A stretch of DNA of 64,000 nt from Carya illinoinensis. Lineage: Eukaryota > Streptophyta > Magnoliopsida > Fagales > Juglandaceae. Position 1 is the stretch's first letter. Each line of letters opens with the position of its first letter. Positions 1 to 64,000 of the stretch are shown here, piece by piece. Where the stretch lies: NCBI RefSeq assembly GCF_018687715.1, contig NC_056762.1, positions 23,357,364-23,421,363 on the forward strand, given 5' to 3'. The translations under genes and the position numbers were made by a program. The notes beneath the pieces were generated by a model, which did no database searches, was not told where the DNA came from, and saw nothing but the letters and a program-made list of their open reading frames with translations.

Positions 1-1547
1 GATATTAGATTTTTTTTATGGAGAAGAAGACCAGATTTTAAGGATAACATCCTTGTGCTGACATTTTTTATTTGCATATTTAGATGTTCTATTGTGTCAC
101 ATACATCTGGGCTTCTTGTTTATATGATATTATACTAGGGGAAATATAGTTCCCCACAATAATGGGTGTATTTCTTTACATTTGTAATAATGGGCTTATT
201 GTTGCTGGCCTGGTATAATTCTGTTCCTTTATTGTACTTCAGTAAATTTTTGCTTTATAATGGTATGATCAAATGTTGGGCTATCTTGATGATTTTGTGC
301 TCAATATGATGGTGTAATCATGGGGTATTGTGGAAATACATACGTATGAAATTGGACATAATTAACTTTTGTAAGAAAATAAATGTTCTTAAAAAAAAAT
401 CTCTATGAAATTGATAGAGATTGGACATACGTATGCTTGACTGCTTTGCTATCCATCTTCGGTTTAACTAAGGCACTACACAGTACTTTCAACTCTTCTT
501 TTGTGTACACGTAGTGGCGTGTTGGAATTGATAGACTGATTCTCTGATGAAGGGATGATACAGAACTAAACAACATGCTGAAGGAGAGATTATCTAAATT
601 GCATCTCTCTTTGGTGGAGATGGCTGTGTAAATGCCCCCAAGTTATTGTAATCTGCACTTGTCACTTTTTCTCAAAGTGTGAGCTTGTGCCAAGGTGACG
701 ATGAACTGTAGGTTCATGCAAACTTTTCTCTTCTGTACAAACTTTGAAGGGTGGGGAGTGGAATTTATTTAGTTATTCATATGAGCTGAGCACTATACCA
801 TAAAAAATTCTAATTCAAGAAAACACCATTCTATATATAGGCAACACTAGCACAGTGTAAGTCTCATTTTTCAAATCGACCAAACAATAAATTTTAGGTA
901 TCAAGGCCCCTAATGATATTTTGAATGAGGCTTTTGTTGTGGTGTGAACTATTGAAAATAAGAGTTCTAAGGTGCCTGAGGTACTTCCATCCCAATCTGG
1001 TTTTATGACGGAGTTTCTAGTTTATTTCTCGATATATGGATATATTGTACAGTCACATTCCAACTTATCGATATTTAAATAATTCGTACATGTTACATTT
1101 ATGATTAAGAAAGAACTATTTATCTCATATAGGGTGCTCATGAGTTTGTTTCTGTTTTGGTAATTTTAAATAGATGGGAACATTCTTCAAAGCTTCAGTA
1201 CTAGTGTTGTTCATTGGCGTGCATTGAAGGCACCAACAAGCACAACTTGGTAGCTCTTTGATTTTGGATGTAGTAGAGGCTTGAACATGTTTCAAATATT
1301 AGTGATGATTCTCTCTTCACATAATTAGTAGCTCAGCTTGTACTTGATATGACAGTATAATGCACCACCCAGTGTACAAAATATATTTGACCTTGGTCTC
1401 ATTGGCGACTTTACTTAAATATTGATATATTATGTGATTTGTTGATGTATGGATAATTAATTAGCTACTCATGTCAATCAGGTACATTTGGATGAATGAC
1501 AGGCAAATATTTGGTTTTCATGATTAATGCATGGGTGAAAGATGAGA
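1..1547. other. AT-rich intergenic DNA, no gene recognised
   Basis: No open reading frame of convincing length or composition is present on either strand, and no family motif was recognised. The stretch is AT-rich, with short poly-T and poly-A runs and no obvious internal repeat. It could be the distal flank or untranslated part of a gene lying to the left of the window, but nothing in the sequence proves that. Confidence 0.5.
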
Positions 1548-1625
1548 CCCAGTATTCTTACTGGGTTTCATTTAAATGAGAACTCATTGGTCTCATTTAA
1601 ATGAGACCCATGTAGGAATACTGGG
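1548..1625. repeat. Imperfect inverted repeat (hairpin, about 34-bp arms)
   Basis: The left arm, 1548-1581, begins CCCAGTATTC and ends TTTAAATGAGA. The right arm, 1591-1625, is its reverse complement apart from two or three mismatches and a one-base indel. The loop is 9 bases. The core TCATTTAAATGA is itself palindromic. It lies just to the left of the CACTA-like array and may be a fold-back element; no target duplication was identified. Confidence 0.7.
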
Positions 1626-1649
1626 TTATTAAAAATTGGAATTCTTAGG

Positions 1650-2643
1650 ACTTTCCAGCGATTTTTCAATCACCGCTAAAAACTTACAAAACAAAAAAAA
1701 AAAAATTATAATGCACAAAAAATATTGGTAATTCCACTTCCAGCGATTTTCAAATCGCTGGAATATAATGAAATGCTGGTTATAGTCTTTACCAGCGCTT
1801 TATTAATCGCTGCTATCTTAAATGACGGCGATGGAAAAAATGCTGGAAAGTAATTTACTGGTAGTGTTGGTTAATACCGGCATTTAGAAAATCGCCAGGT
1901 AATTAATTTCCAGTGATCTATTAAACGCCGGAATACAAATTTTAAACTGTAACATGTATACCGGCGTTTATTTAATCGCTGGTAATTAATTACCCAGCGA
2001 TTTTCTAAATGCCGGTAAATATTTATCCATCTTTAAATTGATTGTCCGGAGTTTCATAAATCGCCGGCTAATAAATTTTCGGCGATTCTTAAAACGCCGG
2101 GTAAAAATATACCGGCGATTTATGAAACGCCGGCTAATAAAATCCCAGCGATTTTTGAAATGCCGGATAATAAATTAGCAGCGATTTCACAAACGCCGGT
2201 TAATAATTTCCCAGCGATTTCCTAAATGCCGGGTACTAAATTTCTAGCGATTTCTGAAACGCCGGTTAATAATTAAACCAGCGATTTCACAAACACCGGA
2301 ATATGATTTGCCAGCTATTTCCTAAACGCCGGTTAATAAATTCCTGTTTTATTATTTATTTACTAGCGATATATAAATTGCCGCTTTATTATTTTACAGC
2401 GATTTTGTAATCGCCGGGATCTACTTTTATATTTTGAAATTATATTCCGGCGATTACAAAATTGTCGGTAAAGAGCTTGTATTAGACGGCGATTTTTGAG
2501 CTTCGCTGCCGTATAGAAGAAATGGCTGAATAGTACCGGCGATTAAGTGGCAATTATGTAATCGCTAGTATATATATAGCGGCGATTTTTTGTGATTTCC
2601 CGGCGATTTAAAAGCACCGGCAAAAGTGCTTCCTCTTGTAGTG
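1650..2643. mobile_element. CACTA-like DNA transposon end with subterminal palindromic repeats
   Basis: The right edge reads CCTCTTGTAGTG, which is CACTACAAGAGG on the other strand, the terminal signature of CACTA (En/Spm) elements. The preceding kilobase holds about twenty imperfect units of roughly 35-38 bp. Each contains a sub-motif like CCAGCGATTT followed a few bases later by AACGCCGG, so each unit is a small inverted repeat. CACTA elements carry dense subterminal repeats bound by their transposase partner, which fits. A second similar edge reading TTACTGGTAGTG ends at 1866. No matching left CACTA end or transposase gene was found, so this is a truncated or rearranged end. Confidence 0.65.
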
Positions 2644-3209
2644 AAAATAGGGAAAAGTGACGTCTCAAAGAAAGATTTTTGTTTGTTATGCTTAATTTTT
2701 TTTTTTGATTAAAAAAGTTTTATCTATAAGTCGGTGAAAATTAGGACACACACTTCACAATATTACTGATGAGATAAGATTTAATTTATAAAAAAAAAAT
2801 TATAAGTTTATATATTGCAACTCAAATCATATTATATCAATAATTCGAATGATGATTATATACTCTTTCGAAAAATTAAATATACATACAATATCTATAT
2901 GAAGGGCAAAACCTAGAATCCAAATGAAAGAGTTATAAGGACAATTATTTGTAACTTTACTCCTTATATTATTCATATTCGTGATATCTGATCACTAATC
3001 CCAAAGTACAACATTAACTTGGCCTATTATTTATATTGCGACATGACCAAGAACACTCTGTTGACAAAGCATACAATACAATACAATATAATACCCTAGT
3101 AACTAGAGAGAAACTAATAATCAGTTACATAGCAACCCATGCAATGATCATACTTCTTTATAATAACACAGCAAAATATTTTTAAAATTGAAAGAGCTTT
3201 CTAATTTAT

Positions 3210-4030
3210 TTAGAGCTGAATGTTTGAGTCATAAGCAACCCCACATTTCCACAAAGCAGGCAAATCATTTTTGGATTCCACCCAACCGAAGCCACCCACT
3301 TGAAACCTTATTTTTGTTGAACCACTCGGTACTTGATTAGACATCTCCCACATTGCCCCGAAGGCTTTCTGCATGCCCCTCCAATGTATGCAATCCTCCT
3401 ACATGCGACATTAAATGAACAAAGAGGCCAGCCCATCCATCAGTTTATAACAATGATCATCATCTCATTTGTTGAATACATATCTTTTAATAAAACCTTA
3501 TTTGTGCAAATTTAGAGGGTGCAAGTTGTGATATAAACTCTTAAATAAAAAAGTAAAAGTCATTAAAAAATTTAATTTTTTTAGATGCGAGGCTTGCTCC
3601 AAACTCTCAAAGGCTTGGAGTTTCATAAATTCATATAGCATTACTTGAAGAATTATATGAATACACCTGACACAATTCGACGGCTGTGATGTCGTTTTTC
3701 CCAGCTACATATATAACCACTAGAGCAAGATAATTAGGATATTTGCTTTGCTCATGGACCTTGAACATAAGGTTGTAACCAGTGTAGTGGCACGAGACCC
3801 TTCGATATTCTACGTCGATAATGTCCCGACCAAACAATTCCTTGGCCCCTTTGGTTCCAGCGCGTGCCAATCTTTCGTAGGCTCAGGAGCTGAGTATGAA
3901 GTCAGTGTTGTCACCTTCACTATAGTCAGTCACCACCACGTTCACTCCATCCTTACTGCAATATTGTGATGATGTGCACCTAACCTAAAGAGTAGGTCAT
4001 CATCAATAAAACCACTAATTATACATGCTA

Positions 4031-4102
<72 letters not shown>

Positions 4103-4969
4103 GGAGACCGAGTAAAGCAAATTATATAGGTTACTTCTTCATTAGTGCTATCTAGCACAATCATTGTCCTTGAGTTTCATATGATAGGAAGAGTGTTTCA
4201 AGTTAAAGCAAGCTCAAACAAGTTGGGGTAGACCATGCTAGCTAGCTAGTTACTGTGCTATGATTTATTCACAACACTTATCCACTTAATTATTCATGCA
4301 TTACAATACGTTATATTATCTATTAGTTTAGTGAGTACGTAAACTATTACTTATTATGGGACCCATTATATTTATTAAAAAATTAAAATATTAATATTTT
4401 CTTCGATAAGTTGATGTGACAAGCTTATACATCAGCAGTGTATTTGATGTGTCAAAAAAGAGGCTTGTAATTTTACCTGATAGCATGCACCACAACCAGT
4501 TGCGTTCTTATATAGCCTAGAGACTCCAGTCACGCCGCCATCATTGACAGTCCTTCCGAATTGTCCATACCCACAAGTTCCACCTATATGATCACCATTT
4601 CATGAGTCAACTGTACACAGATGATATATAAACCGAATAATTTTTACACTTTCTAATTATTGGTATTAATTAGTATTTGGTAGAGAAAGAAAGTTGTTCA
4701 AAATAATTGAGCAAATAATTCTTTCAGCATGCATGCACATAATAACTTGTAATGCATAGTTATGAATAACTCCAAATTGGTAGCCAAATAATATCTGAAA
4801 GTGTATATGCAGACGTACTTGGAGTCCCATGGCTATTATCACTACCGTAGTAGGTTGCTCTTGATGAGTAGGTAAAAAGGTCTCGAGTGGCGTATATAGC
4901 TGGCAAGAGCAGTACCATGCAGATCACACAAAGAATACCAACTTAGTTTTCAAGTACTGCAAGGCCCAT
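3210..4969 (-). pseudogene. Expansin-like B pseudogene (two nonsense codons)
   Basis: The exon structure equals that of the intact copy at 29057-30758: exon 1 4969-4819, exon 2 4583-4477, exon 3 3984-3667, exon 4 3398-3210, with GT and AG intron borders retained. Expansin family motifs are readable: GCGACYQ in exon 2, VVVTDYSEGDNTDF and DVEYRRVSC in exon 3, and a C-terminal pollen-allergen-like domain in exon 4. Codon 9 is TAA (4943-4945) where the other copy has CAA. An exon 3 codon is TGA (3883-3885) where the other copy has CGA. Both changes are C to T. A shortened protein from a downstream methionine would still meet the second stop, so I call it non-functional. The TATA-like upstream sequence is conserved. 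Confidence 0.88.
4031..4102. repeat. (TTA)n microsatellite in EXLB pseudogene intron 2
   Basis: About 24 uninterrupted ATT/TTA triplets lie in the intron between exons 2 and 3. The matching site in duplication copy 2 (29879-29902) has only about eight triplets, so the tract has changed length since the duplication. Confidence 0.95.
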
Positions 4970-5398
4970 ATCTTAATGGCAAGGTTTCTTGATAAAGGGT
5001 AAGATAATGGAAGAAAGAGACCAAAACCAAAGCTATAATTAAGAAGCATGCAAACAGAGTAGCAGAAGAAAATGGACGAGGAGGGTAATTCGAATTGGGA
5101 AGCAAAGAAATCGTAGTCTAGCATTTATAGGATTTGAGGGCCGACCACAAAGGGTCATGTGTTGAAGTGAGAGAGGCACCTTTTTCACCCACTTAGGGAG
5201 GAAAGGAATTATATTTAGAATTATATTTGTACTATTAATGCCAATTGTATGTATATGATTAATTTTAGAAAAAAATAATATTTTATTATTATTTTGATTC
5301 AAATATGCATTATCTAATATGAGAGTTTTTCTTAAATGACAAAGGCAATATCTAAAATATGTGATTTTGTATTTGCATATAGAGAAACCAATGCTTTA

Positions 5399-5848
5399 GA
5401 GCAATCTCAATTCTAATGGATTATCATTTTAAAGTTAATCCAAGTTTCAACTTTTGTGAAAATGTCTTAGCTTATTCCATTCACGTCCAATTCTCATATT
5501 GAATTATCTATTTATTTTTTATATAATAAAATATAATATTAAAATATTATTTTTAATTTATTTATTTTTATTATGTTTTACCATTCTACCAATAATATAT
5601 TAATTAGTAAATAGTAATCATATATTAATAATATATTCTAATTGAATGCATGGTTAATCATATTCTACCAAAAAGAGAAATGCAATGCACGGCATAGATG
5701 ATTTTTATTTTGCATTAACTGTAGTATTAATTAACTGTTGATACAATTTGCATAATCCACCACATAGGATATTTTGTCCTAATAATATTAAAATAATCCA
5801 ATGCACGCGATATTTAGGTTATCCATTGAGATATTTGCTCGAATGCTC
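5399..5848. mobile_element. Tourist-like MITE (PIF/Harbinger type), copy in duplication 1
   Basis: This is a 450-bp AT-rich element without coding capacity. The left end reads GAGCAATCTCAATTC and the right end TCGAATGCTC, giving imperfect terminal inverted repeats with GAGCA at the tips and a shared inner ATGGATTA-like block. It is flanked on both sides by the trinucleotide TTA (5396-5398 and 5849-5851), the target duplication typical of PIF/Harbinger elements. Related copies are at 31185-31641 and 14502-14956, all 450-457 bp long. Confidence 0.75.
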
Positions 5849-7239
5849 TTAATATTGAGTACCTCTCGAGACCATTTTTGGAATAAAAATCATTGCGCGC
5901 ATGTTTAAAATATTTCTCTTTCTGGAATACTCGGGACCTTTATCTGTTATGATATTAAATATTAATAGAAGGACTTGGCTCTATTATCCCATAGTATACA
6001 AACAGTTTTATGTCTGTTGTTTCCGACCTTTTTCTGGAATACCCGGCATCATCGTTATTAATGACAAAGAATTTCAACAAATTTCAACAAAGAATTTCAT
6101 CGTAGGAGAGAAGACATATTTTGATTTTAAAATGGGTCAAAAATTTAAATACTCAACTCTTAAATTATTAAATTTATCTTAACTCAAAACATATTTATAA
6201 ATACCCATAATCTTTTTTAACTCAATATTTCTTTACAAGCGGAACCTACAATCTTTTTTAACTTCTCATAAATATATCTAAACTGATCATCTTAACATAT
6301 AAACATATCTAAACTCATTTTAGGTGAGTTTCACAAAATTTATTTTATCATCTCGACTCTTTATTATTCATAAATAACTCAATTCATTTTCACTCAACTT
6401 AACATGAAAACGAGGCCTAAGAGAGCTCAAAATATAACCAGAAGAATATTTTATATAATATACACCGAAATAAAACATACTTCATCCCTAATTAATTCTC
6501 TCTCTCTCGTTCTTTTTTTTTTTTTTTTCTTTCTTTTCAGTGAGAAAGCCAAAGTATTAATTATTGTATATATACATGTTGCATGATCAGACGATCATTT
6601 TTCTTCTTCAAATAACACTTTCTACATATTACCGAGGATCTAATAGACATTATAAATACTACTGTACGTGCAGGTTATTATGCGCACATTAATTTTGTGA
6701 TCAATAGATTTTTTTTTTCTTGTACAAAATTTTCTTATTCAAAAATATAACACCAATAGAAAAGGAAAAAAGGAAGTAGCCATCATACCCACGTCCACCA
6801 TAGCCACCATCTTCATCCTCTTGGTCACAGCGCATTAATAAATTTTATAACATTTTTTATTTAATATTTTCTCTCTTATTTTCTAAATTTTAAAAAATAT
6901 TTAACTCAAACTATTTCATAACTATTCACAAATTATCTTACTATTATTCATACAATTCTTGTATCATCTCATTCTCTAAATGAGTCATGATCAATGTTTG
7001 AATAGTTAATTGATTTCAGATGATCTTTGAATAATATTAAAAAAATAATAAAAAATAATGATAAAATATTAAATAATAGTAAATAATAATAAAAGGTAAA
7101 TAAAAAGTAATATTGATCAAATATTAAATGATAGTGAAATAATCTCCAGGACTTTTTGGAGGTTTTCGGTAATTGGGGTTTGAACTTTCGAGGCGACTAA
7201 CTCCAACTAAAAAAACAAATTAAGAGATCAATTTGTAGA

Positions 7240-10200
7240 TATAACGCCTGTCCTTGTAGTGGGTCCTTTAGAAAATGATTTTAATAAAAATAGATGGGAA
7301 TTACCATTCCTTTTGAAAATTTCTTTTCTTTTTATGCCAAGATACAAAAGGCTCCATATTTGTAAATAAAACTTATTTTCTTAATTAAAAATGTTACAGC
7401 GGAAAAAATTAAATTTCATAAATTAAGTCTCTCACACAAAATATCATGTCTAAGCTTTCGTGCTCTTCCCCTTCGGCTGTGCTTGTCTTGACATGTCATG
7501 CTTATCTTGTCCCTGGGAGGGCACACATAAAAACTAAAATGAGTCGATGACTCGTAAACATTGCTTCATACAATTAAAGTATAATAACATAGATTTTCAG
7601 TCATGCATTCGTTACTTCATACATATCGTATACTTATCATGCATAGACATGAAGTTCAATTAAAAAAACATTGCAATGTGGGGTTTTTCTTTAAAAATGT
7701 TTTCTTTCTTAAAACAGTTCCCCATGACTCGCTGCCTTTATTTATTAAAGAGTTTGTTCATACATACATTTTTTCTTACATACATTCATGCATACGTCTT
7801 TTCATACATACATGCATTCTTTCTTAACATGCATACATTCCTTTCTTATCGCTTTTATTGTCCGTTGCACACTTTGCGCCCCATGCTGGGGTTAGCAATA
7901 TTTTGTACCTGATTCCGCCCATGGCGACATGTTGGGAATCCATTCCATCAAAGTGCAACACTGGGTGTACTACCAGTGCTACTTACCCGACAATGTAATC
8001 TACCCAGTCCATTCATTCAGTACCTTTTCTATTTCTATTCATGTGGTTGTTACGTATTTTCATACATTATACATTCAATCCGTTCATTCATTTTTAGTCC
8101 TTTCCTTCCTTTACATTTCAGTCATTTCTTTCCTTCACAGTCCGTTTAGTCCTTTCATTCAGGTTTAACAGTTCTTTACAGTTCTTATAGTTATTCTGCT
8201 CATTTCATTCATAAAGTCATTTTAAAAGAAATAGTTTTCTTTCTTTCATAAGAGTCATTTTAAAAGCAGTTTTCTTTCATTTGCATCGTTTAAAAATGTG
8301 GGTTCGTGTATCTTTTAAAGCTTCGGTTCGTTTTCTTTCGTGAGCATACATACAATATGTACCACTCATAACACCCATCCACATGCATACACATACATAC
8401 TTTGGGTGCGTGAAAAAGGGTTGCCAAGGAGGGTCGTTACATACTTATACTTGAAAACTTATGCTTAGCTTTATTTTTCGTAAGGCATGTTTCATAAAGA
8501 AAACCTTTCATTTTCATTTTAAAGAAAAATGTTTCATTTTCGCCTTCATTTTTTTAAGAAAACTCAAGAAGAATATGAATGTAATGCTTACCTGGACTTC
8601 ATGCCATAGTCATTCCATGCAGTACATTCGTGTGTGTGTCAAATGGCAACCTACATGCACACACATAACCTTACATCGTTATCTTTCTAATGCATAAGTA
8701 ACTATACTAGAAATAGAACTATCCCTCACTTGGAACACTCTTCATTCATTCCTTGGCTCTTACATGGCATTTACTATGCTAAAACCTTTAGAGTCTTATT
8801 CTTTAAAGTGAACATCCATAATTCACCTTAGGGTCAAAACAATAAGACCTCCATCTTATTTCTATTTCCACATTCCGACGCATGATTTTGATCGATAGAG
8901 TCATGCGTTCTAACCTTAGACAATATACTCATCACTACCTTCATGCATCCTAGCCTATACTCAATCCTCATTCCCATCCATATATGCTGCACAACTTAAA
9001 GCCAACTCTGAGGCTAAAACACCATGTAACTATGCTTAGGACTGATTATCCATTACATACAGTAAACCTACTCGGCACACGTGTCTTACCAGAGGCACAT
9101 GTATCTTGTTCCTCTTATCACCTAAGACCAACTTATAATTCTAATTAACGCCCACTTGTATAAACAACCTCCATACTCCGATACCAACTTGCTCAGACCC
9201 GGTCCATAGGACTCTTCCTACTTCCCGGCCCTGTACAAGTTCATCCCAACACTTAACAAGAGGACAACATCCACAAATACACCTCTATCACGTCACATAG
9301 CTCGAGACAAATCCCAAGTTACGCCATGACGTTCGTCATGCTTCCGTTGCACTACTCTAATACTTTCCCACCACTTAACACATACTCTTAGCCATAGGTC
9401 AACTACAAGGTGACACCCGTCACTTCAAACTACAAGCCATGTCACAGCTACTTCGGGACACTGTTACACAGTTCCCGACGCTATACAATACACTCTACAC
9501 TCCTCAAGTATGTAACCATATTTTTATATGCGACATGCCATATGGTGCATCACTACACAACACAGAGCACACGCCATGTGTACTTTCTTCCACTCACACC
9601 ACACCACGCATCACTACGACGCATGTCACATGGTATGTTGCTCCAATACATGGAGTACACTCCACATATACTCCTACACACACCACGCCGCATCACAACT
9701 ATGACATACATCTCACACCCATACTCACAGCACAGTCCACAACATTACACAATTATGTCCAACACTTCGATACGCAGCCACACTTCACTTCACAATTACA
9801 CAGCGAACTCCATAATTACTAATAGCACAGTCCACATACAACCTAATAACTAACATATATCATAAATAATGAGGAATAGAGGTTATACCATCGATGGGAT
9901 AACTCGTACACTGCTCGTTGCCCATCACGATCAAGACATCGAATGAGTCGTATGTGGTGGTTCACACTATGTACTGTGACAATTAGCTGCTTATAGTGGT
10001 TGTCCACCACATAAAGTGGCGGTTTGAGCTTGGGAATAGCTAGGCATGGTCTTGGAAAGGCTCAAGGTGGCCTCATGGTGGTTCCGAGGTGACGCACGAA
10101 GGAGGCACGGTGGTGGTGGTAAGGCGACGTGGGTAGCCAAGCACGGTGGTGAAACCGTGTGTGTGTGTGTGACCCATCTAAGAAAGAGAAAGGTAGAGGG

Positions 10201-11069
10201 AAAGGAGACCATGGAAATGAAGCCCATGGAGTGAGGATTCCATTGGTGGTGGTCGGAGGCTAGTGGTGCTAGGAGGAGGAAATGGGTCTGATACCCATTT
10301 CGTTGAGTTGTCGTCGTCGTCGGAGGAAGCTACCGTGGGTCTCACCACCGGTGTGGTTGAACTTGCCTATGGGAGAGGGAGCTACCAGTGGTGGAGGTGG
10401 AGATGGTCGATTGGTGGTGGCGCTTGCTGGGTGGAAGGAAGGAATCAGCTATGGAGAAGCCGAAAGATCAGGCTGGGAGAGAGGGAGAAGAGAGATAAAG
10501 AGGAAAGGAAAAAGTGAGCGGAGAAAGAGAGGGGCTTGGGTATTTAATCCTGGCCCTTCGTCTCGAGATCCTCAAAATGATCTATCGGTGAGTTTAAATA
10601 TTGATTTAAAAATGCATAATAAAATACTGGGAGAAATTAAGATATAATACTATTTTATAAACTAAAGTTTAGAAAATAATATTCCTTAATCATTAATTAA
10701 AATGATGAAATCTCGTTAATTACTCGAAGAGAATAAAATAATTTAAATTAATTTAGAGTTTTCAGCATAAAGTTAAATCTCGTAATATATTTAAATGACT
10801 AAAATATTTAATTTAAATAATTTTTTACAATTATAATATTTTTAGATCTCATCAAAATATTATAATTGTGTTATTTTAAAAACAAGATTAGTTCAATAAC
10901 ACTGGAAATATCATATATAAATATTTTTAGAATATTTAAAATATTTATAAGCTTTAACATATCGAACTTGATTTAAGATCTATTTGATATTTTTTAAAAC
11001 ACGACATCAGAGTTTGGCACGTGGATCGAGACTCATAATTAATGAAGAAAGAGGAAATGGGTTATCACA
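7240..11069 (-). mobile_element. Long solo LTR of a Tekay/Del-like Ty3/gypsy element
   Basis: This roughly 3.83-kb block begins TATAACGCC, probably a decayed TGTAACGCC, and ends GGTTATCACA. That mirrors the LTR of the complete element at 41346-50729, which runs from TGTGACGCC to GGTCATCACA and also has an ACAGCGG or GCAGCGG block near its left side, so the orientation is likely the same (minus). The flanks are GTAGA (7235-7239) and ATAGA (11070-11074), a nearly perfect 5-bp target duplication. Open frames inside (for example 9410-9853 and 10282-10647) are low-complexity and not gene-like. It interrupts the duplicated EXLB flank. Lack of an internal region suggests LTR-LTR recombination. Confidence 0.7.
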
Positions 11070-11154
11070 ATAGATCTTTTACACTACGAAGAAAATTAAT
11101 TACATATTATAGAAGAAAATTAATTATACAATACAAATGTGTAAATCTTTTACA

Positions 11155-12180
11155 CTGTGAAAATCTAATAGACATTGTAAATACTTCCATAAGTTTGGTC
11201 GGAAGCTACCCACTGTGCAGATTATTATGTGCACATTGATCAATGAATTTTTTATTGTTATTTTTCACTTTGATCTAAATAATATGTTGGTCCATGAATT
11301 TTTTTTGTATACCAAACTTTCGTCTTTAATAAAATAAAACAAATAGAAAGAGTAAAAGAAAAAAGAAGAAGGGAGTAATTTTTACTGTCTTTTTTTAATT
11401 GGGATGCACTTCTTGAGATGTTACCTAAATTTCAAGTCAAGGTCGGCATCTTAAGAAGTAAGGAAAATGATAAGGCCACCGCTCCTAGCGATAATTAGGA
11501 GTTACTGTTGGCTATTTTTATTTTATTTTTTATTTAATGATTAAAGAAATATTGTTTAATGTTATTATAATTTTTTAAAAAATATTAAAAAATGTTGAAT
11601 ATATATATAAAACAATACAAAAAATAAATAAATAAATTGCTAATGGTAGCTCCCGACCAACTCCCTGAGAGCGGTGACCGTAGCAGCCCCCAAGAAGTAA
11701 ACACAATATAACCCACTAGCTAGGCTGGCCATCTCATCTCCGTTAATTGTACTATAGCCACCAAACAATATTATATTCAAACAATACAAAGTAAACACAA
11801 TATAACCCTCGTCCACCATAGCCATCATCTTCATCCTCTCGGTCACATCGCACTAATAAACGGGTGACTTATCTTTCATTTATTTATATATCTATATATA
11901 TATCGTGACTTATCTTATTTCAATATCATGTCTCCTACTGAAACATAATTTAAATAAAAATATTTTTAAATTAACTATTAGAACTTTTCTAAATTTTTAA
12001 ATAAAAATTAATTTAAAATTTTCAAATTTCTGAATAAAAATAATATTATAAAGCCATATTATAATAATATTTTAACTTAATAATATTTTTTATTCAACTT
12101 TTTCTCTCACATTTCCCAAAATCTAAAAAATACTCCATTTAAACTATCTCATTGCTTGGCCAACAACTAATTCACAAACC
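11155..12180. repeat. Partial third copy of the EXLB upstream flank
   Basis: Sequence blocks here match 32155-32680 of duplication copy 2 and, less well, 6640-6960 of copy 1. Shared blocks include AATCTAATAGACATT, a CTTCTTGAGATG block and CGTCCACCATAGCCA. The EXLB exons themselves are absent. The copy is interrupted by a 231-bp insertion (11461-11691) and by AT-rich sequence at about 11880-12060. No gene is present. Confidence 0.75.
11461..11691. mobile_element. 231-bp MITE-like insertion with 8-bp target duplication
   Basis: The insertion is flanked by the direct repeat AAGAAGTA (11453-11460 and 11692-11699). The matching position in duplication copy 2 (near 32360) has a single AAGAAGTA and no insert, so it is an empty site. 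Near-terminal inverted blocks CCACCGCTC (left) and GAGCGGTGA (right) surround an AT-rich core. An 8-bp duplication fits hAT elements, although the ends are not the classic hAT consensus. Sequences at about 26640-26850 and 59325-59520 share the CACCG edge and the AT-rich core. Confidence 0.75.
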
Positions 12181-12191
12181 AAGAAATATTT

Positions 12192-13869
12192 TGACACCTG
12201 TATGATGGTGCCTATAACAGGGCAAAAAGAGTATCATCTCCACAAGGAGGAGATTCAAGTACCAATTTATTAAATTTCCTATATTATTTATATGATCCAA
12301 AATTGCTGTGATTAATTACAAATTCTTTACTTGAAGAGTCAAATAGGAAAGGTTCCTAGGGCTTGGATTTCATCAATTGAATTTCTTCAATGAGTTTAAA
12401 CATGGATGCTCGCATTAATATTTTGCTAATTGCAATGACCGAATTCCCTTTTTTATGTGATATCCTCTTTCAAGTTATAACACTTATACCTATATTAATC
12501 ATATGTATACTTTCGTAATCACAAATATTAATATAAAGTCATTATGCTCTGTGGAATTCTTGAATGTAGGTCTCAAAGGTGTGTATTTATTTCTAAACTA
12601 GTTTGATGAATTCACAAACTAATATTGAACGTCAACTTTTGTTACTTCATTCAACATCCTAATCATGCAATTCATGGCCAGTAAATTGCAAGAAAGAAAG
12701 TCGAAACCATCCAATTGCAATTAACAAAAGATATTCAATACAACCATACCGTACTAAAATCATATAAAATTCAATGACTACATCCTAACTCTAGAATAAG
12801 AAAACTAGCAAATCATAAACAATAAAATAATTCAATTATTTCTCAAACATAAATTTGAATTCAACATCTTTATTAAAAATTCATCAACTAAAAAATTAGA
12901 AAAAGAAAAAAAAGAACTCTGTAATTGCAAAACTCGTGAGCTTCGTTCTTCCCTTTCCTTTTTTTCTCACGTCCAGCCAAAATGCAAAAGGAACCTGGGT
13001 CCCATGTGTCTAGAAGAATTGAAAGACTCCAAAAGCTTCGTGCCTCCAAAAAACTCAGACTAAAATCTCCCCTCCTTTATTTTCAAAATATTTTTGTTAT
13101 CTAATTCGAAAATCTATATCTACTATATCTAATTCAAAAATTCTCCTATATATAATTTGAAAACCTGCCATTTATATCTGTAGCTGAAAATCCATCCAAT
13201 TTAAAATCAATTCTCCTTTCAAATTTTAAAACAGATTTCCCCCGTATTTACTGTTGAAAATCTAGAATTCTTGGTTGACTAATTTCTAACTGAATTTAGA
13301 GCATCAAAACGACACATTTTGGAGTTTAGCCTTTCACAAAAATTTTAGATACCGTTGTCAGATTTCCAACCTGGGTTTGCTTTATTCAAACTTCCAAAGC
13401 TCCAGATACGGGCTGCAGTAAACTTCTGGACAAATTCGAACTTCTCTATTTCTACTAAGTTTTGAACTTCAAAATGGTAGAATGGAATTTTGGACTCTTC
13501 ATAAAAGATTTTGGCTTACATCTTAACTTTCCAACAAGCAAAAGTAAAAAAATAAAATAAAAAAAAAAAACCTGAAACCGAGGTACGTAACTCTAGTTAG
13601 AGCCCCAAAACCGAACAATGTTCTGGTTTGACTAAGCTAGACCAACTAGGATTTGCTTTCTAGGCCTAGCCAGATTGCTGCCTCTTCATATCATCTCAAT
13701 TTCAACCTAATTCAATAATTAAATATCTGAAAAATACTAAGAATTTCCAAGAATTTAATAGATGTAAAAGACACCTAAAATTCTAGACAAACGAGTTAAG
13801 AAACATACAAAACACCCTAAATCAAAATAATTGGGACTAAGAAAATGCGTGAAGTAAATTTCCACATCA
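12192..13869 (-). mobile_element. Probable LTR remnant of an Athila/Tat-type element
   Basis: Read on the minus strand the segment begins TGATGTGGAAATTTAC and ends ATACAGGTGTCA, so it has TG...CA borders. Its right part contains a block resembling the 3' portion of Athila/Tat LTRs (GGAGATGATACTC, then a TTATAGGCACC-like block). It has no primer-binding site beyond the border, no internal genes and no matching 5-bp target duplication, so the boundaries are uncertain. No reading frame of interest occurs in it. Confidence 0.4.
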
Positions 13870-13973
13870 CTATATCAAACCATTGAAGAAAAAATTAACA
13901 CGAATTAGAATAGGAATGATTATATCAACAGACTCTGCAACCCAGAGAAAGTTGCCATCACTATAATGGGCTG

Positions 13974-14053
13974 GAGTAATGACATCACACTCCATAAATG
14001 GTTCATAACAACTGAGTAATGACATCACACTCCATAAATGGTTCATAACAACT
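13974..14053. repeat. Two perfect tandem copies of a 40-bp unit
   Basis: The unit starting GAGTAATGACATCACACTCC occurs at 13974-14013 and again at 14014-14053 with no visible difference. Perfect identity indicates a recent tandem duplication. Flanking DNA at 13870-13973 and 14054-14500 contains no supported gene. A minus-strand open frame at 14217-14477 has no recognised motif, and 14060-14225 resembles the right half of the MITE family described at 14502. Confidence 0.9.
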
Positions 14054-14501
14054 AAAAGCACATAAAATTAAATAATTTTTAAATTTTTTAAAAATAAATT
14101 AATATTAGTTTATTATTTTATAAAGAATATATAGATAATCCAACATGCGGATTTGATGTGAATGTAGGTAAAGAAAAAGTCATGTCATATTAACTAAAAC
14201 TTAGGTTTGAGTTTAGTTATTCTAATGAGGTCTGAGACAACTCCCCGGCCTTCATAATTAGTGTTGTAAGACATGCAACTAGACCAGACACTAAAGTTAA
14301 TCTTTCTTTCTCGAGACACCTTATTGATGATGCCATATTCCATTGCTTAACTAGGACTAAAATATTTTGGGCGCCTGATGTCATCTTCAATCTATTCAGG
14401 CAATTTTCCAACATGCGTTGCAAGGAGATTAACCTTGAATTAAATTGAAAAAAAAAAAACTGTGTCAGGTGGTACACCGGCTCATGCTTAAATACATATC
14501 A

Positions 14502-14956
14502 AGCATCCTCATTGGATTATGCAAATGTAAATCCAATCAGAAATTTAGCTAATAGAACTTGAAAATACTCTACATTGAATTATCTAGTTTCAAAAATTTT
14601 TACTTTTGGCTATAGTAAAATTAAGGTTTCGAATCAAATTTGATTGTTACTATTTTACATCTAAATAAATAAAAATAATAATATCTTTATACACTCTGTC
14701 TCTCCTTCTATTCTCTCTTCCCATTCTTATCCTTCCTCCTGCTTTATTTCTCCATATTATTTAATGAAAGATAATAATGTATTTCCGCTCTTAATTTAGA
14801 AAAAAAAAATAGAAATTTTAAAAAAATATTATTATTTCGACTAATAGATGGATAATCTAATGTGGAAATAAGTTTTGAGTGGAGTAGCCAAATATAAAAT
14901 CATGTCATATTATGCAAACTTTACATTTGCATTTGGATAGTCCAATAAGAATGCTC
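14502..14956. mobile_element. Tourist-like MITE, third family member
   Basis: The left end AAGCATCCTCATTGGATTAT and the right end, which is the reverse complement of GAGCATTCTTATTGGACTAT, form long imperfect terminal inverted repeats. Length (455 bp) and tips match the MITEs at 5399-5848 and 31185-31641. The right flank is TTA; the left flank TCA would be a mutated TTA. There is no coding sequence. Confidence 0.7.
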
Positions 14957-15051
14957 TTATGCTAAGTTGCCAAAGTCTGTCAGTAGTAAGAATCAAATTT
15001 GAGTTGTTTACATGGATTTACAGAAACAATTCCTCATTTATATGGAGAGGG

Positions 15052-15966
15052 GTAGTTGGGGGAGTTTGGCGCCGACTTGATATATATATATATATATATT
15101 GCTGGATGGAATGGAGAAGCACCGAATTCAACTATCTATATATATGTGTGTGTGTGTGTGTGTGGCTGGACGGTAGAATAAAGGTGTGAAAGGAGAGATG
15201 CCGTGATTGGTGTTCGGTGCATGATTTGCTTGAGCTGAAGTGTGATGTGCTGGAATTAATTGAGAGAAGTCGGTGGGTGCTTAATGTGTTGTGCTAAAAC
15301 TGAAAAATAAAAAGGAAAGAAAGCAAAGTCAGTGAGAAGTTGTTTCCTTTTCGCTTTATATTTCAATAGAATGGTGAAGGAGAGTTTTCGTCTAGACTTT
15401 TCGTTCTCTATTTTTATTTAACTTCAATTTAAAGTTTATGGAATACTTTTGAGATTTTTTTGGCTTAGAAGTTTTGGTAATTTATTTGCTGTTTACTTAT
15501 TTCGTGTTATTTATTTTTCTTACTTCTTTAAGCCTTCATTTAATAGTGATTACAATTGTTATGTGTTATTTTGAGAATTTGTGATTTAAATACAAAGATG
15601 AATTCTAGAATCTTGGTTTTGGACATTTTCAATTTTCAGTTCATGTTTTGTCAATTACTTTCTAATTTAGTTTAATTCTTAATTTAGTTTTATTAATTTC
15701 TGAGTTTAATCTATTAAGTCCTTTACATTCCAATCTGACAATCAAAATCTAAAAAACATGAATCTAGTCCATGACTAGTAACCTCTTCCATCCATTGCAC
15801 ATATCATCCTCTTGTTTTCGCTTTGTGAAGTTTTTCACATTTTTCAACGAGTTTAATTTTAAGTAACTTTCCCTGAGGAGACGATCTAGGAATTTATTCC
15901 TAATTATTACACGACATCCTCCTACACTTGGGATAGCATTAGTGCTACTCATTTTTGAGTGAGTCA
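15052..15966 (+). repeat. 5' LTR remnant of the Athila element
   Basis: It matches the 3' LTR in two blocks: 15052-15334 with about 23502-23783, and from about 15335 onward with 24713 onward. It therefore lacks about 930 bases present in the 3' LTR and also the first roughly 800 bases. The right edge TGAGTGAGTCA is identical to the end of the intact solo LTR at 40882 and is followed by the primer-binding site. It contains TA and TG dinucleotide runs. Confidence 0.88.
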
Positions 15967-15972
15967 AGTTTT

Positions 15973-15990
15973 TGGCGCTGTTGCCGGGGA
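15973..15990 (+). promoter_or_regulatory. Primer-binding site, tRNA-Asp type
   Basis: The 18-mer TGGCGCTGTTGCCGGGGA lies 6 bases after the LTR end. It differs by one base from the complement of the plant tRNA-Asp 3' end, the usual primer of Athila elements. It would prime minus-strand DNA synthesis. Confidence 0.9.
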
Positions 15991-16111
15991 GAAGTTGTCT
16001 AACTTAAATTTAAACTTGTTATTTTATTTTATTTTTCTCTACCATATTATCTCCGTTTACTCATCTCATTTGCATCAACCACTCATCTCTACCATCTTAG
16101 ATTGATGTTTC

Positions 16112-17893
16112 ATGTCATGGGTAAGAGACACTTCAAATAGGTTGCTTAGAGTCACATCGAGTGTTGAGAGTAGTATACACAGCTTGGAGGTAGATAGCTC
16201 GTCTGTCTTTTCTTTGAGTGAGCCAGGTGACGAAATTGAAATTGAACCAGAAAATATGGCTGCACCTGCACCACGCACTCTTAAGGACTATTTGCAACCC
16301 ACTCGTACCACTACACCTTCATGCATTGTTTTACCTGAAAATGCACCTAATTTCTCTATTAAACATGGCATGATGTCAGTGATACCTCAGTTCCACGGGA
16401 TGGATTTTGAGAGTCCTTACCAGCACTTGACAGATTTTGAGTTGGCGTGTGCTACTTTTATCACTAGGGTTGTTACTGATGAATTCATTAGATTTCGTTT
16501 ATTTCCTTTCTCTTTAAAGGATAAAGCGAAGATTTGGTTTAATTCTTTGAGACCCAATTCTATTTCTAGTTGGTCTGATATGCAGCGTGAATTCTTACAA
16601 AAAATTTTTCCTTTCCAGAGAACTCAGTTTTTGCAAGAGCAAATCAGTCAGTTCAATCAGAGACCTGATGAGACTTTTCAGCCCAGTTGGGAAAAATTTA
16701 AGGTTTTAATGAACATCTGTCCACATCATGGTTTTGAATCTTGGAGGTTGGTGAGGTATTTTCACACTGGTCTCACTCCAGAATGCAAGCAGTTTGTTCA
16801 GACAATGTGCAATGGGGAGTTCTTTAGCAAGGAACCTGATGAAGCACTATCATTTTTTGACTACCTTGCTGAGAGCGCACAACAGTAGAACACTCGTATT
16901 GATCGAGTTCCATTAACAGTACAGCCACTGAGGGCTATTTCTGGAGGGGGTAGATATGAGCTTAAGGGAGACACTGATGTTCAAGCCCGAATAACTGCAT
17001 TGACTAGAAGACTGGAGGTCATGGAAATGGAAAAAGTGAAGGCTGTGAAAGTAGTAGAGGCATGTTCTATATGTGCTAATTCAACCCATAAGACCCAAGA
17101 TTGCCCGATAATGCCAGTATTTCAAGAAAGTGGGTCTGAGCCGATGTAATCAGCTAACTGGGTCAATAGAGCACATAATCAACCTTTCTCCAACACATAT
17201 AATCCGGGGTGGAGGAATCACCCAAATTTCTCATGGAGAAATGATCAGCCTGGTCGGTCCCCACCACCTCAGCAACAGCCATTCCATCAGGGTGCTCCTC
17301 AGCATCAGTATCCGTCATATCATAATCCTCAGAGTTAACCTCGTGTAGCTCCTCCTGGATTTCAGCCTCATATAGTTGTACAAAGTTTTCAGCCTTCATG
17401 ATCTGCAAAGAAGACTCTAGATGACAATATGGCACATATGGCCAATACACTTCAGCAATTCATGCAAATTCAGGCCACCACAAATAATCAAAATACTCAG
17501 GCCATAAATGAGTTGCGAGGTACTATTAATAAGATGAGCACAACCTTGAGCACCCTAGAGAAAGGGAAATTTCCAGCACAGCCTCAACCTAATCCTCAAG
17601 TATACAGACAACAACAACATCAAGTGCATAATGCCTTGGGAGACGTTATTGACACAGCGAAAGCTGTTCTTACTTTGAGAAGTGGGAAGGAAGTTCCCCA
17701 ACCTGAGATGACTATAGACACAGAGGTAGTTGCTCCTACGCCTAAAGATACAGCAGAGACGGATGAAGTTGAAAAAGAACCAGAGGTAGTAAGATCAGAA
17801 CTGAAGAAGCCTATGAGTGCAGATGCTGAAACTAGTAAGGGATACCAACCTGTGGTTCCCTATCCTCAGAGATTGGCAGCTGGCCAAAAAACA
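16112..17893 (+). pseudogene. gag of the Athila element (interrupted)
   Basis: Gag would form the cytoplasmic particle that packages element RNA. The first frame, 16112-16888, encodes 258 residues with the retrotransposon-gag core (RLFPFSLKDKAKIWFNSL, then a QFNQRPDETF-like block and KFKVLMNICPHHGF). After a TAG the same frame continues to a CCHC knuckle, CSICANSTHKTQDC, at about 17070, then a NPGWRNHPNFSW block and a Q/P-rich region. In-frame stops lie at 16886, 17147, 17336 and 17399; three fit C-to-T changes and the first fits either a C-to-T or a G-to-A change. An A-run indel near 17890 shifts the frame into the protease. The chosen start is the first methionine of the open frame; translation may begin elsewhere. 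Confidence 0.85.
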
Positions 17894-17894
17894 A

Positions 17895-20340
17895 GTATCA
17901 CACGGAGATTCAAGAGATTTTCAAGCAAGTGAAGATAAATATTCCACTCTTGGATGCCATACAACAAGTGCCTTCATATGCAAAATTTTTGAAGGACTTA
18001 TGCACAGTGAAGAGGAAGCTGAATGTAAAGAAGAAAGCTTTCCTAACAGAGCAAGTTAGTGCATTGATATTGAGTGAGACTCCTCAGAAGTTTGGAGATC
18101 CCGGCTCTCCCAACATTTCCATTATGATTGGTGAATCACGCATTGGGAGAGCTTTACTTAATTTGGGGAGTAGTGTGAACTTGCTACCGTTCTCAGTATA
18201 TGAGCAGTTGGGATTGGGTGAGCTGAAAAAGACCTCCATCATGCTACAGCTGGCTGACAGATCAGTTAAGGTACCGAGGGGTATTGTGGAGGACATGTTG
18301 GTCCAGGTGGACAAATTCTACTACCCAGTGGATTTTGTGGTTCTTGACATGCAGCAGCCGGTCTCCACTATTTACCAAGCTCCTGTCATCCTAGGAAGAC
18401 CATTTCTAGCTACATCAAATGCATTGATCAATTGCAGAAGTGGAGTTTTGAAGCTTACCTTTGGGAACATGGCACTTGAGTTGAACGTTTTCAATGCTTG
18501 CAAGATGCCAACACATTTTGATGACACAAGTGATTTGAATGCTGTGGAGAGTTTGACACCAACAGATTTTATTTGCTCAACTTCTCCCTTATCTGATGAT
18601 GATTACATTTTTCAGACACCTGAATTTTTACTTGATGAGAAAATTGATCATATCAATGAAGATGACTTTGATTTTTTTGATTGTTTTGCAGATTCATCTT
18701 TACCACTTGAAGTACAATTTGCGGGAGCAAGATGGAAACCCCAGTTCGAAGCTTTACCACCACCAGACATACTTAGATCTTCAGAGGAAGAAGTTCCTCA
18801 GTTGGAACTGAAACCGCTTCCTCAAGATTTAAAGTATGCGTTTCTTGGACCTGAAGAAGGAACTTTTCCAGTGGTGATTTCCTCAAAGCTAAATCAAAAG
18901 GATGAAGCCCAGTTGATTGAAGTATTAAGAAAGCATCGAAGCGCAATTGGTTGGACAATAGCAGACATCAAAGGCATTGATGCCGCTGTATGTACCCACA
19001 GAATCCATCTTGAAGACGATGCTAGATCGGTTCGTGATGCTCAACGTAGGCTCAATCCTACCATGAAGGAAGTCGTGAAAGAGGAAGTACTTAAGCTATT
19101 CGCAGTAGGTATCATTTACCCTATCTCAGACAGTAAGTGGGTAAGTCCAACTCAAGTGGTACTAAAAAAATCTGGTTTGACTGTCATAAAATATGATAAA
19201 AATGAGTTGATTCCAACTAGAATGGTTACTGGCTGGAGAATGTGCATTGACTATAGAAAACTTAATTCAGCCAGTAGGAAGGATCATTTTCCTTTACCAT
19301 TTTTGGATCAAATTTTGGAAAGAGTAGCTGGTAATGCATATTATTGTTTCTTGGATGGCTACTCTGGTTATTATCAAATTGCTGTAGCACCTGAGGATTA
19401 GGAGAAAACCACTTTCACCTGTCCTTTTGGCACTTTTGCTTTTACTAGAATGCCTTTTGGTTTGTGTAATGCTCCAGCTACTTTTCAGAGATGCATGATG
19501 AGTATTTTTTCTGACATGATTGATGATATTTGTGAAATATTCATGGATGATTTCTCTGTTTTTGGAAAATCCTTTGAGAGTTGTTTGCATAATTTGGCAC
19601 GTATTCTCCAGAGATGTGAGGAAAAAAATCTTTTACTTCATTGGGAGAAATGCCAATTTATGGTTACTCAGGGCATTGTATTGGGGCATATTGTTTCTTC
19701 TGAGGGTATAAAAGTTGACAAGACAAAGATTAAATTAATATCTAAACTCCTATCCCTAGGACAGTTAGGGATATTCGTTCTTTTCTTGGTCATGCTGGCT
19801 TTTATAGGCGGTTTATTCAAGGGTTTAGTTCTATAGCAAAACCTTTGTGCACTCTTTTACAAAATGATATTGAATTTTTTTGGACTGATGAGTGCCAAAA
19901 ATCTTTTGATACCCTTAAGAAATTGCTTACCACTGCCCCTATTGTGCAACCCCCGCAGTGGGACATTCCCTTTGAGATTATGACAGATGCTAGTGACTAT
20001 GCCTTAGGAGCTGTTTTGGAGCAGCGAGTGAATAACATATCTTTTGTGATTTATTATGCCAGTAGAACCTTGAATGATGCCCAGAAAAATTATACCACTA
20101 CTGAAAAAGAATTGCTTGCAGTGGTTTTTGCACTTGATAAATTTTGAACTTATATTCTTGGTTTTCCTGTTACTATTTTCACTGACCACTCTGCTCTTAA
20201 GTATTTGTTGGCTAAGAAAGATGCAAAACCACGCTTGATTCGCTGGATTCTATTACTTCAAGAGTTCAACATCAACATTAAGGACAAGAAAGGAGTTGAA
20301 AATGTGGTAGCTGACCACCTCTCTAGATTGTCATCATTTC
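17895..20340 (+). pseudogene. pol: protease, reverse transcriptase and RNase H of the Athila element
   Basis: A linker (KINIPLLDAIQQVPSYAKF) leads to the protease near 18100-18480, where the expected active-site DLGS reads NLGSS because codon 18160-18162 is AAT. The reverse transcriptase follows (MCIDYRKLN, FLDGYSGYYQI, FTRMPFGLCNAP); its catalytic FMDDFSVFG is intact near 19540. A TAG at 19399-19401 interrupts APED-EKTTF where CAG is expected. A frameshift near 19745 displaces the end of the domain. RNase H follows (MTDASDYALGAVLEQ, YTTTEKELLAVVFALDKF), broken by a TGA at 20145-20147 where an arginine codon is usual, then [10 protein letters not shown] and VADHLSRL. Loss of the protease aspartate alone should abolish processing. 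Confidence 0.88.
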
Positions 20341-21704
20341 CTTCTTCACATGTCAGCCTTCCTCTTGATGATAGTTTCCTGGATGAGCAGCTGTTTGTGG
20401 TTGATAGAGCTCCCTGGTATGCTGACATAGTAAATTATCTGGTGACTGAGCGAATGCCTTCTGAATGGTCAACCCAAGATAAGTGTCGGTTTCTATCTGA
20501 GGTAAAACATTTCTACTTTGATGACCCTTATCTTTTCAAATATTGTTTGGACCAATTGATTCGGAGATGCATTCCTGATGATGAGTTTTCTTCAGTATTG
20601 AGATTTTGTCAAATGGGTGCATGTGGTAGTCATTTTTCAACAAAGAAAACAGTGGCAAAAATTTTGCAAAGTGGTTTTTATTTTTCTTCCATGTGTAAGG
20701 ATGCTTACAATTTTTGTAAAGCATGTGAGTCTTGTCAAAAGTTGGGAGCCATTAGCAAAATAAACATGATGCCCCTTTCCCCCATTCTTACTTTAGAAAT
20801 CTTTGATTGTTGGGGAATAGACTTCATGGGACCATTTCCGGTTTTCTTTGGAAACACATATATTTTATTGGCTGTGGACTATGTTTCAAAGTGGGTTGAG
20901 GCCATCGCTTGCAAAACCAATGACCATCATGTTGTACTAAAATTTTTACAATCTTTGTTTGCTCGATTTGGCATGCCCAAGGTTATCATTAGTGACGGGG
21001 GTTCTCATTTTTGCAATAAACCATTTTCTACACTTGTGAAGAAATATGGTATTACACACAGAGTTTCTACCCCTTATCACCCTCAAACAAATGAGCAAGC
21101 TGAATTGGCAAACAGAGAAATAAAAATCATTCTGGAGAAAACAGTAAATCCTAATAGGAAAGATTGGTCGATTAAGCTTCTTGATGCTTTGTGGGCTTAT
21201 AGGACAGCTTTTAAAACAAATCTAGGGATGTCTCCCTATCGATTAGTTTATGGTAAAGCTTGTCATTTACTTGTTGATATTCAGCATCGAGCTTTGTGGG
21301 CCATAAAACATATTAACTTGTCACTTGATGAAGCTTCAGGGTTGAGAAAATTGCAGATCAATGAATTGGATGAATTTCGTCGGAATGCTTATGACAACGC
21401 GCAACTGGCAAAGGAACGCATGAAAATTCTGCATGATCAGAAAATTCATCCAAAGCATTTCACACTTGGCCAGGAAGTTCTTCTTTACAACTCTCGCTTG
21501 CACATTTTTCCTGGAAAGTCGAAATACCGATGGAGTGGGCCGTACATTGTAAAGACCGTTCATCCTCATGGCGCGGTAGACATTGTCAATCCGAAGAACG
21601 GTAATAGCTTCACTGTCAACGGACAACGTCTAAAGTCACTTCTGAAGGTCTTTGATCCACATGAAGAGATCTTGCTTGTGCAAGACCCCAGGGAAGTGTT
21701 TTAA
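20205..21704 (+). CDS. Integrase segment of Athila pol, open for 499 codons
   Basis: The frame starts within the end of RNase H and carries the whole integrase. The zinc-binding region ends in CKACESCQK near 20730. The catalytic core shows the three acidic residues in context: [16 protein letters not shown] and the glutamate of [13 protein letters not shown]-terminal region ([20 protein letters not shown]) precedes the stop. It would insert element cDNA into chromosomes. The expected first histidine near [11 protein letters not shown] appears replaced, so the zinc finger may be defective. It is not an independent gene; it is the tail of a pol polyprotein whose upstream part is broken. The last part is repeated at 61649-61791. 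Confidence 0.85.
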
Positions 21705-22685
21705 GTTGTTTTTCCTTCTTTACAATTTTCTTTACTTGCATTTATTTTATTTGTTCTTTTGCTTTGGTTTTATATTTAATGTTGATTGTTTGTTTTGCTT
21801 GCTTAGTTCTGTGCACTTTGTTTTCTTTCGTTCGATTCATTGAGGACTATGTCTCTCACTAGTTGGGGGGTAGCATGTGTGCACATATATATAAAAATAA
21901 AAAAATAAAAAAATAAAAAAAAAAGATTTGTGAAATTTGAGCATCTTGGTGGAGTAGTTGAGCAGGATCATTTGTGAAGATTTATTTTCAAGCTTAAACA
22001 CAGAGCATGATTTTTGACGCATCATATTTTGTTGATACGTGGCTTGAAACCCTGGGATGTTATGCTTATTGAGATGAAACTTGATAAAATTTTTGTAAAA
22101 CGAAAGGCAAAGTTTGAAGGACATTTTGCACATACTTACGCTTGTAGTGTTCCTTATTTACCATTCATTGATTTAACATTGGAGAAGTAAACTGTAGGAC
22201 TACCGAGCCATGCCAAAAAGAAAAAAGAAAAGAAAAGAGAAATGATTGAAAAAAAAAGGCGACTTAGTGAACTTTCCTAAGTAAAAAGGGCTAGAAACAG
22301 TTACCCAAGACTTTGGGGGTTGAGTGTCCAACCTTTAAAAACAGAGCTGGCGTGAAAACTGCTAGTCCCTTGGGCTTTGAGGTAGTTAGAATTAGCAATG
22401 ATTAATCTTACGGTTGAAAAATCCTATGGCAAATCATGGCTAGTAATGAGGAACACACAACCGGTCTAACTCCACACACATTTAAGTCCTGAGATATTTG
22501 CCTTAATTCTATGTGAAAGATTGTTAAGATAGTCTTGGTGGGTATAACCCTTGCGGGTTGAGTAGTAACATGTCACTTTTGTGAGAATTCATAATTGTGT
22601 TTGATTGTTTTTGTCTGAATTTCGATCTTTATGCAATATTCATCTCAATTAATTTTCACTATTTTGCTCAAGGATTAGCAAAATG
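21705..22685 (+). other. Non-coding 3' internal region of the Athila element
   Basis: About 1 kb lies between the pol stop and the polypurine tract with no env-like frame. It is closely matched by 61792-62767 in the second Athila copy, so the segment belongs to the family and not to the host. It contains a second polypurine-like CTAGTTGGGGGG at 21859-21870, 827 bases upstream of the terminal one. An A-rich tract lies at about 21890-21925. Confidence 0.8.
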
Positions 22686-22699
22686 CTAGTTGGGGGGTG
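22686..22699 (+). promoter_or_regulatory. Polypurine tract of the Athila element
   Basis: CTAGTTGGGGGGTG directly precedes the LTR start TGATTGAGC. Position and composition fit the plus-strand primer of LTR retrotransposons. The same string stands in the same place before the LTR at 62782. Confidence 0.85.
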
Positions 22700-23579
22700 T
22701 GATTGAGCTGAAATATTGCATATTTTAGCTATTTAAAACCAATGTATTTTAAATTCATCATGACATTATTATTGGTTTTAAATGGAAAAATGTTTAATAA
22801 GAAAAAATACAAGTTGTGATTTAAATTGATTAATAGCATGAGTTTATGCTTAATTTTATAACTTGAGATTTAATTGGATAATGTTTATTCATATGCATAT
22901 TTTATTTAGAAAGCTTGGTATGAGATAAATTTTGTGTGTGATCCATATGTTAAACTTTTTGAATAGGTTGGAAGTCATTAATGCATGCATGACTCAAAAC
23001 AATGAATTTTGGCTTGTAGGTCCTATACACATGGCATAGAAAGATATATTGAATTGTTGACCACCTCTAGATTGAAGAGTGCCGTATGCACTTCATCCCA
23101 CCAACTCAACCCAAGTCACTCTCGTCAATCATCCACCACTTCTTCCGTTCACACTCAAATAAATCCACCAACTCCTTTCCAACCCACGAAAAAATACTTC
23201 TTTTGTCTTCCAAGTGGTTGCATATCACATGAATTTAATCCATTCACATGGCAACAACTTGGCAAGCTAGAAGAAGGAGCTGAAATGTGATCCCATAGAA
23301 GAAATAAAAAGGTGCCGTGCATTACTTGACTTGTGGAGTTGGTGGTGATTATTAATGAAGAGCCGTGAATTGGAGGAATGAGTTTGCAACTTGGGGCAGC
23401 TATTTATATATATATATATATATATTGCTGGATGAAGAAAAGAAAGGAGAGATTATGTGCTTGATTTGTGAAGAGAAGTTAGCTGGAGTGAATTGTAGTT
23501 GGGGGAGTTTGGCGCCGACTTGATATATATATATATATATATTGCTGGATGGAATGGAGAAGCATCGAATTCAACCATC

Positions 23580-23618
<39 letters not shown>

Positions 23619-25268
23619 TTGGACGGTAGAATAAAGGTGTGAAAGGAGAGATGCCGTGATTGGTGTTCGGTGCATGATTTGCTTGAGCTGAAGTGTGATG
23701 TGCTGGAATTAATTGAGAGAAGTCGGTGGGTGCTTAATGTGTTGTGCTGAAACTAAAAAATAAAAAGGAAAGAAAGCAAAGTCGGTGCATGATTTGATTG
23801 GAGGGAGAGTGAGCTGTGCTTGGAATCGGTGTGCATGAACTTAATTTTCTGCTTGGTGAGTTTATTCTCTTAGAGTCGGTGGTGCTTGAGTTGACATGAA
23901 CCAACAGAATTTTCTGGAATTGAAAGTGTGCAGTCGGTCAGCTGGAATTGAGAGAACGTGTGAGTGATAGAGATTCATGAAATGAAAGAGAGAGTCGGTG
24001 CTGGAGGTAATTGATTGAAGGGAATTAGCTGGATTAATCTAATTGGCTGGTTCTACTCTTTTATGTTGGGAAGGAGACATGTGGTAATTGAGGAAGTCGG
24101 TGCATGAGTTTTTTTTGGAGCTGGAGATGACGTGAGGGGAGGTGTGTAGCCGTGTTGGACTTGGTTTGAGCGTGCTTGGTTTGAATTGAGGAAAGGAAAT
24201 CGGTGCTTGATTGAATAGATGAGAGAGGAGAAATTGGTGGGATTATTTCTTTATTCTTCAGGAGGCGGCTAGTGGAGTGTGAATGTAACAAGAGGCAGCT
24301 AGCTGGAGTTGTTCCAGTTTGAATTTTCAGAGAGTTCGGCTATGTTTAAAGATATTTTCCTTGCTATAAAAGGAGGAGAAGAGGGTTGAAATGGAAGGGT
24401 GCATGTTCGGCAGTTTTGGGGGGCTGAAATGCTTTGGTGTTTTGGAGTTTTTTTTTAAGTGTGCTAAGAATTGTTTTAGAATTTTATTTCATTAAGTGTA
24501 ATACCTTAATTTCTTGCAAGTGTGCTAGTTCGTTTCATTAAACAAAAATAATTGTTTTAGAAGTTCTCATTAAGTGTATTACCTTAATTTATTGCAAGAA
24601 AGGTTCAGTTGAGAGCTTTTGTTTTTTATTTTTCTGAAATATCATACGTGGGGAGTAGATGAGTTGTTCTAAAGTTTTCATTAAAGGTTTGGAGATTAAT
24701 TTTCAAGAGTGGTATGTGAGAAGTTGTTTCCTTTTTGCTTTAGATTTCAATAGAATGGTGAAGGGGAGTTTTCGTCTAGACTTTTCGTTCTCTATTTTTA
24801 TTTAACTTCAGTTTAAAGTTTATGGAATACTTTTGAGATTTTTTTGGCTTAGAAGTTTGGGTAATTTATTTGTTGTTTACTTATTTCGTGTTATTTATTT
24901 TTCTTACTTCTTTAAGCCTTCATTTAATAGTGATTACAATTGTTATGTGTTATTTTGAGAATTTGTGATTTAAATACAAAGATGAATTCTAGAATCTTGG
25001 TTTTGGGCATTTTCAATTTTCAGTTCATGTTTTGTCAATTACTTTCTAATTTAGTTTAATTCTTAATTTAGTTTTATTAATTTATGAGTTTAATCTATTA
25101 AGTCCTTTACATTCCAATCTGACAATCAAAATCTAAAAAATATGAATCTAGTCAATGACTAGTAATCTCTTCCATCCATTGCACATATCATCCTCTTGTT
25201 TTCGTTTTGTGAAGTTTTTCACATTTTTCAACGAGTTTAATTTTAAGTAACTTTATCTGAGGAGATGA
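22700..25268 (+). repeat. 3' LTR of the Athila element, truncated at its right end
   Basis: It starts TGATTGAGCTGAAATATTGC and matches the starts of the LTRs at 39433 and 62782. The sequence stops matching after GAGGAGATGA, about 100 bases before the expected TGAGTGAGTCA end, where a gag fragment begins. It holds two (TA)n runs (23404-23426 and near 23523) and a (TG)n run near 23590. The block 23784-24713 is missing from the 5' LTR. Confidence 0.85.
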
Positions 25269-25494
25269 ACGTCAATGCTATTCAAACTAATGTTTGTGAT
25301 CATTGCTCAAGAAATCAGTCGAGTATCAGCTGCCAAGTGGGAAATCCTTTTGCTCAACCAAGGGCTAAACAAGAAAATTACATGTCAAATTTCCAACGTC
25401 AAAGCAATCCATATGCAAACACGTATAATCTCGGATGAAGAAATCACCCAAACTTTTCATGGAGCAACAATCAAGGGCTGGTGAGACCACCTCT
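25268..25494 (+). pseudogene. Gag C-terminal fragment of a second Athila-type element
   Basis: The reading frame from 25268 gives VNAIQTNVCDHCSRN, then QVGNPFAQPRAKQENYMSNF, then RNHPNFSWSNNQG with one TGA in NLG-RNHPNFSW. This matches the zinc-knuckle and downstream region of Athila gag, but is clearly diverged from the gag at 17060-17260, so it comes from a different subfamily. The knuckle histidine appears replaced by glutamine. It abuts the truncated LTR directly. Confidence 0.8.
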
Positions 25495-26301
25495 TGATTA
25501 CGCTATCCTTTACCAAATCAATCTGTGAACAAAAGACTATTAGCTTGCCATCTGGCAAGTATATAAAAAGCAGAGAGAGAGAGAGAGAGAGAGAGTGTGT
25601 GTGTGTGTGTTATTCAATTTAATCCAATAGTTTCTTCTAAGCAATTACATTAAACTATATTAACTTCACAAAAAACGGCCCACAAGGGGTGCAATAGGGG
25701 CCTCAACAGAACCCTGAAGCAATGAAGCAAAATAGTTGGGCATATTGCTCAAAATAAAATTTTGAAACATAGGCCAAATGATTGAATCAATAATACTTCT
25801 CACAAGCTAGAGGAGAGACGCCAGCTAGAGCCACAGTGGTGCCAATGGCAATAGCCAAAACCGGTAGAAGATGATATTGCTGGAGGAGGCTACAAACAAG
25901 GTATACTGGGACATTGTCCACAAACTTCCACATTGTCCATAAGAACAACACTACAAACTATAATCATTTCTCATATTAGGTATAGCCACATTGTCTACAA
26001 ACTTCCACAAGTTCTTGCAGCCAAAAAAATCGAAAACAATAAACAAACACAGAGGAAAAAAGAAAAAAAAAAAAGGAAAAATGAGGCCATGAAATGCTTT
26101 ATAGCTACTATGGCAGCTATAATTTCATAACCCAGCAATGCAAACTAATCGTTTTTTTACACTAGAGTCTGACAAAGTCTAGCACATAATATATTCAGAC
26201 TTGCTTACATATCAACTAGGGTGTACTTTTATATATACATATGAGTGCATGTATAATGTGTGTGTGCATGCGCATTGAAGTGATAGGAGGAGCTAGTTTT
26301 T
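25495..26301. other. Mostly unassigned DNA with a GA/TG microsatellite
   Basis: A (GA)n tract followed by (TG)n lies at about 25573-25610. On the minus strand, 25812-25666 is open for about 48 codons and has a protein-like composition (for example MPNYFASLLQGSVEAP), ending in TGA, but I do not recognise it. It is in the same orientation as the ALKBH8-like exon 490 bases away. Nothing else is supported. Confidence 0.4.
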
Positions 26302-26406
26302 CTATATCATGTGGCATACTTCATAGCAAAATTCATAGCCATAATGCTGAACCCTTCTTTTGGCAAGACTTTTCCAAGGCCTAGCATCAACGACTGTAAG
26401 CAGTTC
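26302..26406 (-). pseudogene. Exon fragment of an ALKBH8-like tRNA-modification protein
   Basis: On the minus strand TTTGTTTTTCAG, a good 3' splice site, is followed by a 35-codon open segment containing ARPWKSLAKRRVQHYGYEFC, then TAG. The block KRRVQHYGYEFCYE is characteristic of the AlkB-like dioxygenase domain of ALKBH8 proteins, which modify the tRNA wobble uridine. After CYE the similarity stops and the frame ends within seven codons. No other exon of such a gene was seen in the window, so this is a displaced or captured exon and not a working gene. The family call rests on remembered conservation. Confidence 0.7.
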
Positions 26407-26639
26407 CTGAAAAACAAAGAAATGTAACATAAAGAATATAGTGAAAGCCAAAAACTTGCATCAGACATTTACTCATAATGGATACTGCGGCTTGTGTAGG
26501 ATAAAAGATAATGAGTTCCATTGAGCCATTAATGATCTACTTATACATGAATGAACTCAATACTAGTATACCTACAAAAGGCTCCCAATAAATAAACAAT
26601 GTTCTTATAACTAGAATGAGAATCATGAATTTTCAGATG

Positions 26640-26850
26640 GGTGAATGACTCTATAGCCACCGCTGGAGTCTCTCGCTAGTGCATTTCATCTATATATATA
26701 TATATATTACTTTTCTTCACATGCGTTTTTTAAACACTTTTAAATAATTTTTAAAAAAAATTCACAACTTCATTAAAAAAATATTTCTTTAATTATTAAA
26801 TAAAAAAATTTAAAAAAAATCTCAGTGGGAAGACAAGCATTTTCCTTTTC
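26640..26850. repeat. AT-rich MITE-like repeat related to the insertion at 11461
   Basis: The left edge GCCACCGCTGGAG resembles the CACCGCTC block of the 231-bp insertion at 11461. It is followed by (TA)n and a core of the form TTTTTAAACACTTTTAAA with long A/T runs, and the right edge is near CTCAGTGGGAAG. A similar layout occurs at 59325-59520. No target duplication could be defined. Confidence 0.4.
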
Positions 26851-26912
26851 AGATTATATGTTAAAGAATTAATCTTAATTGTACTTACGTAGTATCTACT
26901 TTGAAACTATAT

Positions 26913-28336
26913 ATATATATATATATTTTTGGATGTAGATATAAACTGGCTCAAGCAAAGCTTATATGGGAGAGATATAAAAGTATGGAAGGAAAAATGG
27001 CTGCCTAGACCAATAACCTTTCAGGTTCAGACCCACATCAATACTCTTGATCTAGATTGCAAGGTGGATGCCTTAATTAATGCAGATACTCAAACATTGA
27101 AGGAAAATTTAGTGAAGACCATTTTCAATGAAGAGGAAGCAAAGCTTATATGCTCAATTCCCATTAGCAAGAGGGGGGCAAGAGATATGGGCAGGGTCTT
27201 CAAAAGGCAACTTAACAGTTAAAAGTGCCTAGTACATGGACACAAAACTGTCAAACAAAAGCTTGGGAGAATCTTTTTTAGGAGGGGGGACCAATGGGTT
27301 ATGGAAGTATCTAAGGCAATTAAAAGTCCCGGGCAAGATTAGAATGTCTATATGGAGAAGCCTCTCTAACATCCTTCTAACAAAAGATAGACTATATAGA
27401 AGGAAAATTGTGGAGAGTAACCTTTCTCCAATCTGTACAAGAGAGGCTGAAACCTCACTGCATATCCTATGGGCTTGTCCAGCGGCAAAGGATGTATGGG
27501 GAAGTGATAGTAGCAAACTCAAGAAATGGAATAGTTCTTTCTCTGATTTCCAGCATCTATGGGAAGAGATGACAACTAAATTAAATAAAGAGGATCTGCA
27601 ATTGGCTACAGTCCAATGCTACCATCTATGGGGTAGGAGAAATGCCTATATCTTTCAAGACCAGTTTAAGAGTCCTAAAACCATCACAGCAATGGCTCAA
27701 GCTGAAATTGCAATGCTAAGGGAGATTAATATGTAGAGTAGTAGTAGACCAGAAGAGAGGACAACAACAGCAACTTTAAACCAGTCTTGGCAGCCACCTG
27801 AGTGGACTTTTTTTAAAGTCAATTTTGATCCAGCATATGACAAGAACTCGAATAGAATGGGGTTGGGAATTGTTATGATAGACAGTGATGGGAGCCTACA
27901 AGCGTGTTTAACAGCCTCAAAAGAACATGTCTTCTTAGCTACCCAAGCAGAAAGAGCAACCCTGCAAAGGGCCATGGATATGTGCATTGAGATGGGCATG
28001 AACCAAGTTATTTTCGAAGGGGATGCCAAAGCAGTCATTGATGAAATTAACTCAAAAAATGAAGATAATTCTTGGCATGGACAAGAGATAGAGGATCTAC
28101 AACAATTGCTAGAGCTGCACCCGGCTTAGAGGTTATCTTTTGCATACATGTATACTAAGCATGCTGCTCACAATGTAGCTAAGGAAGCCATTAAGGAAAC
28201 TAATGAGATAGTGTGGCTAGAAGATGGACCCATGGTGGTCAAAGTTTCTGTATTAAATGATGCATCTCGACTTTTTACCAGTTGATTAATGAAGCAGTTT
28301 CTCTTATCAAACAAAAATATATATATATATATATTT
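26913..28336 (+). mobile_element. 5'-truncated LINE (L1-type), 3' part only
   Basis: The insert is flanked by the 13-bp direct repeat TTTGAAACTATAT (26900-26912 and 28337-28349), a LINE-like target duplication. It carries the C-terminal part of ORF2: the end of the RT-linked region (WLKQSLYGRDIKVWKEKW), a zf-RVT zinc ribbon (LKVPGKIRMSIWR, then EAETSLHILWACPAAKDVW) and an RNase H-like domain. Both borders contain (TA)n followed by a T run, so the exact edges inside the simple repeat are uncertain. The upstream ORF2 domains are missing, consistent with incomplete reverse transcription. Confidence 0.85.
26929..28131 (+). pseudogene. LINE ORF2 C-terminal part (zf-RVT and RNase H-like), broken
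   Basis: The first frame runs 26929-27222. A shift within the G-run near 27173 moves coding into a second frame (IWAGSSKGN, TVKSA). That frame continues from 27236 through a TAG at 27734-27736 to a TAG at 28127-28129. The zinc ribbon has SPIC in place of CPIC, so its first cysteine is lost. The RNase H-like part keeps plausible acidic residues in NFDPAY, QAERATLQ and EGDAKAVID. In the same frame coding similarity continues past the stop (YTKHAAHNVAKEA). It encodes no complete enzyme. Confidence 0.82.
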
Positions 28337-28349
28337 TTTGAAACTATAT

Positions 28350-28498
28350 TGAAATCAGAGACAGGTGACTCTACATTAATGAATTTTACATCAATTATTT
28401 CTGGCTTTCATTCCTCCAATATGGAAGTGTGTGCATTCGTATACGAGTTGGTCCAATCTTTTGAGTTATTTTCGTGTAGTTGGATGTCGGCCTCCCGG
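28350..28498. other. Short unassigned spacer
   Basis: The sequence between the LINE target duplication and duplication copy 2 has an open plus-strand frame without a recognised motif. It is the continuation of the host DNA that received the LINE. Confidence 0.4.
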
Positions 28499-29056
28499 TA
28501 GGGAAAAGTGAAAAGTGACGTCTCAAGGAAGGATTTTTGTTTGTTATGCTTAATTGTTTGTTTTGATTAAAAAAGTTTTATTTGTAAGTCGGTGCAAATT
28601 AGGACACACACTTCACAATATTACTGATGAGATAAGATTTAATTTATAAAAATAATTTATAAGTTTAAATATTGCAGCTCAAATCATATTATATCAATAA
28701 TTTGAATGACGATGTTACACTCTTTTGAAAAATTAAAACTACATACAATATCTATATGAAGAGCAAAACCTAGAATTCAAAGGAAATAGTTATAAGGACA
28801 ATTATTTGTAAGTTTACTCCTTGTATTATTCATACTCGTGATCTCTGATCACTAACCCCAAAGTACAACATTAAGTTGGCCTGTTATTTATATTGCAACA
28901 TGACCTAGAACACTCTGTTGACAAAGCATACAATACAATACCCTGGTAACTAGAGAGAAACTAATAATCAATTACATGGTAACCCATGGAATGATCATAC
29001 TTCTTTATAATAAAACAGCAAGATATTATTAAAATTAGAAGAGATTTCTAATTAAT

Positions 29057-30758
29057 TTAGAGCTGAATGTTTGAGTCATAAGCAACCCCAGCTTTCCACA
29101 AAGCAGGCAAATCATTTTTAGATTCCACCCAACCGTTGCCAGCCACTCGAAACCTTATTTTTATTGGACCACTTGGTACTTGATTAGACATCTCCCACAC
29201 TGCCCCGAAGGCTTTATGCATGCCCCTCCAATGTTTGCAATCCTCCTACATGCAACATCAAATGAACAAAGAGGCCAGCCCATCCATCAGTTTATGACAA
29301 TGATCATCATCTCATTTGTTCAATACATATCTTTTAATAAAACCTTATTTGTGCAAATTTAGATGGTGCAAGTTGCGATATAAACTCTCGAATAAAAAAG
29401 TAAAAGTCATTAAAAAATTTAATTTTTTTAGAGGTGAGGCTTGCTCCAAACTCTCAAAGGCTTTGAGTTTCATAAATTCATATAGCATTACTCGAAGAAT
29501 TATATGCATGTACCTGACACAATTCGACGGCTGTGATGTCGTTTTTCCCAGCTGCATATATAACCACTAGAGCAAGATAATTAGGATATTTGCTTTGCTC
29601 ATGGACCTTAAACATGAGGTTGTAACCAGGGTAGTGGCACGAGACCCTTCGGTATTCTACATCGATAACATCACGACCAAACAATTCCTTGGCCCCTTTG
29701 GTTCCAACGCGTGCCAATCTTTCGTAGGCTCGGGAGCTAAGTATGAAGTCAGTGTTGTCACCTTCACTGTAGTCAGTCACCACCACGTTCACTCCATCCT
29801 TACTGCAATATTGTGATGATGTGCACCTAACCTGAAGAGTACGTCATCATCAATAAAACCACTAATCATACATGCTATATTATTATTATTATTATTATTA
29901 TTGTGACCGAGTAAAGCAAATTGTATAGGTTACTTCTTCATTAGTGCTATCTAACACAATCATTGTCCTTGAGTTTCATATGATAGGAAGGGTGTTTCAA
30001 GTTAAAGCAAGCTCAAATAAGTTGGGGTGGACCATGCTAGCTAGCTAGTTACTGTGCTATGCTTTATGCACAACACTTATCCACTTCATTATTCATGCAT
30101 TATATTATTTATTAGTTTAGTGAGTACGTAAACTATTACTTATTATGGTACCCATTATATTTATTAACAAATCAAAATATGAATATTTTCTTCAATATGT
30201 TGATGTGACAAGTTTCTACATCAGTAGTGTATTTGATGTGTCAAAAAAGAGGCTTGAAATTTTACTTGATAGCATGCACCACAACCACTTGCGTTCTTAT
30301 ACAGCCTAGAGACTCCAGTCACGCTGCCATCATTGACAGTCCTTCCGAATTCTCCAAACCCACAAGTTCCACCTATATGATCACCATTTCATGAGTCAAC
30401 TGTACATAAATAATATATAAACCGAATAATTTTTACACTTGCTAAATATTGGTATTAATTAGTATTTGGTAGAGAAAGAAAGTTGTTCAAAATAATTGAG
30501 CAAATATTTCGTTCAGCATGCATGCACATAATAACTTGTAATGCATAGTTATGAATAAATCCAAATTGGTAGCCAAATAATATCTAAAAGTGTATATGCA
30601 AACGTACTTGGAGTCCCATGACTGTTATCACTACCGTAGTAGGTTGCTCTTGATGAGTAAGTAAAAACGTCTTGAGTGGCGCATATAGCAGGCAAGAGCA
30701 GTACCATGCAGATCATAGAAAGAATACCAACTTGGTTTTCAAGTACTGCAAGCCCCAT
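29057..30758 (-). CDS. Expansin-like B protein (EXLB), four exons, intact
   Basis: Exons on the minus strand are 30758-30608, 30372-30266, 29831-29514 and 29245-29057, with canonical GT...AG introns of 235, 434 and 268 bases. Joined they encode 254 residues, the usual EXLB length. Residues 1-28 form a signal peptide (MICMVLLLPAICA core), so the protein should be secreted to the cell wall. The double-psi barrel domain follows (CGFGEFGRTVNDG, GCGACYQ, VVVTDYSEGDNTDF, DVEYRRVSCHYPGYNL), then a pollen-allergen-like C-terminal domain (KAFGAVWEMSN, WKAGVAYDS). The catalytic HFD motif of true expansins is not seen, as expected for EXLB; biochemical activity of the subfamily is not established. Exon borders were inferred by eye from motif continuity. 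Confidence 0.9.
29879..29902. repeat. Short (TTA)n tract in EXLB intron 2
   Basis: About eight triplets stand at the position of the roughly 24-triplet tract in duplication copy 1. Confidence 0.9.
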
Positions 30759-30910
30759 ATCTTAATGGCAAGGTTTCTTGATAAATGGTAAGATAATGGA
30801 AGAAAAGACCAAAACCAAATCTCTAATTAAGAAGCATGCAAACCGAGTTGCAAAAGAAAATGGACGAGGAGGCTAATTTGAATTGGGAAGCAAAGAAATC
30901 GTAGTCTAGC

Positions 30911-30917
30911 ATTTATA
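30911..30917 (-). promoter_or_regulatory. TATA-box candidate of the EXLB gene
   Basis: TATAAAT on the minus strand lies about 155 bases upstream of the start codon, leaving room for a leader of about 120 bases. The same word and its surroundings are kept upstream of the pseudogene copy near 5120. No other core promoter element was identified. Confidence 0.5.
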
Positions 30918-31184
30918 GGATTTGAGGGGCGACCACAAAAGGTCATGTGTTGAAGTGAGAGAGGCACCTTTTTCTCCCACTTAGGGAGGAAAGGAATTAT
31001 ATTTAGAATTATTTTTGTATTATTAATGCCAATTGTATGTAGTGGGTGCTAATTATAAAAAATATATAATTAATTTAAAAAATAATAATATTTTATTATT
31101 ATTATTTTGATTCAAATATGCGTACTCTAATATGAGTGTGAAGTATGTGATTTTGGATTTGCATATAGAGAAACTAATGCTTTA

Positions 31185-31641
31185 GAGTAATCTCAATTCT
31201 AATGGATTATCATTTTTAAGTTAATCCAAGTTTTAACTTTTGTGACAAGAGAATGTCTTATCCTACTCCATTCACATCCAATTCTCATAATATTGGATTA
31301 TCTATTTATTTTTTTATAATTAAAAAAATATTAAAATATTATTTTTAATTTAATTTTTTTTTATATTTTACCATTCTACCAATAATATATTAATTAGTAA
31401 TCATACTCTACTTGAATACATGGTTAATCATATTCTACCAAGAAAAGAAATGCAATGCACGGAATAGATGATATCGATAATTAGTAATTATCGATTTTTG
31501 TTTTGCATTTACTGTAGCATAAATTAACTGTTCATACAATTTGCATAGTCCACTACATAGGATATTTTGTCCAAATAATATTAAAATAATCCAATGCACA
31601 CGATATTTAGCTAATCCATTGAGATATTTGCTCTAGTGCTC
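31185..31641. mobile_element. Tourist-like MITE, copy in duplication 2
   Basis: This is the 457-bp counterpart of 5399-5848, flanked by TTA at 31182-31184 and 31642-31644. The tips are GAGTAATCTC on the left and GTGCTC on the right. It lies about 430 bp upstream of the EXLB start codon and so within range of its promoter. Confidence 0.75.
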
Positions 31642-32873
31642 TTAATATTGAGTACCCCTCAAGACCATTTCTTGAATAAAAATCATTTCGCGCATGTTTT
31701 TATGTTTAAAAACATGCTAACAGAAGCTTAAAAACAGGTAGCAGAGAAGACTCATAATCTTTACAAGAGACCTATAATTTTTTTAACTCAATATTTCTGT
31801 ACATGCGGGACCCACAATCCTTTTTAATTTTTTATAAATACATCTAAATTGATTATCTTAACATTTAAATATATCTAAAGTCATCTTAGGTGAGTTTCAC
31901 AAAACTTATTCTACTATCTCATAAACTCTTTATTATTTATAAATAACTCAACTCATCTTTACTCAACTTAACATGCAAACGAGGCCTCAAAATATAACTA
32001 GAAGAATATTTTATATAATATACACCCAGATAAAACATACTTCATGCCTATTAATTATCTCTCTCATTTTTTTTCTTTTCAGTTGGAAATCCAAAGTATT
32101 AATTAATCAGACTATCATATTTCTTGTTCAAATAAACTGCAGTATATACCGATTACAGAAAATCTAATAGACATTGTAAATACTTCCAAAAGTTTGGTAG
32201 GAAGCTGTTATTATGCGCACATTCATTTTATGAACAATAGATTTTTTTATTTAAGAATATAAAAACAATAGAAAAAGAAAAAGGAAGTAGCGTGCTTTTA
32301 CTGTCGGATGCACTTCTTGAGATGGTACCTAAATTTCAAGTCAAAGCCGGCATGCTAAGAAGTACACAGTATATAACCCCCTAGTCAAGCTGGCCATCAA
32401 ACAATAAAAAGTAAACACAACATAAAAACTCTCTTTTAAAAATATAAAATCAATAGAAAAAGAAAAAGGAAGTATAGCCATCTCATCTCTGTTAATGGTA
32501 GAGCCATCAAACAATAAAAAGTATACACAATATAACCCACGTCCACCATAGCCACCATCTTCATCCTCTTGGGCGCATTAATAAATTTTATAATATTTTA
32601 TATTTTATATTTTCTCTCTTATTTTTCAAATTTTAAAAAATATTTAACTCAAATTATTTCATAATTATTCACAAATTTGAATAATAAATTGATTTTAGAT
32701 GATCTTTGAATAATATTGAAAAAATAATAATAAATAATAATAAAAAGTAAATAAAAAATAATATTGTTCGAATATTAAATGACAGTAAAGTAATCTCCAG
32801 AACTTTTTGGAGGATGTCGGTAAACTGGGGTTTGAAATTTTGAGGCGGCTAACTCCAACGAAAATAACAAAGA

Positions 32874-34089
32874 CATCGGTCCTTTTTATGCATTTCGGTC
32901 GGCACACATGGGGGATATTTAATACCAGTTGTATACAATGTATTGGAAAGATACACAAACCCAAGTTTACGCTCGCAATTGGGGTAGGAGAGTCTCGATC
33001 TTAACCGTCCATTTGGACGTTCTTCAAACACTAATCTGGAAATACCACAAAGAAAGACAGAGGAATCCTCTTCCCGTCTCAAATTTTATCAAGTTCAATT
33101 TTAATCACACCTATTTATATAATATATTTGAGGTGACTTGATAAATACTCTAACAAAAAATAGATTAAAGAAAAAAAATTCTACAAATTGATATGGCTTG
33201 ACGTGGTTTGTCAATTGTAAAATTATTTTTATTATAAAGTAAATTTAATAAATGAGATAAAATCACGTCAATTTATAAAATTATTTTGTATAATTTATTT
33301 ATAGATATAGCAGTACTCTTTACTAAATAGTGGCATATCAACAAATGTTACTAATGACGGAAAAACTGTGTGTGTTTGAATAAAGGGTAAAAAAAATGAT
33401 AAATTATATATTGACTAAGTAAAGATGCATGATGTAAAACTTCTTTATAGCATTTGTTTTATTTATTAACCACGATCAAGGGCATACCACTTTTTAGACA
33501 CCAATTGATATTCTCGTTTTACATTGGAAGGCTCTTAAGAAGTGACGATTAGCCGTTTGCGTCATCCCCAAAGTGGAAGATTCGCATCAACCTAAGTGCG
33601 GGAAACAATTGATGAGGTTCTACTTTGATTGGGGATATAAACCGTCTTATGCTCATGAATATGTTTACTTTTCAGGTTCTATGAATAAAATTATATAAAG
33701 TTGTATATACATTTATCTGTTTGATTATGTTATACCAAAAATATTTATATATAGTCAGTTATTTATGATAAAAATGATTATTTTCTATTAAATAAGTTTA
33801 TTTTTATCATAAATAATCTTTTTGATTAGAAATAACTGATAACAAATAATGATTTTTCTACATAAGGCAAAGAGATGATGACATATTCATTATATGAAAT
33901 CATTGCTGCATTATCCTCTAATAAATTTCAATTATTGTAATAAATAATTTTCAATAATTTAATTCCACAATATAACAAAATTGAGATTTAATAACACTTT
34001 AGAATTGGTGACAGTCCTCAAACTGTTATAAAAAATCAATTTTTGTGACAATTTATACAAATCGTCACTAAATCCATATGAGAATTTGT
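32874..34089. other. Unassigned AT-rich DNA with one inverted repeat
   Basis: Short open frames at 32807-33141 overlap on both strands and have no recognised motif. An inverted repeat spans 33756-33838, with CAGTTATTTATGAT on the left and its near-complement ATAAATAATC...AATAACTG on the right. At 33990-34090 the sequence TTTTTGTGACAATTTATAC resembles subterminal parts of CACTA-like elements and leads into the next cluster. Confidence 0.4.
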
Positions 34090-35170
34090 CTGACCTTCAA
34101 ATGTAGGCAAATTTATGTTTGAACGTTACATAAACATTCGAGCATTAAATATTTTTACCTGCGAACGTAATATTTTTTAGCACCAACATTCGATCATCAG
34201 TGAGTGACGTTCGAATGTTAGTGATTGACATTCGAACATTAGTGAGTGAAGTTTGAAGGTTGGATAGAGTATTTGGTAAAGATGACTATAATTTAAATTT
34301 GATGTAGTTTTTAAATAAAATAATACATCATTTGTGAACAATTATAAAAAATTAAAATGATTAAAATTTGAAACGTAATGATTTAATATTAAAATTGGAT
34401 AAGCGAACATGACAGATAATTGAGAATTGAAATTGAAAACAATAGATACCTTAAATAATATCAACAATACATTAATACTTCTCATTCGACCATGAATGTT
34501 CGAGCCCCGAGCCGAGCAGTGTCTGAGTTGGCTCCCTCTTGGCCTGCTTCCTTGTTGTCAAAAGATAAGCCATATAATGAATTAATAAGAACAAAACATT
34601 ATAACCATAGTTATAAATATTTTATAATAAATTTAAACTATTATTGATAACGTTCGAATGTTTAGACGTACACGTTTGAACATTATAAGTAAAATTCGAA
34701 CGTATAAGACTATGAGTTCGAATGGGACTGGAAAACACTCAAGCATTCGAACGTATTTACGTTTAAACATTTGAATGTGTTATAAATAAATGCACATGCG
34801 AATGAAAACCATGTTACATTCGAATATTTCCACTAAAATGTTTAGAAGTAAGTGTATCGTTTTAAACTAAAGGGTTAACATTCGAACGTATTCTACCACG
34901 TTCGAAGCCCAAGGCTTAACATTCAAACGCCTTACACCACATTTAAATGTGATAGTAATGTTCGAATGTCGTATGGAAATGTTCAAACGTTTGTTGCAAT
35001 TTAGAATCTGAGAGGTGTTACGTCTAAACGTTACAAATATATGTTTGGAACGCTATTAGCTTTCAAACATATATACTAAATGTTCGAACGTATATAAATT
35101 CCATGTTCAAACGTCAATGGCATGTTTGACACTCAATGGTTGTTTACATTTGAATGTTTCTATTAAATAA
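34090..35170. repeat. Cluster of TTCGAACG-type palindromic repeats
   Basis: More than twenty variants of the palindromic word CGTTCGAACG (for example GACGTTCGAATGTTAG at 34206 and AACATTCGAACG near 34870) occur in both orientations over about 1.1 kb, with irregular spacing. Many copies differ only by C-to-T or G-to-A changes. The layout resembles subterminal regions of CACTA or Mutator-like elements, but no terminal inverted repeat pair was found. Confidence 0.6.
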
Positions 35171-36089
35171 TATGTATACTATTATATATAGAACGGTGCT
35201 ATTCTGCTACCTAAGTAGCATCGCTCCATTTGAGCGCTAGCATATTTGTGCTGTTTGTTTTTTGAACGTTTTTTTTTTTTCAATTTTCATACCTTCTTAA
35301 TATATTTCAATATTTTTAAAACATAAAAAAAATTAAAAAAAAAGTACCAATACACTTAAAATCACTTCCTTAATCACGAAGTAAAAACTATAATAAAATA
35401 TAAAATTTTCTTTTTGGGTCAACTTGGGCAGTAAGCCTTAGGGGCATCATAGTAGTGTTTTTCTTATATATATATATATATATTATACTATATATATAAC
35501 ATACATACATATATATATATATATTATATGTTACATTTATATGTATTATCAATGTATAATATATAAATATACATACATACTTATACCATATATACTTATA
35601 TAATACTATATATAAAATATTTATATTATAATACTATATACTATATATTATATACACTTATATATTATGAGAATTGAATGGAATTATAACTTTAGAGATG
35701 GATGAATAATAAAGATGATAAAATGGGTTACCCCTTGGGGTATTCATGGTCTCCAATTCCTCGATCCCAAAGAAAATAACAAACTTGTTCAGACAATTTT
35801 CCAGACTTCCCCACTAGCCATCACCTTCCCCTACATATACTCGGAACAATACCTCTAAACGACAACATTCACCTGTAGTTAAGTATATAATATATATAAT
35901 ATTAACTATATATATAGTCATTATATATAATACATATAGTATAGTATATATATGTAGTATAATATATATACTCAATATATATTAACTATATGTAGTATAT
36001 TATAAATATAGTCATTACATATAATATATAATATATAATATATAATATAGTATATAGTTAATATGTTAATATTATATAGTTAATATACT
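35171..36089. other. AT-rich region with TA-type simple repeats
   Basis: At 35171-35460 there are long A and T runs. From about 35465 to 36085 the sequence is nearly pure TATATA-like with short variants (ATACATACATA, TATAGTATA). No gene is possible here. The simple repeats could anneal into hairpins and are a likely place for assembly error. Confidence 0.7.
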
Positions 36090-37836
36090 ATATTGGAGCC
36101 CACCACATCCGCACAATGACGTTTTGAAGATTCCATCACTTCCTTCCCATCTATAGAAATCAAACACGGCTCTGAAGGGCCTGAAAGCCTCCCCATCCCT
36201 CCCAAGATCAGCCGCCGCCAGCATAGGGCCAACGCCCAGCACCATGCGAGATCACCCTAGCACCTCAAAGTCGAGAGAAAATCCCTAATGCCACGTCAGC
36301 ACTCCCTAAGTCGCCCCAATTAAAATTCATAAAAGCATGCTAAAAATGCTCCATTAGATTTTTGGACCAAGATATGTCCATTAGCTTGGTCAAAAACTCC
36401 AAAACAAAACATACTTTCCAGTTTTATGCCCAAAATGACCTTTCCATGGTTAAAAATACTTTTGACCAAACAAATGACCACTAAATGAGACAAATAAGAT
36501 ATCCACAGAACTAAATTCAAATACAAACAACTTTTATTAGGAGATATAGTGTGAAAATACTTACAAAGGGTCGAACATCTCCATGCAAAAAGACCTAGAA
36601 ATCTGCCTGAGAGAGCTCTTTTTGGGTTTCTCTCTAAGAACGAGATAAAAAAGTGATGAAAAAGAGTGAAATGTGTCTTGCACGACTTTAGAATTATGGA
36701 AGGAGGAGGTATAAGCTTTAATGACCCTTGATTGGAGGTGTCTATATGACATAAAGTGGAGAATAGTGAGGGGCAAGGACTGCCTCCTGTAGCTGTGAGG
36801 TATGGAGGGTGGTGAGGTGATTTCTTCTTCACATCAAGATACTATTGGGTGCAGCCATGGGAAATTGATGGCCTAGCTGTCACATGGGGGAGGAAACTTC
36901 TTCAAGAAGCTTTGCCAAGGTGGCCAAATTGATGGGCCTTGTTGTCCTCAACCAGGTGGGCTTCAATTGGGGCTTTAAAGAGGGTTTGGTTAGGGTTTGG
37001 GATGCTATCAAGCCGAAATCCAATTTTTATTGGCCTAACCAAATTTTCAAGGTTTAAAAGACTAGATAATGATGTCATAAAAAGAATTTGATGAATTAGT
37101 AGCATGTAAAGGTGATTTAATCAAGTGATTAAAGACAATGCTAGAAATTGGATCAAAAGGGGTTTGAAGGCCAACTTTAGGGTTTGGGGACACCATTTAG
37201 GGCTTTGGTTTCAATCAAGATTTTGGGGTTTCAATTCGATTCCAACCAATTAGGGTTTCACTAAATTAGGGTTTCACTAGGATTGAAATCCTCTTTAGTT
37301 TGGAACAATTTGGTTGATGAGATGAAAAAACGTTTTGCTTAGGTGGCATGATCTCGCACCTTGATTTCCTTCACAAATCCATCTAATGGTTCCTCATGGT
37401 GTTAAGTGTCTAATACTCTTCACTATACGTGGCTAAGATCTTGCTAACTATCAAAATCAAACTTCTCTAACCTAATTTGGACATTCCACATTGTGATTTT
37501 AAACACACTGCACTTGGTGTGCTTATTGAGGTTACTATTCACTCCAAAAAAATGTATAATAAACTTAGTACTGAAAAATCATAAATATTTATATAACCTA
37601 TAGTGAAAATCATGTACTGAAATTCAGTCTCAAAGTGCCCCTAAAAATAATTTCATAGTTTTGAACAAGGTTATGTTTAAAATTATGAAAACGAGTTATT
37701 GCGCCATAAAATCCTAAATAATCAACCGAGTCTAATGGTATAGACCATAACGTATTCTGTCAGTTTTAACTACATCAAATAATTAAAATCATATTTCTGG
37801 CATGATAGTGAGTGATATCATTGACTATGTTGACAG
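36090..37836. other. Unassigned DNA, no supported gene
   Basis: The longest frame, minus 36320-36832 (170 codons), is rich in Ser, Phe, Leu and Pro and has no domain that I recognise. A compositionally mixed patch at 36110-36300 is GC-richer than its surroundings. Repeated GGTTT and TTAGGGTTT words near 37180-37270 resemble interstitial telomere-like motifs but are not in tandem. This may be an old LTR; borders could not be found. Confidence 0.35.
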
Positions 37837-38338
37837 ACTAAAACCTGTGCAATTGGTCGATTCGTCAAAAACTTATGAGGTTTTAATAAGATTCCTAAAT
37901 TCAATAGAAATTCCACTAGTGAATTTCTAACAGGTTGTTACAAGTATTCTTTCAATGTAAACTTAACTCAAAACATGGATTGGAGTGCCTTCTCTCTCGA
38001 GTGAGAAAGAGTGAGGCTCTAGTACCTTTGAGGTCTCAAAGATTTTGGTCTCACACAATGTGAGGTGAGTATTGTTATTACCATGTTACTAAAACCTGTG
38101 CAATTGGTCGATTCGTCAAAAACTTATGAGGTTTTAATAAGATTCCTAAATTCAATAGAAATTCCACTAGTGAATTTCTAACAGGCTGTTACAAGTATTC
38201 TTTCAATGTAAACTTAACTCAAAACATGGATTGGAGTGCCTTCTCTCTCGAGTGAGAAAGAGTGAGGCTCTAGTACCTTTGAGGTCTCAAAGATTTTGGT
38301 CTCACACAATGTGAGGTGAGTATTGTTATTACCATGTT
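37837..38338. repeat. 251-bp tandem duplication across the LINE 5' junction
   Basis: Two copies, 37837-38087 and 38088-38338, differ at one visible position (GGTTGTTAC against GGCTGTTAC). Each copy contains the LINE target-site word AACTCAAAACAT (37965-37976 and 38216-38227). The unit is therefore about 128 bases of host flank, the 12-bp target site, and about 111 bases of the LINE start. It arose after the LINE inserted. Confidence 0.9.
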
Positions 38339-38358
38339 ACTAAGTGCTAGACTACGAT

Positions 38359-39432
38359 GGAAGTTGCTGAGGAGCTAGCCAAACGATGGGAAACTTTGCA
38401 CCTGTCAAAGGAAGAGAGTTCATGTTTTCATGTCCAGTAGGAAGCTACGAGTGGACATGGAAAGCTATGCATAGTTGAAAAGGCCCTGGTGGAAGAGGGT
38501 GTTAACAGCGAGGCCTTTAGGGTCACTATGTCTAAGGTATGGAGACTGGAGGGTTGGGTCAAGTTCAAGGAACAAGGAGATCAGTGTTTTCTAATCGAAT
38601 TCCAGAAAATGGCAGAGGAAGAGCAAGTTCTTAGTGGACGGCCTTGGTTTTTTTATAGGAGCTTGCTAGCTCTACAAGAAGTGGATGAAACAATATCCTT
38701 CAATGCATTACATTTTAACTACGAGCCCTTTTGGATTCAACTTCACCACCTCCCTTTAGCCACCATGACAGAGCTATTTGGTGAGAAATTTGCCTCCTCG
38801 ATTGGGCCTATTATTAGGGTCGAAGCGTGCAGATGGACGTGCATGGGGCAGATACCTTTAAGTTAGGGTGGCACTGAATTTGCAAAAACCTGTAATATGA
38901 GGTAAATGGCTCATGTTTGATGACAAACAACATTGGATTCCAATAAAGTATGAGAGGCTATAGAACTTTTGCATCCAGTGTGGTGTGTTGGCGCATAAGG
39001 GTAGATCCTGCATGAGACCACGCTATGACCAACGAGGTGAAAAACCCCCGCAATAGTTTGGTTCATGGCTGCAAGCACAACTAATGAACACAAACATCTC
39101 TGATAGCCATAGATACGGTGGCTCAATTAGTGACAACCACCACATAGGGGGACAACATGGTGACAGGAGGGGTGGTGACAAAGAAATACCTATACCACAG
39201 GCTTTTTCAACAACTCTGCATATTAAAGGAGAAGCGGGAAACCTGGAAAAGTCATCTCGAGGTGGTAAAGAACACTCTGCAATAGAGGATGCCTTAAACG
39301 GAAGGAAGAGTACAAGCTTCAATCTCCAGCCACTCAATGAAGCTCAACATGGCAATCAACCATGAGAATCAAAACGAGCACTAGATCACAACAGGATTGT
39401 CTTTGTCGAAGATGAACTAGTGCCTCAAGTAC
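38359..39432 (+). pseudogene. LINE ORF1, N-terminal part (DUF4283-like and CCHC knuckle)
   Basis: ORF1 proteins of plant L1 elements bind element RNA. The frame begins ATG at 38359 and shows a TAG at 38440-38442. It is then open to about 38864 with the DUF4283-like domain (GWVKFKEQGDQCFLIEF, VLSGRPWFFYRSLLALQ, FWIQLHHLP). After a frameshift near 38840 the continuation reads WLMFDDKQHWIPIKYERL, then the knuckle NFCIQCGVLAHKGRSC, a complete CX2CX4HX4C. Downstream a His/Gly-rich stretch (39084-39365) is open. The solo LTR interrupts the gene at 39432. Confidence 0.8.
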
Positions 39433-40882
39433 TGATTGAGCTTAAATATTGCATATTTTATACATTTAGAACCAAAATATTTTATTTATTTTATTACATT
39501 TTTATTGGTTTTATATAAAAAAAATGTTAAGATGAATAAATTCGAGTTGTGATTAAATTGGTTAATAGCATGATTTATGATTAATTGTAGAACTCGTGAT
39601 TTAATTGAGCAATCTTTTTTTATATGCACAACATATATTTTATATATATATATTCTATTCTTTTTTATTTTATTTTATTTATCTTTATATGTAGTCATGG
39701 GCCAAAAGAAATAGAGTTTTGAACTTTTAAAAGAGGGGCGGATTCTTTCTTTTTGACTTTGGACGCACGGGACCCTAAAAGATTTCTTTTCTTTGTGGGT
39801 TGATAATCCATGCAGGAGTATTTGTCTCTTGGAATACACATGCTTGAGGGGCCCAGAGGAGGTTTTAAAATTCATTATTTTCATTTGAAAAGTCAATGGC
39901 ATGTTGAACGGATATATATGATGTTGGTATTGGGGACTTCAAGGAGGGCACGAAAACACACATTGGGACTTGGAACAAGGGACGCCGGACATATTTTTCT
40001 CTGGAGTCCAATTCATTCACGTTGCATGAAAGGAAATAAAAGACTTCTTTTTGGTGTAGTCCAGTTCATTCACGCCGCATAGGAATGGAATGACTTTTTC
40101 TCTTGGGTATTTTTTAGCGCCGCATACACTTTTTCTCTTGGGCATTTTTCAGCGCTGCATACACAATTTCTTTTTTGGGCATTAATTCATTCACGCCGCA
40201 CTCATAATTTCTCTCGGGCACTCACTCATGATGTAGCAGCGTCATTGAAGAGCTCCTTGAGGGGTCCAATTACTATTACAGTCTAACCTCCTCCACTGCT
40301 TTCAATCTTCATCTCCATCCATCTGGTTGCTTGTTTTTATTCCCTAATTTTTAATTAATTTCCATTTGAAATTTATAGTGTATTTTTCATATTTTTGACT
40401 GAAAATTTTGGGCATTTTATTTGTTGTTTATTTTATTTTATGTTAGTTAATTTTCTTGTTTATTTAAGTTTCCATTAACTATGCATTATAATTGCATTTT
40501 AGATTGATTAAAGGTTAATTAGGACTTAAATAATTTCAGTTTTATTATTTAATTTTCAAGTTAATTAATGATGATTGTTTAGCTTAGTTGATTTTTTTTA
40601 ATTGTTAATTTCAATTTGTTAGCCTTTTATATTTTATTTCGACACTCAAAAATCTAAAAATATGAATATAGTCTATGACTAGTGCCATTTTTATTTCCAT
40701 TGCACTCTTCCATTCATTATACATACCACCACTTTTGTTTGTGAAACATTTCACCATTTTATAAAAGTTTAGATTTAAACAAGTTTCTCCGAGGAGACGA
40801 TCTAGGAATTTTATTCTTATTTATTACACGACATCCTCCTGCACTTGGGATAGCATTTGTGCTACCATTTTTGAGTGAGTCA
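39433..40882 (+). mobile_element. Solo LTR of an Athila-type element
   Basis: It starts TGATTGAGC and ends TGAGTGAGTCA. It is flanked by the 5-bp direct repeat AGTAC (39428-39432 and 40883-40887). The sequence matches the Athila LTRs at 22700 and 62782 in several blocks, including the start, the TCCTTGAGGGGTCCAATT-like block near 40255 and the end. Absence of any internal region indicates LTR-LTR recombination after insertion. It gives the only complete LTR of this family in the window (1450 bp). Confidence 0.92.
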
Positions 40883-40887
40883 AGTAC

Positions 40888-41345
40888 TACCATGTACTTC
40901 CACAAAAATGGAACTAGATACTGGTTACGTAAGTTTAAAATCCCTTGAAACAACAAAGAGTGAACTCAAACCATTTGAGGTCCAAAAGGGACTATTAAGC
41001 TATGAGGGAGGACCACTTAACCCCCACATGGACCCTAGCCAAAAAGTAGACCCAAAAGTGGGGTTGTCTTGTAATTTAGCTAATATAGTTGCCAACAAGA
41101 AATTAGGTAGGATGCTTGTTGAACTTAACACCAAAAAGTGGAAGACGCTAGCTCGAGGGAGGAACTCAGAAACTGAAGAAATTGAAGGGGTATTTCTAAC
41201 TTATACCTCAAACTATTCCTTACAAGTTGGCAGCAAGAGGAATGGTAAAAGTGTTTCTAATAACAAGGAGTCTGCTCTAAAGAGACTGAGAGGGAAGGAG
41301 AATACTAATGAAAACAGCACCTCTAAGGTAGTGGCTGGTCCCAGC
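40888..41345 (+). pseudogene. LINE ORF1, C-terminal part
   Basis: The open frame that runs from 40875 continues the LINE after the solo LTR. It contains a basic region (KKWKTLARGRNS, then KRNGKSVSN and KRLRGKENTNEN), which is usual between the zinc knuckle and the ORF2 start of DUF4283-type LINEs. It ends at the insertion point of the Tekay-like element, whose LTR then supplies 52 unrelated codons to the computed frame. Confidence 0.7.
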
Positions 41346-43484
41346 TGTGACGCCCCCAAATCCCCACGCCCGAACACGGGAAAATCGAGACGTCCGGATG
41401 GTGACAACCCGGGTCACCATCCCATCGACGGTGCCAAGTGTGTGCAGAAGCAACAAATGTGCACGGAAGAACACGCAGCGGATAACGAAAGTCATAACTA
41501 AGTACCAAAATTGTTCTCAACGTAATACAAGCTGTTTAAAACGTACATAGATAAAATATTACAAAAAAACAAATATAGTTTTAAACAAATATAAAACATA
41601 ACATCAGCAATCCGGCGGAGCCACATCCTCGGGCTCAGCCTCCTCCTCCTCCTCCTCGAACTCTGCACCAAAAGCTACGGAACCAAAAATGGTACCGCAG
41701 GTAAGTAAAACCCAAACACCACCAGATAAAAATACATAGAACTCAAACAACATGGATGCAAGAAAAACCAATGCACATGCCCCGCAAAACCACATTTTTG
41801 CACGCACGCCAAAAACCCATTGGCCCAATAAAAACATAATCTTAAAAACCACGCCTCGCCATTATCCCAGATAATGGCCCAAACCACCATTTTCCCAGAA
41901 AATGGATCAAAAGCCTCAAAATCAAAACTCGCCATTTTCCCAGAAAATGGCCCGCATCCGAAAACCATAAAAACAAACCGGTTATGCATGCACCATGATC
42001 TCCCCTAGGGATCATCCGCACACCCTGGCTCGGTGCCACACCGCAGGTAACGACTATGCATGTGACACCTAAACGAGCAATGCCCAGACTCGCGCCCTGC
42101 GCGTACCTGGCCAGGCCATCCTCTAGCCCTCGCCAGCGAAGGGCCACGGAGTCGGTGAGTAGAGCGATGCCCAGACTCGCGCCCTGCGCATACCTGGCCG
42201 GGCCATCCTCTAGCCCCGCTCCCGTCGTCGCCCAGCGATAACTCAGGGGATGTCACTCAGTATTATCCACTCCCGAGTGACCAGAGGAGCTCCACCGAGA
42301 TAATAACCCATCCCGGCTTGGGCTCGTGAGACACACGCACCCGAAAATCCAATCACGCCAGCAAAACAGGGTTTCTCAAATAAAATAAAATACCCGTGCA
42401 TGCACCATGCAAATGCAATTATCAATGCTCCACAACAAACAACCAACCATAAAACAATAAATCAAGCAACTCCGTCCTCCATCCACCCGACCCCCGAACT
42501 CCTCGGACTCAGTCCGGAATCAACCAACCATCAGATTAATTAATTGAAAGAGCAATATATATTAAAATCTGAAAATAGGGTTTGGAAAATACTTACAGCG
42601 CTATATGGCAATTTTAGAAAACACGCGGCGTTGCAAACGGAGCCGGAAAAGCAACGTCACAGTGAAAATTCACTGTGGCCGTGGGTTGTGAAAAACCCAC
42701 TTTTGAACGGGGACAAACTAGGGCTTGGGATTGATAGGGAATGGTCTAGGGATGGTTGTGAAGCTATTGGAAGTGGTGGTTGGCCGTGGGTGGCGGCGGA
42801 ATCGCCGGAAATAGGCCAGATTTCCCAAAAAGGAAAGCTAGCTCGTAGGAGCTGTTCCGGTGGTCGTTGGAGGCCGAAAATGGGTGGGTTAGGACGGCAA
42901 GGGACCGGTGATGAAGTGGTGAAGAAATGGTGGCCGGAGGTGGAGCGACGGCGGCGGATCGAGCTGAAAACCGTACGGGCTTTGAGGAGCTTTTCCAGCC
43001 AAACGGCCGGCCGGCAGGGGGAGATATTTGGTGGGAAGGTGCGCCAGAGGGAGGGGGTTCAAACGAGACCGGCGGTGAGCCAAACGGTGGCCGGACGGCG
43101 GCGGTCTGGGCTGAAGAAGATTCCGGCCGTGGGTGAGGAGAGAGAAGAGAGAGAGAGACCGGGGGGGGCTCGAGCGGGAAGAGGAAAAAGAAAAAAAAGA
43201 AAAGAAAGAAAAAAGAAAAGAAAGGAAAAAGAAAAAGGAAAAAGAAGAGAAAAAGGAAAAGAGATGTAGGGAAGAGATGAGGTCCAATCCTCATTCCGGG
43301 AAACGAAACTAAACCGCCAAAAAGAGATTAAAACTCACAAAGCAACTTAAAGAAATAAAACACAACCTCAATTAAATTAAAAACCAATTTTAAAACGTAA
43401 ATAAATTAAAATAAATAATTAATATATTAATTAAAATAAAAACAATTATTTCAGCGAAAATACATTCAAAAGCGGGTCATCACA
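41346..43484 (-). repeat. 3' LTR of the Tekay-like element
   Basis: It reads TGTGACGCCCCC...GGGTCATCACA on the plus strand. It contains three near-identical small hairpins at about 41856-41951 (CCATTATCCCAGATAATGG and two of CCATTTTCCCAGAAAATGG), a direct repeat of about 55 bp at 42075 and 42162, and a purine-only tract at 43140-43267. Long frames on both strands (for example 42544-43269 plus) come from this biased composition and are repeated in the other LTR; I do not regard them as genes. Confidence 0.93.
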
Positions 43485-43499
43485 TCCTCCCCTCCTTAA
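43485..43499 (-). promoter_or_regulatory. Polypurine tract of the Tekay-like element
   Basis: On the minus strand AAGGAGGGGAGGA lies immediately before the LTR start TGTGATGACC. This is the expected plus-strand primer position. Confidence 0.88.
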
Positions 43500-43601
43500 A
43501 AACAATTTCGTCCTCGAAATTGCAGATCAACCACCAACTTAAAACAAGCCACAAGAAAACACATAAACCATCTGTGATCAAGATTAAGACACATACATTC
43601 C

Positions 43602-44138
43602 TTATTCGAACAAAAACGGGTACTGCTCCCTCATGTCCGCTGCTCGCTCCCAAGAGAAGTCTTGAGCTAACGGATCTCCCCAAGCCACTTTAACCAAAGG
43701 TATCGTCTTGGACCTCAACTGTTGCTCCTTCCAATCCATGATCTGCGACGGAACAACTTCATAAGTGAGATCCGGTTGCAACTGAATACCCGCTGGGTCG
43801 ACGAAGCGTGGTTCTTGCTGTCCAAAGCTCTTCTTCAGGGATGATATGTGGAAAACATCATGAACATCCCCAAAATAATCTGGCAAAGCAACCCTATAGG
43901 CGACGGACCCTACTCTCTCCAAAATCTGAAAAGGGCCGACGTACCTCGGATCTAGCTTCCTCTTCTTACCAAAACGCTTAACACCTCTCATGGGAGAGAC
44001 TTTAAGGTAAACCCAATCACCAACTTCAAACGACAACTCTCTCCTCCTGGTATCAGCGTAACTCTTCTGACGACTCTGAGCTGCCGCCATTTTATGTCTG
44101 ATGATCCGGACTTGGCTTTGCATCTCTTGAATTATTTT
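43602..44138 (-). pseudogene. Integrase C-terminus and chromodomain-like tail
   Basis: The frame continues pol after a one-base shift. It begins with the integrase tail ([61 protein letters not shown]). It ends with a segment (KTIPLVKVAWGD, DFSWERAADMREQYPFLF) that resembles the degenerate chromodomain of Tekay/Del elements, thought to direct integration to heterochromatin. The shift lies in a GGGG run at 44139-44142, where one extra base separates this part from the rest of pol. Confidence 0.85.
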
Positions 44139-46985
44139 GGGGTCCAATTACCCTACTCTCCCCAACTTCATCCCAACACAAGGGCGACCTACACTTTCTC
44201 CCATAAAGAGCTTCATAGGGAGCCATCTGAATGGTCGCATGGAAGCTGTTATTGTATGCAAACTCGATGAGCGGCAAATGGTTTTCCCAACTTCCTTGGA
44301 ATTCCATGACACATGCTCGCAACATGTCTTCCAGGGTCTGAATGGTGCGCTCTAACTGACCGTCTGTCTGCGGGTGATAAGCAGTACTGAACTTCAACTT
44401 AGTACCCAAAGCTGCCTGCAAACTCTTCCAGAACTGCGATGTGAACCTCGGGTCTCGATCCGACACTATACTCTTTGGTATGCCGTGTAGCCGTACTATC
44501 TCTTTGACATACAAACGGGTCAACTTACCCAAAGAGTCGGTGTTATTAACAGGCAGAAAATGAGCACTCTTCGTTAACCGGTCCACAATCACCCAAACAG
44601 AATTCTTCCCACTAGGCGTTCTCGGCAAACCCACTACAAAGTCCATCGTGATGTCATCCCACTTCCACTCAGGAATAGGGAGGGGTTGGAGCATACCTGC
44701 AGGTCTCTGATGCTCGGCCTTTACCTGACGGCATGTGTGACATTTTTCCACATATAAGGCAACGTCCTTCTTCATTCCATCCCACCAGTAATTTTTCTTC
44801 AAGTCCCGATACATCTTTGTACTGCCGGGATGAACTGAATACGGGGCCGCATGAGCTTCCGCCATGATCCGTTCTTTGAAATCCGAGTCCTTAGGGACCA
44901 CTCTGCGATCTCGGAACCGAAGTATCCCATCACTATCCATGCTATAGTGCAACGGGCCTCGAGATTTTCTGACTCTCTTCCTGATGTTCAGCAGCTTCGG
45001 ATCCTTTCTTTGGAGAGTTTTCAATTCTTCAAAATCAGTTACCCGAATATCAAGAACTGAAGAAAAAATCTCTACTTGCTGCGAACTCTCTATAAGGAGC
45101 CTTCTCATCCCACAAAGCAACGACTCCAATTCTGAAAGCTCGGCTTCATTTTCCAAATGCGACTTCCGGCTCAAAGCATCAGCAACTATATTAGCCTTCC
45201 CCGGATGGTACTTGATCTCACACTGATAGTCACTGATTAGCTCCAGCCATCGCCTCTGCCTCATATTCAGATTTTTCTGGGAAAACAAATGCTTCAAACT
45301 CTTGTGATCGGTAAATACCTCGCAAGCTTCCCCATACAAGAAGTGCCGCCAGATCTTGAGGGCAAAAACAATCGCAGCCAATTCTAGATCGTGCGTCGGA
45401 TAATTCTTCTCATGGTCCTTTAGCTGACGAGATGCATAGGCTACAACCCGTCCTTCCTGCATAAGGACACAACCCAAACCGAACTTAGACGCATCACTGA
45501 AGACTACGAATGGCTTATGCGGTTCTGGGAGTGCTAACACTGGTGCCGTTGTCAGCCTGTTCTTTAATTCCTGGAAGCTTCTCTCACATTTCTCTGACCA
45601 AACAAATTCTGTATTCTTCTGAGTCAAAGCTGTGAGAGGTCCGGATAGGCGAGCAAAACTCTCTACAAATCTTCGGTAGTAACCGGCGAGCCCCAAGAAA
45701 CTCCTGACCTCGCGCACTGTAGTCGGGCGCTGCCATGACAAAATGGCTTCTACCTTACTAGGATCAACAGCCACTCCGCCCCGGGAAATTACGTGCCCAA
45801 GGAATTTAACTTCTTCCAACCAGAATTCACACTTGCTTAGCTTGGCGTATAGCTGGTGTTCTCTCAACCTCTCAAGTACTAGACTAAGATGATACACATG
45901 CTCTTCAACATCTCGGGAGTAAATCAGTATATCATTAATAAATACTACCACAAAGGAATCCAGATAAGGTCGAAACACTCGATTCATTAAATCCATGAAC
46001 GCTGCAGGGGCATTAGCTAACCCAAACGGCATCACCTTAAATTCATAATGCCCATACCTCGACCTGAAAGCAGTTTTAGGCACGTCCTGGTCTCTGATTC
46101 TCAGCTGGTAGTATCCCGACCTCAGATCAATCTTAGAGAACACGGCTGCTCCTTGGAGCTGATCAAACAAATCATCTATCCGCGGGAGAGGATATTTATT
46201 TTTGATGGTCACCTTATTCAATTCCCGATAATCAATGCACATACAGAGGGTTCCATCTTTCTTTTTAACAAATAAAACTGGTGCACCCCACGGCGACGTA
46301 CTAGGCTGAATAAATCCCTTCTCTACCAGTTCTTGCAACTGAGTCTTCAACTCTTTTAATTCAGCCGGGGTCATGCGATAAGGAGCTTTATGCACAGGAG
46401 CCGCTCCAGGTTCCAAGTCTATAACAAACTCCATCTCTCGCACAGGGGGTAGTCCGGGCAAGTCATCCACAAACACATCGGGGAATTCTTCCACAACTGG
46501 AATGTCTGCCAAGGACTTCTTCTCAGACGGCGTGGACACCATCTGAACTAAGAATGCATCCGCTGCCCATACAATCTCTCTCATTGCCTGAATCGCCGAT
46601 ATAATCATCGGCTTTTCTTTTAATCTACTCCCCACAAATTCCAGACAATCACCATCTGGAAGCTGAAAGCTAATTATCCGACTTCTGCAATTAATACTCG
46701 CAGAATATCGGAATAGCCAATCCATCCCGAGGATGATGTCAAAGCCCAACAGCTTGACCACCAACAAATCCGCATCCAAGAATCTTCCCTCAAAATTTAA
46801 CGGGCATCCCAAAGCAACCTTGGAACACCACACCATCTCACCATCGGGTAGAGCCACTACCATAGACTTCGGCAACGGCTCCGTGACCAAATTACACACT
46901 CGAGCAAACGTGGAAGATACAAACGACCGTGAAGCACCGGAATCAAACAAAGTACAAGCATAAAACTCATACAAACGGACTCTTC
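44139..46985 (-). pseudogene. pol: protease, reverse transcriptase, RNase H and integrase of the Tekay-like element
   Basis: One frame of about 950 codons covers protease ([15 protein letters not shown], aspartate intact), reverse transcriptase ([44 protein letters not shown]), RNase H ([35 protein letters not shown]) and integrase (zinc finger ending KCHTCRQVK; catalytic [31 protein letters not shown]). The reverse transcriptase active site reads FINDILIYS: codon 45934-45936 is AAT where the family has an aspartate. The computed frame starts at 47037, but its first 17 codons lie in the putative intron; the coding part should start at 46985 by splicing. Confidence 0.92.
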
Positions 46986-47080
46986 CTGAACCAAACACAT
47001 CAACCCATGAAATCCAAAAAGCGAAGAATAACCACAAACACCAAAAATTAAATCCAACTTAAAATTAAATTAAACCATAC
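46986..47080 (-). other. Putative 95-bp spliceosomal intron between gag and protease
   Basis: On the minus strand the segment begins GTATGG after ACAG and ends TTTGGTTCAG before GAAGAG. It is about half T, as plant introns are, and has a branch-site-like GTTGATG about 18 bases before the end. Its length is not a multiple of three. Removing it joins GVITG in the gag frame directly to [16 protein letters not shown] in the pol frame, restoring the usual ITG-V-LY-YA spacing of this family. Unspliced, gag ends three codons beyond the donor at TAA. Confidence 0.75.
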
Positions 47081-47081
47081 C

Positions 47082-48312
47082 TGTAATTACTCCAACATCA
47101 TGGGTCGCTGGTGCCTCATCATCCACCTCTCCGGGTGTGACAGCATAAACCCGGGCTTGCACTGTTTGTGTCGGGTTTGTTCTTCCACCGCGTCCACTTC
47201 CACGGCTTCCTTGAGCTGCTCTTGGACATTCTCGGGCAAAGTGACCCTGCTGGCCAAAATTATAACATCGAGCCCCACCAGAAGGGCACTCACCCACATG
47301 GGCTCTATTACAAACTCCGCATATAGGCACACGTCCTCCCATGCGAACACTTGAGGATGCTTGCGGTTGAGTCCCGGTCCGCTGAACAAATTTCTGAGTC
47401 GAACCCGAGCTGCTTCCTTCACCAGAAAAACTCTGCCTCTTATGCCCTGGAGGGGAGCCCATACTCAGATTGTTTTCTCGTTCCACCAGGGTGGCCACAT
47501 CCACTAATTCCTGTAAAAGTGGATATCCGATGGCTGACCACCATACGGCGTATATCAGGGCGCAATCCCTCCTAAAAACGATCAGCTCGCATCTCCTCTG
47601 TGGCGATAAGGTGAGGAGCAAATCGCTCAAGTTCGATGAACCTCCGAGCGTATTGTTCCACTGTCCCGCCCCCTTGGACCAGATTGGAGAACTCTCTTGC
47701 CTTTTGCTTCCTTACCGATGCGGGAAAGAAGTGGTCATTGAACTCCTTCTTGAAACGCTGCCAGGTCACCGCAGCGAAAGATCCCAGTTCAGATTCCAAC
47801 AGCACCCTCTTGGTATCCCACCAATCAGAAGCGGTACCTTGCAAGAGATAGCTGGCGTAGAGTACTTGCTGTGCCTCAGTGCATCCACACACCTCAAAAG
47901 TTTTCTCCAAATCTTTGATCCATTTTCCAGCCTGAAGTAGATCCTCATTTCCAGTGAAGTGTGGAGTCCTATGCGCCAGGAAACGCTCATAGGTGCATCC
48001 GGCTTGCACCATGCTACTGGACCCTCCTGGATACATCCAAGGCCCTCCCTGATATGGCCAAGGACCTCCTGGTTGTGGCCAAAACCCTCCTTGTTGCGGA
48101 CAAGGCTCTCCTGACGATGGATAAGGTCCTCCTGATGGTGGCCAAGGACCCCCTTGTTGTGGCCAAGGTCCTTGTGGTGGCCAAGGCCCTGTCTGTTGAG
48201 ACCTCGCACTCTGCTGCATAAATTCCGTCATCTGCCGTATTGCTTCGGCTAGGGAGTCATCCCTGGAGGTATTGTCCCGTGGCTCCTGAGTATTTTTCCT
48301 TGGTCTCCCCAT
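47082..48312 (-). pseudogene. gag of the Tekay-like element (stop plus frameshift)
   Basis: The preferred start is ATG at 48312 (MGRPRKNTQEPRDN); the longer frame above it is hydrophobic and lies in the leader. Residues 35-85 are a run of GPWPxQG-like repeats. The retrotransposon-gag core follows (DLEKTFEVCG, YLLQGTASDWWDTKR, FNDHFFPASVRKQKAREF). A TAG at about 47573 replaces a glutamine, and one extra G near 47515 shifts the frame before ELVDVATLVERENN. The knuckle near 47260 reads CYNFGQQGHFAREC, with phenylalanine in place of the second cysteine. The protein would coat element RNA. Confidence 0.88.
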
Positions 48313-48575
48313 ATTCCTACCACAACACCACTCTTGACCCTCCTTTAAGAAAACAAATAAAACCATCATAAAACCAACAAAAACAAAACCACACCCCACA
48401 GCAAGAAACAAAAGAACCCAGCTTGCAAAAACATAACCAAATAAATACAAACAAACAAACAAGCTCCAACAAATAAAACAAATAAAACAACTGTACTTAA
48501 CATAATTTTTAAAACATAACTTTAAAAAGCATCCTGGTACTGCCTACGGGACATGTGGTTTTACCCAGAGCCAAA

Positions 48576-48591
48576 CCGCTGTGATATCACC
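48576..48591 (-). promoter_or_regulatory. Primer-binding site, initiator tRNA-Met type (diverged)
   Basis: Next to the 5' LTR the minus strand reads GGTGATATCACAGCGG. It resembles the usual tRNA-iMet site TGGTATCAGAGC of chromoviruses with a few differences. Confidence 0.65.
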
Positions 48592-50729
48592 TGTGACGCC
48601 CCCAAATCCCCACGCCCGAACACGGGGAAATCAAGACGTCCGGATGGTGACAACCCGGGTCACCATCCCATCGACGGTGCCAAGTGTGTGCAGAAGCAAC
48701 AAATGTGCACGGAAGAACATGCAGCGGATAACGAAAGTCATAACTAAGTACCAGAATTGTTCTCAACGTAATACAAGCTGTTTAAAACGTACATAGATAA
48801 AATATTACAAAAACACAAATACAGTTTTAAACAAATATAAAACAAAACATCAGCAACCCGGCGGAGTCGCATCCTCGGACTCAGCCTCCTCCTCCTCCTC
48901 CTCGAACTCTGCACCAAAAGCTATGGAACCAAAAATGGTACCGCAGGTAAGTAAAACCCAAACACCACCAGATAAAAACACATAGAACTCAAACAACATG
49001 GATGCAAGAAAAACCAATGCACAGGCCCCGCAAAGCCACATTTTTGCACGCACGCCAAAAACCCATTGGCCCAATAAAAACATAATCTTAAAAACCACGC
49101 CTCGCCATTATCCCAGATAATGGCCCAAACCACCATTTTCCCAGAAAATGGATCAAAAGCCTCAAAACCAAAACTCGCCATTTTCCCAGAAAATGGCCCG
49201 CATCCGAAAACCATAAAAACAAACCGGTTATGCATGCACCATGATCTCCCCTAGGGATCATCCGTACACCCTGGCTCGGTGCCACACCGCAGGTAACGAC
49301 TACGCATGTGACACCTAAACGAGCAATGCCTAGACTCGCGCCCTGCGCGTATCTGGCCAGGCCATCCTCTAGCCCTCGCCAGTGAAGGGTCACAGAGTCG
49401 GTGAGTAGAGCGATGCCCAGACTCGCGCCCTGCGCGTACCTGGCCGGGCCATCCTCTAGCCCCGCTCCCGTCGTCGCCCAGTGACAACTCAGGGGACGTC
49501 ACTCAGTATTATCCACTCCCGAGTGACCAGAGGAGCTCCATCGAGATAATAACCCATCCCGGCTTGGGCTCGTGAGACACACGCACCCGAAAATCCATTC
49601 ACGCCAGCAAAACAGGGTCTCTCAAATAAAATAAAATACCCGTGCATGCACCATGCAAATGCAATTATCAATGCTCCACAACAAACAACCAACCATAAAA
49701 CAATAAATCAAGCAACTCCGTCCTCCATCCACCCGACCCCCGAACTCCTCGGACTCAGTCCGGAATCAACCAACCAGTAGATTAATTAATTGAAAGAGCA
49801 ATATATATTTAAATCTGAAAATAGGGTTTGGAAAATACTTACAGCGCTATATGGCAATTTTAGAAAACACGCGGCATTGCAAACGGTGCCGGAAAAGCAA
49901 CGTCACAGTGAAAATTCACTGTGGCCGTGGGTTGTGAAAAACCCACTTTTGAACGGGGACAAACTAGGGCTTGGGATTGATAGGGAATGGTCTAGGGATG
50001 GTTGTGAAGCTATTGGAAGTGGTGGTTGGCCGTGGGTGGCGGCGGAATCGCCGGAAATAGGCCAGATTTCCCAAAAAGGAAAGCTAGCTCGTAGGAGCTG
50101 TTCCAGTGGTCGTTGGAGGCCGAAAATGGGTGATTTAGGACGGCAAGGGACCGGTGATGAAGTGGTGAAGAAATGGTGGCCGGAGGTGGAGCGACGGCGG
50201 CGGATCGAGCTGAAAACCGTACGGGCTTTGAGGAGCTTTTCCAGCCAAACGGCCGGCCGGCAGGGGGAGATATTTGGTGGGAAGGTGCGCCGGAGGGAGG
50301 GGGTTCGAACGAGACCGGCGGTGAGCCAAACAGTGGCTGGACGGCGGCGGTCTGGGCTGAAGAAGATTCCGGCCGTGGGTGAGGAGAGAGAAGAGAGAGA
50401 GAGATCGGGGGGGCTCGAGCGGGAAGAGGAAAAAGAAAAAAAAGAAAAGAAAGAAAAAAGAAAAGAAAGGAAAAAGAAAAAGGAAAAAGAAGAGAAAAAG
50501 GAAAAGAGATGTAGGGAAGAGATGAGGTCCAATCCTCATTCCGGGAAACGAAACTAAACCGCCAAAAAGAGATTAAAACTCACAAAGCAACTTAAAGAAA
50601 TAAAACACAACCTCAATTAAATTAAAAACCAATTTTAAAACGTAAATAAATTAAAATAAATAACTAATATATTAATTAAAATAAAAACAATTATTTCAGC
50701 GAAAATACACTCAAAAGCAGGTCATCACA
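48592..50729 (-). repeat. 5' LTR of the Tekay-like element
   Basis: It is the near-identical partner of 41346-43484, including the three small hairpins (about 49104-49200), the direct repeat and the purine tract. Transcription of the element would start within it on the minus strand. A TATA box could not be chosen with confidence. Confidence 0.93.
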
Positions 50730-50734
50730 CCAGC

Positions 50735-51768
50735 CCTACGAACACTAATGAATATCCTAGCTTGGAATTGTTAAGGGCTTGGAAACCCTCGGACAGTTAG
50801 ATTCCTTAACCTCTTAGTTAAGGATAAGTGCCCAACAATGATTTTTCTCATGGAAACAAAATGTTCGAATGCAAGAATAGAGAAAGTTTGTAGTAGGTTG
50901 AAATTCGAGGCATGCCTAGTTGTAAACAATAGAGGAAGCAGTGGGGGTCTTGCATTAATGTGGAAAACAAGTGCAAATGTAACCATACATAATTCTTCAA
51001 GTTGGCACATTAGTGCATATGTAGCAATAGCAAGGGAACAACCATGGCTCTTCATGGGTTTCTATGGCCATCCAGAGACCTCAAAGAGGCACTTAAGTTG
51101 GGAGTTCCTCAAATATCTCAAACCAGCAACCAATACACCTTGGATCTACTCTGGAGACTTTAATGAGATTGTTTGCTAGGCAAAGAAGAAGGGAGGTGGT
51201 CCCAGACCCTATAAACAGATGGAAGCTTTCAAGACCACACTATAGTGGTGTAATTTGAACTTAGTTTTTACCAAGGGCCTAAATTCACTTGGGCTGACAA
51301 TAGAAGTGTGCCATGCTTTACCAAAGAAAGGCTAGATCGAGCCCTTGCCAATCCAGAATGGTTGTAAGAGTTTAATGATTCTTGTTGTAGGGTACTTCCA
51401 ACTTTAACTTCAGACCACTCTCCCCTACTTATATGCATTGGCCCTCACCAAGGGCAATCAAGTGTTAGAACTAAGTATTTCAGATTTGAAGCATCTTGGT
51501 CTTTGAAAGCAAATTGTGCCACAATAGTTCAAGAAGCTTGGACAAAACCTACATATGGGTACGCTCCTTCTGAGATTATGAGGAAAAGATTAATACGCTG
51601 TGGGGCTGAGCTACATAAGTGGAATGGGAGATCAACAAAAGAGCCCCAAATGACATAAGGCAGAAACTAAGGAGAATGGGTGAGTTGCAAGGAGTAGGTA
51701 GTAGGGATCATGTGGAAGCTGTCAAAAGGTTGCAAAGTGAAATTGATTAGACACCTGCTGAGGATGAA
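50735..51768 (+). pseudogene. LINE ORF2: endonuclease domain
   Basis: ORF2 probably starts with ATG at 50748, giving MNILAWNC, a stop, then GLGNPRTVRFLNLL, the usual start of the apurinic-endonuclease-like domain of plant LINEs. Further motifs are FLMETKCSN, GGLALMW, WLFMGFYGHP and the catalytic-loop-like SGDFNEIV, followed by TAG at 51177-51179. The rest of the domain is readable only across several frames (KERLDRALANPEW near 51325, SDHSPL near 51415). The enzyme would nick target DNA to prime reverse transcription. Confidence 0.82.
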
Positions 51769-53082
51769 TTGAGGTGGAAACAAAGAGCCAAACAATATTG
51801 GCTACAGAAAGGGGACAGGAAGACAACCTTTTACCATTTTCATGCCTCACACAGAAGGAAAGTTAATAAAATCTCACAAATTCTGGATCATAGGAGCATA
51901 ATGGTGTCTGGAAAGGAGCAAATAGGAGCCGTTTTTACAAGATTTTTCTCAGATCTATTCACCTTCTCCTCTCCTACTAGAATTGAAGACTGTATAAAGG
52001 ACATGCCTAAAAAAGTAATAGCAAGCATGAATGCTTTTTTGGTCCAAAGGTTTGATAAAGCTGAAGTTAAAAGTGTTGTTTTACAAATGAAAGGGATGGG
52101 ATCCCCAGGGCCAGATGGCTTTCCAGCCCTTTTCTACCAATCAAATTGGGACATTACAACCAAGGAAGTGACAACCTTTGTACTAAACATCCTCAACACA
52201 ACAGGTTCATTGGAAGGGGTAAAGGATACATATATATCCTTGATTCCAAAAGTAAAAAATCCGACAAAAGTTTATGATTTCAGGCCTATTAGTCTATGCG
52301 ATGTAATTTATAAAATTGTAGCAAAAGTGATATCCAATAGACTTAAAACTAAGTTGCTTGACATAATCTCTTTGAACCAAAGTGCATTTGTTCCAGGTAA
52401 AGCTATAACAGACAACATCTTGGTGGCCTATGAGACCCTTCATATTATGTCCACAAGAATGCAAGGCAAGATAACTTACATGGCATTAAAACTCAACATG
52501 AGCAAGGCTTATGATCGAGTGGAATGGACTTTTCTATCCTTTGTAATGTGCAAGATGGGATTTGACAGAAGGTGGACAACCCTTGTGATGAACCGCCTCA
52601 CCTTTGTCACCTATTCAATTTTACTTAATGGAGAAGCTCAGGACAGGTTTAAGCCAACTCGTGGACTAAAGCAGGGGGATCCTTTGCAGTCCCCCTTCCT
52701 ATTTATCATCTGTATAGAAGCCTTTCCAAATTTATTGTCTCAGGCAAAGATGAATGGCAAGCTTTCAAGTATACCAATGGGAATTAAAGTCAACCACTTG
52801 TTTTTCGTTGATGACAGCTTGCTATTCTACAAGGAAAACACCCATGAATGGAGGAGACTTATGAACATCCTGAATTCCTATGAGCAAGCCTTGGGTGAAC
52901 TGTTAAATAAAGAAAAGTCATCCATTTATTTTAGCAGAAATACACCCTCTGATAGAAGATCTCGCATCCTTCGAATTGCAGGAGTCACCACCACAGGATC
53001 TTTTGAGAGGTACTTAGGCTTACCTACCATGGTGCGAAGAGCAATGGTGACTTACTTCCATGGATTGATTGACAAAACATGA
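51769..53082 (+). pseudogene. LINE ORF2: reverse transcriptase domain, open for 437 codons
   Basis: The block carries all standard LINE reverse transcriptase motifs: GPDGFPALFYQ, LIPKVKNP, DFRPISLCDVIYKI, NQSAFVPGKAITDNILVAYE, KQGDPLQSPFLFI, and motif C as FFVDDSLLF with both aspartates kept. Motif A reads ALKLNMSKAYDRVEW; the first aspartate of the family is asparagine (codon 52495-52497, AAC), which should abolish catalysis. Upstream and downstream parts of ORF2 are broken, so this is not an active gene despite the long open frame. Confidence 0.88.
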
Positions 53083-54914
53083 GCCAATATAACAAACTAG
53101 AAAACAAATAGCCTGTCATTTGCTTGAAAAGAAGTGCTATTGAAGTCAGTACTGCAGGCCATCCCCATTTACACAATGGGTATCTTTCTCCTCCCTAAAC
53201 CAATCACCAACAAGTTGAACCAGATTCTCAAGAAGTTTTGGTGGGGCTTCAGTGAGAATCAGTCCAAGATTTATTGGATAAAGTGGAGCAAGATCAGCAA
53301 AGCAAAAGACCAAGGAGGGTTGGGTTTCATAAACTTTAACAGCTTTAACATTGCCCTACTTGTAAAAAATGGGTTGAAGATGTTACATAGGCCAACTTCA
53401 CTCCCTGCCATAATTCTCAAATAGAAATATTTCCCACATGGCTCAATCTTAGAAGCAAAAGTAGCCCTTGACCATCATTAGCTCGGAGGAGTTTACATGC
53501 TGGAATCAAACTGTTAAAAGAGGGTTTACAATGTAGAATTGGCAATGGCTCACGGGTAAAAATTTGGAAGGGTGGATGGCTTCTTGGACCTCACACTCTT
53601 GCCCCACCAAGCAGGTCCAATACCTCAACTAAGGTGATGATGGTGGCTAACTTAATTGACTCCTCCCTCAGAAGATAGGATGACAAAACTCTCACCACTT
53701 TGTTTACTCAACAAGAGGTGGACTTGATTAAATCAATACCAACAAATTTAGGGTAGAGAGAAGGTAGAATGGTTTGGGGAGGCACCATAAATGGCATATT
53801 CTCAGTGAAGAGTGGCTACCATCTGCACAGATAGATTTATTCCAACCAAGACAGTGGCCCCTAAAATATCAATGCTCCGAGTGATGTATGGAAAGTTTTG
53901 TGGAAATTGAAAGGCCCAAATGATGTCAGAATGTTCCTTTAGAGAGCATGTAATGAAGCCTTGCCAACCTTCTCTAATTTTTCAAAGAGGAAAATCAGAG
54001 AAGACAATAGATGCCTAATATGTGGCCTTGAAGAAGAGACTTCAGGCCATATTTTGTGAAATTATGGAGCTGCCCGTGATGTTTGGAGTCAAGCTAGCAG
54101 ACCAATTCAAAAACTCTCTCTAGATGGCTCATACTACAAGGAAGTTTGACTGCAAATGCTTGACAAACTCCAACAAATAATGCTGGAGGAAGCAGGGTTG
54201 ATTGTGAGACTAATATGGACAAGGAGGAATGAGTTTGTCCCTGGAAAGGAATTCATGCACCCAAACTCCATTATTTGCAAAGCCTAGGATGACCTAAGAT
54301 GTTTTAAAGCTGCAAAATAGCCTGATCCATTTGCAACAACTGTAAAAAATTTAAAGAGAATCCAAAAATGGAAACCACCCCCTGAGGGGGTGTACAAACT
54401 GAATTGGGATGCTGCTATCAACCAAACCATGGGCCAAATTGGTATTGGTGGATTACTTAGGGACATTAAGGGACAAGTTCTTGGATCCCTCTGAGCAAGA
54501 AGAAGCTTCATAGTATTCCCCTTCATTGCAAAAGCATATGCAATGATGATGGTTGTTTTATTTTGTAAAGAGGCTGGCTTTCACCCCATCATTTTCAAAG
54601 GAGACTCGTTACAGGTGGTGGAGATGATGCAGAAGACAATAGCTGAGTGGAGCCATGGTGGTTTAATCATCAAAGACACAAAACAAGTTCTATAGGCTTT
54701 GCTTTTTGGAGCTTTAGCCATACCAAGAGGGATTCTAACATGACCGCACAAATGATGGCCAAGGATGCTCTTTTGAGTGATTGTGGTCTCTATGTACTAG
54801 AGGAGATTCCTTGTTGTATTAGACATGTTGTTCATCTAGGATCATTGTAACATGATGTTTGATCAATGAAAGTTTACCTCGATTTCAAAAAAAGAAACAA
54901 AAAACAAAAACAAA
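53083..54914 (+). pseudogene. LINE ORF2: C-terminal part and 3' end
   Basis: The region 53134-53424 is open (LQAIPIYTMGIFLLPK, FWWGFSENQSKIYWIKW). After it the zf-RVT and RNase H-like parts can be followed only through many stops and frame changes. The last similarity reads HVVHLGSL at about 54825-54850. The 3' untranslated part ends in AAAAAAAGAAACAAAAAAC-like sequence before the target duplication at 54915. Confidence 0.8.
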
Positions 54915-55052
54915 AACTCAAAACATAAATACAATTAAAAACCAAGTTCAACACAAGTACAAGACATAATTTTCCATGGCTTACATCCCAAGGGCAACAA
55001 CATAATAACACTAAAAATAATCTTTAATGTATTGTACAGAAATACCTATATG

Positions 55053-55820
55053 CAGTGGCGGAACCATCAATTTTTCTTTGGGGGGCCAACTTTTGTATCG
55101 CACGAGATGTTTATGTAAAATGAAAAAAATATTACAAAATCATAAAACATATATAAAATTAAATCATGATAATTTTCCAAATAACATAGAAATAATTTGT
55201 AAATATGAAGTATTTAGAAATTGTTTTATCCATATAAACTATCAAGTGACCTTTTAGAATGCCATCTTTCATTCTAATGTCTAAGCTAGTTTATCAAATT
55301 TCATGTAAAATCTATCTATTTTGGCATCACATTAAGCATAAAATACTACAATTGAGACATTAAAATAAACTTTTCTGTGTTCAATGAATTAGTTTAAAGG
55401 ATAAATCATCTCCACTATTTTTCATATAAATCATCAATCTTAAATGGTTTTTCTGGTATTTTCATTTTGGATTCTATATTAAGAAACTTAATATTGTATA
55501 ATAAAAAACTTTGCGGTCAATGTTAATAATTTATTATTTCTCCTAATCTTAGTTCTAATTTAATTTTAGTGTGGTTACATCCTTGAAAATAGATAATATA
55601 TAAAATGTAGTGTTTATTGGAAAAACATTAGAGAGAGACACTTTTATGTTTATGGAAATTTTACAAAATTTTAGAAAGCATATCAGAATAAGGAAATTAT
55701 AAATCTTTTTTTGGAAGGGGGCAAGGGGCAATTTCTGTATACATGGAATTATGAATAAAATTTAGGGACTTTTAAATTTCGATAAAATTTTGGTGCAAGC
55801 CATATGTAGATCCACCACTG
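55053..55820. mobile_element. Non-autonomous hAT-type element
   Basis: The 768-bp element is flanked by a perfect 8-bp direct repeat CCTATATG (55045-55052 and 55821-55828). The left end CAGTGGCGGAACC and the right end, complement of CAGTGGTGGATCTAC, are inverted repeats that fit the CAGNG tip of hAT elements. It is AT-rich inside and has no transposase frame. Confidence 0.88.
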
Positions 55821-55828
55821 CCTATATG

Positions 55829-56860
<1,032 letters not shown>

Positions 56861-58992
56861 TGATAAGTGTGATTTTTATATGATTTTTATTACTCTTTTA
56901 TTTATGAAAAGTGTCAATTTTCCTTTAACTCTATTGATTTTATTACATTTTTCTTTATTTTCTTGAATATGAAAAAATGAGAAGATTTAGTGCAAAAGGA
57001 AAGCGTTTTGGTACAAAAGAAGAGACTACGGATGTAGACTAACAGAAGGCAATCAGATTTGATGAGAGACAAGAAGATTGGGTGAGGAGCCTTGTCCTGC
57101 AGGCAACAAAAAGATTTATCTCTCCCAAAGGCGAGAAGACTTCCCCCTTGGTAGGCAAATAATCTTTCCTCTCAGTAGGCGAGGAAACCCAAGGGTGACT
57201 AACTTGGGTGATGAAAGTTGACCTTAAATGACTAACCTAAACAAAATCATGGGCAACAACTAGCAAATGAGAGTAGCTTTACCACTCGGTAGGTTGGTGA
57301 GAGGGTAGTCTTTCATCTTGATTAGGAACCCTACGTCTCGGCCATTGGGCTAGGAGACCAGTTATATTCAGCGCATGCGGCATCTACTCGGTGGGACCCT
57401 CCTTAGATATTATTTTAGTTCTTAGTTTAGTTTTTATTCTTTATTTTTCTATGGAGGAAGCGGATCGGGAGGGCAAAAGCGAGAGCCACATGTTTCTTTA
57501 ACTGACACCAACTAAGAACACTAGTTTTATTCTTTTTCTTTCCAGCTTCATTATGAACTAATTTTTTTTTTCTAGAGCTTTAATGTGGTCTAGTTTTGAA
57601 CACACAATTTATATTTTTTGTTTTTTATTTTTAATTTTTCACTGATTGAGTTTTTATTCCTTGTTCCTAATTCTTGCTATTTTCTGGTAATTTATTGTTT
57701 GATATATTGAATCGCAATGAGACCGAGAGGTGATTTGTATTAGAGCTCTAGGATTAAGCATCATTAGTCAAGCGAAAGTAGAAATACTTTATCAGGATTA
57801 GTGTGATTTTCAAGAAAAATCCAAAAAACTTAATGAGTCTCCAATTAGTTAAATTCACATAGAGATATAGAGTTATTAGTTGGAGATGTTTTTAATATTA
57901 TTCAAGAGAAGACATTGATAGTTAAGGGATTTTTATCAACAGCTTGGAAAAATTGGAATTTTATAACGAGGAAGAATAAATTGTGTGGGATTTGCTAGGT
58001 GAAATCAAACGCTCTAGATCTATTCAAATTATCTTTACAATATTAGTTTTAACATTCTTTTCTTTAGTTTAATTTAGATAATCTATTATTTAAATTTTGG
58101 TTTTCCAAATAGTAATTAATTTAGTAAATTTCAGTATTCAATAGCATAATTAATCTAAGTGGGTTTGATATTCGTTTTCTTTAAAACACTTTACTACTTG
58201 TTACAAGTCTGTACACTTGCAGATATTTTCATGCGAACAAGTTTTTGGCATCATTGTCGGGGACTAATTATTTTTGATTGGTATTGATACTCGCTAGACT
58301 ATTACTAATTTGGATTTTAATTTTATTTATTTTTAAAATTTGTTTAAATGGACCTTAGTTTTGCTTTTCTTCTATTACTATTTTTGGATTTAGAAGTGTA
58401 TGCCCAGATCTAAACCATTAGAGCCTACACTTTTTGATCCCGAGATTGAAAGAACTTTACAAAGAATTAATAAAAGGAAGAAGAAATAGGCTACCACATC
58501 TGCATTCACCATGGCCGACCAAGATAATAAAGCTTTAAGAGACTATGCTATGCCCTCAGTTAATGGGGCTACATCTAGCATAAGGAGGCCTACTATACAA
58601 GCTAATAATTTCAAGATTAAGCCATTGATAATTCAAATGATACAACAAACTATTCAGTTTGGGGGCCTCTCACAAGAAGATCCTAATGTCGATATTGGAA
58701 TTTTGTGATACTTTTAAACATAGTAGAGTGACAAATGACGCGATTCTATTGAGACTTTTTCCTTTCTCACTTAGGGAAAAAGCAAAAACTTAGTTCAACT
58801 CTTTGCCACCTGGCATCATTACTACGTGGGAAGAGTTGGCACAAAAATTCTTAGCAAAATATCTCCCTCTAGCAAAGACAGTGAAGTCAAGGAATGATGT
58901 TACAACCTTCACCCAATTTGAAGGTGAATCATTATATGAGGCATGAACGAGATACAAGGACTTATTGCGCAAGTGTCCACATCACGACCTCC
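56861..58992 (+). mobile_element. Athila/Tat-type element remnant: LTR, primer site and partial gag
   Basis: The LTR is taken as 56861-58239, beginning TGATAAGTGTGA and ending ATGCGAACA. The primer site TGGCATCATTGTCGGGGA follows at 58246-58263, a tRNA-Asp-type site with several transitions. Gag starts MADQDNKALRDYAMP at 58511 and continues to about 58992. Everything downstream of gag is missing. Confidence 0.78.
58511..58992 (+). pseudogene. gag N-terminal fragment of the Athila/Tat-type remnant
   Basis: The frame 58511-58708 encodes MADQDNKALRDYAMP, then ANNFKIKPLIIQMIQQ and FGGLSQEDPN. After a frame change near 58680 the gag core continues as EFCDTFKHSRVTND, LLRLFPFSLREKAK, TTWEELAQKFLAKYLP and YKDLLRKCPHHDLP. 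Two tryptophan codons of the family appear as TAG and TGA, both explained by G-to-A changes. Similarity ends at 58992, just where CACTACAAC begins. Confidence 0.82.
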
Positions 58993-59324
58993 CACTACAA
59001 CAGAAACGACTTTTTCAATCCAATTATTTTCATCATTCAATAAATTGTCGCAATAAATCAGTACTTACGTCATTATTAAACCTACAACAAATAACCAACA
59101 TAAATGGTCATATTAGCCACATGCACAGTGAAAATTTTATTTGCATCGACCTACATTTAGTTGCGTCTTATTTTCCAAGTCACAAAAGAAATTAAACCAA
59201 CCAAACCCTTATGCCGCAATTTTTGATAGTTGCAAAAACCAAACCAGTCTATTCCGATGCCTCTTTAACTTTTAGTGTCCAAATTATTGACACAAAAGAA
59301 AATCTATATATGCACCAATCCCAA
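58993..59324. other. Unassigned DNA, possible CACTA-like terminus at its left edge
   Basis: The sequence CACTACAACAGAAACGAC at 58993 replaces gag abruptly and resembles the start of CACTA elements, but no opposite end TTGTAGTG was found and part of the word could still be gag. Short frames here have no recognised motif. Confidence 0.3.
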
Positions 59325-59520
59325 CTCTTGCTAGGAGCCACCGTTAGTTATGTTCAAGTTTTTTTTCCTGGTTTTTTTACATGTATTTTTTAACACATTT
59401 TAAATATAATTTTGTCAAAAAAAATTCACAACATAATTAAAAAATGTGTCTTTAATCATGCCATAAACAAAAAAAAAAAAAAAATTATTCCAAGGGTAGC
59501 TCCCAGCAGGTGCTAGGATC
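59325..59520. repeat. MITE-like AT-rich repeat with inverted ends
   Basis: The left edge CTAGGAGCCACCG and the right edge GGGTAGCTCCCAGCAG are approximate inverted complements. The core contains TTTTTAACACATTTTAAA and long A runs, like 26640-26850 and 11461-11691. A reliable target duplication was not found. Confidence 0.45.
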
Positions 59521-59954
59521 GATGGGACCGAACTATCATAGAAATTAATCTAAGTTTTGAAGAAATACTAGTCACTCTTCAAACATTATTTTACTATTTC
59601 TGCTCTCCTACCCATTAATCTAGTTTGTATAATTTTCATTTATTTAGTTTTGATACATGAAATTTGTATTAAGTTGATAATGCAAGGTGGGTGCTAATTG
59701 TAACAAATATATTAAATATTTATTTTTGAGAAAAAGTAAGAAATAAGAAAATGATAAGAATTTAATGTGAGAATTTTTCTTAATATGAAAAATCAATCTT
59801 GCCAAAATATGATTTTAAATATACATATAGAAAACTAATGCTAGTGCAATGTAGTAGTTATATTTTGGCACAACAGTTTATGTGTTGTGACTGAACTGAT
59901 ACTATTCATCCCATATCCATTATTTCATAGTATAGAGGATCAGAGGCCTAATTA
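59521..59954. repeat. Unassigned DNA including a possible fourth EXLB-flank fragment
   Basis: The block 59685-59860 contains GGTGGGTGCTAATTGTAAC and ATATAGAAAACTAATGCT, which match the EXLB upstream flank at about 31040 and 31170 in the same order, with extra sequence between. The remaining part has no recognised content. Confidence 0.4.
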
Positions 59955-60524
59955 AATTAAGACTCCCCTCTCTCCCACGTCTCTTTCTTTCTCTTCTTCT
60001 TTCCTCTCTCTCCCACGTCTCTTTTGGGTTTCTTCGATCCCATTTTCATTTTTTTCTTGTTTCCCTTCTTCTTTCACATCTTCTAGTATTTTTTTCTCTT
60101 TTTTCTCTTCTTCTTCCCTATTTCTCTCACTGCGTCTCTTTCTTTCTCTTCTCCTTTCCTCTATTTCTCCCGCATCTCTTCTCTGCATCGCACATTTTAG
60201 GTTTTTTTTCATCTTTCTCTTCTCCTTCTCTTTCCCTACCAGTCTCTTCCTTCTTTCTCTTCTTCGGGTTTTTTTTTCTCTTCTTTCCCTTCTTCTTCCC
60301 TCTTTCTCTCGCCTCATCTCTTTCTTCCTCTACTTCTTTCCTCTATTTCTCCCACGTCTCTTCTCCGCATCGCACATTCTAGTTTTTTTCTCTTCTTTCT
60401 CTTCTCCTTCTCTCTCCCATGTTTCTTCCTTCTTTCTCTTCTTCGGGTTTGTTTTCTGTTCTTTCTCTGCTTCTTCCCTATGTTTTTCCCATGGCTCTTC
60501 TTCTTCCCTTTTCACTTCAGTCAA
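59955..60524. repeat. Pyrimidine-rich array of about 182-bp imperfect tandem units
   Basis: The plus strand is almost entirely C and T. Units beginning CTATTTCTCCCGCATCTC (60161) and CTATTTCTCCCACGTCTC (60343) are 182 bases apart and share an internal GCATCGCACAT block. A more diverged unit precedes them. Minus-strand frames rich in Arg, Glu and Lys (59952-60563) are compositional artefacts. Confidence 0.8.
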
Positions 60525-61648
60525 GTCCAGTAGGGCATTGCTTTCGTTATATCTCCAGCACATTGGTTGACATACAAGGTAAAATTTGAATCCCTAGCCT
60601 TGATTTTAGTCAGTGAAACCGCAACGTTTGGGTTTTTTCCTTTTTGTTGATGTTGTTTGGGTTTGTTTTGTGACATAGATTGAGTGACATATTTTTTAGT
60701 TGACATTGTTGGGATTTTCCCGTGGCTCTTGACTTGATTTTGGTTGTTGATAGGGATTTTCCTCCAATTGATGAATGTATAGGACTATCCGTAGCTTTCA
60801 AGTTAATAGGACCTAAAAAATTTTTAGAGTGTATCACTAAGGTTTCATTTTTAGAGCTCCATGTCAAACTTGTCTTGGGAAAAATCAAATTCAAAAGCAT
60901 TACAAATTGTGAAAGCAAGGGTCTTTTGTTTTCCTTTTAAGTTGTGAAAGCGTTAAAAATCGTGGTGGGGTTTGAGCCATTGATAGAATATTGTTGCATG
61001 AGCCAGATTAATAAAAACTTGAACAAAAATCATCTCCATTAGATTATGTAAAAACAAAAAATGATTCATTTTACATTTTTTCAATATTAATTCGTCAGAT
61101 TTAGCTTCTATTATCTACTAATCTAAAAATACTTTATTATCTCTTTCTCTCTTCTCATTTCATTCTTTATTATATTTACACCCTCCATCTATTTTGTTTT
61201 CAGCCCTCTCTCTTTGTTTTGCATGTCTTTGAAGTCTCTCTAGTTTCATGTTTAAGAAAGACCCTGGATTGTATTGTTTTGGTGTCATTTTTCTTTGATT
61301 TAATATTTCTGCAAAATTCTATAGATGGACTAAATTTTGCAGCTGAAATTATGCAGAATTATAGCATTGTGGGGTGTAGAACTGGAATTATATAGATGGG
61401 TGACACAAATTCAGTTCTAAACATACTAATACTTCACAATGAATATGGAAAACCCAATCACTGGTACTAAACTTGATATTGAGTCCTTCAAAAGCTCTTG
61501 CAATACTACATTCCCTAAGTTCACTCTAAGCTTGGTTGATTAATTATATATCTCTATAAATTAGATAAGTTATGAAGTACAACCAAGAATATACAAACAT
61601 TGAATATCATAGTTTGGATGTTGATATATTGTGCTAATATCATAGTTC
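60525..61648. other. Unassigned DNA, no supported gene
   Basis: A plus-strand frame at 60722-60940 (72 codons, containing LVVDRDFPPIDECIG) has a protein-like composition but no family I recognise. The sequence 61025-61170 resembles the left half of the Tourist-like MITE at 14502. Nothing else stands out. Confidence 0.4.
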
Positions 61649-61791
61649 ATCCTCATGGTGCGGTAGACATTGTCAATCCGAAGAATGGTAATAGCTTCAC
61701 TGTCAACGGACAATATCTAAAGTCATTTATGAAGGTCTTTGATCCACATGAAGAGATCTTGCTTGTGCAAGACCCCAGGGAAGTGTTTTGA
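61649..61791 (+). pseudogene. Integrase C-terminal tail of the second Athila element
   Basis: The tail reads [18 protein letters not shown] and [18 protein letters not shown] and ends TGA. It corresponds to the last 48 codons at 21558-21704. The catalytic part is missing. Confidence 0.9.
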
Positions 61792-62767
61792 TTTGCTTCT
61801 CCTTCTTTACAGTTTTCTTTACTTGCTTTGTTTTTATTTGTTCTTTTGCTTTGATTTTATATTTCATGTTGTTTGTTTGTTTTGCTTTTTTTTTTTTTTT
61901 TGTGCACTAGTGGGGACTATGTCTCTCACTAGTTGGGGGGTAGCATGTGTGTACAGTTTTAAATAAATAAATAAATAAATAAGATTTGTGAAATTTGAGC
62001 ATCTTGGTGGAGTAGTTGAGCGGGATCATTTGTGAAGATTTATTTTCAAGCTTAAAACATAGAGCATGATTTTTGAGGCATCATATTTTGTTGATATGTG
62101 GCTTGAAACACCGGGATGTTATGCTTATTGAGATGAAACTTGATAAAATTTTTGTAGAACGAAAGACAAATTTTGAAGGACATTTTGCACATGCTTACGC
62201 TTGTAGTATTCCTTATTTACCATTCATTGATTTAACACTGGATAAGTAAACTGCAGGACTACTGAGCCATGCCAAAAGAAAAAAGGAAAAGAAAAGAAAA
62301 GAAGAAAAGGATAAAAAAAGAGAGAGAAAAGGAATAAAGGCGACTTAGTGAACTTTTCTAAGTAAAAGGGCTAGAAACAGTTACCCAAGACTTTGGAGGT
62401 TGAGTGTCCAACCTTTAAAAACAGAGCTGGCGTGAAACCTGCTAGACCCTTGGGTTTTGAGGTAGTTAGAATCAGCTATGATTAATCTTAAGGTTGAAAA
62501 ATCCTATGGCAAATCATGGCTAGTAATGAGGAACACACAACCGGTCTAGCTCCACACACACATTTGAGTTCTGAGACATTTGCCTTAATTCTATGTGAAA
62601 GATTGTTGAGATAGTCTTGGTGGGTATAACCCTTGGGGATTGAGTAGTAACATGTGACTTTTGTGAGAATTCAGAATTGTGTTTGATTGTTTTTGTTTGA
62701 ATTTCGATCTTTATGCAATATTCATTTCAATTAATTTTCACTATTTTGCTCAAGGATTAGCAAAATG
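61792..62767 (+). other. Non-coding 3' internal region of the second Athila element
   Basis: It aligns along its length with 21705-22685, including the internal CTAGTTGGGGGG at 61929-61940. There is no env-like frame. A short (AAAT)n run lies at about 61963-61982. Confidence 0.8.
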
Positions 62768-62781
62768 CTAGTTGGGGGGTG
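62768..62781 (+). promoter_or_regulatory. Polypurine tract of the second Athila element
   Basis: CTAGTTGGGGGGTG, identical to the tract at 22686, directly precedes the LTR start. Confidence 0.85.
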
Positions 62782-64000
62782 TGATTGAGCTGAAGTATTG
62801 CATTTTTAATGCTTTCGGAACCAATATATATTAATTCTTTCATTACTTTATCATTGGTTTTATATGGAAAAATGAATAAATCAAAGTTGTGGTTTTAATT
62901 GATTAAAAGCACGAATTTCTGCTCTAATTTTATCAACTGTTGATTAATATGGATTATGATACATATCGCTCGAGCGGCGGCTTCTAGCTGCTCGAGCGAA
63001 GTTAGGCAGATTCAAACACTCGACGTTGGGCTCGAGCAAGTTGCAGGAAAAGATGTTCGCTCGAGCGGAGGCATTTGGCCGCTCGAGTGAATTCAGGCAG
63101 AGTCGAACGCTCGATATTCGCTCGACAGGCCGCTCGAGCGAATTCAAGCAGAGTTGAACGCTCGATGTTCGCTCGACACTCCACTCGAGCGAATATCATA
63201 TTTTACAGATCAGGGTTTATTCTGCCGTCAGAGTATATATATATGTTTTTTTTACATCTTAGGACGAACCTTTGGTTGGAAAACTCGGTTTTGAGTAGAG
63301 AAACACTTAGAACTCATTATTTTCCATTGATTTTCATTCAGATTCGGAGAGGAGGATTCATACAATCGATCATTCACGCAGCTACACAATTTCCATTGGA
63401 TCATTCACTCACACTGCAGCAGATTGAAGAACTCCTTGAAGGGTCCAATTGCCACTGCAGCTCAGCCTCCTCCACCGCTTCAAATCTTCATCTCCATTCA
63501 ATTGGCTTGATCTTTTCAATTCCCTACTTGCTATTTCATTTCAGGTTTGAGTTTCTGAATTATTTTGGAGAATTTTGATTTAGACGTTTGAGTAATTTAT
63601 TTGTTATTCATTTAATTCATGTTATTTATTTTTATCGTTTCGTTAAGCTTTCATTTTAATAGTGATTACAATTACGGTGGTTTAATTTGAGAATTTGTGA
63701 TTTGAATACAATGATGAACCCTAGAACATTGATTTTGGCGCTTTTCAATTTTCAGTGCATGTTTTGTCAATTACTTTCTAATTTAGTTTAATTCTTAATT
63801 TAGTTTTATTAAATTCTGAGTTTAATCCATTAGTCCTTTACATTCCAATCCGACAATCAAAATCCAAAAACATGAATCTAGTCCATGACTAGTACCCTTT
63901 TCTATCCATTGCACATACCATCATTTTATTTTCTCTTTGTGAAGTTTTTCACTTTTTTTAACGAGTTTGATTTTTAAGTAACTTTCCCTGAGGAGACGAT
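62782..64000 (+). repeat. 3' LTR of the second Athila element, incomplete
   Basis: It starts TGATTGAGCTGAAG and still matches the family at AACTTTCCCTGAGGAGACGA when the window ends; about 100 bases should be missing. It includes a private block of CTCGAGCG repeats (62960-63195) absent from the other LTRs. A frame at 63075-63578 is not gene-like. Confidence 0.88.
62960..63195. repeat. CTCGAGCG palindrome array inside the LTR
   Basis: About ten CTCGA-type words, mostly within CGCTCGAGCG or its variants, are spaced through about 235 bases. A unit of roughly 50-60 bases, of the form CCGCTCGAGCGAATTC followed by AACGCTCGATGTT, can be followed three to four times. The block is rich in CpG compared with its surroundings. 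Confidence 0.85.

Follow-up and report, generated by a model that had tools for sequence, protein, structure and literature searches.

An Ogre-like split of gag and pol in a Tekay-like chromovirus of pecan, probably gained independently at a new place, by what is very probably a real intron

The window, that is, the whole 64,000-nt stretch of pecan (Carya illinoinensis) DNA that was analysed, holds an LTR retrotransposon on the minus strand that retains both LTRs and is internally damaged. Its parts, in the element's own direction, are as follows.

50730..50734, no strand: target-site duplication CCAGC, beside the 5' LTR
48592..50729, minus strand: 5' LTR, 97.76% identical to the 3' LTR in an LTR-LTR comparison
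48578..48591, minus strand: primer-binding site, adjoining the 5' LTR, reading TGATATCACAGC in the window copy
47572..48543, minus strand: 5' part of gag, with a Pfam match to Retrotrans_gag (PF03732); a stop-to-stop stretch in a different frame from the 3' part of gag
47073..47711, minus strand: 3' part of gag, with the tail ...VYAVTPGEVDDEAPATHDVGVITG, ending three codons beyond the donor
46986..47080, minus strand: putative intron between gag and protease, with donor CAG/GTATGG at 47080, acceptor TTCAG/G at 46986 and, if unspliced, an in-frame TAA at 47072-47070
44092..46985, minus strand: pol frame downstream of the acceptor, with Pfam matches to protease (RVP_2), RT, RNase H, integrase H2C2 and rve
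43602..44147, minus strand: integrase C-terminus with SH3_Tf2-1 and a chromodomain-like tail, in another frame than pol in the window copy
41346..43484, minus strand: 3' LTR, the pair of 48592..50729
41341..41345, no strand: target-site duplication CCAGC, beside the 3' LTR

The Pfam matches run in the order Retrotrans_gag, RVP_2, RVT_1, RNase H, integrase and SH3_Tf2-1, which is that of chromoviruses, and the arrangement GAG-PROT-RT-RH-INT, with LTRs and a target-site duplication, is the one expected of the chromovirus clade Tekay (Del). We take the element to belong to this clade from the appearance of gag, protease and the C-terminus. The rve match falls slightly below the curated Pfam cut-off. 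The chromodomain model PF00385 gave no match to the window element even at E up to 5; the element's C-terminus aligns at 48% identity with the end of P0068, for which PF00385 is listed. Gag probably starts at MGRPRKN near 48311 in the window copy and is broken across two frames around 47572-47711, and its 3' part (47073..47711) has no Pfam match. The pol frame stops at 44092, and the C-terminus of integrase carries on in another frame. A tandem repeat rich in proline and glycine in the 5' half of gag varies in unit number, with gaps of about 18 and 21 nt in many of the copies L048-L097. In five other copies for which it was printed, the primer-binding site reads TGGTATCAGAGC or is near to it, and it presumably corresponds to tRNA-iMet.

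Between the primer site and gag, the 5' leader (window 48340-48540) is very T-rich, with a T fraction of up to 0.61 in 95-bp windows. A second intron in this leader was considered and rejected, since, small gaps aside, the leader is retained in 50 copies that lack the gag-protease segment and was not lost alongside it. Just past the 5' LTR lies an ORF for a LINE-like reverse transcriptase (window 50775-53082, plus strand; RVT_1 in 51751-53082), and the plus-strand ORFs at 50775-51179 and 40875-41501 have no Pfam match. The LTR element may sit inside a LINE, with CCAGC as its target-site duplication.

The feature that concerns us is the segment between gag and protease. An earlier note on this DNA, made from the letters themselves, had described a T-rich stretch of 95 nt with the borders CAG/GTATGG and TTCAG/G, and exactly this lies at window 47080..46986 on the minus strand. 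Its T content is 54%, compared with 17% in the preceding 100 nt and 44% in the following 100 nt. The same note had gag stopping three codons past the donor; the unspliced gag frame does read GGT ATG GTT TAA, and the unspliced Gag reading ends ...GVITGMV. Removal of the segment was also said to restore conserved residues on both sides, and the joined reading through ...GVITG aligns by eye, free of gaps, with relatives that have no segment. The claim that removal joins two different reading frames needs to be narrowed. It is true of the window copy and of five others, in which the segment is 95 nt long (6 of the 40 copies sampled), and untrue of the other 34 of 40, in which it is 96 nt long and gag and pol are in frame. 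The window copy is a 1-nt deletion variant of the usual 96-nt segment.

The sample of 40 was drawn from a search of the pecan genome (674 Mb, 17 contigs) with a 251-bp query and consists of the best-matching scored copies among 2,024 first-look candidates; these are 98-100% identical and, being the best matches to the window, are biased toward it and not random. The segment and its splice borders proved to be common to the family: all 40 best-matching copies carry the segment, with GT in 39/40 and AG in 40/40. Only L043 has lost the GT, and the acceptor of L034 reads TTTAG. The in-frame TAA three codons past the donor is kept in 40/40. Segment length is 96 nt in 34 copies and 95 nt in six; gag and pol share a frame interrupted by one stop in 33/40 (33 of the 34 copies with 96 nt), share a frame with two stops in 1/40 (L042), and stand in different frames in 6/40. 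In 31 of the 40, the last 140 gag codons and the first 200 pol codons are both open as they stand. Because the usual length keeps gag and pol in frame, readthrough of the stop codon enters as a rival explanation, which is weighed below.

The exon-donor and the exon-exon junction were searched for across the whole genome with 27-nt patterns, at most three mismatches each, and a reversed-pattern control. The exon-donor junction was found at 1,458 sites, and its control at none. The possibility that relatives are continuous at this position and that the window copy alone carries an insertion is excluded by these 1,458 sites, by a second pecan family (five of five copies read) and by some walnut proteins. 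No relatives were found in viral contigs. At the level of sequence, the segment has what a U2-type intron should have, namely GT...AG borders that are kept, a T-rich body and a reading frame that is preserved upon removal.

Copies that lack the segment at exactly the predicted join, which the earlier note had suggested looking for, do exist. They occupy 88 genome sites, 16 of them perfect matches to the 27-nt pattern (at most three mismatches allowed; control 0). Exact absence thus accounts for about 6% (88/1,546) of the sites found with both junction patterns, and about 94% keep the intron. We fetched 56 of the 88 intronless loci. A primer-site-like sequence is present in 30 of the 50 checked; consequently, at least these are LTR-primed copies.

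With 47 intronless copies and 40 that bear the intron in one tree, the presence or absence of the intron changes at least 16 times, five of these changes being forced by starred branches. A single intronless clade is rejected, at a cost of 586 log units (AU p ~1e-104). When six more intronless copies were added, the count stayed at 16, with 12 changes for the gag part alone (93 rows) and 14 for the pol part alone (89 rows, after omission of four of the 93 with little pol sequence). Three intronless copies, L076, L079 and L084, were included in an earlier tree and omitted from later ones, since downstream of the junction, further into pol, they match the family poorly; they may be recombinants with other elements or carry nested insertions. 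By the tree, the intronless copies of this family (hereafter family 1) arose more than once. The 16 changes should not be equated with 16 independent splicing events, since the intronless state could also spread by template switching between RNAs packaged together. For 12 of the 47 intronless copies, an intron-bearing partner lies less than 2.7% away, and divergence within 150 bp of the junction (83/3,588, 2.31%) is equal to that further out (481/20,389, 2.36%), which leaves no visibly imported block in these 12 pairs. The sample holds no intron-bearing partner for the most divergent intronless lineages.

Some intronless copies have multiplied: the haplotype AATCACAGG is common to 38 of the 88 intronless sites by hand count, not all of them in one clade, and one clade comprises 14 sampled copies (e.g., L070, L071, L073, L077, L080-L083, L091 and L093-L096). 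Mobilisation, at least in trans, consequently does not strictly require the intron, and intronless copies can be mobilised, perhaps in trans. Members of this group would make the fused reading only, which raises the question of help in trans. Exact loss in retrocopies, as would be expected of a U2-type intron, was found at the 88 family-1 sites and at one site in the second family, with a control of 0, the 4-nt microhomology at the family-1 borders being a caveat. The intronless copies look like reverse transcripts of spliced RNA, and their exactness suggests this strongly.

The second pecan family was reached via P0050, a pecan protein with 54% identity in PR-RT. It carries a T-rich segment, GACTG/GTATT...TTTAG/GAAGG, at the same codon and in the same phase as in family 1 in all five copies read, with lengths of 117, 117, 117, 95 and 99 nt; the exon side of the donor reads CTGACTG or ATGACTG. 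By eye, the segment's sequence is unlike that of family 1, and the repeat at its borders is only GG, whereas family 1 has CAGG. Genome searches returned 111 intron-bearing sites and one exact intronless site (one mismatch), with controls of 0. The intronless copy is old and has several stops. The pecan protein P0131 joins exactly at the family-2 point. In two of the five copies read (L104 and L105), the insert has no in-frame stop, and a Gag-only reading therefore does not apply throughout family 2. Poly-T tracts and intron length vary among L104-L108, and the unspliced reading accordingly continues into pol in some of these copies and not in others.

Beyond pecan, the record consists of proteins. 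Among the walnut proteins P0011-P0019, eight of nine run straight across the predicted join, with RVR coming after VITG (VITD in P0014). P0019 carries 28 additional residues, of which the last four, FASG, stand at the same border. Residues consistent with an insert up to that border also occur in P0030 and in two metagenome proteins, P0001 and P0004. Those walnut proteins that run across the join could derive from copies lacking the intron, or gene prediction may have supplied an intron; they are no proof of splicing. No insert is seen at the gag-protease point in P0065 and P0110 (metagenome, 1,491 aa each) or in Fagus and melon proteins; wherever such a protein is a gene model, prediction may have removed an intron. 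For a PR-RT protein tree, 102 rows were thinned to 60, and absence of the insert was read only in rows showing the junction. The eight Juglandaceae rows form one clade (98*), and its closest relatives with a readable junction are without the insert. The intron probably arose on the stem of the Juglandaceae element clade, since its position is common to two pecan families and, by protein readings, to their walnut relatives. One gain on that stem is the simplest history. The intron has since diverged in sequence and length.

The explanation that we prefer, with a probability of roughly 83%, is that a high-copy Tekay-type chromovirus of pecan has a genuine GT-AG intron in its gag-pol region, with unspliced RNA giving Gag, spliced RNA giving Gag-Pol, and occasional retrocopying of the spliced form. 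Unspliced RNA would be the genome that is normally copied and, upon translation, would yield a Gag ending three codons beyond the donor. Removal of the intron by host splicing would create a continuous reading of gag, protease, RT and integrase, and thereby Gag-Pol. Splicing would be partial, which would set the ratio of the two products, and now and then a spliced RNA would be reverse transcribed to leave an exact intronless copy. The parts of this explanation are not equally firm. The exact losses, repeated in family 1 and found once in family 2, strongly suggest that splicing occurs. The kept stop, the retention of the intron at about 94% of the sites found despite irreversible losses, and the known cases discussed below argue with moderate strength that the element sets its protein ratios by retaining or splicing the intron, and less so in family 2. 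Thus, where the earlier note had proposed that splicing controls Gag versus Gag-Pol, its intron is supported by conserved borders, 88 exact losses and a second family, while control of the ratio is still something that we infer.

The alternative that survives best, although we judge it unlikely, accepts a real and efficiently spliced intron and denies it a role in the ratio. Spliced RNA would be translated, a separate unspliced pool would be packaged, and the intron would be a neutral passenger or an aid to export. There is a precedent for such a division in BARE, which translates and replicates from distinct RNA pools (PMC3735527, excerpt), and the two family-2 copies with an open insert have no Gag-terminating stop in it. 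However, the early in-frame stop is kept in every one of the 40 family-1 copies. Retention at most sites, when losses recur and are irreversible, fits an advantage of the intron, although rare copying of spliced RNA would look alike.

A different view of the intronless copies would make them an ancestral lineage that predates the insertion, mixed into the tree by recombination of intron-bearing and intronless RNAs. Recombination is common in such elements, and the sample contains several divergent pecan lineages in which every copy lacks the intron (10 rows to one side of a midpoint root). We nevertheless hold this history to be improbable. The insert stands at the same codon and phase in the second pecan family, as it does in walnut judging by protein readings, and thus appears older than the family; in addition, the one-clade test was rejected and flank divergence near the junction is not raised in the 12 pairs.

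Programmed readthrough of the stop codon is, in our assessment, very improbable. It would treat gag and pol as one frame broken by the TAA, with the segment as a linker, much as murine leukaemia virus has gag and pol in one frame and reads through a stop. The length of 96 nt with a shared frame in 34/40, the single in-frame stop in 33/34 and the TAA kept in 40/40 are all compatible with it. However, exact removal at GT...AG borders at 88 sites is left unexplained. The window copy, L009 and L028 have the 95-nt segment, in which the linker would be out of frame, yet they group in a single small clade (100*), which means that their common ancestor was able to transpose, possibly with help in trans. 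Within the segment, polymorphic sites are spread evenly over the codon positions (6/8/5; few sites), compared with 56/51/87 in pol, and family 2 has, by eye, unrelated sequence and other lengths at the same place. Nor do we know of TAA TTT AAT among plant readthrough contexts.

We give just as little credence to the idea that the intronless copies are deletions between the CAGG repeats at the borders, made by slippage during replication or reverse transcription. CAG/G does stand at both borders, and this 4-nt microhomology would yield the identical product. Against this, the flanks of one reference copy contain 293 direct-repeat pairs of at least 4 nt at a spacing of 80-124 (105 in 800 nt and 188 in 1200 nt), and none of these has been used in the 40 intron-bearing copies. 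The five flank deletions of at least 10 nt in those copies (21-64 nt) are all private. The recurrent gaps observed fall in the proline-rich tandem repeat upstream in gag, whereas the segment is no tandem repeat, and in family 2, an exact loss occurred with only GG in common at the borders. Finally, plain frameshifting between gag and pol in the window copy is rejected because the open stretches do not overlap (the gag frame runs to its stop at 47070, and the pol frame is open from 47058 on), and a restart at an internal ATG is judged unlikely because the first pol-frame Met of that copy comes after the DSGA motif of the protease.

Tekay elements in particular have one ORF, and how one-ORF plant chromoviruses produce an excess of Gag is, to our knowledge, an open question. 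A single ORF is encoded by most plant groups of LTR elements (PMC6317226, excerpt). According to a 2025 review, excess Gag is mainly obtained in one of two ways, by frameshifting or from a short Gag RNA, and plant LTR elements are generally without introns, with Ogre and EVADE as notable exceptions (PMC12786077, excerpt). Among the matches listed in the literature searched, and as far as their excerpts extend, we found no description of a Tekay-type element with an intron between gag and pol. A retroelement that replicates by way of RNA should shed introns fast, so an intron that is kept points to use. In the pecan element, the gag-pol switch is predicted to the nucleotide, and relatives with and without the intron coexist. 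Because the two stand side by side, genomes by themselves allow the rate of loss, the packaging of spliced RNA and selection for the intron to be measured. We lean toward the view that a Tekay-type chromovirus of the walnut family independently evolved a spliceosomal intron as a switch between Gag and Gag-Pol and that this intron was already in place, and has been retained, when the two pecan families split, with spliced genomes leaking into copies that mostly fail to multiply. If true, this would be a natural, long-running experiment on why retroelements retain an intron that reverse transcription can delete at any time.

Several known elements bear comparison. The centromeric CRR retrotransposons of rice belong to the CRM clade of chromoviruses. 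They are gypsy elements with spliced transcripts, as is proposed for the pecan element, but their splicing removes rt and creates two ORFs, with no gag/pol split (PMC3735527, excerpt). Bianca has two ORFs set apart by a stretch averaging 172 bp; unlike the pecan element, it belongs to Ty1/copia, and no splicing is reported for it in the excerpt of that source (PMC6317226).

Closer in position are two elements in which splicing takes place near the boundary of gag and protease. BARE1, a Ty1/copia element of barley, has a U-rich intron of 104 nt near this boundary, with borders (CAG/GTAT...CAG/GA) like those in pecan, and its spliced form reaches a stop three amino acids beyond the end of Gag (PMC3735527, excerpt). 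In EVADE of Arabidopsis, alternative splicing near the boundary sets the output of Gag (PMC12786077, excerpt). The pecan element would be their mirror image. In BARE1 and EVADE, the spliced message is Gag-only and the unspliced message gives Gag-Pol, whereas in pecan, it is the unspliced reading that ends in Gag; the superfamily differs as well.

The closest parallel in mechanism is Ogre, some of whose transcripts lose an intron lying between PROT and RT (PMC6317226, excerpt). The pecan element would work alike without sharing Ogre's intron position. Ogre belongs to the Tat lineage of non-chromovirus Ty3/gypsy elements and has its intron between PROT and RT; the pecan intron lies between GAG and PROT, measures 95-117 nt in the copies read, and is found in an element that groups with insert-less relatives. 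What we describe is very probably a real intron, and with it an Ogre-like split of gag and pol that a Tekay-like chromovirus would have gained independently and at a new place.
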